Virus record (IMG/VR): IMGVR_UViG_3300044625_001217
Coordinates: 1-35,403 of that record
DNA length: 35,403 nt
Origin: a virus
Strand: one strand, 5' to 3'
The position numbers and the translations under genes are program-made. Under the pieces are notes generated by a model. The model saw only the letters and a program-made list of their open reading frames with translations. It did not search any database and was not told the DNA's origin. Shown here in pieces: positions 1-35,403 of this stretch (the stretch's first letter is position 1; every line of letters begins with the position of its first letter).

Positions 1-1
1 C

Positions 2-1342
2 ATCATCATGTCATGGAACATTTCTCCTGAAACTTGCATTCACAAAGATTCATCACTCAATGCTGATGATTTCCTTCGCAGCAAGCGTAAGGAGATTCCA
101 GATATTATTGAAGATGCTGAAAGCCAGGATGCATGTGTTACCTGCAATGGTTCTTTCTTTACCCGTAAAGTCAAGGGCTTTATTCCAATCCTGATTGAGA
201 CCACTTTCAATCAGCGTAAGGAAGCCAAGAACAAGATGATGGAATTGAAAAAGGAATATGAGGAAACCAAGAACGCCGATCTTCTTCCACGTATCTCTGC
301 TCTAGATATTCGTCAGACCGTAAAGAAGATTTTGGCAAACAGCCTGTATGGTTGCCTTGGTAATCCTGCATTTACATATTCATCTCCTGAACTGGCTACG
401 GCAGTTACCGTGACTGGGCAAGTCATCATTCGTACTGCTGAGAATTCCATGAATGACTATATCAACAAGGTCATGAAGAATGAAGAGCCCAAAGATTATG
501 TTATTGCAGTCGATACTGATTCGGTTTATTTGAATCTTGATGAAGTTATCACAAAAGTTTCAAGCAAGACTCCGATTGAAGATATCACTTCTTTCGTAGA
601 TGACATTTGTGAAAACAATATTCAAAAACAACTAAACAAGGTCATGAAAGATCTTACTGGTATGTTGGGCTGCAAGAACAACAAGATCTCGTTCAAGCGT
701 GAAGCCATTGCTTCTGCAGGAATGTTTGTTGCTAAGAAGCGGTATGCATTGCTTGTACACGACAATGAAGGAATTAGATATGCCGAACCTCAATTGAAGA
801 TCATGGGACTTGAGACTGCACGGAGCAGCACTCCTGCAATAGTCCGCGATAAGTTGAAAGATTGCATCATGATCATCCTGACCAAGACCCCCGAGGAGTT
901 ACGCGACTTTGTGAATATATTCTCTGATGAATTTATGAAGATGCCTATAGAAGATGTCGCTGCTCCTCGGGGTGTCAAGGGTATTAGCAAATATACTGAT
1001 TCCTCTGACATATATAAGTCTGGTACTCCAATTGCCACTAAGGCTGCATTGTTGCACAATGCATACACCAAGAAGATAAAGCTTGACAAGGAACTGCCAC
1101 CCATCAAGGAAAACGATAAGATTAAGTTTGTTTTTGTCCGTGTTCCCAATCCTTATGGCATGGGTGGCAGAGATGCCGTGATGGGTTTCATCGGCAAGCC
1201 TCCTCCACAATTTAATCTTGAAAAATATATTGATCGAAAGAAACAATTTGAAAAAACTTTTGGTGAGCCTTTAGACAATATTTTACAAGCCATTAAGTGG
1301 TCAATAAATGAACAAGTGACACTTGAATCCTTCTTTGGTTGA
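2..1342 (+). CDS. 43: DNA polymerase, family B (T4 gp43-like), 5'-truncated by window edge
   Basis: C-terminal part of the phage replicative DNA polymerase. The frame is open from base 2 and the first residues match the T4 gp43 segment just after the SLYPS motif (NISPET), so the true start lies before the window. Visible signatures are polymerase motif B (KKILANSLYG, about 322-351) and catalytic motif C (DTDS, 512-523), then the thumb-type block KKRYAL...LKIMGLE. The exonuclease domain would lie upstream. Its last codons hold the promoter of the next gene. Seen: the motifs. Known: this family synthesises T4-like genomes with the sliding clamp and the gp41/gp61 primosome encoded just downstream. 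Confidence 0.97.
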   Translation: MIMSWNISPETCIHKDSSLNADDFLRSKRKEIPDIIEDAESQDACVTCNGSFFTRKVKGFIPILIETTFNQRKEAKNKMMELKKEYEETKNADLLPRISALDIRQTVKKILANSLYGCLGNPAFTYSSPELATAVTVTGQVIIRTAENSMNDYINKVMKNEEPKDYVIAVDTDSVYLNLDEVITKVSSKTPIEDITSFVDDICENNIQKQLNKVMKDLTGMLGCKNNKISFKREAIASAGMFVAKKRYALLVHDNEGIRYAEPQLKIMGLETARSSTPAIVRDKLKDCIMIILTKTPEELRDFVNIFSDEFMKMPIEDVAAPRGVKGISKYTDSSDIYKSGTPIATKAALLHNAYTKKIKLDKELPPIKENDKIKFVFVRVPNPYGMGGRDAVMGFIGKPPPQFNLEKYIDRKKQFEKTFGEPLDNILQAIKWSINEQVTLESFFG

Positions 1343-1350
1343 GGTATAAT
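1323..1350 (+). promoter_or_regulatory. Early-type sigma70 promoter, leaderless geometry
   Basis: TTGAAT (1323-1328), 16 bp, TATAAT (1345-1350), 6 bp, then ATG at 1357. It lies inside the end of the polymerase gene. The geometry matches five other promoters in the window exactly, which supports both the promoter and the start codon. Confidence 0.8.
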
Positions 1351-1356
1351 ACAAAT

Positions 1357-1608
1357 ATGGGTGAAATTAAATATACACAAAGTCCGCAATTGACTAAACA
1401 AGATATTGATTTTGATGAACTTCTTACAGACATTAGAAAAGACATGAAGAGACCTAGATATCAGTCAAAGCATACTCATGTAGATTTTGAAGTCTTCAAA
1501 CTAAAAGATGCAATAATTAAACAATTGCAAGAAGAAGTTAAAAATTTGAAAGAAGAGATTGAAGATCTCAAGACTGATCTAAAGTCTATGATTGAAATGG
1601 AAAGTTAA
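1357..1608 (+). CDS. Hypothetical coiled-coil protein (83 aa)
   Basis: Small charged protein of unknown function. The C-terminal half (about residues 50-83) is a heptad-like run rich in Leu, Lys and Glu that should form a coiled coil. An upstream TTG in frame (1339) is less likely than ATG 1357, because that ATG sits exactly 6 bp after a TATAAT with no room for a Shine-Dalgarno site. It heads a transcript that continues through the next genes to uvsX. I do not recognise a family; a role in replication or recombination is inferred only from position. Confidence 0.8.
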   Translation: MGEIKYTQSPQLTKQDIDFDELLTDIRKDMKRPRYQSKHTHVDFEVFKLKDAIIKQLQEEVKNLKEEIEDLKTDLKSMIEMES

Positions 1609-1611
1609 GAA

Positions 1612-1893
1612 ATGGTAAAAAAATTTAAATCTAGATACGGTGATGAGCGAATTCTCACACTTCTTGAAAACGGATCTTACAAGGTCGAAGGTCGGACTAT
1701 ATATACTCGCCACGGTGATGGGCTATTTGATTTTGAAGGTGGCCCATGCTATATGGTTGGGGATAGACTACTTGACGTTGATGATGACTTAATCATTGAA
1801 TCACTAACAATTGATCAGAGCATAGATAAAGAAGACTACGCTGCTGTTATTATTAATACAAGAAAGGCCAAGCGTGGCAAGTCCAAAATCTAA
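1612..1893 (+). CDS. Hypothetical protein (93 aa)
   Basis: Begins 4 bases after the previous stop, with a purine-rich stretch (GGAAAG) upstream. Compact soluble protein: basic N-terminus, a glycine/aromatic core (residues about 37-50, with FDFEGGPCYMVGD), an acidic middle and a basic tail. No catalytic motif recognised. Lies in the polymerase-to-uvsX operon, so early expression is expected. Confidence 0.8.
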   Translation: MVKKFKSRYGDERILTLLENGSYKVEGRTIYTRHGDGLFDFEGGPCYMVGDRLLDVDDDLIIESLTIDQSIDKEDYAAVIINTRKAKRGKSKI

Positions 1894-1903
1894 AAAGAAT
1901 AAG

Positions 1904-2242
1904 ATGCCCAAGTTGCTCAGATATCGTCGTCTATATGATGTTCTCACGGAATCCGAATCGGATTTCAAGAGCCGCATCACCGGAATGCCTGTATATCTTT
2001 TATTGAGTGAACATAGGTTGATTAGTGAGCAATATGGTGTAGAATCATTCAAGGCAAATGATCAGTTGACTGACAGAGTATCTAAAATTTATGATAGACT
2101 GTCTCTCGTTCAAAAAGAAATCATGCAGACCTTTCATAACATGAATGATCAGTTGATGATATCCGATTATTATGCTGATCAAGCATACACAAAGAAAGAA
2201 AAGGAAAAGAATGTCGAAGTATCTACAAAATCTACTAAGTAA
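1904..2242 (+). CDS. Hypothetical protein (112 aa) preceding uvsX
   Basis: Mostly helical, charged protein with a basic N-terminus and a Lys/Glu-rich tail. The start is uncertain: ATG 1904 lies 10 bases after the previous stop, while a GTG at 1874 in the same frame would add a basic MASPKSKKNK segment, overlap the previous gene by 20 bases and has AAAGG upstream. Its end overlaps the start of uvsX by 32 bases, which implies translational coupling. Family not recognised. Confidence 0.75.
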   Translation: MPKLLRYRRLYDVLTESESDFKSRITGMPVYLLLSEHRLISEQYGVESFKANDQLTDRVSKIYDRLSLVQKEIMQTFHNMNDQLMISDYYADQAYTKKEKEKNVEVSTKSTK

Positions 2243-3239
2243 AATTAATAATCCCGATGCATCAATTGTTGCCGATGGTATTGACGGTGCAGATGTAACT
2301 GGGTTCATTGACACGGGCTCGTATGTATTGAATGCCCTGCTGTCTGGCTCTATATATGGTGGGCTTCCCAATAACAAGATTTCTTGTCTTGCTGGAGATC
2401 CCGCAACCGGAAAGACTTTTTATGCAATTGGAATGGCTACTCAGTTCCTTAAAGACCACAAAGACGGGCTTGTCATGTACTTTGACACGGAGCAAGCAGT
2501 CACTTCAGACATGTTTGAATCCCGAGGGATTGACACCAAGAGAATTGCGGTCATTCCTGTTGCAACAATCGAAGAATTCAGGACACAGGCTCTCCAGATC
2601 GTCAATGAAGTTAATGAGACACCTGAAGAGGAACGCAAGCCAATCTTTATGGTTCTTGATTCTCTGGGAATGTTATCGACAAAAAAGGAAATGAGCGACA
2701 CTGCTGAAGGCAAGGATGTTCGTGACATGACCAAGGCTCAGGTCACCAAGGGTGCTTTCCGTGTTCTTACAATTAAGCTTGGTAAGGCCAAGATTCCTCT
2801 TCTTCTTACCAATCATACTTACCAAGTAATTGGTTCTTATGTTCCTACAAAGGATCTCAGCGGTGGCGTTGGTCTGAAGTATGCTGCGAGCAACATTATA
2901 ATGCTTTCTAAGAGCAAGGACAAGACAGACGAAGGCGTAGTTGGAAACTTTATCAAGTGCACCAATTATAAGAATCGTTTTGTTAAGGAGAATATGCACG
3001 TAGAGACTCGCTTGAACTATACTTCAGGTCTTAGCCGTTATTATGGCTTGACTGAGTTTGCAATCAAGTATGGTATCTTCAAGAAGGTATCTACCCGTGT
3101 TGAACTTCCAGATGGCAGTAAGGTATTTGAGAAGAACATTGATGATGAACCAGAGAAGTACTTTACTAAGGATATCCTAGATAAGTTGGACGCACAGATT
3201 CAAAAGGAATTCAAGTATGGAAAAGGCTCCGAAGTATAA
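2211..3239 (+). CDS. uvsX: UvsX RecA-like recombinase
   Basis: Strand-exchange ATPase of T4-like recombination-dependent replication. Walker A GDPATGKT is at residues 62-69 and the Walker B strand FMVLDSLG has Asp150. The loop KKEMSDTAEGKDVRDMTKAQ and the LTNHTY segment match the UvsX layout. At 342 aa it is a little shorter than T4 UvsX (about 390 aa), mainly at the C-terminus. I chose ATG 2211 because AAGGAAAAG lies just upstream; an in-frame ATG at 2172 lies inside the previous gene. It sits between the polymerase and the primosome genes, as expected for early replication functions. Confidence 0.95.
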   Translation: MSKYLQNLLSKINNPDASIVADGIDGADVTGFIDTGSYVLNALLSGSIYGGLPNNKISCLAGDPATGKTFYAIGMATQFLKDHKDGLVMYFDTEQAVTSDMFESRGIDTKRIAVIPVATIEEFRTQALQIVNEVNETPEEERKPIFMVLDSLGMLSTKKEMSDTAEGKDVRDMTKAQVTKGAFRVLTIKLGKAKIPLLLTNHTYQVIGSYVPTKDLSGGVGLKYAASNIIMLSKSKDKTDEGVVGNFIKCTNYKNRFVKENMHVETRLNYTSGLSRYYGLTEFAIKYGIFKKVSTRVELPDGSKVFEKNIDDEPEKYFTKDILDKLDAQIQKEFKYGKGSEV

Positions 3240-3543
3240 ATTTTTACCAGATGATTCAAAGGACATTTCACAGACATGTCCTATCATAATCACTGAAGGA
3301 AAATTTGAAGGAATTGTTTACCGTTATGGTAAGATTTCATTTAATGAAACTGAAACAGGTGATTTAAATGTCACCATGGATATTGAAATGATTACGTCTC
3401 CCGATAATTTTAATCAACAAGATAAAGATTTTACAGATTACGTTGGTGAAATATTTGTTGATATTGTTGAGAACCAAGCCGAAGTTGATACGACCAAAGA
3501 TCTTGAAGCAGATGTTCACGAAGATCCTCTGGACAACGCCTAA
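3217..3543 (+). CDS. Conserved hypothetical acidic protein (108 aa)
   Basis: Overlaps the end of uvsX by 23 bases and has AAAGGA upstream of the ATG, so it is probably coupled to uvsX. The N-terminal two thirds (FEGIVYRYGKISFNE and a following hydrophobic strand region) look like a small beta domain. The C-terminus is strongly acidic. The position between uvsX and the gp41 helicase is reminiscent of small genes in T4-like cyanophages, but I cannot assign a function. Confidence 0.82.
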   Translation: MEKAPKYKFLPDDSKDISQTCPIIITEGKFEGIVYRYGKISFNETETGDLNVTMDIEMITSPDNFNQQDKDFTDYVGEIFVDIVENQAEVDTTKDLEADVHEDPLDNA

Positions 3544-3557
3544 AATAGTGATATACT
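3530..3557 (+). promoter_or_regulatory. Early-type promoter for the primosome genes, leaderless geometry
   Basis: TGGACA (3530-3535), 16 bp, TATACT (3552-3557, with an extended TGA immediately upstream), 6 bp, ATG 3564. Same spacing as the other early promoters. There is no Shine-Dalgarno site between the -10 and the ATG. Confidence 0.75.
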
Positions 3558-3563
3558 AAAAAC

Positions 3564-4982
3564 ATGGAAACAGTTATTCTAAAGAACTTGGTCCTCAATG
3601 AGGACTATGCTCGCAAAGTTGTCCCGTTTCTTCAGGATGAATACTTTCACGACAAGGCCGAGAAAACGGTCTTCAATATCGTAAGCAAGTTCATTCTGAA
3701 GTACAACAACATTCCAACCAAGGATGCTATTCTCATCTCTCTAGGAGATGAGAAGGGCCTTGGAGAAATGGAATTCAAAAAGTGTTCATCTATTGCAGAT
3801 GAAATGTACAAGGAAGGTGAGAAGTCAGACACTAACTGGCTTGTGGAGAACACAGAAAAGTTTTGTAAAGAAAAGGCCATCTACAATGGTATCATGGCCT
3901 CTATTGGTATTATTGAAGGTAAAGATAAGGAGCAAACCCAAAATGCAATTCCTGAGATTATGTCAAAAGCCCTTTCAGTATCCTTTGATACAAGAGTTGG
4001 GCATGATTTTCTTGAAGATGTGGATGAGCGGTATGAATATTATCACCGAGTCGAAGAGAGGACTCCGTTCGATCTGGAAATGTTTAATGTCATTACCAGA
4101 GGTGGTGTACGGAAAAAGACGCTGAACGTTGTCATGGCAGCATCTGGTGTTGGTAAGAGTGCATTCCTCTGCCATCACGCAGCAGCCTGTCTATCTCAAA
4201 ACATGAATGTTCTGTACATTACGCTTGAGATGGCTGAAGAGGAAATCGCCAAGCGCATTGATGCCAATCTTTTAGATACAGACATGCATGTTCTTGAGCA
4301 GATGCCTCTCAAGCAGTACGAGAGCAAGGTTGATAATCTTAAGCGCACATGTCGTGGTAAGCTTATCATCAAGGAATATCCTACTGCTGCTGCAAACGTG
4401 ACTCACTTCAGAGTTCTCATGGAAGAACTGAAGATCAAGAAAAAGTTTGTGCCTGATGTGATCTTTGTAGATTATCTGAACATCTGCTCCTGTGCTCGTT
4501 TCAAGATGGGCAACGGAATGAATAGTTACACCTACGTCAAGGGCATTGCAGAAGAACTTCGTGGTATCGCCAAGCAATTCAATGTTCCTCTCTGGACGGC
4601 TACTCAGGTCAACCGTGAAGGTGCTAAGAGCAGCGACATGGAGATGACAGATACCTCCGAAAGCTTTGGTCTGCCTCAGACTGCAGACTTCTTCTTTGCT
4701 CTGATTGAAAATGAAGAACTTGCTGAAGCCGGCCAACTGGTTGTCAAGCAACTAAAGAATCGTGGCAATGATACCACAAAGAATCGTAAGTTCCTGATTG
4801 GTGTAAACAAATCCAAGATGAAATTTTATGATGTTGACAACTCCAGCAATAATCTTGTTGAAGCCAACAACACTGGTGAAGAAGGATTTGGTTCGGGTTC
4901 AGATCCAATTACGTTTGATCCAAAATTTGGTAAGAAGAAGAACAAGGCAGTTAACTGGACTTTTGAAGACGCTGCAAAATGA
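3564..4982 (+). CDS. 41: Replicative DNA helicase (T4 gp41, DnaB-like)
   Basis: Hexameric 5'-3' helicase that unwinds the lagging-strand template and pairs with the gp61 primase. The N-terminal helical domain is followed by a RecA-like core: Walker A around residues 193-199 (ASGVGKS), a LEM(A)EEE motif after the next strand, and Walker B VIFVDYLN with Asp303, then the ATQVNREG motif. Length (472 aa) is typical for gp41. Its first codon lies 6 bp after a -10 hexamer, so the mRNA is predicted to be leaderless; the next gene overlaps its stop by ATGA. Confidence 0.96.
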   Translation: METVILKNLVLNEDYARKVVPFLQDEYFHDKAEKTVFNIVSKFILKYNNIPTKDAILISLGDEKGLGEMEFKKCSSIADEMYKEGEKSDTNWLVENTEKFCKEKAIYNGIMASIGIIEGKDKEQTQNAIPEIMSKALSVSFDTRVGHDFLEDVDERYEYYHRVEERTPFDLEMFNVITRGGVRKKTLNVVMAASGVGKSAFLCHHAAACLSQNMNVLYITLEMAEEEIAKRIDANLLDTDMHVLEQMPLKQYESKVDNLKRTCRGKLIIKEYPTAAANVTHFRVLMEELKIKKKFVPDVIFVDYLNICSCARFKMGNGMNSYTYVKGIAEELRGIAKQFNVPLWTATQVNREGAKSSDMEMTDTSESFGLPQTADFFFALIENEELAEAGQLVVKQLKNRGNDTTKNRKFLIGVNKSKMKFYDVDNSSNNLVEANNTGEEGFGSGSDPITFDPKFGKKKNKAVNWTFEDAAK

Positions 4983-5965
4983 GCATATATATTGATAAGA
5001 AATATGTGAACATGGTTTCTGGAGCCCTTCAGAAGTTTAAGTGGAAGAAAGACAACCTAGCCACCTGCAGATGTTTCGCATGTGGTGACTCAAAGAAAAA
5101 TAGATCCAAGACAAGGGGATATTTCTTTGAGAACAAGGGAAAATATGTTTACAAATGTCACAATTGCGGTATTGCTTGTAATTTATATTCTGTTCTTGAA
5201 AGTGTCAGCCCATCTCTCTGTAAGGAGTATGCGTTTGAAAACTTCAAGGACAAAAATCCAGAGCCGATTGAACGAGAGGAAACAGTTGTGCGTCAACCTA
5301 TGTTCACGAATCTCGGAACCCGGCTCGACTTGCTCGACCCAACTCATAAGGCAGTAAAGTATGTTAAATCTAGAGAAATTCCTGAAGAAAAGTATTGCAA
5401 TTTTTATTACTGCTCTGATTTCAGTCGGATCATGGCGGATTTTGACCGTGAAGGGACCAAGGAAGACAGACTCGTCATACCGTTCTATGACGAGGATGGG
5501 TCACTACTTGGCGTACAGGGGAGATCCTTTGAAGAAAAGAGGGATTCGATACGCTACATCACGCTCAAGAAAGACGGCGAAGAACGGCTTTGGTACAACC
5601 TAGATAAAGTAGACCCTCGGGAAACTGTATATGTTACTGAGGGTCCGATTGACTCCATGTTCATTCCAAATGGAGTGGCGATGCAAGGTGCTGGCTGGCT
5701 TGATACGATGCCTGCAAAGATTGCAAAGTCAAAGATTGTGTTTGTGTTTGACAACGAGCCTAGAAACTTTGAAATTGTCAACCTGATTGGTAGATATATT
5801 GACGCCGGACGAAATGTAGTAATCTGGCCCGAAGAAATAGAAAAGAAAGATGTCAACGACATGGTAAAGGTCTATGGAACCAATTTAACCATAAAATTGA
5901 TTATCAACAATGTTTATTCTGGACTAAAAGCCAAAATGAAGTATACTTACTGGAAGAAGGTTTAA
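4979..5965 (+). CDS. 61: DNA primase (T4 gp61-like)
   Basis: Makes RNA primers for lagging-strand synthesis with gp41. A zinc-binding region at the N-terminus has C32-x2-C35 and C60-x2-C63. A TOPRIM-type catalytic region follows, with VYVTEGPID (Glu221) and FVFDNE (Asp258) as the likely metal-binding residues. 328 aa is close to T4 gp61. Start ATG overlaps the helicase stop by 4 bases (ATGA), a coupled pair. Confidence 0.95.
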   Translation: MSIYIDKKYVNMVSGALQKFKWKKDNLATCRCFACGDSKKNRSKTRGYFFENKGKYVYKCHNCGIACNLYSVLESVSPSLCKEYAFENFKDKNPEPIEREETVVRQPMFTNLGTRLDLLDPTHKAVKYVKSREIPEEKYCNFYYCSDFSRIMADFDREGTKEDRLVIPFYDEDGSLLGVQGRSFEEKRDSIRYITLKKDGEERLWYNLDKVDPRETVYVTEGPIDSMFIPNGVAMQGAGWLDTMPAKIAKSKIVFVFDNEPRNFEIVNLIGRYIDAGRNVVIWPEEIEKKDVNDMVKVYGTNLTIKLIINNVYSGLKAKMKYTYWKKV

Positions 5966-5966
5966 A

Positions 5967-6194
5967 ATGGATGATAATGAAGACATGACAGAAGAAGATA
6001 TCTTAAAGGCCAGTGAAGCCTATCTTACTTTTGTGCAGAGATTCGGTGAATACGTAAAAGAGATGGACCCAGGTCTGTGGTCCCGAGCACGAGAATATGC
6101 TGCGGACTTTACAAAGATTGATGGTGTGAGAGTTGAACTTGTAGATGAGGATGAAGATGACCGAGATACAGAACATAAAAATGGAGCAGACTAA
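5967..6194 (+). CDS. Hypothetical acidic protein (75 aa)
   Basis: Small, strongly acidic helical protein beginning 1 base after the primase stop, with AAGAAGG six bases before its ATG. The C-terminal 20 residues are nearly all Asp/Glu. It overlaps the start of thyX. No recognised family; acidic phage proteins of this size are sometimes DNA mimics, but nothing here shows that. Confidence 0.75.
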   Translation: MDDNEDMTEEDILKASEAYLTFVQRFGEYVKEMDPGLWSRAREYAADFTKIDGVRVELVDEDEDDRDTEHKNGAD

Positions 6195-6891
6195 GTACTT
6201 TGTCCTAGATCACGGACACGTTGATCTAGTGGACTATATGGGCTCTGATCTGAGTGTTGTTAATGCTGCAAGAGTTTCTTTCAATAAAGAAAGTTCTTGG
6301 CAGAGCGATCCTAATTGGACAGGCTTCAATAAAAAAGAACTGTCTGATAGAGACACCAAGCTTATTCGATATCTTGCAAAGCACAATCACTTCACTCCAT
6401 TCTGTCATGCACAGATTAGTTTGCGCATCAAGTGCCCAATCTTTGTTCGTGCACAACTTGGTAAGCATCAGATTGGTCTTGTGATGAACGAAGTCAGTCG
6501 TAGGTATGTCACCTATGAGCCTGAGATCTATACTCCACTGTGGAGAAGTTCTCCTACTGATGGAGCAAAGCAAGGCAGCAGTGGTCCAATTGAAGATATG
6601 GATACGTGCATCAAACTTCGTCAGGAGTATGATGGTGTTGCAAAGGAATGTTTGGATCTTTACAATAAACTTTTGGCTGATGGTGTTGCTCCTGAACAGG
6701 CGCGTTCAATATTGCCACAAGGAACTTATACGGAATTTGTGTGGACTGGTTCTCTCTATGCATTTGCCCGCGTTTATAACTTGAGAATCGATGCACATGC
6801 CCAATGGGAAATTCAGGAATATGCAAAAGCAATTGATAAATTAATTGCTCCCCTTTTCCCAGTTTCGTGGCAGACATTAACATCTAGATAA
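6181..6891 (+). CDS. thyX: Flavin-dependent thymidylate synthase ThyX
   Basis: Converts dUMP to dTMP using methylene-tetrahydrofolate, FAD and NADPH, supplying thymidine for replication. The family core is clear: VSFNKES near the N-terminus, LAKHNHFTPFCHAQISLRI, then KHQIGLVMNEVSRRY (residues 95-109), and the C-terminal ARVYNLRIDAHAQWEIQEYA block. The usual RHR-x7-S signature is altered: the window has K95-H96-Q97 and S106. Start uncertain: ATG 6181 gives a ThyX-like N-terminus, while ATGs at 6145-6157 lie within the acidic gene. No strong Shine-Dalgarno site is visible for either. Confidence 0.92.
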   Translation: MEQTKYFVLDHGHVDLVDYMGSDLSVVNAARVSFNKESSWQSDPNWTGFNKKELSDRDTKLIRYLAKHNHFTPFCHAQISLRIKCPIFVRAQLGKHQIGLVMNEVSRRYVTYEPEIYTPLWRSSPTDGAKQGSSGPIEDMDTCIKLRQEYDGVAKECLDLYNKLLADGVAPEQARSILPQGTYTEFVWTGSLYAFARVYNLRIDAHAQWEIQEYAKAIDKLIAPLFPVSWQTLTSR

Positions 6892-6896
6892 TCTAT

Positions 6897-7790
6897 ATGT
6901 CTATTATTTTTACAGGCGGTAGTGGGTTTTTAGGTAAAACATTTAAAGACTATAGTTTCAATGCAAATTATTTGAGTTCCAAAGATGTAGATCTTAAAGA
7001 TCAAAAATCTACATTTGAATATTTATTTGCACAAAAACCAAATTGTATAATTCATGCAGCAAATAAAGTTGGTGGTATTTTAAAAAATAGTCAATGTATG
7101 TATGAATTTTATCATGATAATCTATTAATGAATACAAATGTAATCGATTATTGTGTAAAAACGAATACAAAATTAGTTTTAATGAGTAGTACTTGTGTTT
7201 ATCCTAAAAATGCAAACAGCTATCCAATGACAGAAAATATGCTTCATGATGGATTGGCAGAAGAAACAAATTTAGGATATGCTTTTTCTAAAAGAGCAGC
7301 AGATATTCAATTATGGTCTGCCAGTAAACAATATGGATATAGCAACTATACTATATTTTATCTGAGCAATCTTTATGGGAAGCATGATCATTATTTTTCT
7401 AAAGATTCTCATTTTGTTTCATCATTCATAAGTAAAATACTTTCTTCAGAAAATAATACAATTGAAATGTATGGAACTGGTGCTCCATTAAGACAATTTA
7501 CATATTCGGATGATATTGTAAAAATAACAAAATATTTTATTGAAAATAATATATTGGGATCATTTAATATTTCAACTCCAGAAAATTTGTCTATTCGCAA
7601 TATGGCAGAAATTATTTTGAATAAATTTAATATTAAAAAAGAATTGTTATTTAATGGTACACTTGATGGAGTTTTTAGAAAAGACGTTTCATCTGAAAAA
7701 TTATTGGCTACAATGCCAGATTTTCAGTTTACAAAATTCAGTGACGGTATAGAAAAATTAGCAAAGGATATTACATGTTTTGGAATTTAA
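6897..7790 (+). CDS. GDP-L-fucose synthase / GDP-colitose synthase-like epimerase-reductase
   Basis: Extended short-chain dehydrogenase/reductase. The NAD(P) loop TGGSGFLG is at residues 6-13, HAANKVGGI follows, then MSSTCVYP and catalytic Y128-x3-K132. The C-terminal GVFRKDVSSEKL matches the R-K-D-x-S motif of GDP-4-keto-6-deoxymannose 3,5-epimerase/4-reductase (Fcl/WcaG). ColC, which makes GDP-L-colitose, is a homologue, and the ColD-like gene that overlaps this one by 16 bases makes that reading plausible. The gene is visibly more AT-rich than the replication genes before it, which suggests a separate origin. Substrate is inferred; the enzyme class is secure. Confidence 0.85.
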   Translation: MSIIFTGGSGFLGKTFKDYSFNANYLSSKDVDLKDQKSTFEYLFAQKPNCIIHAANKVGGILKNSQCMYEFYHDNLLMNTNVIDYCVKTNTKLVLMSSTCVYPKNANSYPMTENMLHDGLAEETNLGYAFSKRAADIQLWSASKQYGYSNYTIFYLSNLYGKHDHYFSKDSHFVSSFISKILSSENNTIEMYGTGAPLRQFTYSDDIVKITKYFIENNILGSFNISTPENLSIRNMAEIILNKFNIKKELLFNGTLDGVFRKDVSSEKLLATMPDFQFTKFSDGIEKLAKDITCFGI

Positions 7791-8908
7791 TGCCCAAAGA
7801 AAATATAAGTGACCATGAACGTAAAGAGTTGTCTAATTTTATTTTGAATACAGACAAATATACCCAAGGCCATTATGTAAAACAATTTGAACAGGATTGG
7901 TCTGCGTGGCAAGGTTGCAAGTATTCTGTATTTGTAAATTCAGGTTCTTCTGCTAATTTGATGTTAGTAAAATCGTTATACGATTTATATGGACCCGGTG
8001 GTATGATTTGTCAAGCCTGCACATGGCCAACGAATATCAATCCAGCAATGCAATTAAAGGAAAGTACTTTTTTACAACTTTGTGACAATAATTTAAACAA
8101 CTTTGGTTTTGATATTGAACAGTTAAAAAATTATATTGTTTCTTTAAAGCCTGACTATTTGTTTTTAACTCATATTCTTGGCTTTAATGGTGCTACTGAT
8201 GAACTTATTGCTCTATGCCAAGAAAACAATATCAAAATTATAGAAGATTGTTGTGAATCTCATGGTGCATTGTTCAATGGCAATAAAGTAGGCAATATTG
8301 GTTTAGCCGGAACTTTTTCGTTCTATTATGGGCATCATATAACGACTATTGAAGGTGGTATCATTTCAACAAATAATGAAGAACTGTATCATCAACTACT
8401 TTTGAATCGATCTCATGGATTTTTAAGAGAACATCCAAATAAAGAAACAATAAAAACTTCATGTGACCGTAGATTTACATTTTTGACAGATGGATTTAAT
8501 TTTAGAAATACAGAAATAAATGCATATCTTGGTATAATGCAATTAAAAAAATTAGATAACAATATAAAAGTTAGAAATAACAATTATAACTATTATATTT
8601 CAAAGTTGGACTCATTAAAATATGAGACTAATTTTAATTCAAATGGAATAAGTTCATTTGCAATGCCAATTATATCAAAAAAGAATAATACTAAAGACTT
8701 GTCATCTAAATTAACTGATGCAGGTATAGAAAACAGACCATTTATTGCCGGAAATCTATTTAAACAACCATATATGAAAAAAGTAAATATGTACAATAGT
8801 TTTCCAAATGCAGACTATCTGCATAATAATGGATTATATGTTGGCAATAATCAATTTGTAGAGTATACTATGATTGATAAATTGTTATATATTCTTAATA
8901 ATGAATAA
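7775..8908 (+). CDS. ColD-like PLP-dependent sugar 3-dehydratase (DegT/DnrJ/EryC1 fold)
   Basis: Has the DegT/DnrJ fold signatures: NSGSSANLM near residue 50, IIEDCCESHGA and FSFYYGHHITTIEGG. In aminotransferases of this family the Schiff-base lysine falls where this protein has His187. Histidine there, in a GHHxxTIEGG context, marks the ColD type of enzyme, which removes the 3-hydroxyl of GDP-4-keto-6-deoxymannose rather than only transaminating. Start ATG 7775 has AAAGGA upstream and overlaps the epimerase, so the pair is translationally coupled. Together they could produce a 3,6-dideoxyhexose nucleotide. AT-rich like its partner. 377 aa is normal for the family. Confidence 0.85.
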   Translation: MFWNLMPKENISDHERKELSNFILNTDKYTQGHYVKQFEQDWSAWQGCKYSVFVNSGSSANLMLVKSLYDLYGPGGMICQACTWPTNINPAMQLKESTFLQLCDNNLNNFGFDIEQLKNYIVSLKPDYLFLTHILGFNGATDELIALCQENNIKIIEDCCESHGALFNGNKVGNIGLAGTFSFYYGHHITTIEGGIISTNNEELYHQLLLNRSHGFLREHPNKETIKTSCDRRFTFLTDGFNFRNTEINAYLGIMQLKKLDNNIKVRNNNYNYYISKLDSLKYETNFNSNGISSFAMPIISKKNNTKDLSSKLTDAGIENRPFIAGNLFKQPYMKKVNMYNSFPNADYLHNNGLYVGNNQFVEYTMIDKLLYILNNE

Positions 8909-9065
8909 AAGTAAAAAATTAAAATATTTGGTAATATATGATTTTTATAAAAAACCATATTTTATAACAGTTTACAATAAAAAAGAATTAAAATATGTTA
9001 AAAGTATTTTAAAAGACGGAGAAGTATACAAAATTTTAAATACAACACCATTTATAGGATGGTGA
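8901..9065 (+). CDS. Hypothetical small basic protein (54 aa)
   Basis: Overlaps the end of the ColD-like gene by 8 bases. Lys/Tyr-rich, predicted two to three strands, no recognised domain. ATG 8901 is preferred over an in-frame ATG at 8874, which lies further inside the dehydratase gene. Same AT-rich composition as the sugar genes, so probably part of that cassette. Confidence 0.6.
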   Translation: MNKSKKLKYLVIYDFYKKPYFITVYNKKELKYVKSILKDGEVYKILNTTPFIGW

Positions 9066-9070
9066 ATTAA

Positions 9071-9078
9071 TATAAATA
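9071..9078 (+). promoter_or_regulatory. Late-type promoter octamer TATAAATA before RNR
   Basis: Perfect TATAAATA 25 bp before the RNR start. Unlike most late promoters here it leaves room for a normal leader with AGGA about 8 bases before the ATG. Confidence 0.6.
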
Positions 9079-9103
9079 AGAAACACTTACTTAGGATTTA
9101 ACT

Positions 9104-10993
9104 ATGGCAGAAATTTTATCACCATTTCAATCGTTTATTTTCATCTCTCGCTACTCTCGCTGGCTCAACGACCAAAATCGTCGTGAGACTTGGGATGAAT
9201 GTGTAGACCGTTGGTGGAAATACTTTACGGGTAAGGTTCCGCAACTCGCAGAACGCCCTGATGTCAAGGAAGCAATTCTCAATCTAGAAGTTCTTCCTTC
9301 CATGCGCAGCCTCATGACTGCTGGTCCTGCATTGGATCACGATAACACTTGCTTATACAACTGCTCATACTTGCCAATCGACAGTCTTGATTCGTTTGCA
9401 GAACTTTTTGTCGTTCTCATGAATGGCACTGGTGTTGGATATTCGGTTGAACATCAATACACTGACAAGCTTCCACAAGTTGCCAACAAGATTGAAAAGT
9501 CTTTTAACATAACTTATGTTGTTGAGGACTCCAAGGAAGGTTGGGGCAATGCAATCAAGTTCATCATGGATCACCTCTATGCGGGTCGTCACGTTAAATG
9601 GGATCTAAGCAAGATTCGTCCTGCTGGAGCAAGACTTAAGACTTTTGGTGGTCGTGCTAGTGGGCCTGCTCCTCTAGACAATCTATTCAAGTTTGTCGTG
9701 AAGATTTTCTACAACGCACAAGGACGCAGACTGACTGCTCTTGAGTGTCACGATGTTTGCTGTGCTATTGCAAATGCAGTTATTGTTGGTGGTGTTCGTC
9801 GTTCTGCGATGATCTCATTGAGCGATCTTGCTGATCGTGAAATGGCACTATGCAAGAGTGGTGCATGGTGGGAGCAAGCTGGCTTCCGTTCATATGCTAA
9901 CAACTCTGCTGTTTATCGTGGTCGTCCTCCAATGGGTCAATTCCTTGAAGAATGGACCTCACTCTACAACAGCCATAGTGGTGAGCGTGGAATGATCAAT
10001 CGTAAGGCATTACAGGAACAGGCTGCAAAGTCTGGCCGCGACCCAGACTGCGAGTATGGCACCAACCCATGCTCAGAGATCATTCTCAAGCCATTTGAAT
10101 TCTGCAATCTTTCTACAGTTGTAGTTCGTCAAGACGATACTGCTGCGACACTGAAGAAGAAGATTGAAATCGCTACAATCATTGGTACTGTTCAATCTAC
10201 CTTTACCAACTTCCCATACCTTCGTCCAGAGTGGAAGAAGAACTGTGAAGAGGAAAGACTGCTTGGCGTATCCATGACAGGTATTTTTGACAACAAGCTT
10301 ACCAGTGGTTTGGAAGGCAAGCCAAAGCTTGTTCGTCTTCTTGAGACTCTTCGTGATCATGCGACCGCGACCAATCTCAAGTGGGCAGAGAAGTTGGGAA
10401 TCAATCCTAGCAAGTCAGTTACTTGCGTGAAGCCTGAAGGCACTACATCGTGTTTGGTGGACTCTGCCTCGGGTCTGCATCCTCGCTATGCGGATTATTA
10501 TTACCGCAGAATTCGTCTGGACAAGAAAGATCCTCTGTACAATTTAATGAAGGATCAAGGCGTCCCGTGCGAGGATGATGTCATCAACCCAACTTCTACT
10601 GCCGTCTTTACGTTTGCGATGAAGGCTCCAAAGGGAACTATGACTACTGAGGAACTTCGCGCACTTGACCATCTTGATCTGTGGAAAACTTATCAAGAGC
10701 ACTTCTGCCATCACAAGCCATCAATCACTGTCAACTACAGGGACTCTGAATTCCTTGAAGTCGGTAACTGGCTCTGGGAAAACTTTGATGTCGCAACAGG
10801 CATCTCGTTCCTTCCCGGTGGTGACAGTCACACCTATGCTCAGGCACCCTTTGAGCAGATTGATTCTGCAACCTATTCAGCACATCCTAAGGTTAAAGTT
10901 AACTTTAAAGACTTGTCTAAATACGAGGCAGAAGACAATACTGAATCCGCAAAGGAATATGCTTGTAGTGCAGGCGGATGTCAGATAGTGTAA
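9104..10993 (+). CDS. nrdJ: Ribonucleotide reductase, class II (adenosylcobalamin-dependent, monomeric RTPR type)
   Basis: Reduces ribonucleotides to deoxyribonucleotides with a B12 cofactor. The barrel signatures are NTCLYNCSY, GTGVGYSVE, and NPCSEI (C323, E325) followed by FCNLSTV, whose C334 is the likely thiyl-radical site. The C-terminus ends CSAGGCQIV, a C621/C626 pair fitting the redox-active tail that re-reduces the active site. At 629 aa it is compact compared with bacterial RTPR (about 700-740 aa). No small subunit or NrdB gene is nearby, as expected for class II. It implies a host or environment that provides cobalamin. Confidence 0.93.
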   Translation: MAEILSPFQSFIFISRYSRWLNDQNRRETWDECVDRWWKYFTGKVPQLAERPDVKEAILNLEVLPSMRSLMTAGPALDHDNTCLYNCSYLPIDSLDSFAELFVVLMNGTGVGYSVEHQYTDKLPQVANKIEKSFNITYVVEDSKEGWGNAIKFIMDHLYAGRHVKWDLSKIRPAGARLKTFGGRASGPAPLDNLFKFVVKIFYNAQGRRLTALECHDVCCAIANAVIVGGVRRSAMISLSDLADREMALCKSGAWWEQAGFRSYANNSAVYRGRPPMGQFLEEWTSLYNSHSGERGMINRKALQEQAAKSGRDPDCEYGTNPCSEIILKPFEFCNLSTVVVRQDDTAATLKKKIEIATIIGTVQSTFTNFPYLRPEWKKNCEEERLLGVSMTGIFDNKLTSGLEGKPKLVRLLETLRDHATATNLKWAEKLGINPSKSVTCVKPEGTTSCLVDSASGLHPRYADYYYRRIRLDKKDPLYNLMKDQGVPCEDDVINPTSTAVFTFAMKAPKGTMTTEELRALDHLDLWKTYQEHFCHHKPSITVNYRDSEFLEVGNWLWENFDVATGISFLPGGDSHTYAQAPFEQIDSATYSAHPKVKVNFKDLSKYEAEDNTESAKEYACSAGGCQIV

Positions 10994-11000
10994 TTCACTT

Positions 11001-11073
11001 TCCTCGGTAGCTCAGTGGTAGAAGCATTCGCCTGTTAAGCGAAATGTCGCTGGTTCGATCCCAGCCCGAGGAG
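11001..11073 (+). tRNA. tRNA-Asn (GTT)
   Basis: Full cloverleaf: acceptor TCCTCGG pairs with CCGAGGA, anticodon stem TTCGC/GCGAA with loop CTGTTAA (anticodon GTT), T-arm GCTGG/CCAGC with TTCGATC loop, discriminator G. No encoded CCA. Lies 7 bases after the RNR stop and 9 bases before a terminator, so it is probably cotranscribed with RNR. Confidence 0.95.
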
Positions 11074-11082
11074 CATAAAATA

Positions 11083-11113
11083 AAAAATTCCACCCCACAA
11101 GGGTGGAATTTTT
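11083..11113 (+). terminator. Rho-independent terminator
   Basis: 13-bp perfect stem (11083-11095 with 11101-11113), loop of 5, with A-tract on the left and T-tract on the right so that it can act in both directions. Ends the RNR/tRNA-Asn transcript. Confidence 0.9.
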
Positions 11114-11114
11114 A

Positions 11115-11122
11115 CATAAATA
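11115..11122 (+). promoter_or_regulatory. Late-type promoter octamer CATAAATA for the hairpin RNA
   Basis: CATAAATA directly after the terminator. With the 5-bp spacing typical of the late promoters here, transcription would begin at G11128, exactly where the long hairpin begins. Confidence 0.65.
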
Positions 11123-11127
11123 TTTTA

Positions 11128-11214
11128 GGCAGAGGTGGTGGGTATTCCACGCAGTCCTTTTGGAATGGTCGAAGTATATTTCATCAGACTGCTAAGGAAC
11201 CACCACTTCTGACC
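11128..11214 (+). ncRNA. Putative late-expressed long-hairpin small RNA
   Basis: No ORF. The stretch folds into one long hairpin: GG (11128-11129) with CC (11213-11214), a 12-bp stem 11130-11141 with 11200-11211 (one G-U), TTCC 11145-11148 with GGAA 11196-11199, and GCAGTC 11151-11156 with GACTGC 11187-11192, closing a 30-nt apical loop. It is bounded by a terminator and late octamer on the left and another late octamer on the right. The family is unknown to me. It could also be a leader of the next gene or a processing/stability element. Confidence 0.55.
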
Positions 11215-11218
11215 AAGG

Positions 11219-11226
11219 TATAAATA
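11219..11226 (+). promoter_or_regulatory. Late-type promoter octamer TATAAATA before RuvC-like gene
   Basis: Perfect octamer. ATG 11230 is only 3 bp downstream and would be at or before the transcription start, while ATG 11239 is 12 bp downstream. This favours 11239 as the real start. Confidence 0.65.
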
Positions 11227-11238
11227 TATATGTTCCAT

Positions 11239-11778
11239 ATGTTAATCGGCATTGATTACTCTATAACCTGCCCCTGCCTTTGTCTTTATGATGAACGTAG
11301 AGAATTTAAATTTGAAAATTGTTTCTTTTATTATTTGACCAATACAAAGAAATATGCTGATAAAATTGCTCCAAATATTACCGGGGAATCTTTTCAGGAA
11401 TATCATATTGATGTGGACAGATTTGACAGCATATCTGACTGGGCCATCAATCTTTGTATTGGGGCCTCAGAGGTTGCCGTAGAAGGCTATTCTTTTGGGT
11501 CTAAAGGCCGTGTATTCAATTTGGCAGAGAACATGGGGATTCTGAAGCACAAGCTGTACAAACAGGCTATACCGGTCACCATAGTCGAACCTTCCAAAGT
11601 TAAAAAATGTGCCACTGGGAAGGGAAATTCGGACAAACTTGCAATGTACGAAGCCTTCAAAAATGAAACAAAGACCGATCTATTGACGGTCTTTGGTCAA
11701 AAAACTTTGAGTAATCCTGTTACGGATGTTATTGACAGTTTTTATATTTTAAAATCTTTAGTAAATAGTAAAATTTAA
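11239..11778 (+). CDS. RuvC-like Holliday junction resolvase / RNase H-fold nuclease
   Basis: Probable structure-specific nuclease for resolving DNA branches before packaging. RNase H-fold features: IGIDYS at residues 3-8 (first catalytic Asp), VAVEGYSFG (second acidic residue), VEPSKVKKCATGKGNSDK and the C-terminal PVTDVIDSFYIL with paired Asp. 179 aa fits the RuvC-like proteins of T4-like cyanophages, which lack an endonuclease VII. Late promoter fits a role in packaging. Its end overlaps the convergent FmdB-like gene by 4 bases. Confidence 0.82.
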   Translation: MLIGIDYSITCPCLCLYDERREFKFENCFFYYLTNTKKYADKIAPNITGESFQEYHIDVDRFDSISDWAINLCIGASEVAVEGYSFGSKGRVFNLAENMGILKHKLYKQAIPVTIVEPSKVKKCATGKGNSDKLAMYEAFKNETKTDLLTVFGQKTLSNPVTDVIDSFYILKSLVNSKI

Positions 11779-12077
11779 AGAACACTGCCATTTCTAAAAT
11801 CTGAAGATCGATCCAATCTTTCATGGAATCTCTTTGGAACTTGGCCACTTGTTTTGATTCTATCAATAACTTCTTTCCATGCACTGCCATTTACTTTGGC
11901 TGGGGACATTGTAGAATTAGAGTGAACACCATTTGCTTGTGCAGACCAATTCTTTTGAATTTTCTTCTTCTTGCATTTGGGGCATGGCTTCTTCATAGGA
12001 AGATCATGATCTTTCATTAAATGAGTTTCTTCAAAAGAATGTTCACAGTTTTCACAAATGTAAGAATAATTAGGCAT
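11775..12077 (-). CDS. FmdB-family zinc-ribbon protein
   Basis: N-terminus MPNYSYICENCEHSFE and a second CPKC motif form the FmdB-type zinc ribbon (residues 1-37). The rest is a basic, probably disordered tail of about 60 residues. The family is of unknown biochemical role, often considered regulatory or nucleic-acid binding. The ATG overlaps the stop of the HNH gene by 8 bases, so the two are one minus-strand unit. Confidence 0.85.
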   Translation of the reverse strand: MPNYSYICENCEHSFEETHLMKDHDLPMKKPCPKCKKKKIQKNWSAQANGVHSNSTMSPAKVNGSAWKEVIDRIKTSGQVPKRFHERLDRSSDFRNGSVL

Positions 12078-12567
12078 ATTTGTCTCTCTTAAAAGTAATT
12101 AGCATGTGTTCAAAAAGGAATCCATAACTTGGCTCCTTTGGTTTATTTCTTAAAGGCATTTTGGCATCCTTTGGATTTCGATTGCCTTTTTTCAGATTAC
12201 AATCTTTGCATGCTGCCACCATGTTAGTCCATGTAGACCCACCACCCTTTGAGCGGGGAGTCACATGGTCAATCGTTGCAGTCTTATCACAAAGTTCAAT
12301 ACCGCAATATTGACAGCAATAACTGTCTCTTCTCAAAATATTTTTACGAGATGCTGCCGCCTTCTTATATGGCAACTTAACATAATATTTTAAAATTAAA
12401 ACTTTAGGAATCTTGACAATCTTTGAAACAGATACAACTTCATAGCATTCGGCTGAAGTTTCATCTCCGTACACTTTGTCACGACTTAATAGTTTGAAAG
12501 CTTTACCAATAGTGATAATATTGAGTGGGCTATTATCTTGGTTTAACAGGAGTACCTGTTTCTTCAT
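12070..12567 (-). CDS. HNH endonuclease
   Basis: 165 aa. N-terminus MKKQVLLLNQDNSPLN is typical of the HNH family common in cyanobacteria and their phages. Zinc knuckles C85-x2-C88 and C120-x2-C123 flank the HNH core D100-H101 ... N116. Start at 12567 is supported by AAAAGG just upstream and by the family N-terminus; longer in-frame starts run into the divergent gene. A late-type octamer (12578-12585, minus) precedes it. It may be a free-standing homing endonuclease or a packaging-related nuclease. Confidence 0.88.
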   Translation of the reverse strand: MKKQVLLLNQDNSPLNIITIGKAFKLLSRDKVYGDETSAECYEVVSVSKIVKIPKVLILKYYVKLPYKKAAASRKNILRRDSYCCQYCGIELCDKTATIDHVTPRSKGGGSTWTNMVAACKDCNLKKGNRNPKDAKMPLRNKPKEPSYGFLFEHMLITFKRDKYA

Positions 12568-12577
12568 ACCTTTTAAG

Positions 12578-12585
12578 TATTTATG
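12578..12585 (-). promoter_or_regulatory. Late-type octamer CATAAATA for HNH/FmdB unit
   Basis: On the minus strand, 10 bp before the HNH ATG, with a Shine-Dalgarno-like AAAAGG between. Only 4 bp separate it from the plus-strand octamer. Confidence 0.55.
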
Positions 12586-12589
12586 TAAA

Positions 12590-12597
12590 TCTAAATA
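12590..12597 (+). promoter_or_regulatory. Late-type octamer TCTAAATA for the 12608 virion-type gene
   Basis: Ten bp before ATG 12608. No clear Shine-Dalgarno site in the short leader. Confidence 0.6.
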
Positions 12598-12607
12598 TTT
12601 CATAGCC

Positions 12608-14848
12608 ATGGATAATATCAAAGATAGACAATTTTATTGGGAAGTCAAGCAATTCTTCAACGGAAAGCCTGAAAACAATGTTCCTCCACAACCAAAGCCT
12701 TCTTTGAAGGATGCAGTATCTGGAGTGTTAAAAGAAAACAATCCATATAAGCAAACAAACTTCAGCAACAATCCAACTTCTGTTAATATTGCTCAAAATG
12801 TTATTCAGGGTCTTGGTGCTATGGATGCAGCAAATAAACCATCATGTGTTGCATATACAAAGAATGCGATTAAGAATCCATTCAATTTGAATGAAAGTTT
12901 TTCAAAAAAAAACTTAAATGAAGCAGTAGCGTTACCAAAAAAGTTTGAAAACTTTTTACATCCGGTAACAAATGAAGCTGGTGATATTACTGGCTATTCG
13001 TTTAAACCAAAAGTAGGATATGATGAAGTGGGTAGACGAACTTTTATGGGTGCTGCAGACAGATCTGGTAAACTGGGAATGCAATGGAGTAGACAAGAAG
13101 GAATTCATCCTGATTGGCTTGGAAGTAGCAAAGATGAATTATACAATTTTTTTAAAGAACAAGGAGTAAATATTGAAAATACTGGTGGGGTCGAAGGTCT
13201 AGAAAAAGCTTTAAATAAATCCGGTGAATTATTTGTACCATTAAAACAACCAATTAGAGCAGGAGTGCCAACAGCACCAGCACCAGTAGCATCATCTCTA
13301 GTAAAACCTGCAACTCCTATTGTTCCCAATGCACAAACACCATTGGCATCGGCATCGAGACCTGTTCCAACGGCATCTGCGTCACAAAGTTTACCAGCAT
13401 TAGGTGAAAAACCAAATGTGTTTAATGCTCAAAATACTCCACAAGGACGGCTATCTGGAAAGCCAGCTCCTCTTTTTGTATCTCCCGAAACTCCAGCAGA
13501 AGCTAGATCTGTTATGGACAGCTTAGGTTCTAGTAGATACGAGAGAAACAATAACCTATTATCTTTACCACAAAATGAACGATCAAATATAAGAAAATTA
13601 GTTAATGCTGCTGAACCTCCAGTAATTTCTGGATCAAAACCACCACCACTTCCAACCGCAGCAGAAGGATCTTTAGCAAAAACTGGCTTACAGTCATCAA
13701 CTTCATTAGGAAGTAAAGCTACTAGCTTGGCACCAGGTTTATTAAAGGGAGCTGCTAGCCTTGGTGTTGGTGCAGCAGCTGATTACGCAACACAAAAAGC
13801 TTTAGAAGCAGCTGGTGTAAAAAATGAAACGGCAAAAGGACTTGCTGGAGCCGTTGTTGGTGGAGCAGCAGGAGAAGCTACTGCAGTTGGAATTGGCTCG
13901 TTGATGGGCTCTGGAGCAGGTGCAGCTGCAATAGGTTCAGCCGCTGCAAGTGGTGCGGCTATAGGCGCTGCAGCATATGGTGGATATAAACTGGGAGAAT
14001 ATATTGGTGATAAAACAGGATTGCAGGATTATCTTGGCAATAAACTTGGTGGGGCTTCCCAACTAAATACTAAAGCAACTGGAATTGCTGGAGGAGATCC
14101 AGCACTGAAAGCAAGATGGGATGCTGAAGAAAAAGCAGAACAAGAAAAATTAGCAAAACAAAAACCAGATACTACTCCAGCAAAACAGACAAGTCAAACA
14201 GCACCCACATCACTTACAACACCAACATCAACAGGACAACCACAATCGATGCCTGCCAAGAACCAACCTACTACAACCAGCACAACCCCATATACACGCC
14301 AATATGTATCAAGTGAACCTGAAGGGCAACCAAAGCGTGGTCCCGGTGGTGGAATAATTGCACCTCCAGTTGCATTGGATAAAGCAAGTGAAAATCCCAA
14401 AGCATATGAAGGTATGGATGATAGGAGAGCCTTAGGTCAAGTTCCTATGGGAGGTGAAGTAGTTGGGCCAAATGGAATTCAAAAACAAAACTCTACAGTC
14501 TCTCCATATGTTCAATCTCTACAAAATGCAATTAGACAATCAGCTCCTCAAAATAATCAATTTACTCCGTCGGGGGGTCAATATAGAAATAGAAATAGAG
14601 GAAGTTCTAATATGGGAATGGCTACCAGACCAAATCGCCCAGAAGCGATGACTCTCCAATCTGCCATGGCTCAACAAAATCAACAAGCCACCAGAAATAC
14701 ATTGGGACAAATGGGTGCTGTTCAAGGTACATCTAACTCTTCATCTGGATTCCAAGGTTCTGTATTGCCTCCTGTTGGTCAACTTACTAGCATGGGAACC
14801 CAAAAGGAAAATGAGTTTAAATATGCCAGAGGATCACGTTTAGCCTGA
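12608..14848 (+). CDS. Putative virion protein with glycine-zipper hydrophobic region (746 aa)
   Basis: Late-promoter-driven large protein. N-terminal region of about 200 residues is mixed alpha/beta. Residues about 210-375 are Pro/Ala/Ser-rich linker. Residues about 375-470 form an Ala/Gly-rich segment full of G-x3-G and A-x3-A repeats that could span or insert in a membrane. The remaining C-terminal part is Gln/Thr/Pro/Asn-rich low complexity. ATG 12608 fits the promoter; an in-frame ATG at 12476 lies inside the HNH gene. No enzymatic motif recognised. An internal or ejected virion protein is possible by analogy with glycine-zipper pore proteins, but this is inference. Confidence 0.8.
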   Translation: MDNIKDRQFYWEVKQFFNGKPENNVPPQPKPSLKDAVSGVLKENNPYKQTNFSNNPTSVNIAQNVIQGLGAMDAANKPSCVAYTKNAIKNPFNLNESFSKKNLNEAVALPKKFENFLHPVTNEAGDITGYSFKPKVGYDEVGRRTFMGAADRSGKLGMQWSRQEGIHPDWLGSSKDELYNFFKEQGVNIENTGGVEGLEKALNKSGELFVPLKQPIRAGVPTAPAPVASSLVKPATPIVPNAQTPLASASRPVPTASASQSLPALGEKPNVFNAQNTPQGRLSGKPAPLFVSPETPAEARSVMDSLGSSRYERNNNLLSLPQNERSNIRKLVNAAEPPVISGSKPPPLPTAAEGSLAKTGLQSSTSLGSKATSLAPGLLKGAASLGVGAAADYATQKALEAAGVKNETAKGLAGAVVGGAAGEATAVGIGSLMGSGAGAAAIGSAAASGAAIGAAAYGGYKLGEYIGDKTGLQDYLGNKLGGASQLNTKATGIAGGDPALKARWDAEEKAEQEKLAKQKPDTTPAKQTSQTAPTSLTTPTSTGQPQSMPAKNQPTTTSTTPYTRQYVSSEPEGQPKRGPGGGIIAPPVALDKASENPKAYEGMDDRRALGQVPMGGEVVGPNGIQKQNSTVSPYVQSLQNAIRQSAPQNNQFTPSGGQYRNRNRGSSNMGMATRPNRPEAMTLQSAMAQQNQQATRNTLGQMGAVQGTSNSSSGFQGSVLPPVGQLTSMGTQKENEFKYARGSRLA

Positions 14849-14858
14849 GGAATTCATT

Positions 14859-15221
14859 ATGCTAAGAAATATACTAGTAGAAAAAATTCTCTGCGAACGT
14901 TATCAATCTAAAACAGAAAAAGATTGTGGTTGTATTAAACTAACTGAAGAAGATAAAAAATCTAGTGTTATTCCTAATTTTACAGATCTTCTGAATTGGG
15001 GCCTTCAAGCTGGATTGGGAATTCTGGCCGCAAAACAATTGGCATCGGATTTAAATAAATTTTTAAGCCCATACAATCCACCAGAATCTGATGATAGATA
15101 TTCTCCAAGTGATAGTCCAATTGCGCAGTTAATTCAACCAGAACCAGGTTTAAAAACTCCAAGAAAATCAAGAGTCAAGGAATTTGGTCAAGCATCTGGA
15201 CAAGTTATTTCCCCTTCTTGA
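14859..15221 (+). CDS. Hypothetical late protein (120 aa)
   Basis: Starts 10 bases after the previous stop with GAGG before the ATG, so it is cotranscribed with the 746-aa virion-type gene. Features: a Cys pair (CGC) near residue 24, one amphipathic or weakly hydrophobic helix (LLNWGLQAGLGILAAKQLA, about 44-62), and a Pro/Ser-rich, probably disordered tail. Family not recognised. Confidence 0.75.
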   Translation: MLRNILVEKILCERYQSKTEKDCGCIKLTEEDKKSSVIPNFTDLLNWGLQAGLGILAAKQLASDLNKFLSPYNPPESDDRYSPSDSPIAQLIQPEPGLKTPRKSRVKEFGQASGQVISPS

Positions 15222-15227
15222 TATTTG

Positions 15228-15236
15228 TGATATAAT
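15228..15236 (+). promoter_or_regulatory. Extended -10 promoter for exonuclease, leaderless geometry
   Basis: TGATATAAT with no clear -35, 5 bp before ATG 15242. The close spacing to the ATG matches the other early promoters within one base. Confidence 0.6.
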
Positions 15237-15241
15237 ATAAT

Positions 15242-15910
15242 ATGACTGTGAATTTATTTAAACAATTTAAACATAATTTAATTGAATCTAATGTTACCTT
15301 ATCTGAAGTTCAGAAAGAAGGTAAGAGATTCTATAGCACTCCAGATGGTGAATTTCCTAGTGTAACTACTGTTGTTGGCTACGGCAAACAACAGTTTTTT
15401 GCTGAATGGAGACGAAAGAATCCTGATGAAAGCCGTAGAGTAACATCACGTGGAACAAAGTTTCATAGTATTATAGAAACTTATATTAGAAACGAACCAT
15501 TGGATATGGAAAATATGTTTCCAAACTTCAAGGCTCTTTTTAATTTAATAAAACCTGCTCTTGACAATATAGACAACATAGCCGCAATAGAAACTCCATT
15601 GTGGTCAAAGATTCTTGGTCTAGCAGGAAGAACAGATTGCATTGCTGAATATAACGGCAAACTTTCCATTATTGACTTCAAGGCAAGCACTAAAGAAAAA
15701 CGCAAACAAGATATTGAAAATTATTTTCTACAAGCAACAGCCTATGCTTTAATGTATCAAGAAAGAACTGGCGTCATAATAGAAAATTTTGTTATATTGA
15801 TTGCTTGTGAAGATGGGTTATTTCAGGTATTTGAAGACAATCCCATAAAGTATGTAAAGAAGTTAAAAAAAGCAATCAATCATTATAGGGAAGAAAATGG
15901 AATACATTAA
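15242..15910 (+). CDS. PD-(D/E)XK exonuclease (Cas4/MGME1-like)
   Basis: Single-strand DNA exonuclease-like protein found in many T4-like cyanophages. Core signature: GTKFHSIIE (His motif), then GLAGRTDCIAEYNGKLSIIDFKAS, giving the D-x(n)-D-x-K catalytic residues, followed by YFLQATAYALMY, the conserved Q-x3-Y helix. 222 aa. It has its own early-type promoter although it lies inside a late region, which fits a DNA-metabolism role. The next gene overlaps its end by 14 bases. Confidence 0.87.
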   Translation: MTVNLFKQFKHNLIESNVTLSEVQKEGKRFYSTPDGEFPSVTTVVGYGKQQFFAEWRRKNPDESRRVTSRGTKFHSIIETYIRNEPLDMENMFPNFKALFNLIKPALDNIDNIAAIETPLWSKILGLAGRTDCIAEYNGKLSIIDFKASTKEKRKQDIENYFLQATAYALMYQERTGVIIENFVILIACEDGLFQVFEDNPIKYVKKLKKAINHYREENGIH

Positions 15911-16472
15911 TATAAGAACACCACAAGAAGAAGTGAACCGCAAGGGATCCAGATGGTGGATCAAGATGAATGACAACTCCAAAGCAAAAACCTGCAGAGA
16001 AGATTTTGTCAAAACATATGGTGGGTTCTTTAAGCAAGAAGCAAAAATTTGGATTTGGGTTTCTCCAGTTATTGAACAAAACGGTTATTGGTTAAAAAAT
16101 ATTCATACAAATGAAAAGGTATTTTTTACCAGTATGGGTGAGTTTGGAAGACAACATGGACTCACTTCAGTTAAAATTTGTGAATTATTAAATGGTAAAA
16201 GAAAGACATATAAGGGGTGGACGGCTTCCGAGGTCCGTGCAGTCAAAGAAACTACCGGACAGCATATAAAGGCAAAGGAACCCAAAAAGAAGAAGATAAT
16301 GGTTCCCAAGATAGTCACCTTTCAAAATACTGATACCGGTGAAGTTATTGTTGTAACCAATATAAAGCAATTTGCCAAACAACATGGTATTTTTCCTGCA
16401 AATTTGTATAAATTAGTGAATGGAAAAGCCAAAAGTGTTAAAAACTTTAAATTACACACTCCTCTGTCCTGA
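15897..16472 (+). CDS. DNA-binding protein with two NUMOD/IENR-like repeats
   Basis: Two similar modules of about 50 residues, each reading as strand, strand, helix-turn-helix: residues about 62-112 (NIHTNEKVFFTSMGEFGRQHGL...LLNGKRK) and about 141-187 (NTDTGEVIVVTNIKQFAKQHGI...LVNGKAK). Such modules are the DNA-recognition tails of GIY-YIG and HNH homing endonucleases. No nuclease motif is visible in the N-terminal 60 residues. AGGGAAGAAA precedes the ATG, which lies in the end of the exonuclease gene. It may be a nuclease-less remnant or a regulator. Confidence 0.75.
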   Translation: MEYINIRTPQEEVNRKGSRWWIKMNDNSKAKTCREDFVKTYGGFFKQEAKIWIWVSPVIEQNGYWLKNIHTNEKVFFTSMGEFGRQHGLTSVKICELLNGKRKTYKGWTASEVRAVKETTGQHIKAKEPKKKKIMVPKIVTFQNTDTGEVIVVTNIKQFAKQHGIFPANLYKLVNGKAKSVKNFKLHTPLS

Positions 16473-16492
16473 TTTGCGTGCTTCTTTTGGTT

Positions 16493-16500
16493 CATAAATA
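16493..16500 (+). promoter_or_regulatory. Late-type octamer CATAAATA, leaderless geometry
   Basis: Six bp before ATG 16507, no Shine-Dalgarno site. Confidence 0.75.
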
Positions 16501-16506
16501 TTTTAA

Positions 16507-18831
16507 ATGAACTTCAAGACCTTATTGCAAATTATTAACGAAGAGTCCCGAGAGCGTGCCGATTCATTTAGAACTACGGGCGAGGCTGTTTCCAAGGAAA
16601 AGGCCACAGATAAAGCCGGGGACTATAAAGCCAAGGATGCTGCTCGTAAGCGTGAAGAACGCTCCAGACAAATTCCTAGAGATAGAAAATCCAAAACAGA
16701 ACTTCTTAAGGATGTTGTCATTGTAAAAACAAAGTCCGGTAGAGTTCAGATTATTTTCAAAGATTCATTTAACAAAGAACAACATGAAGATTTGACAAAA
16801 TCCGGTGCTATCACTTTTGAAGAAGCTAAAAAGATTGCTGGTGATCCTAACTTTGAACAAACCCGTGCATCTAAACTTCTTTTGGGCAATATGAAGGAAA
16901 AACCAAAAGGAGAAAAGAAAGAAAAGGCACCCGAAGCTGAACAAGAAGAGAAGCCTCGCAGACTTTCAAAAAAAGAAATGTTTACTGCGATGACTCAAAT
17001 GTCCGCAGAGCAATTGGCTGCATTGCCTCCAGAGGCAAGAGAAGAATACTTCAAGTCTCAAAGAAATCCACCAACAAATAAAGAATACGATAACAATAGC
17101 TTCGAAGGATTGAGTATTCAATTTGGTATCAGTCCAATCTCTTCTTTGCCTTTCAATCAACAAGTACTAAATGCTATCTTGTTCTTGAGTAAATTAAAGG
17201 TCGGAGCAGGTCAACAAGAGATGCAAACTTTTGCTACACTAAATCCTGGTTCAACAGACTTTACAAAAAGAGCATATCTTCAGGCTAATAAAATTCTTTC
17301 ACAAATTGGCGACGAATGTCTTACTAACCTTATTTCTGCAACTGAAAGCGGAAACAAACAAATGTATTCCGAAGGCTCAGTTGACATGAAGTGTGGTGAA
17401 TATAGATTTAAGATTGAAGCTGGTGGCGAGTTTAGCGTATCAACAGATAAACTAAATCAAAGCAATAAGCTATTCAAAGGTATTCTAGCGAATTCAATCA
17501 ATGCAGCGCTATCAGACCCAAGAATAATGGAATCTGATCCCGGTATTAAGAAGATGCTTGCTAATATAAATCAAAGCAAATCAAAAGTTTCAAACATTTT
17601 GATTTCAAATGAAGCATTGCCAATAATTTTGCAAAATGAAAAGTACGTTCAACAGTTGCAAAATACTCCAGTTATACTTGGTGATGGATCTGAATCTGGA
17701 ACCATTCTTGATGCAGAAGGAAATCTAAATCCTGCAGCATCATTGGAAAACTTGAACAATATTGTTCAAAAAGCCAGTAAAGGAATCTTCAAGAAGGATA
17801 TGGATACTGGAAAGTCGGCAGTTGGAAACTATATTGCCTCTTCCATACTTCGATCATATTTAAGAGGCGATGGGCTCAAAGATCCAAAAGAACAACCCAA
17901 TCACTTAGTAACAGCCAACGGAGTTTTTGCACTTTCTGATGACTATATTCAAGAGATTTCCAACAATGCAGTTCTTAATGCAAAACCTTCTGAGACCCCA
18001 TTGGACGGTGACAATATTTCAAACTTCAAAGGAAAGTCTGTTGAAGAATTGAAAAAATGGCGTTCTATCATTGAAGCAAAAGAAGAAAAAGGTAAAGAAA
18101 AAACTCCTTCATTAAAAGAATTGATGATAGACATCAATACACTAAATCCAATGGAGATTGCTTCAAATTATCTGCAAGCAAATATGGATTTTTCTTTTGA
18201 TGCCAGCTTGATTCCAGGATTTAAACCCGATGATCTAAATGCTGTAGAATACAACTATGTTCGTATTGGCAAAAAGGTTACAAAAATACCAGTAGCCCGT
18301 GCTGATAAGCTTTCAAATCAATTGTTGGGTGAAACATATTTGTTTTTGAATAGTACGTTGGTAGAATCTTTGTCCAATAATTTTGTTCTTTCATCTTTGG
18401 TAAAAGTAAACTTATTAACTTCTTATGAAGCCGATATCCTTGAGCAAGCCACTATGCTTACAGAAAGCGATACCAATCCACTCAAAGAGATGCTGGATAA
18501 GGTTATCGAAAGAGCTACTGCCGTTCCTTTCAAAATATCTCTTCTTGAACAAATTCTTGAAGAATACAAGAGGGATTACAAAATGGAATACCGTAACTAC
18601 CACGGAAAACCAAAACAAAAGAAAGAACGTGCAGCTAGAACCCGTGCCAGAGAACTTATGATCAAAAAAGGTCGCGCCAAAAAAGGCGATGGAAAAGACA
18701 TTGACCATAAAAAACCCTTGAGATCCGGTGGTTCAAACAGCATAAATAACTTGCGCAAGCGTGGTAAGTCTGACAATAGATCAGACAATGGTCATCATAA
18801 AGGTGAGAAACAAAGCAAGGATTGGAAATGA
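16507..18831 (+). CDS. Putative virion protein with C-terminal HNH-like domain (774 aa)
   Basis: N-terminus MNFKTLLQIINEES resembles a capsid-targeting leader of the kind T4 prohead protease removes. Then come a basic charged stretch (residues 20-160), a large mixed helical domain without recognised motifs (about 180-690), and a basic C-terminal segment with GDGKDIDHKKPLRSGG...NNLR (D733-H734, N747/N748), the layout of an HNH nuclease. Late promoter with ATG 6 bp after the octamer. The next gene overlaps by ATGA. Seen: HNH-like motif. Inferred: packaged in the head and perhaps active on host or competing DNA after ejection. Confidence 0.8.
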   Translation: MNFKTLLQIINEESRERADSFRTTGEAVSKEKATDKAGDYKAKDAARKREERSRQIPRDRKSKTELLKDVVIVKTKSGRVQIIFKDSFNKEQHEDLTKSGAITFEEAKKIAGDPNFEQTRASKLLLGNMKEKPKGEKKEKAPEAEQEEKPRRLSKKEMFTAMTQMSAEQLAALPPEAREEYFKSQRNPPTNKEYDNNSFEGLSIQFGISPISSLPFNQQVLNAILFLSKLKVGAGQQEMQTFATLNPGSTDFTKRAYLQANKILSQIGDECLTNLISATESGNKQMYSEGSVDMKCGEYRFKIEAGGEFSVSTDKLNQSNKLFKGILANSINAALSDPRIMESDPGIKKMLANINQSKSKVSNILISNEALPIILQNEKYVQQLQNTPVILGDGSESGTILDAEGNLNPAASLENLNNIVQKASKGIFKKDMDTGKSAVGNYIASSILRSYLRGDGLKDPKEQPNHLVTANGVFALSDDYIQEISNNAVLNAKPSETPLDGDNISNFKGKSVEELKKWRSIIEAKEEKGKEKTPSLKELMIDINTLNPMEIASNYLQANMDFSFDASLIPGFKPDDLNAVEYNYVRIGKKVTKIPVARADKLSNQLLGETYLFLNSTLVESLSNNFVLSSLVKVNLLTSYEADILEQATMLTESDTNPLKEMLDKVIERATAVPFKISLLEQILEEYKRDYKMEYRNYHGKPKQKKERAARTRARELMIKKGRAKKGDGKDIDHKKPLRSGGSNSINNLRKRGKSDNRSDNGHHKGEKQSKDWK

Positions 18832-19076
18832 GTAAGGCTAAGAAACTTGTAGAAAATATTTTTGAGAATTCTAAGTATTCTCATTTATATAAAAAAGACT
18901 CAAATAATAATACTAAAACACAAAATTTTCATTCTAATAATAAAAAATTAAGTAAATGGAATGTTGTGTCTGAATGCTTTGTAAGCAAAATAATGAAATC
19001 TTTGAATGAACACACCTATAATCCCAATCTTTATGGCCTAATGGACATAGAGAAGGATAAAAAAATAGATAAATAA
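18828..19076 (+). CDS. Hypothetical protein (82 aa)
   Basis: Coupled to the preceding gene by an ATGA overlap. Asn/Lys/Ser-rich, hydrophilic, probably partly disordered; no recognised motif. An in-frame ATG at 18822 would extend it by two residues. A late octamer for the following gene overlaps its last codons. Confidence 0.7.
   Translation: MSKAKKLVENIFENSKYSHLYKKDSNNNTKTQNFHSNNKKLSKWNVVSECFVSKIMKSLNEHTYNPNLYGLMDIEKDKKIDK
19068..19075 (+). promoter_or_regulatory. Late-type octamer GATAAATA with Shine-Dalgarno-bearing leader
   Basis: Ten bp before ATG 19086, with AGAGG in the leader. An example of a late gene that is not leaderless. Confidence 0.6.
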
Positions 19077-19085
19077 GAGGAAGCC

Positions 19086-19646
19086 ATGAAATTTAAACAA
19101 TTACTCACAAAAATTCAATCCCTACAAGAAAACGCCCCTGAGGAAACAGAAGGTGGTGGTCTTTTCATTGGTGATCCCCAAGGAAAGAAGGGTCCAAGTG
19201 CCCTAACCAACAAGGGAACATTCAATCTCAAACTTCCTCGTTCTTTGGATGCAATCAATGCAATGCTCCAAGGCTTCTCTTCCAAGGATTATATCGATCC
19301 TGATGAAGTAGTAGCAATCATCAAACAGAAGTTGAACCACTTTGGCTTTGACTTTGAGATGAAAAACAGCCTTCAAGACGGTGAAAATGTCTTCCAACTT
19401 GTTCAATATGGAAGCCCTCAACTCGGAGTCTATGGTCAAAATCCATATGATGATGTTAATGAAAAGGGATTCAAACAAGGTGATGGCATCAAGGAAAAAT
19501 TAGGTTACTCTCTTGACATGGTTGTAAATGTACAAAAGGGTTCCAACATGCTTCGTAAGATAAACGTGATGATCGTCCCCGCTATGGACGGCAGTATAAG
19601 AGATGTTGATAATGGTACAGACCCAGGTTGCGGTTGCCAACACTAA
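19086..19646 (+). CDS. Putative late structural protein with capsid-targeting-like N-terminus (186 aa)
   Basis: Begins MKFKQLLTKIQSLQENAPEE, similar in pattern to the leaders of the 16507 and 35326 products, with a possible hydrophobic-x-Glu cleavage site at LQE. A compact alpha/beta domain follows (residues about 40-175; KINVMIVPAMDGSIRDVDNG) and the protein ends in GCGCQH. No family recognised. AGAGG upstream supports the start. Confidence 0.78.
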   Translation: MKFKQLLTKIQSLQENAPEETEGGGLFIGDPQGKKGPSALTNKGTFNLKLPRSLDAINAMLQGFSSKDYIDPDEVVAIIKQKLNHFGFDFEMKNSLQDGENVFQLVQYGSPQLGVYGQNPYDDVNEKGFKQGDGIKEKLGYSLDMVVNVQKGSNMLRKINVMIVPAMDGSIRDVDNGTDPGCGCQH

Positions 19647-19653
19647 TAATGTA

Positions 19654-20055
19654 ATGAATTCAAAACAATCCTTGACAGAAGATAATTTTTTGGACTTCTG
19701 CAAGGATTGTTATTTCAATCCTGAGTGTTCAGGCAAGAATGAATTTATTGATGATTTGAAGCGCATTAAGTACATAAAAAGACTTATACAGAAGATTCAC
19801 AAACAGAAAACCTTGAAATCTATTCGGGAAAGACTGATTCTAAACCATCTTATAATTTTAAGAAATGTGTTCGGGGAAGAAAAATCAGCTAGAATTTTGT
19901 TTTTTAGACTTGAGCCAAGACTTCATTCTTATTTGAAGTCTTTCTTAGTTTATTTGGAATTTAATATTCAAGGTATCCCGGAAACAGACTATAAACTTTT
20001 GAATACTGATGTCAGAGTAGATAGAAAATTGTTTCTGATGGATTCTGAGAAGTAA
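19654..20055 (+). CDS. Conserved T4-like phage hypothetical protein (133 aa)
   Basis: N-terminal Cys-containing segment (FCKDCYFNPEC, residues about 14-24) followed by a long basic helical region ending in the conserved-looking block LILNHLIILRNVFGEEKSARILFFRLE. I recall similar proteins of unknown function in T4-like cyanophages. ATG 19654 is chosen because in-frame ATGs further upstream lie within the previous gene. Weak ribosome-binding signal. Confidence 0.8.
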   Translation: MNSKQSLTEDNFLDFCKDCYFNPECSGKNEFIDDLKRIKYIKRLIQKIHKQKTLKSIRERLILNHLIILRNVFGEEKSARILFFRLEPRLHSYLKSFLVYLEFNIQGIPETDYKLLNTDVRVDRKLFLMDSEK

Positions 20056-20056
20056 A

Positions 20057-20064
20057 TCTAAATA
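20057..20064 (+). promoter_or_regulatory. Late-type octamer TCTAAATA, leaderless geometry
   Basis: Six bp before ATG 20071; no Shine-Dalgarno site. Confidence 0.75.
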
Positions 20065-20070
20065 TTTTAT

Positions 20071-21720
20071 ATGAACTATGGTTCTCTAGTACCCTCATTC
20101 TATTTTTACAAGTTTGCTGAGTCAATCAGCCAACCATATACATCTTTTGCAGCCTATAGAGCCGGAGCCATTGATGACAATGGTAATCTAGTCAAGCCAG
20201 AGAGCAGCATAGATCCATATGAGTATTTTATTATTAAATTAAAGAAAATTTTTGAGCAGCTTCCTCCGGGGCTTACAAAGTATCAGTTGGCAAACTATAC
20301 ATCCGCATTAAATTATTTTGCAGAAGAAGCAGAAAAGTTTAATATTGAAAAGGAACACTATATTGCATTGGTCGAAGGTATTCTTGCAGCTCAATGTGGC
20401 CCCGAAGCAAGTTACATCGAACTATTAGAAGACATGAGTGCAGGTGGTATGGCTGTTGCTGGTGATTCGGCTGGTTACAATACTGGTGGTGTTTCAGGCT
20501 TTGATCCAGTAATGGCTCCAATGCAAAGACGTAAACCAGTTGCAGATAATATGTTCCATATGTTTGATGTATCTGAAAATGATTTTTCAAAAATATCAAA
20601 CAATCAAATGAATGATATTGAGTATCTTCGTAGATTTGGAATTCGTAATCCTGAGTCTACATTGATTGTAAGAAACAGCAAAAATGGAAATCTTTATACT
20701 GTTCCTAAAAAAAAGAAACTAAAAGAAGAATATAATTTAAATTTTTTATTTGAACAAAGTGAAGTTGAACAATATACCGATACAGTAAACGATACAGGAA
20801 CAAATGTGTCAACTCTAAGAAACAGCGAAGAAGGAAAACAAAAGATTGCTACTGGACAATCTTTTCACGATGCATTTGCAACTCATTTAAAAAATCAAGG
20901 GTATGCACAAATATCAGCTCCACAAGAACATCATAAAAGAGATAGACAAGCCTTTGATACATTTCATAAAGAAATGCCGGAAAAATCATTTTATGTCAGT
21001 GAAGATGCCAGTGTATCTGGTGGACATGATGCTTTTGTAAAAGTACACCATGAATTATCTGCTCCCTTTGAATTAAAGGGATTGGGTGAAAATGTTAGTT
21101 CTAAAAAACCAGAAATCACTCCCATCAGCGTTGGTGAAGGACTATTTAAAAATGGAAAAAGTGCATTGGAAAGAGGAATTAATTTAGTTGCTAAAAAATT
21201 AAAATTAGATGTATCCAAAATCAATAGCAATTTAGAAAGATATAGAAGCCGTTCTCCTGGTTCAAGAAGTTCTGTTCTTTCTGTATTTAAACAAGGATTG
21301 GGAATCCCATCACAAGAGATGCGCAATATATCTCAATCAATTGGTGGACATGTTGATAAAATGCTCCAACAGGGAGAAAAAATATTTTTAATAGGAAATA
21401 AAAAACGGGGCTTGATGGCTTTGTCTTCTTCTAAATCAAGAACTACTAATTCTGAACAAGGAGAAGAAATCTCACATCCTCTTTATGGAGCTCATGATAA
21501 GATCTTAAAAGAAATTGGATTACATACAACTGGTTTATTTGGAGAACATGTTGATTATGCAAGACCTCCAAGATACAAACCCGTCACTAAAAAAGAAAAA
21601 GAATCTGGTAAAAAATCCAGTAAAAGAATTATTGCTTCATTAGAAGCTGTGTTTCCAGAAGAAGCACACCCAAATTATAAATCTATAAAACATAACGCCG
21701 AAAGAATTTTCGGCGTATGA
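20071..21720 (+). CDS. Putative virion protein with PD-(D/E)XK-like nuclease region (549 aa)
   Basis: The N-terminal 210 residues (FYKFAESISQPYTSFAAYRAG...) resemble a conserved structural-protein domain of T4-like marine phages. After a basic linker (KKKKLKEEYNLNFLFEQ) comes a second part: FHDAFATHLKNQGY, GGHDAFV with Asp320, then APFELKG with Glu334 and Lys336. This D...E-x-K spacing on a predicted strand is what PD-(D/E)XK nucleases show, but the call rests on motif reading alone. The basic C-terminus is consistent with DNA binding. Late leaderless promoter. Confidence 0.75.
   Translation: MNYGSLVPSFYFYKFAESISQPYTSFAAYRAGAIDDNGNLVKPESSIDPYEYFIIKLKKIFEQLPPGLTKYQLANYTSALNYFAEEAEKFNIEKEHYIALVEGILAAQCGPEASYIELLEDMSAGGMAVAGDSAGYNTGGVSGFDPVMAPMQRRKPVADNMFHMFDVSENDFSKISNNQMNDIEYLRRFGIRNPESTLIVRNSKNGNLYTVPKKKKLKEEYNLNFLFEQSEVEQYTDTVNDTGTNVSTLRNSEEGKQKIATGQSFHDAFATHLKNQGYAQISAPQEHHKRDRQAFDTFHKEMPEKSFYVSEDASVSGGHDAFVKVHHELSAPFELKGLGENVSSKKPEITPISVGEGLFKNGKSALERGINLVAKKLKLDVSKINSNLERYRSRSPGSRSSVLSVFKQGLGIPSQEMRNISQSIGGHVDKMLQQGEKIFLIGNKKRGLMALSSSKSRTTNSEQGEEISHPLYGAHDKILKEIGLHTTGLFGEHVDYARPPRYKPVTKKEKESGKKSSKRIIASLEAVFPEEAHPNYKSIKHNAERIFGV
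21695..21716. terminator. Perfect 9-bp stem-loop at a convergent gene junction
   Basis: ACGCCGAAA pairs with TTTCGGCGT around a GAAT loop, inside the last codons of the 20071 gene and just before the convergent 21725 gene end. No T-tract follows on either strand, so it may stabilise mRNA 3' ends or act as a weak terminator rather than be a classical one. Confidence 0.5.
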
Positions 21721-21724
21721 TTGA

Positions 21725-21940
21725 TCAATCCTGAATAAAACTTTTACAACACTTCGGTTTAGTGCAGCCAGAGTTTGCTCTGGCTTCATTGATGATCTTA
21801 TTGTGGGCATCTTCCCAACCAGCAAGCCATTCTTGCCAGTATACAGAATTAGATTCAAAAATATTAGAGGCCTTATCGCCGCCATTCATTCTAGTATCAT
21901 ACCCCTTTTTATATGCTGAACCTGGAACGTAATCTGTCAT
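21725..21940 (-). CDS. Ribosome modulation factor (RMF)-like protein
   Basis: 71 aa. The layout AYKKGYDTRMNGG ... WQEWLAGWEDA matches RMF, where an A-x3-G-Y-x5-G block is followed by a W-L-x-G-W-x-(E/D)-A block. RMF binds the 30S platform near the 16S rRNA 3' end and inactivates ribosomes in stationary phase. A Cys-rich tail (CTKPKCC) is extra. Strong AGGAG ribosome-binding site and ATGA overlap with the gene before it. Last gene of a four-gene operon behind a leaderless early promoter. Similarity is by pattern only. Confidence 0.6.
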   Translation of the reverse strand: MTDYVPGSAYKKGYDTRMNGGDKASNIFESNSVYWQEWLAGWEDAHNKIINEARANSGCTKPKCCKSFIQD

Positions 21941-22371
21941 GGCTTCTCCTTTGGATCAATTGGAACCATTATGATTTGACTAAGAAGCTTGTCAAGAGCC
22001 TTAACGTGAGCACGTTGTTCAGTAATGTTTAGATATCCACGAATCTCAATAAGTTTTTCATAATCTTCACGAGAGAAGGTGGTCGTAGTCTTTGCGGGCT
22101 GTGACTTCTTCATTGGACGACGATTGTTCATGGGATTCTTGGGCTTAGAATTATTCTTGCTCCATTCCTTCATGATGTCATCAATGTTCATATACTCTTT
22201 CATACTTTCAGTGAAGTCTTGCCCACTGTTGATATCATTCCACATCTTGCGGAACTCGGGGCTCATATTGCCATAGAAGAAGAACCCATTGGGATTATTG
22301 TTTGGGTTGTTGGCATCATCATCGTCGCTATTCTGCCAGTTCTTGAAATCATTATAATCAGAATTATTCAT
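21937..22371 (-). CDS. Hypothetical low-complexity acidic protein (144 aa)
   Basis: Asn/Asp-rich N-terminal third, a helical middle, a basic PMNNRRPMKKSQPAK linker and a C-terminal helical segment (EDYEKLIEIRGYLNITEQRAHVK). AAGGAAA precedes the ATG. Same operon as the RMF-like gene. Family not recognised. Confidence 0.78.
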   Translation of the reverse strand: MNNSDYNDFKNWQNSDDDDANNPNNNPNGFFFYGNMSPEFRKMWNDINSGQDFTESMKEYMNIDDIMKEWSKNNSKPKNPMNNRRPMKKSQPAKTTTTFSREDYEKLIEIRGYLNITEQRAHVKALDKLLSQIIMVPIDPKEKP

Positions 22372-22379
22372 ATCTTTCC

Positions 22380-22679
22380 TTAGTTAGTGTCAAAAATTTG
22401 TTCGTAAACCAATTTGCTCCGATTGTCTGTAACAGAGACATATCGAACGTGACGGCTCATTGCATCACTGATATTTAGTGGATCCTTGGGACCAAATGCC
22501 ATGTGCTTGATCCAAGCAGGACATCCACCAAGGGAAATACGAACTTCGGCACCAGTTGCATCAGTACCATAAAAATCAAATGCAGCCTTCTCACCATCAT
22601 AATAGGTGAAAAAGCAATCGATAGAATCATATTTCTTGCGAACATCCGCAAGAGTCATTTCTGTAGCAGTTTTAGCCAT
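22380..22679 (-). CDS. Hypothetical protein (99 aa)
   Basis: Its ATG overlaps the stop of the upstream 57-aa gene by 8 bases, so it is likely read by re-initiation. A small alpha/beta protein (CFFTYYDGEKAAFDFYGTDATGAEVRISLGG, then PAWIKHMAFGPKDPL). No catalytic motif or family recognised. Confidence 0.78.
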   Translation of the reverse strand: MAKTATEMTLADVRKKYDSIDCFFTYYDGEKAAFDFYGTDATGAEVRISLGGCPAWIKHMAFGPKDPLNISDAMSRHVRYVSVTDNRSKLVYEQIFDTN

Positions 22680-22845
22680 TAGGCAATCTCACTTGCTTGA
22701 TTAAAATAGGTAGTTGGCCATTCGCGTCAAGCGCACGAAGAGTACCAACTTTAGCCTCCATGAGGCTTTTGTGACGGTTATTACGAAGGCGGGTTTTGCG
22801 TTTTCTGTGCGCCCGAGCAGTTATACGTTGTTTAGAATTAGGCAT
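22672..22845 (-). CDS. Small basic protein (57 aa), leaderless first gene of operon
   Basis: Short gene with an Arg/Lys-rich N-terminal half (RITARAHRKRKTRLRNNRHK) that suggests nucleic-acid or ribosome binding, and a hydrophobic C-terminal strand. The ATG lies exactly 6 bp after the TATACT of a strong promoter, leaving no room for a Shine-Dalgarno site. It leads the operon that ends with the RMF-like gene. Function unknown. Confidence 0.75.
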   Translation of the reverse strand: MPNSKQRITARAHRKRKTRLRNNRHKSLMEAKVGTLRALDANGQLPILIKQVRLPNG

Positions 22846-22851
22846 ATGAAT

Positions 22852-22879
22852 AGTATACTCCTTATTTATGGTCTGTCAA
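22852..22879 (-). promoter_or_regulatory. Strong early promoter, leaderless geometry
   Basis: On the minus strand TTGACA (22874-22879), 16 bp, TATACT (22852-22857), 6 bp, ATG. Immediately downstream of the tmRNA terminator. Confidence 0.88.
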
Positions 22880-22884
22880 ATAAC

Positions 22885-22908
22885 AAAACCCCCTTTGAGG
22901 GGGGTTTT
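22885..22908 (-). terminator. Rho-independent terminator of tmRNA transcript
   Basis: AAAACCCCC ... GGGGGTTTT stem-loop followed on the minus strand by a T-rich tract. Sits between the tmRNA and the next promoter. Confidence 0.88.
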
Positions 22909-23227
22909 GGGTCGATTCAGATGCGGGAGACCAAACCCCACTGCTTCAAGCAGCCATTGCCATATAGTTGGCAATTATTTTTTGCAACTGTTTATTTACG
23001 ACACTTGTTACCCGTGTCGGGTATCTCCTTCTTCATTACTTTGCGCCAATCGATTCCTTTCGACCCCGTGACCCGAAGCCTAGGACTTCGGGAAATGCCC
23101 CGCTGCTACGAGGACTTGGCTCGCCGTTTTCAGAGGATTGCAGATTCTCTGACTTAGGCTAATGGAGTCGGGGGGATTCGAACCCCCGTCTTGTACGCAT
23201 TTCAATCCAATATCAACAATACCATTA
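22909..23227 (-). ncRNA. ssrA: Circularly permuted (two-piece) tmRNA
   Basis: Read on the minus strand. First comes the acceptor piece ending at 23163: T-arm GGGGG-TTCGAAT-CCCCC, then CGACTCC and discriminator A, no encoded CCA. A linker of about 95 nt follows, then the coding piece starting at 23067 with GGGGTCG, which pairs with CGACTCC over 7 bp (one G-U). Next are a D-loop-like GGAATCGATTG, a 5-bp GCGCA that pairs with TGCGT in the acceptor piece (helix 2), and a clear pseudoknot (23000-23022: ACCC/GGGT and GACAC/GTGTC). A tag frame then ends ANYMAMAA-stop (22946-22972). Piece ends, the resume codon and processing sites are approximate. Confidence 0.82.
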
Positions 23228-23845
23228 TTATGTAGTAGGCTTTATATCGTAGTAATAATTGTCATCGTGGCCATCAATGATCCAACGATCACTTTCACCT
23301 TCGCATTTCCATATCTTGTTGTCAACCTTAAAGTCAGGTTTTTCCGGGAAGGGTTTTGTAACAAATGACATGTTTTTCCAAAATATTCTATTGTTGGGCT
23401 GGAGTGTATAGTTTCCGTTGTCCAGCGCAATCATATGAAGGCACTTGTATTGGCTGGGTTCCTCTGAATAGGAATTTTTATACCAATCAAAGGTCATTGT
23501 ATAGTCGCCCCAATGTTCGGTCTTGTCTTTCAGAACAACTTTTGCTCTGCAATCAAAAAGAGCATCATATTCAACAGTGGATACATTTTCATGGAAACAA
23601 TCCCAAAGTTGAAGATGATCTAGAGGCATCAAAGGGGCCTCTGGCTTCCAACATAACATATGAATAGGGACTCTGCTACGAACGATTCCGTAGTCAGTCA
23701 TTACATGAAAGGTCATGGCATATCCAGCGCATGACTGTGCGCCAAATACTAGAACCTTATCAAATTCTCCTTTATGTTGCTCATGTTGGTACATGTGTTC
23801 TTTGCGAAGATAACAATAAAAATGTGGTATATTAACGTTGTGCAT
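23228..23845 (-). CDS. Conserved T4-like phage hypothetical protein (205 aa)
   Basis: N-terminus VNIPHFYCYLRKEH followed by a long globular alpha/beta protein rich in Trp, His and Tyr (LDHLQLWDCFHENV, LDNGNYTLQPNNRIFW). I recall relatives of unknown function in T4-like cyanophages, with the same HFYCxLRKE start, which supports ATG 23845. That ATG begins only 2 bases after the 3' end of tRNA-Tyr, with no Shine-Dalgarno site. The stop lies directly next to the tmRNA acceptor piece. No catalytic motif recognised. Confidence 0.85.
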   Translation of the reverse strand: MHNVNIPHFYCYLRKEHMYQHEQHKGEFDKVLVFGAQSCAGYAMTFHVMTDYGIVRSRVPIHMLCWKPEAPLMPLDHLQLWDCFHENVSTVEYDALFDCRAKVVLKDKTEHWGDYTMTFDWYKNSYSEEPSQYKCLHMIALDNGNYTLQPNNRIFWKNMSFVTKPFPEKPDFKVDNKIWKCEGESDRWIIDGHDDNYYYDIKPTT

Positions 23846-23847
23846 AA

Positions 23848-23930
23848 TGCGAGCTGAAGGATTCGAACCTTCGTAGACATAAGTCAGCAGATTTACAGTC
23901 TGCCCTCGTTGACCGCTTGAGTAAACTCGC
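23848..23930 (-). tRNA. tRNA-Tyr (GTA)
   Basis: Type II tRNA with a long variable region. Acceptor GCGAGTT pairs with AGCTCGC; anticodon stem GCAGA/TCTGC with loop CTGTAAA (GTA); T-arm GAAGG/CCTTC; discriminator A. CCA is not encoded. Followed by TT and the ATG of the 205-aa gene. Confidence 0.93.
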
Positions 23931-24087
23931 TAAAGTCGGGCATTGAATCCTTTTTCCAGCCCTGATCAAGGTCTGGGAAGTATAGTACTAGCCCTGCGCG
24001 TTCTTCTAAGGTATCCCGCGCCCCACCTCTGATTACTGCTAGGGTATCAGTTATCCCTATACAGTTTTATAGTCTTTAATTGTCAAA
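23931..24087 (-). other. Structured, gene-free spacer between two tRNAs
   Basis: No ORF. On the minus strand it starts with TTGACA but has no good -10 at the usual spacing. It then shows TAGGG/CCCTA, an outer CTAGC/GCTAG pairing around a GCGCG/CGCGC pairing, and a hairpin CCAG-a-CCT / AGG-g-CTGG. The nested pairing suggests a stable RNA or a processing spacer. I cannot assign it to a known class. Confidence 0.4.
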
Positions 24088-24159
24088 AGCGGGAGAAGGG
24101 ATTCGAACCCTCGACACTTGGTTTGGAAAACCAACACTCTACCACTGAGTTACACCCGC
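24088..24159 (-). tRNA. tRNA-Gly (TCC)
   Basis: Acceptor GCGGGTG with CTCCCGC (one T-T mismatch), anticodon stem TTGGT/ACCAA with loop TTTCCAA (TCC), T-arm GAGGG/CCCTT with TTCGAAT loop, discriminator T. No encoded CCA. Starts 6 bases after the stop of the upstream small gene. Confidence 0.92.
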
Positions 24160-24165
24160 AAAAAT

Positions 24166-24291
24166 TTACTTCTTTACCTTTTTTGCCTTCTTTTTTTTCT
24201 TGAAGATTGCATCAAAATTTTTACCATACTGTTCCAAATTTACAGGTCTTGGAGAACTTCCTTTTCCAGCACCATGTGATCCGTAATCCAT
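24166..24291 (-). CDS. Small conserved phage protein with Lys-rich tail (41 aa)
   Basis: Short gene with a GKGSSPRPVNLEQYGKNFDAIF core, a pattern seen in small phage proteins of unknown function, ending in an almost pure Lys run. The ATG is exactly 6 bp after a TATACT, and the promoter/ATG geometry is the main support for the start. Leads a transcript into tRNA-Gly, tRNA-Tyr, the 205-aa gene and the tmRNA. Confidence 0.78.
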   Translation of the reverse strand: MDYGSHGAGKGSSPRPVNLEQYGKNFDAIFKKKKKAKKVKK

Positions 24292-24297
24292 GCCACT

Positions 24298-24325
24298 AGT
24301 ATATATCATGGACACATAAAGTCAA
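24298..24325 (-). promoter_or_regulatory. Early promoter, leaderless geometry
   Basis: On the minus strand TTGACT (24320-24325), 16 bp, TATACT (24298-24303), 6 bp, ATG. Its -35 lies 1 bp from the plus-strand late octamer. Confidence 0.85.
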
Positions 24326-24326
24326 A

Positions 24327-24334
24327 TATAAATA
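24327..24334 (+). promoter_or_regulatory. Late-type octamer TATAAATA, leaderless geometry
   Basis: Five bp before ATG 24340. Directly abuts the -35 of the divergent early promoter. Confidence 0.8.
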
Positions 24335-24339
24335 TTTGT

Positions 24340-25476
24340 ATGGCTCATAATTTATCTTCCAATCAGCAATATTTGTTATCTTTGGTTCAACAGAACAATC
24401 CAGAAATTTTGTCTAAATTTTTGAATGAAGTGACTCAAGAAGAAAGAGAAAAATCGAAAGCAGCTAAAGAAGATCCACTTGGAGCAGTTCAAATGGCAAG
24501 AGTTCGTAAAGGTATTATTACAGGTACTGATGAACAACAAGCCTTATTAAAGTATTCTGACGACAAAGAAGCAAAAAGACAAGCTCAAGCTGCAAAACAT
24601 TATAAGGATGTATTTGATAATTTGGAATTTAATCCCAAAGAAATTACACCACAACAAGCAGCTGAAGTAGCAATGTATAAGGCAATGACTAAAGAGGGAA
24701 ACATTGGTGGGGAATCAGGTAAAAAATTAAAAGCAGCTGTTGAAGTTGATATCCCTGTTGTCACAAGTACTGGTGGCAGCACTACGATGTCATCACCATC
24801 CAAGAATGTCAGAGACAGAGTATTAGAGTTAGATGATGAAACTCTTGCAAAAAAATCTGTGAACACTGATTACACCAACCCATCTCCATCTACACAAAGC
24901 AAAGTAGCATTACGTTATCAAAAGAAAGCAGAAGAGAATGCACTTCCCCTAGAACATAGACCAATTTCTCCTTTCTACAAAACAACTCGTAGTGAATTTT
25001 CATTTAATCTTGGAAGAGACTTTGATGCTTCTGGAGGAGCCAATCCAGAAAATATGAGAACATTAGTTAATGTAAAAACAAATTTAGCTGGTCGGCTACA
25101 TGATGCTGAAAGAGATTGGAGAGATAAAATCTCTTATGAAGAACAGATGAAAGCTGCAGAAAAAGCTGGAGGGAATCCACTAGCTATGATGATGGCAACA
25201 TTAAATGCTAAAAGAGAAGCAGAGAAAAAACATAAAGTACATAATTATAGAATGAGTGATTTGGATGTTCCTCCACGTTTGCAACCAAAAGAAATCAGAT
25301 ATAATCCGCGAACAATTTCAACTGAACCAGAAGTTGATACCTCTAGTGAGACAGAATGGTTTGGAGCAGATCTATTCAAAGCTCTTGGTGGTACTCCTGA
25401 TATGTTAGATGATAATAAACAAGCCTCAAATCTATCTGGTAAATCGGTAAACCAAAAAATCAGTAGAATAGCGTAA
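24340..25476 (+). CDS. Putative late virion protein (378 aa)
   Basis: Charged, largely helical protein with Ala/Gln/Lys-rich N-terminal half and a more disordered C-terminal half. No enzyme motif. It ends KSVNQKISRIA, close to the end of the next gene's product (ESVSQKINRILKG), suggesting a shared sorting or binding tail. The start is set by the late octamer 5 bp upstream; no Shine-Dalgarno site. Family not recognised. Confidence 0.78.
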   Translation: MAHNLSSNQQYLLSLVQQNNPEILSKFLNEVTQEEREKSKAAKEDPLGAVQMARVRKGIITGTDEQQALLKYSDDKEAKRQAQAAKHYKDVFDNLEFNPKEITPQQAAEVAMYKAMTKEGNIGGESGKKLKAAVEVDIPVVTSTGGSTTMSSPSKNVRDRVLELDDETLAKKSVNTDYTNPSPSTQSKVALRYQKKAEENALPLEHRPISPFYKTTRSEFSFNLGRDFDASGGANPENMRTLVNVKTNLAGRLHDAERDWRDKISYEEQMKAAEKAGGNPLAMMMATLNAKREAEKKHKVHNYRMSDLDVPPRLQPKEIRYNPRTISTEPEVDTSSETEWFGADLFKALGGTPDMLDDNKQASNLSGKSVNQKISRIA

Positions 25477-25486
25477 TTTAAGAAAA

Positions 25487-25494
25487 GATAAATA
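25487..25494 (+). promoter_or_regulatory. Late-type octamer GATAAATA, leaderless geometry
   Basis: Five bp before ATG 25500; no Shine-Dalgarno site. Confidence 0.75.
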
Positions 25495-25499
25495 TTATT

Positions 25500-26096
25500 A
25501 TGAAAAACAAAGGTTATTATAGCTGGATCCACGCCATCAATCAAGCTGGCTTACAAGCCCAACAAAATGGGCGTGATATGCTTAATGAAGCCAAAGGAAG
25601 ACCTGCCAAACCTGATATTGTTCAACGCGATTCCGAAGCGGAAGCACAAATTAATGACCAAATACGTGCATATGGTGATGAAAGAACCAATATAAAACGC
25701 CGCACAACTCAATTAACAAACTTTGGAAAACCAGCAAATTTGGAACCAATTGGTGATGCAAATGATGAAGCTGATCAACATGATGAAGTTGGTGAAATGT
25801 TAGACACCAGCAATTCAGAAGATTCTGATTTAGCTGATTTTTTCTTGCAAGCTAGACAGGCCAGCGCAATACGTAAAGATGCCGAAATAAATCAAAAAGC
25901 ACGTTTAGCTGAAATAGATAAAAAGAAAAAAGCACGAGCAGCATATGATGAAACTTCTGCTGAATTTGCAGATGAGATGACTGGAGCAGGCCAAGGACCT
26001 CTTTCAAGAGGAGCGGGTCTGCACCCATATGCTCCAAACTTTGAGCAATTACCAGAATCTGTTTCTCAAAAGATCAATAGAATTTTGAAGGGTTAA
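25500..26096 (+). CDS. Putative late virion protein (198 aa)
   Basis: Begins KGYYSWIHAINQAGLQAQQNG, a patterned amphipathic helix, then an acidic Asp/Glu-rich middle and a helical Lys-rich part. Its C-terminus ESVSQKINRILKG matches the tail of the preceding late protein. No catalytic motif. Overlaps the convergent minus-strand gene by 4 bases. Confidence 0.78.
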   Translation: MKNKGYYSWIHAINQAGLQAQQNGRDMLNEAKGRPAKPDIVQRDSEAEAQINDQIRAYGDERTNIKRRTTQLTNFGKPANLEPIGDANDEADQHDEVGEMLDTSNSEDSDLADFFLQARQASAIRKDAEINQKARLAEIDKKKKARAAYDETSAEFADEMTGAGQGPLSRGAGLHPYAPNFEQLPESVSQKINRILKG

Positions 26097-26299
26097 AGAT
26101 CAGGATACCCGATCTCTCGGGACCATTCCCATTCTTCCCATAGCAATCTAGCAAATTCGTCGTCAGGATCATGACGACGAATTTCTATTTCTGCAATACC
26201 TTGTGCTGAGATGGCAGCATCCATTTCCCAAGACAACCAAAACCATTCCTTGGGCCGTAGTATCTGATTAGTTATCAGACAACGGATTTCTTTTGGCAT
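26093..26299 (-). CDS. Hypothetical protein (68 aa)
   Basis: Trp/Glu-rich small protein (WFWLSWEMDAAI ... LLWEEWEWSREIGYPDL). ATG 26299 begins 1 base after the stop of the upstream gene, so it depends on translation of that gene. A longer in-frame start at 26356 lies inside the upstream gene. Function unknown. Confidence 0.72.
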   Translation of the reverse strand: MPKEIRCLITNQILRPKEWFWLSWEMDAAISAQGIAEIEIRRHDPDDEFARLLWEEWEWSREIGYPDL

Positions 26300-26300
26300 A

Positions 26301-26573
26301 TTATAACAATATAAATGCTGAAACACCTTGTATTGCCGTAACGGCATATGTTTCAATTGGAATGATGTCTTGGCGGATTAAAGAGTTGTTATAAGTTATA
26401 GGAATATTAAATGTTGCTCCTGCTGATGGTCTGGCAGGATCTCCTGAAAATGCCCAAAAAGTTAAACCTGATGCTCCCGCAGTATTAATATTGGTAATTA
26501 ATAAACCTTTATTTTTTGGAAGTCTGACTGTGTTTGCGGTTGCACCGATTAATTGAGTATATTTGTCGTACAT
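26301..26573 (-). CDS. Putative small virion protein (90 aa)
   Basis: Beta-rich, Ala/Thr/Gly/Asn-rich sequence (LITNINTAGASGLTFWAFSGDPARPSAGATFNIPITYN) without charged clusters, as in small capsid-decoration or fibre proteins. Late-type octamer 8 bp upstream on the minus strand. The structural role is inferred from composition and promoter only. Confidence 0.72.
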   Translation of the reverse strand: MYDKYTQLIGATANTVRLPKNKGLLITNINTAGASGLTFWAFSGDPARPSAGATFNIPITYNNSLIRQDIIPIETYAVTAIQGVSAFILL

Positions 26574-26581
26574 GTTATTAA

Positions 26582-26589
26582 TATTTATA
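26582..26589 (-). promoter_or_regulatory. Late-type octamer TATAAATA (minus strand)
   Basis: Perfect octamer, 8 bp before ATG 26573. Confidence 0.7.
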
Positions 26590-26618
26590 ATAACATATAA
26601 CAACCTTTATAAAGGCAC

Positions 26619-26897
26619 TTATTCAAATTTAATATTCCAAAATTTGTCTAATTCTTCTTTGGTTTTGGCATAAGAGGCTATCCATATGCAATGCCAAACT
26701 TTACCATTTTGTTTTAGCACTCCCACCTGATATCCTGAATCAATGCTGTATTGAACAGCCCTAACAATATAAGGTGTCTTTTCCTTTACTTCATTTATGA
26801 AGTTTTGAACATAATCAGGATAGATTACTTCAGGAAGTTTGGGAGCCTTTTTAATTTTGCGTTTTGGCTGAGTGGAAGTTTTTCTGATTCTTGGCAT
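26619..26897 (-). CDS. Hypothetical basic protein (92 aa)
   Basis: Basic N-terminus (RKTSTQPKRKIKKAPK) and a small alpha/beta domain (PYIVRAVQYSIDSGYQVGVLKQNGKVWHCIWIAS). Divergent from the 26911 gene with only 13 bp between the two start codons. Family not recognised. Confidence 0.75.
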   Translation of the reverse strand: MPRIRKTSTQPKRKIKKAPKLPEVIYPDYVQNFINEVKEKTPYIVRAVQYSIDSGYQVGVLKQNGKVWHCIWIASYAKTKEELDKFWNIKFE

Positions 26898-26911
26898 GAT
26901 AAATATTTTTA
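26898..26911. promoter_or_regulatory. Bidirectional late-type element in a 13-bp divergent gap
   Basis: Plus strand: GATAAATA (26898-26905) then 5 bp to ATG 26911. Minus strand: TAAAAATA (26904-26911) then 6 bp to ATG 26897. One short AT-rich stretch serves both directions and there is no room for any leader. Confidence 0.6.
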
Positions 26912-27114
26912 TGAAACAAGTAAGTGAAGGTAACGTTTACAATATGGAAACGTCTTACATGGGTCCAAATAGATCAAAAGTTGGTCTACAAAATTGGTCT
27001 ACTGAAGTTCGTAAACAATTAATGCAACATCTGTCTGATAAGTCACCCGAAGAAGTTGAAAAAATCATCAAAGCAACATTTGGAGATGTGTTAGACAAGC
27101 CCAAGGGTCTTTGA
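26911..27114 (+). CDS. Hypothetical small late protein (67 aa)
   Basis: Polar N-terminus and a helical C-terminal half (VRKQLMQHLSDKSPEEVEKIIKATFGDVL). ATG 26911 is set by the late octamer; an in-frame ATG at 26872 lies inside the divergent gene. Overlaps the convergent gene by 24 bases. Function unknown. Confidence 0.7.
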   Translation: MKQVSEGNVYNMETSYMGPNRSKVGLQNWSTEVRKQLMQHLSDKSPEEVEKIIKATFGDVLDKPKGL

Positions 27115-27282
27115 CAATTTTTTGCTATTGTTATTAAAATGGCTATCAAAATAATCCTTTAATTCTTCTTTTCTTTTCAAGAATTTGTTGTATTCTTTGG
27201 TAGTATCTTTTCCATCGGTTTCAAGCCTACCAAGTTTGTACATGATATGGCCATATTCGTATATGAGTTCTTCTAGATCCAT
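27091..27282 (-). CDS. Hypothetical coiled-coil protein (63 aa)
   Basis: Short helical, charged protein (LEELIYEYGHIMYKLGRLETDGKDTTKEYNKFLKRKEELKDYF), likely an antiparallel helical hairpin. It has its own early promoter with the ATG exactly 6 bp after TATAAT. Function unknown. Confidence 0.75.
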   Translation of the reverse strand: MDLEELIYEYGHIMYKLGRLETDGKDTTKEYNKFLKRKEELKDYFDSHFNNNSKKLSKTLGLV

Positions 27283-27288
27283 GCATAC

Positions 27289-27316
27289 ATTATACCCTAC
27301 CGGGGAAACGAGTCAA
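27289..27316 (-). promoter_or_regulatory. Early promoter, leaderless geometry
   Basis: On the minus strand TTGACT (27311-27316), 16 bp, TATAAT (27289-27294), 6 bp, ATG. Confidence 0.86.
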
Positions 27317-27322
27317 GAAAGG

Positions 27323-27330
27323 TATAAATA
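27323..27330 (+). promoter_or_regulatory. Late-type octamer TATAAATA, leaderless geometry
   Basis: Five bp before ATG 27336, 6 bp from the divergent early -35. Confidence 0.8.
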
Positions 27331-27335
27331 TTTTT

Positions 27336-29552
27336 ATGACGCATCCGAATAATGATTTTATCAAGAGATTTTTGGGGGAAGACAAAGTGTCTCCAGAACA
27401 GCAGAAGGCTTTGTTGAAAAAACAAAGAATGGAAAATTACTATAAGTCTCTTGAACAAAAAAATATATTAGTTGAAGAAAATAAAAAAGCAATTGACTAT
27501 ACTACTAAAAAGATTTTTTCAAATACCAAACCAAAAACATTGGTAGATCTTCAAGAGGCAAAGAAGGCTGCTGCACAGTGGATTGAAAAATTAACACCAT
27601 ATGGTGTGTTCTTTTATAATAAGGAACAAGATGTATGGATGAACAATTTTGGAGTAATTAAAAAGACTCTTGATGAACTTATTCAAATGGTAAGTTCTGG
27701 ATATGAAATTGTTTCCGGTGGCTCAAATGAAACTCAGACAATACAGTCATTCTTTTCAGACAGTGGATCCAAGTTGGCTTTGTTCAATTCTTCAGAAGAA
27801 ACAGTATCGGTGTATGGCATATCGTATTCACCAACTGTTTCTACCACACTTTTAAATACAGTTAATGTTGGTGGTGTTCCTTTTAGTGCAGCTTCAAATG
27901 AAAAATGTTTTGTTTCGGATGATGGAGAATATTTAGTTCTTTCATCACCAAATAACAAGTCAGTATATTTCTTTGATGTGAATGAAAATGCTTTGTTGCA
28001 AACCGTAACAGAAGACCAACCTTTGTTTGGATCTTTGATTGCTGTAGATAAAGATTTTTATGGCATGGCAATTTCTAGTACTGAATTGAATAGAGAATCA
28101 AACACATATGATGTACGATATACATCATGGAGTGCTTGTACCCAAATTCATTATTATAAAAGAAATTTTCAATCAGCAAATGTACAAAAATTTAAAAAAG
28201 TATTTTCTAATCATGCTTTTACAAGATTGAGAAAAAGTGGTTTAGATGGAGAAGGATTACAATATTTTAATGAATTGGATAAAATTCCTCAAATAGGATA
28301 TGGTAATTTACAAGAAGAATCATCACAGTCATCTGAAACTGGAATTTATCGATATTCTGATTTAACATGTAAAGGTTATAACTATGCTTCAGCAAATATT
28401 GCCTTAAAAACAGACCAAATAAATTACAAATCTGCGTTTTTTAATTCAAATTCACCAAAATATTTGGAAATTTATAATAATGTTAATCATGTACCTCCAA
28501 CAATTTTTGCTCTTGGTCAAGGTAGACAATATTGGATTGTTTCTGGCAATATTACTAGAGATGTAAATACTTACTCTGCATTACCAACAGATGAACAATC
28601 TGTATCTATATTTACAATGTTAACACTGCCTTCGGTAAAACAATTTTCTATAACAAGAAAATTAATTGATGGAACATATTATGATGATAAATCTTATAGA
28701 TTAATGGCTCCATTTATTCCTGTTTTATTAGATCAAAATGTTGGTAACAACAACCTATTAAATTTTAATACAATTAATAATGGTTATTTTAATAATAAAA
28801 TAAAAGGAACTTTTGCAGAAAAAACTTTTATAAGAGGTAATATTGGTTTGAGAGTTCTTTTTGAACAAGATAGTACAACTTTTAATAGTAAACCTATTAT
28901 AGATGAACAAGTTTTAAATACAAAAATAGGAATTAATGATACTCACACATACCATGTTTCACAAATATTGTCAAATACAAATATTAAAAATATTAGAATT
29001 TATAGATTTTACAATACAACAGAAGACGGTACTACCAGTTTTGATTTTCAAGATTATGAAAAAACAACTGTACAGGGAGATGGAATTCCAACACCTTCCA
29101 TTGATAACACTGGTATGATTAAAATTTTATATAGTTCAACAGATTCTGCAAATTTAGAAAATTGTTTTTTTGATTCAAATACTCTTTCACCTCCATTAAA
29201 ACTAAATCAAGTGGGAATATGTGCTTCTAAACCATTTTTAACGGACCCTTCAAATTGTCCAAATTCACAATTTGCTTTTACAATAAACCAATCATTATTA
29301 AATCAATCTTTATTAAATATATTTGTTAGCAATGATTATGTATTTTTAAATTTTAATAATGATACATTAGTATTTACAATAGATTCTTCTCAATCATACA
29401 AACCATTGATTTATCTTACAATGATAAATTCTATATCTTCATATATGTTTGCATATAATGCAAATGGAAATTACTTTACCAAAAATAATGAAATTTATAT
29501 GTTTGATAATATTACAAATAATTTAAAATTAATAAAAACAATAGGTAACTAA
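27336..29552 (+). CDS. Putative tail fibre / adhesin protein, AT-rich (738 aa)
   Basis: N-terminal helical region (residues 1-110) followed by a long beta-rich, Ser/Asn/Thr-rich body. The middle (about 135-330) has repeated strand-turn units such as GSKLALFNSSEETVSVYG and GEYLVLSSPNNKSVYFFD that look like blades of a beta-propeller. Clearly more AT-rich than the late genes around it, as host-range genes often are. It is followed 1 base later by a second large AT-rich gene. Function inferred from size, composition and late promoter; no family recognised. Confidence 0.72.
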   Translation: MTHPNNDFIKRFLGEDKVSPEQQKALLKKQRMENYYKSLEQKNILVEENKKAIDYTTKKIFSNTKPKTLVDLQEAKKAAAQWIEKLTPYGVFFYNKEQDVWMNNFGVIKKTLDELIQMVSSGYEIVSGGSNETQTIQSFFSDSGSKLALFNSSEETVSVYGISYSPTVSTTLLNTVNVGGVPFSAASNEKCFVSDDGEYLVLSSPNNKSVYFFDVNENALLQTVTEDQPLFGSLIAVDKDFYGMAISSTELNRESNTYDVRYTSWSACTQIHYYKRNFQSANVQKFKKVFSNHAFTRLRKSGLDGEGLQYFNELDKIPQIGYGNLQEESSQSSETGIYRYSDLTCKGYNYASANIALKTDQINYKSAFFNSNSPKYLEIYNNVNHVPPTIFALGQGRQYWIVSGNITRDVNTYSALPTDEQSVSIFTMLTLPSVKQFSITRKLIDGTYYDDKSYRLMAPFIPVLLDQNVGNNNLLNFNTINNGYFNNKIKGTFAEKTFIRGNIGLRVLFEQDSTTFNSKPIIDEQVLNTKIGINDTHTYHVSQILSNTNIKNIRIYRFYNTTEDGTTSFDFQDYEKTTVQGDGIPTPSIDNTGMIKILYSSTDSANLENCFFDSNTLSPPLKLNQVGICASKPFLTDPSNCPNSQFAFTINQSLLNQSLLNIFVSNDYVFLNFNNDTLVFTIDSSQSYKPLIYLTMINSISSYMFAYNANGNYFTKNNEIYMFDNITNNLKLIKTIGN

Positions 29553-29553
29553 T

Positions 29554-31818
29554 ATGCCATCAATAACAGAAATTGCTACTTGCATTCCCGTAATAGGTTC
29601 TTTAGACGATAATCAATTGCCATTTGTTTATAGTGATACTATTTCTGCAGAAAAAACAATTTCTTTTGCATTTAATTTATCATATTTAAATTCATTGCGT
29701 CAAACTTTAGGATTGTCACAAATTTCATCAAATGATATTAATTCAAGTGTATGGAGTTTACAGGTATTTTTATGTGATTCTATTGATGGATCAAATAATT
29801 TTATTAATATTTCTACTAATAAACTATATCAATTAAGTTCATCTAATTTATCAAATAATATTATCTCAAGAACATTAACAGGGGCAAACGCAACAATAAA
29901 TTTGTCTAACAGTGATTTAGGAGATATTGCTTCACAAATAGAAGTAATGCAATTATGCAAAGAATATAAAATAATTTTTAGATTAACACCTTCATCAAAC
30001 GCAGACACCTCTACAACATTAAAAAATGGTGATATTGTAAATGATTTAAAATTAATGTTTGATACTTCTGAAAGTGGTCCTTATGCAACAACTTTAGAAA
30101 ATATTGATTTAATTAGCAAAGATGATTTTACTATAGATGAGATTGTTTCTATAACAAATTCTAATTATCAATTATGGGGAAATGGTTGCATGCGATGCCA
30201 TTATCCAACCGATTATAAATCATTATCTTCTTTGCCAATTATGATTTTTGTACATGGAAACAATCATAATTCAATGATGTATGAAAGTTATATGCAATAT
30301 TTTGCTTCTTATGGTTACTTTTGTGCATCAGTTCAAGGAGAAACAGGAAATGGTCAAGGAAGTTTTTTTACCACAGGACTTCATTTAATTCGGTGTGCAG
30401 TTCTATTAAGCCAATTAAAAATCAATATTGCAAAAATTCAAAAAGGAAAATTTAATAATTATATTAATTTTTCACATATAATTTTATTAGGTCACAGTAT
30501 GGGAGGTGCTGACAAAAGTTCTTTTATTTACAATGTAACTCAAAATAAATGTAATACTGCTCTTCCAACTATACCAAATATGTCTCCAAGTGATATAAAG
30601 GGAGCTATAGATCTTGAAGGTTCTGTATATTGGCATCCATTGCTTCAAGGACCATCAATTATTTTACAATCTGTAAGTGATTTAACAGCCTATATGCCCG
30701 ACATAGGTGGTCAACATACATGTTATGGTAGAAGTGAAAATTATATTGATGGTGGATTATATATGTTTACGGCTGCACATGAAGGAATTGCCTCAGAAAC
30801 ATTTTCAGTTACAAATTCTGGAACTCCCGGAGGAAGAATTCAAGCAGATTTTGGGTTTTCAGGATTAACTTTACAACCTTACTCAGCATTTACATCTAAT
30901 CCAAGAATTATAAAAAATAATAGAGCTAAACAAATAATAAATGCCGCATCACATATATTAAAAATTTTAAGTTTAAATAATTTTGGTGGTAAAATAATAA
31001 ATAGTTTTAAAAATACAAGCATTTTAACACATCCACTTAATACAAGATTTAAAGAGTTATCAGTAATAAATTATTTAAGAATGCCTTTGGGAGGAACCTA
31101 TGGCATTACATTTATAGATAACATACAAGATACTTCAAAATTTACTACTTCAAATATTTTATCGAATGATTTATTGTCGGGGCCACCACCAATAAATTTT
31201 ACCCCATCGTCAGATTATCAAGCTCCTTATAATGCTAAGTATTATTCTAATAAATTAAGAACTTTATATCCTACTCAATTTTTTTATAATAGTTTTCCTT
31301 TATATCCCGGAAATTCATATTATGTATTTACACCAAATTCAAGTGGTATAAGTCAATCTATAAATTATTCTCTTTTAAATAATTTAAATCTCAGTGGAAA
31401 TTCTTATATTGGAATTGCAATTGGATATATTTTTGAAAGTTTAAATCAAACACTTGGAGGAGTTACTGGATTTGTTTCTCCTGAATCTTTCTTGACAACA
31501 AATGTAAGTCAACATATTACTTTAGAAATTAAAGATGTTTCCAACAATATTTCAAAAATATCTTCTAAACAAAATAATATAGGAATAAATATTGTTCCTA
31601 TAGAAGGTCCTTACTATACAGCTGCAAATTTAATTCGACCAGAAGTGTCAGCATCTTCAACTGATTGTTTATATTTTAAAACTCAAGATTTTAAACATAT
31701 GAATTCATCAATTGATTTGACTAATATAAACGGAATAAAACTTTTATTTGGTAATTCTTATGGGTTTAGTGGATTTACAAGTGGAAGAATTGGCTATAAT
31801 GGTTTGTACATATGCTAA
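29554..31818 (+). CDS. Putative virion alpha/beta-hydrolase (esterase-like tail protein), 754 aa
   Basis: Central alpha/beta-hydrolase domain: oxyanion strand LPIMIFVHGNNHN, nucleophile elbow GHSMGG with Ser315, candidate Asp376 (SVSDL) and His409 (TAAHEGI). Flanked by a beta-rich N-terminal part of about 200 residues and a Ser/Asn/Tyr-rich C-terminal part of about 300 residues. Starts 1 base after the preceding large AT-rich gene and shares its composition. An esterase on a tail protein could deacylate surface polysaccharide or lipid. The catalytic reading is from motifs; the virion location is inferred. Confidence 0.75.
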   Translation: MPSITEIATCIPVIGSLDDNQLPFVYSDTISAEKTISFAFNLSYLNSLRQTLGLSQISSNDINSSVWSLQVFLCDSIDGSNNFINISTNKLYQLSSSNLSNNIISRTLTGANATINLSNSDLGDIASQIEVMQLCKEYKIIFRLTPSSNADTSTTLKNGDIVNDLKLMFDTSESGPYATTLENIDLISKDDFTIDEIVSITNSNYQLWGNGCMRCHYPTDYKSLSSLPIMIFVHGNNHNSMMYESYMQYFASYGYFCASVQGETGNGQGSFFTTGLHLIRCAVLLSQLKINIAKIQKGKFNNYINFSHIILLGHSMGGADKSSFIYNVTQNKCNTALPTIPNMSPSDIKGAIDLEGSVYWHPLLQGPSIILQSVSDLTAYMPDIGGQHTCYGRSENYIDGGLYMFTAAHEGIASETFSVTNSGTPGGRIQADFGFSGLTLQPYSAFTSNPRIIKNNRAKQIINAASHILKILSLNNFGGKIINSFKNTSILTHPLNTRFKELSVINYLRMPLGGTYGITFIDNIQDTSKFTTSNILSNDLLSGPPPINFTPSSDYQAPYNAKYYSNKLRTLYPTQFFYNSFPLYPGNSYYVFTPNSSGISQSINYSLLNNLNLSGNSYIGIAIGYIFESLNQTLGGVTGFVSPESFLTTNVSQHITLEIKDVSNNISKISSKQNNIGINIVPIEGPYYTAANLIRPEVSASSTDCLYFKTQDFKHMNSSIDLTNINGIKLLFGNSYGFSGFTSGRIGYNGLYIC

Positions 31819-31847
31819 TAAAATTAAATTCATTAAATTTACCCAAA

Positions 31848-31855
31848 TATAAATA
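31848..31855 (+). promoter_or_regulatory. Late-type octamer TATAAATA, leaderless geometry
   Basis: Five bp before ATG 31861; no Shine-Dalgarno site. Confidence 0.8.
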
Positions 31856-31860
31856 ATATT

Positions 31861-32463
31861 ATGAAACACCTTGAACAATATTACCGTAATCTTTCCGAGC
31901 AACTTGAGCGCCAAATTGCCATTCTTGAAGCCAAACTCAAGGACAAAAAGAAAGACAAAAAAGGTAATAAAGAAAAGTTAGCCGATGAGGATTACGACAA
32001 GGACGGAGAACTTGAAACTTCCAAGGAAGAGCACAAGGGTGCTGTTGACAATGCCATTAAGAAGGCCATTGCCAAGAAGAAGGGTGTTCTCAAAGAAGGC
32101 CGCGAATTCTCAACCGGAAATATCGTATATGGTGGATTTCCAAGAGTCATGAATGAATCTTCAGGCTCTTATCTTGATCCTGTTCAATCAACCCCAAATT
32201 CAGGTGCGCTTCCACCCCAAAAGCCAACCAATTTGATGCCAATGGATACCGATGGAAACGGTATTCATGACAAGATTCAAAACATGAATGCAGATGAATT
32301 GGAAGCACTATTGGCTTCACACGAAGATGAAATCGAAGAACGTGCATACAATCAAGGCAAACATAGTCGTCAATATAGATACCGTGACTCAACTGGAAGA
32401 AAATTGGCTGCACAGGCTTCTGCAATAGACGCTAGACTTCAAGCTTTAAGAAATTCCAAGTAA
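31861..32463 (+). CDS. Putative late protein with Ca-binding-like loops (200 aa)
   Basis: N-terminal coiled coil (residues 1-40), then an acidic loop DEDYDKDGELE (42-52) and a second DTDGNGIHD (130-138), both of EF-hand/dockerin-like D-x-D-x-D/N-G pattern. Between them lies a Lys-rich segment, and the C-terminus is helical. Similar acidic loops followed by a VDNAIKKAI helix occur in T4-like phage proteins of unknown role. A terminator follows. Confidence 0.76.
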   Translation: MKHLEQYYRNLSEQLERQIAILEAKLKDKKKDKKGNKEKLADEDYDKDGELETSKEEHKGAVDNAIKKAIAKKKGVLKEGREFSTGNIVYGGFPRVMNESSGSYLDPVQSTPNSGALPPQKPTNLMPMDTDGNGIHDKIQNMNADELEALLASHEDEIEERAYNQGKHSRQYRYRDSTGRKLAAQASAIDARLQALRNSK

Positions 32464-32475
32464 GAAATCCCCTGT

Positions 32476-32493
32476 AAAGATCTTACGATCTTT
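32476..32493 (+). repeat. Small stem-loop before terminator
   Basis: AAAGATC pairs with GATCTTT around TTAC, 12 bases after the stop. Lies just ahead of the main terminator; may protect the mRNA 3' end. Confidence 0.5.
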
Positions 32494-32495
32494 CG

Positions 32496-32529
32496 ACCCC
32501 TTCTAATCTCTGCGCAGAAGGGGTTTTTC
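32496..32529 (+). terminator. Rho-independent terminator
   Basis: ACCCCTTCT (32496-32504) with AGAAGGGGT (32516-32524), loop 11, followed by a T-tract. Confidence 0.88.
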
Positions 32530-32533
32530 TTTC

Positions 32534-32541
32534 CATAAATA
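32534..32541 (+). promoter_or_regulatory. Late-type octamer CATAAATA, leaderless geometry
   Basis: Five bp before ATG 32547, directly after the terminator. Confidence 0.75.
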
Positions 32542-32546
32542 ATTCT

Positions 32547-33401
32547 ATGATTAAGGCTGTAGGCGACAAATTTTATGTTATGGACTCCACAGGAAAAAAA
32601 GTACTGGGGAAACATGCCTCTAAGAAAAAAGCAATTGCCCAACTACAGGCCATTGAAATCTCAAAGAACAGAAATGAATCAAGAATTTTAAGATTTTCTG
32701 AATATCTTTCAGAAAGTTTGCAGACTCTTCAATATCATAATGTGTTAAATCCAGATCTTTGGGATGGTTTTGAACTCAAGGATGATGTGAGACAAAAGTT
32801 GCTTGAAATTGGTAATGAATGGAGCCATTGGGCCAAATTGCCATTACATGCAATCAAGGATTATATCTTTGTTGGAGGCAATGCAAACTTCAATTACACA
32901 TCTCAGTCAGATGTCGATCTGCACATTCTAATTGATTCAAAGGTTATTGCTGACTGCCCAGAGTTTATTGAAGATTACTTCAATGACAAAAAGGATTTGT
33001 GGAAACTCAAACACGACATATCAATCTATGGGCATCCTGTAGAAATTTATGCCCAAGATATAAACAACAAGATTCCAGAGAATCAAGGAGTCTATAGCCT
33101 GACAAAGAATGAATGGTTGTCCAAACCAGTTCATTTGGATATCGATATAAACAACATTGCTGATGATGCGCAAGCAGAAGAATTAAAAACCAAAATAGAT
33201 TCTTTGATTGCACAAAATGCAGATACCACAGAAGTTCAAGAACTAAAAGATCAGATCAAGGCAATGCGTGGCCAAAGCATCTCTGCAAAGGGAGAGTTTG
33301 GTGAAGGCAACCTGATATTCAAAGAACTTCGTAATCTTGGATATCTTGACAAGATGAACGATTATATCGAATTAAATAGAGATAAAAAATTATCTCTTTG
33401 A
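32547..33401 (+). CDS. Nucleotidyltransferase-fold protein (284 aa), late
   Basis: The N-terminal 40 residues (KFYVMDSTGKKVLGKHASKKKAIAQLQAIE) are a small domain common in phage proteins. Then comes RILRFSEYLSES, resembling a capsid-targeting leader but internal. The catalytic domain has GGNANFNYTSQSDVDLH (D122, D124) and a third acid in VEIYA (E166), the pattern of minimal nucleotidyltransferases. The C-terminal part is helical. Late leaderless promoter. Possible roles are modification of RNA, protein or nucleotide after ejection; the substrate is unknown. Confidence 0.82.
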   Translation: MIKAVGDKFYVMDSTGKKVLGKHASKKKAIAQLQAIEISKNRNESRILRFSEYLSESLQTLQYHNVLNPDLWDGFELKDDVRQKLLEIGNEWSHWAKLPLHAIKDYIFVGGNANFNYTSQSDVDLHILIDSKVIADCPEFIEDYFNDKKDLWKLKHDISIYGHPVEIYAQDINNKIPENQGVYSLTKNEWLSKPVHLDIDINNIADDAQAEELKTKIDSLIAQNADTTEVQELKDQIKAMRGQSISAKGEFGEGNLIFKELRNLGYLDKMNDYIELNRDKKLSL

Positions 33402-33662
33402 TCATCGTTCTACTGCTTCAACCCAATCCTGATGTACCAGATGGTTTCCTTGAAAACCATCTTTAATCTTTGATAGATCCCAAAGAATTACATCACCTAC
33501 CTGAATGTCTTCAGTGAGTTTGTTGCCAACGGCCAAGACCTGTGCACGTATGATCTTGTACTTAGATCTCTCTTGAAAGATAATTCCGGCTTCGGAGGTC
33601 TTTTCACCACCAACCAAAGACTTTGCGACAATCCATTTACCGATAGGTTTCATATTACTCAT
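33402..33662 (-). CDS. GroES/gp31-like co-chaperonin
   Basis: 86-aa Cpn10-fold protein: MKPIGKWIVAKSLVGGEKTSEAGIIF, then RAQVLAVGNKLTEDIQVGDVILWDLSKIK, matching the GroES pattern with its mobile-loop region. T4-like phages use such a protein with host GroEL to fold the major capsid protein. ATG 33662 overlaps the stop of the preceding small membrane gene by ATGA; a second ATG at 33653 fits the family start equally well. Ends head to head with the nucleotidyltransferase gene with no gap. Confidence 0.88.
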   Translation of the reverse strand: MSNMKPIGKWIVAKSLVGGEKTSEAGIIFQERSKYKIIRAQVLAVGNKLTEDIQVGDVILWDLSKIKDGFQGNHLVHQDWVEAVER

Positions 33663-33775
33663 ATTTTATTCTTTCTTGAATCACGAATCATGCACCAGAT
33701 GCCATAGCCGATTAACCAAAATCCAGCTATTGCTCCTGCACCGCATATAGATAATACTATAATTTTTTCAGTCAT
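33659..33775 (-). CDS. Small single-span membrane protein (38 aa)
   Basis: One hydrophobic helix (IIVLSICGAGAIAGFWLIGYGIWCMI, 26 residues in two stretches) and a short basic tail, so likely an inner-membrane miniprotein with its C-terminus inside. The ATG lies 2 bases after the tRNA-Gln 3' end with no Shine-Dalgarno site. Stop overlaps the GroES start by ATGA. Confidence 0.75.
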   Translation of the reverse strand: MTEKIIVLSICGAGAIAGFWLIGYGIWCMIRDSRKNKI

Positions 33776-33777
33776 AA

Positions 33778-33848
33778 TTCCTCAGATAGGATTCGAACCT
33801 ATACAAAGAGATCCAAAGTCTCTGGTGCTACCATTACACTACCGAGGA
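33778..33848 (-). tRNA. tRNA-Gln (TTG)
   Basis: Acceptor TCCTCGG with CTGAGGA (one G-T), anticodon stem AGAGA/TCTCT with loop CTTTGGA (TTG), T-arm ATAGG/CCTAT with TTCGAAT loop, discriminator A, no encoded CCA. Its first 15 bases also encode the end of the SpoU-family methyltransferase. Confidence 0.94.
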
Positions 33849-34382
33849 GTGAATTTTAGCGCAATAATTATTCATGATAATTGAACTTGCGCAACCAACA
33901 TTGATGCTTCTTACAGATCCGTACTGAGGGATATACAAGACATCATCACACATACTTAGCACATCCATAGGAACGCCAATCTGTTCCTGACCAAAGATCA
34001 TAATATAATGCACATTTGGATCAAAGTCAAATGCATTTACATCTTTGGCTTCAGGAATGTTGTCTATTCCAATTAGTCTAACGGGTCCTGATTCTTGCTT
34101 GGATTCAAAATAAGATCCAAGATTATCAATGTTTCGTACATGATGAAAATTGGTATAATGGTGAGTACCAACAGTACCACGACGATCATATTTTTTATGC
34201 CCATAAATTACTACTTCTTTCGCCAGAAACGCATTAGCATTTCGAATGACCGTGGCGATATTAAAGTCATTGCCAATATTGCAGCACACAACACTGAAGT
34301 TATGTCTTTTAGTATTGAGATCAGCTTTGATTGCATCATCAGCCCAATAGTGGTAATGATCAATAATATTACGGGTTTCCAT
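33834..34382 (-). CDS. SpoU/TrmH-family RNA 2'-O-methyltransferase
   Basis: 182-aa SPOUT enzyme. Motif 1 NDFNIATVIRNANAF, motif 2 IFGQEQIGVP and motif 3 YIPQYGSVRSINVGCASSIIM are all present, giving the knotted SAM-binding site. Likely modifies tRNA ribose, fitting the tRNA genes in the same operon. ATG 34382 overlaps the upstream gene by 14 bases with GAGG upstream; longer in-frame starts lie in that gene. The last four codons and stop are inside tRNA-Gln. Confidence 0.88.
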   Translation of the reverse strand: METRNIIDHYHYWADDAIKADLNTKRHNFSVVCCNIGNDFNIATVIRNANAFLAKEVVIYGHKKYDRRGTVGTHHYTNFHHVRNIDNLGSYFESKQESGPVRLIGIDNIPEAKDVNAFDFDPNVHYIMIFGQEQIGVPMDVLSMCDDVLYIPQYGSVRSINVGCASSIIMNNYCAKIHSSVV

Positions 34383-34824
34383 TATCCACAACCTCGTATT
34401 CATTCTTGATTCGAACTTCTTCGCAGAACGTATGATAATGCATTCCAGATCGGCAAAGATTTCCAGGCTTTCCGGTGACTTCACAAATCTTGTATGAATT
34501 ATCTTCTGCGGTATCAATCAACTTTCTAACATCATGATACAGTTTGTCATTGTCTGTGTTCATCATGTAATAGAACCGAAGACCACCAAATTTTTCTTTG
34601 ATTTGAAGAAGCATAAACAAAGGCTGTTCAGGGTTTTCTTTGGTATTCTTTCTCTCTTCATCAAGAAGAACAGAAAGATCAGAGCATAGTTTATCAACAA
34701 GCAGATACCAACCACTTGGAAGATTGTATGGCGAACTATGAACCATACTCTTGAAAACAGAAGGATAGTCTTCAATCAGTTTGTCGATTGGATCTGCGTA
34801 CTCTTTTAGTTCAATAGGATTCAT
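34369..34824 (-). CDS. Conserved phage hypothetical protein (151 aa)
   Basis: Contains LLQIKEKFGGLRFYYMMNTDND and a following AEDNSYKICEVTGKPGNL block, a combination widespread in phage proteins of unknown function. The pattern CEVTGKPG replaces the C-E-x-C-G more often seen, so a metal site may be lost. ATG 34824 overlaps the previous stop (ATGA) and is preceded by AAGGAAAAG. Confidence 0.85.
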   Translation of the reverse strand: MNPIELKEYADPIDKLIEDYPSVFKSMVHSSPYNLPSGWYLLVDKLCSDLSVLLDEERKNTKENPEQPLFMLLQIKEKFGGLRFYYMMNTDNDKLYHDVRKLIDTAEDNSYKICEVTGKPGNLCRSGMHYHTFCEEVRIKNEYEVVDNGNP

Positions 34825-35021
34825 TCGTCTTTTCCTTTCCCCCAACCAGTTCCATGGTTGTAAGCGGTAATTATAGATTCCTTAGTCTCCAGTGCACAGT
34901 TACGCTGTACACGGAGTACACGAATTTCTTCTGCGGCATCTCGGCAAACTTCAAATACTTCTCGGTTTGCATCGTGCCACTTATCGGCCATGTTTCTCAA
35001 ACGTAATTCAATGTCTTTCAT
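34821..35021 (-). CDS. Hypothetical small helical protein (66 aa)
   Basis: Charged helical protein (RLRNMADKWHDANREVFEVCRDAAEEIRVLRVQRNCAL) with a Gly-rich tail. The ATG lies 8 bases after the tRNA-Glu 3' end, without a Shine-Dalgarno site. Function unknown. Confidence 0.75.
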   Translation of the reverse strand: MKDIELRLRNMADKWHDANREVFEVCRDAAEEIRVLRVQRNCALETKESIITAYNHGTGWGKGKDE

Positions 35022-35029
35022 AAGTTTAG

Positions 35030-35104
35030 TGATCCTGACGGGATTCGAACCCGTGTTGTGGCCTTGAAAGGGCCGCGTCCTTGACCAGACTAGACGACAG
35101 GACC
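35030..35104 (-). tRNA. tRNA-Glu (TTC)
   Basis: Acceptor GGTCCTG with CAGGATC (one G-T), anticodon stem GGCC/GGCC with loop CTTTCAA (TTC), T-arm ACGGG/CCCGT with TTCGAAT loop, discriminator A, no encoded CCA. Starts 6 bases after the stop of the upstream membrane gene. Confidence 0.94.
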
Positions 35105-35110
35105 ATTGTA

Positions 35111-35275
35111 TTAGTCAAACTTTGCGCGAATCTCATTGGCTAGGAAGGCGACCATCATACCAATGATGCTGCCAATCAATGCACCTTCGTAGTTGTAATG
35201 GTACGCCATACCAATTAGATTGATCATAGCAAGAAGAGTCAGAGGAACGGTAAGTTTGTTGATTACGGTTTTCAT
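35111..35275 (-). CDS. Small two-helix membrane protein (54 aa)
   Basis: Two hydrophobic segments (LTVPLTLLAMINLIGMAY and ALIGSIIGMMVAFLA) joined by a short polar loop, then a basic end. The ATG is exactly 6 bp after the TATAAT of a consensus promoter. First gene of an operon that continues through tRNA-Glu to GroES. Function unknown. Confidence 0.8.
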   Translation of the reverse strand: MKTVINKLTVPLTLLAMINLIGMAYHYNYEGALIGSIIGMMVAFLANEIRAKFD

Positions 35276-35281
35276 GGTTTT

Positions 35282-35309
35282 ATTATACACCTTTTTGAAC
35301 CCCTGTCAA
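35282..35309 (-). promoter_or_regulatory. Consensus early promoter, leaderless geometry
   Basis: On the minus strand TTGACA (35304-35309), 16 bp, TATAAT (35282-35287), 6 bp, ATG. Both hexamers are perfect consensus. Confidence 0.92.
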
Positions 35310-35310
35310 A

Positions 35311-35318
35311 CATAAATA
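35311..35318 (+). promoter_or_regulatory. Late-type octamer CATAAATA
   Basis: Seven bp before ATG 35326, and 1 bp from the divergent early -35. Confidence 0.7.
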
Positions 35319-35325
35319 TTGTAGT

Positions 35326-35403
35326 ATGTTAGGATTCAAAGATTATTTATTGGAGTCGGTTCAAAGAACCATTGGAAACGTTGAAGGGTCTTTCTTTTAC
35401 CAT
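35326..35403 (+). CDS. Late protein with capsid-targeting-like N-terminus, cut by window end
   Basis: Only the first 26 codons are present. MLGFKDYLLESVQRT has the short aromatic/hydrophobic helix ending in L-x-E that T4-like phages use to send proteins into the prohead core. Late octamer 7 bp upstream. The rest of the gene is outside the window, so the function is unknown. Confidence 0.65.
   Translation, partial: MLGFKDYLLESVQRTIGNVEGSFFYH

Follow-up and report, generated by a model that had tools for sequence, protein, structure and literature searches.

The minus strand of the virus DNA analysed here carries a gene that, judged by its sequence, is a circularly permuted (two-piece) tmRNA and is apparently intact. 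The stretch analysed, hereafter the window, is a whole IMG/VR virus record of 35403 bases (IMGVR_UViG_3300044625_001217), and this record is a T4-like virus. With a probability of about 0.85, the locus is read as a functional permuted tmRNA gene of a T4-like phage, working by the mechanism proposed below. The tmRNA identity is firm; two-piece phage tmRNA is an already known kind and is not new. The new element of this gene family is the interchangeable, structured intervening segment (IVS) lying between the two pieces.

The gene and its virus

Genes for a UvsX-like recombinase, a ribonucleotide reductase and ThyX are present in the window. When 50,697 phage records were searched, the UvsX, polymerase and helicase proteins were 42-56% identical to their closest proteins, which were those of cyanophages, Pelagibacter phage HTVC008M and Methylophilales phage Melnitz; no near DNA match to the window was found. 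The window also holds five tRNA genes, none of which encodes a CCA end, and a gene for a SpoU-type RNA methyltransferase (33834-34517, minus strand) adjoins the tRNA-Gln gene.

ARAGORN reported a permuted tmRNA with the tag ANYMAMAA. When the whole window was compared with 4227 Rfam families, an end-to-end match to RF04321 (tmRNA_permuted) was obtained, with 82.9 bits and an E value of 1.2e-14, the gathering score of this family being 47 bits. The search with covariance models proposed in the preliminary description was thus successful with the merged model. It was not with the clade models: of the alpha, beta and cyano families only the betaproteobacterial RF01850 was listed for the window (lower-scoring matches of the clan being left out), yet its 48.5 bits lie under its cut-off of 84. 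The features of the locus, all on the minus strand, are the following.

23228..23235, minus strand: late-promoter-like motif, CTACATAA, differing from CTAAATAA by one base
23163..23223, minus strand: tmRNA acceptor piece, with helix-2 strand GGTAT, T-arm GGGGG-TTCGAAT-CCCCC, acceptor strand CGACTCC and discriminator A
23068..23162, minus strand: structured IVS of class A, 95 nt
22909..23067, minus strand: tmRNA coding piece, with acceptor strand GGGGTCG (23067-23061), helix-2 strand, PK1 stem, tag frame, helix 5 and PK2
22999..23019, minus strand: PK1-type element, stem CGACAC/GTGTCG, loop GGGTAACAA
22946..22972, minus strand: tag reading frame, GCC AAC TAT ATG GCA ATG GCT GCT TGA, i.e. ANYMAMAA-stop (ARAGORN and sequence)
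22941..22953, minus strand: helix 5, CTGCT/AGCAG, surrounding the stop codon
22910..22940, minus strand: PK2, TGGG with CCCG and GGTC with GACC
22885..22908, minus strand: hairpin resembling an intrinsic terminator, AAAACCCCCC-TCAAA-GGGGGTTTT, from sequence
22672..22845, minus strand: next gene, a conserved basic protein of 57 aa, with its own CATAAATA at 22870-22863

The position of the acceptor piece ahead of the coding piece, which the preliminary description had put forward, is confirmed by the sequence, ARAGORN and RF04321 alike, and the same description had rightly recognised the pairing of CGACTCC with GGGGTCG, the helix-2 complementarity between the pieces (GGTAT/ATACC) and the tag frame ending in a stop codon. 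It had placed the gene at 22909-23227, which is near; as corrected, the gene extends from 23223 to around 22910 and is followed by the terminator-like hairpin to 22885. Its "clean" PK1 holds in part: the stem CGACAC/GTGTCG covaries in the family, but the putative second stem, ACCC/GGGT, shares bases with helix 2. PK2 and the structure of the IVS were absent from that description.

The motif CTACATAA ends 4 nt ahead of the acceptor piece and shares bases with the stop codon of the preceding gene. For this preceding gene (23228-23845, minus strand), a match to PHROG 3704 (ferredoxin) was obtained, and the phage genes that it matches bear the names PurM or ferredoxin, two labels that conflict; no Pfam match was found for it. 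Downstream, the 57-aa protein is 53-88% identical to 13 relatives. Pfam and PDB gave no worthwhile match for this protein, and the idea that it is a ribosomal S20-like protein found no support in these searches.

Permuted tmRNA in a phage had been called unusual. The gene does lie in a T4-like virus record, but this judgement needs softening: according to PMC9004378, 402 of 18,146 phage genomes carry tmRNA, with 133 unique structures in all; 53 of these are two-piece, 50 of them from marine or aquatic samples. The two-piece tmRNA of Melnitz is reported in the same paper, which also finds that 17 of the 47 contigs clustering with this phage have a permuted tmRNA. In PMC11915505, where RF04321 is introduced, 79 phage tmRNA sequences are counted, and PMC4131195 lists phage tmRNA genes as well as DS6A; the mycobacteriophage and other phage tmRNAs there are likewise phage-borne and, in the portion consulted, are not described as permuted.

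The ssrA gene of Melnitz (MZ577097) resembles the present one in being a two-piece tmRNA of a T4-like phage, whose UvsX is among the best matches (55.8%). It differs in being of the alpha type (RF01849, 106.7 bits for a cut-off of 50) and in encoding CCA. Its IVS is about 140 nt long, may contain a small ORF and belongs to none of the classes A, B and C described below; from 46096, an open frame of 54 codons starts after GGAG and runs into the coding piece. By eye, an open frame also seems to be present in the IVS of another locus (L207). In Melnitz, a glutamine riboswitch (46398-46446) lies beyond the tag frame, where the annotated tmRNA reaches its 3' edge, and upstream of a small open frame recognised by eye. 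Its position suggests control of this small frame and not of the tmRNA, which departs from the description in PMC9004378. Such a riboswitch in or beside the gene of the window was looked for and discarded, no Rfam match being obtained in 22800-23400.

Conservation in 58 viral genes

Relatives of the gene were collected by scanning viral contigs with the neighbour proteins, with IVS and coding-piece patterns and with a T-arm pattern. The 68 parsed entries, from which six matches cut at contig ends or oddly started had been left out (L021, L258, L024, L260, L276 and L278), were reduced to 58 distinct genes on the basis of the acceptor piece, the IVS and the first 100 nt of the coding piece. All of the 16 relatives' loci chosen for comparison with RF04321 passed its cut-off, with scores of 51.7-85.2 bits. 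This family, which merges the alpha, beta and cyano families, has the same piece order, tRNA-like domain, helix 2 and tag frame; however, its consensus has CCA, which is missing from the acceptor piece of the window and encoded in none of the 68 entries, the structured IVS lies outside the model, and the strongest bacterial matches listed score 113-162 bits against 82.9 in the window.

The tRNA-like domain is preserved. All seven pairs of the acceptor stem are formed in 57 of the 58 distinct genes, with several pair types and partly through compensatory change, and the T-stem is likewise complete in 57. The pair G3.U70, an identity element for alanine, occurs in 58/58. The five pairs of helix 2 are kept in every gene, with compensatory variants such as GGTAT/ATACC, GGCAT/ATGTC and GACAT/ATGTC.

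In the 58 aligned coding pieces, 93.7% of the alignment cells are paired overall, versus 36-45% in slid controls; one row of this alignment (A3), L277, is off by one base, which counts against the structure. Eleven pairs are changed on both sides, a value reached by none of 500 shuffles, and the further pair types are not above the shuffles (407/500 reach the observed value). The PK1 stem is paired in 98.3% of the cells, with three pairs showing changes on both sides, and helix 5 in 99.3%. The first stem of PK2 is invariant (58/58, 100%), while its second stem covaries (94.8% of cells); PK1 together with PK2 is typical of two-piece tmRNA according to the consulted section of PMC3985003. The tag hairpin is less regular, at 78.7% of cells. 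Within it, the last base of the resume codon (C/U) co-varies with that of the fourth tag codon (G/A), and this pair is kept in all 58 genes; the remainder of the drawn hairpin is missing in one of the two tag types, the AAPMRMAA type.

The tag frame, with an alanine resume codon (inferred from its position) and a stop codon, is found in 58/58 genes, and the tag always has 8 residues and an Ala-Ala end. The two main types are ANxxAMAA-like and AAPMRMAA-like. Among the 67 readable entries of the 68, the tag ends in MAA in 62, in IAA in four and in VAA in one. The 32 bacterial tags read for comparison have 10-13 residues; the ending MAA occurs in one of them, and VAA or IAA in several.

The sequences ahead of the genes were also compared. 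TAAATA lies 10-12 nt ahead of the acceptor piece in 28/58 genes and TACATA, the form of the window, at -11 in 10/58, so that one or the other is present at about -11 in 38/58; TAAATA occurs in 1.5% of random 25-nt pieces from the window. In some genes (e.g. L042 and L308), the tmRNA begins within a few bases after a tRNA gene. On account of this upstream motif and of the tRNA-tmRNA adjacency in other genes, late expression, or expression jointly with tRNAs, appears likely. TATAAAT is quoted as the T4-like late promoter in the part of PMC9004378 concerned, where early expression is postulated for the Melnitz tmRNA.

A chance resemblance to tmRNA was rejected on the strength of ARAGORN, RF04321 and the conservation across the 58 genes. 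Sequence comparison establishes that the two pieces stand in permuted order and join into a tRNA-like domain, that a tag frame and PK2 are present, and that these pairings are kept with compensatory changes.

The gene is not universal among related records, no RF04321 match above the cut-off being found in three large ones (G003, G004 and G005; 113-136 kb, maybe incomplete). At 44 of 69 neighbour-gene loci, the stretch examined was without a coding piece; as a sign of true absence this is weak, 14 of the 44 contigs carrying the gene elsewhere (by contig names) and several being cut short.

Three classes of intervening segment

Three classes of IVS were distinguished in the 58 genes: class A in 46 (71-99 nt, 36 distinct sequences), class B in six (122-167 nt, four distinct sequences), with a fold unrelated to that of class A, and class C in six, where 5-6 nt separate the pieces.

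The class A fold is composed of the helices P1, P2 and P3, a pseudoknot formed by pairing of the P2 and P3 loops and, usually, a hairpin P5. In the window, P1 is GCC/GGC, the P2 loop CTGCAA pairs with the P3 loop and the P5 loop is TCCTAGG. This last loop (23085-23079 in the window) remains a palindrome, or close to one, in its variants (CCTAGG, CCCGGG, GCATGT), which would fit a loop-loop dimer or a pairing with the 5' strand CCTA. The window IVS scores 106.9 bits with the model R1, the window being among the 36 sequences from which R1 was built; in the source alignment (A1), the window is one base too long (23163), and L042 and L277 were shifted by MAFFT.

When the 36 class A sequences were fitted to R1, 93.0% of the cells paired, versus 31-47% in slid controls. 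This alignment was guided by the nested part of the structure, which works in that structure's favour. Changes on both sides were found in 15 of the 27 pairs, for a total of 59 such cells, and none of 500 shuffles was as high; for further pair types, 77/500 shuffles reach the observed value. The loop-loop pairing, which lies outside R1, is kept in 87.4% of the cells, with double changes such as CUGUAA/UUACAG. The window IVS gives a better fold than shuffled sequences, with a z of -2.99, and a short class A form (L077) does so less clearly, with a z of -1.41. The class B fold is multi-branched, with GGUUAG/CUAACC as its closing helix; six pairs are double-changed in its four sequences, and z values of -3.15 (L098) and -0.11 (L280) were obtained; the support that sequence comparison and folding lend to it is weaker than for class A.

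In viral contigs, all 38 matches of the class A pattern lie inside tmRNA genes (two with one side cut by a contig end), as do the four matches of a variant class A pattern, one of which is already among the 38. The nine matches of the class B pattern are also all in tmRNA genes, two of them via loci on the same contigs; for one (L382), the locus ends just past the start of the coding piece. Neither class was thus seen outside tmRNA genes among the viral pattern matches; the class A pattern covers 34 of the 43 class A entries then known, and divergent copies could be missed. In 17 viral records searched over their full length, R1 found exactly one copy in ten and none in seven, two of the latter being class C.

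Outside this family, the best R1 score was 10.6 bits, away from the tmRNA, in a set composed of 34 bacterial loci, Melnitz and 12 other viral permuted tmRNA loci. The bacterial loci (L320-L323 and L350-L379, the loci listed out of 4 + 108 genomes above the cut-off) were called permuted in 29 cases by ARAGORN, one-piece in three and not at all in two. In genomes of 84,980 species, the class A pattern had a single match, in a Pseudomonas contig; by eye, this match resembles a chance occurrence within coding sequence, and RF04321 finds nothing in the genome concerned. No Rfam match was found inside the class A IVS (E up to 5) and no credible one inside class B, the sole overlap, at the edge and on the other strand, being sR32 with 13.2 bits for a cut-off of 40. 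Searches of the open-licence literature, outside which most subscription papers fall, yielded no description of conserved structured IVS modules.

The tag types are distributed over the IVS classes as follows: class A, 29 of the first type and 17 of the second; class B, four and two; class C, only the second, in six genes. Tag types and IVS classes are therefore partly shuffled, which suggests recombination within the tmRNA gene.

Proposed function and competing readings

For a functional tmRNA, the following course may be proposed. The precursor would be transcribed at a late stage of infection or along with the adjacent tRNAs. It would be cleaved by RNase P 5' of GGGGTCG, the 3' end of the acceptor piece would be trimmed after A23163, and CCA would be supplied by the host; RNase P and tRNase Z are the probable processing enzymes for two-piece tmRNA in the excerpt of PMC3985003. 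Removal of the IVS would release a structured RNA. The mature molecule would be charged with alanine by virtue of G3.U70 and, with host SmpB, would rescue ribosomes stalled on broken mRNAs, adding an 8-residue tag that mostly ends in MAA.

SmpB (PF01668) was not found in the 18 viral records searched, the window and Melnitz included, some of them perhaps fragments, and was detected in 10 of 14 control genomes. Because the viral records lack a detectable SmpB, that of the host probably serves the phage tmRNA, and rescue with host SmpB late in infection is the likely mechanism. As the function itself, protein tagging or ribosome rescue is plausible. Degradation of the tagged proteins is uncertain, as the tags are short and end in MAA, IAA or VAA and not in ALAA, the ending named in the part of PMC3985003 at hand. 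The character of these tags, the number of further pair types in the coding piece, the putative second PK1 stem competing with helix 2, the lower RF04321 scores and the lack of universality count against a functional gene.

The last two of these points would also be expected of a relic of a host ssrA, acquired by chance and no longer working. Such a relic is, however, very improbable, given that 58 distinct copies preserve the tag frame, the T-arm and, with compensatory changes, the acceptor stem and helix 2, and that the upstream motif stands at a fixed distance in 38 of them. The failure to find a phage SmpB could also mean that the RNA competes for the host's, as a decoy occupying SmpB or AlaRS and blocking host trans-translation, a role suggested for the tRNA-like molecule of phage DS6A in PMC4131195. 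DS6A consists of little beyond this domain. In the present family, by contrast, every gene retains its tag frame, and nearly all 58 coding pieces retain PK2 and the stem of PK1; a decoy is accordingly judged quite improbable. A somewhat better case, still an unlikely one, can be made for a rescue RNA whose tag spares or redirects the protein, the ribosomes being freed without feeding host proteases: the 8-residue length and the endings in place of LAA, set beside the longer bacterial tags, speak for it, but the Ala-Ala end is invariant, and the same endings are met among the bacterial tags. A functional tmRNA gene working by the course proposed above remains the preferred reading.

The IVS raises a question of its own. 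Its fold could be a mere processing scaffold that presents two cut sites and has no role in itself, and this has a little less than an even chance of being right. The invariable location between the two pieces and the single copy in each of the ten large records that have it agree with a scaffold; against it, class C genes of the same family manage with 5-6 nt, and the class A fold is detailed and pseudoknotted, with class B unrelated to it. Because class C genes have so little there, the gene would seem able to do without the class A and B modules, which may possibly serve as cargo or in regulation. In the form of a cargo slot, maturation of the tmRNA would free a third RNA with a fold of its own, of class A or B, acting by itself as a regulator, sensor or ribozyme in infection, class C being the empty slot; this proposal is held as rather unlikely.

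Viral genes for ribosome rescue hint that stalled ribosomes limit phage production. Furthermore, the gene comes with any of three interchangeable spacers, of which two are folded RNAs and have no known family; this amounts to a natural experiment, by which the role of the spacer in permuted tmRNA genes becomes directly testable.
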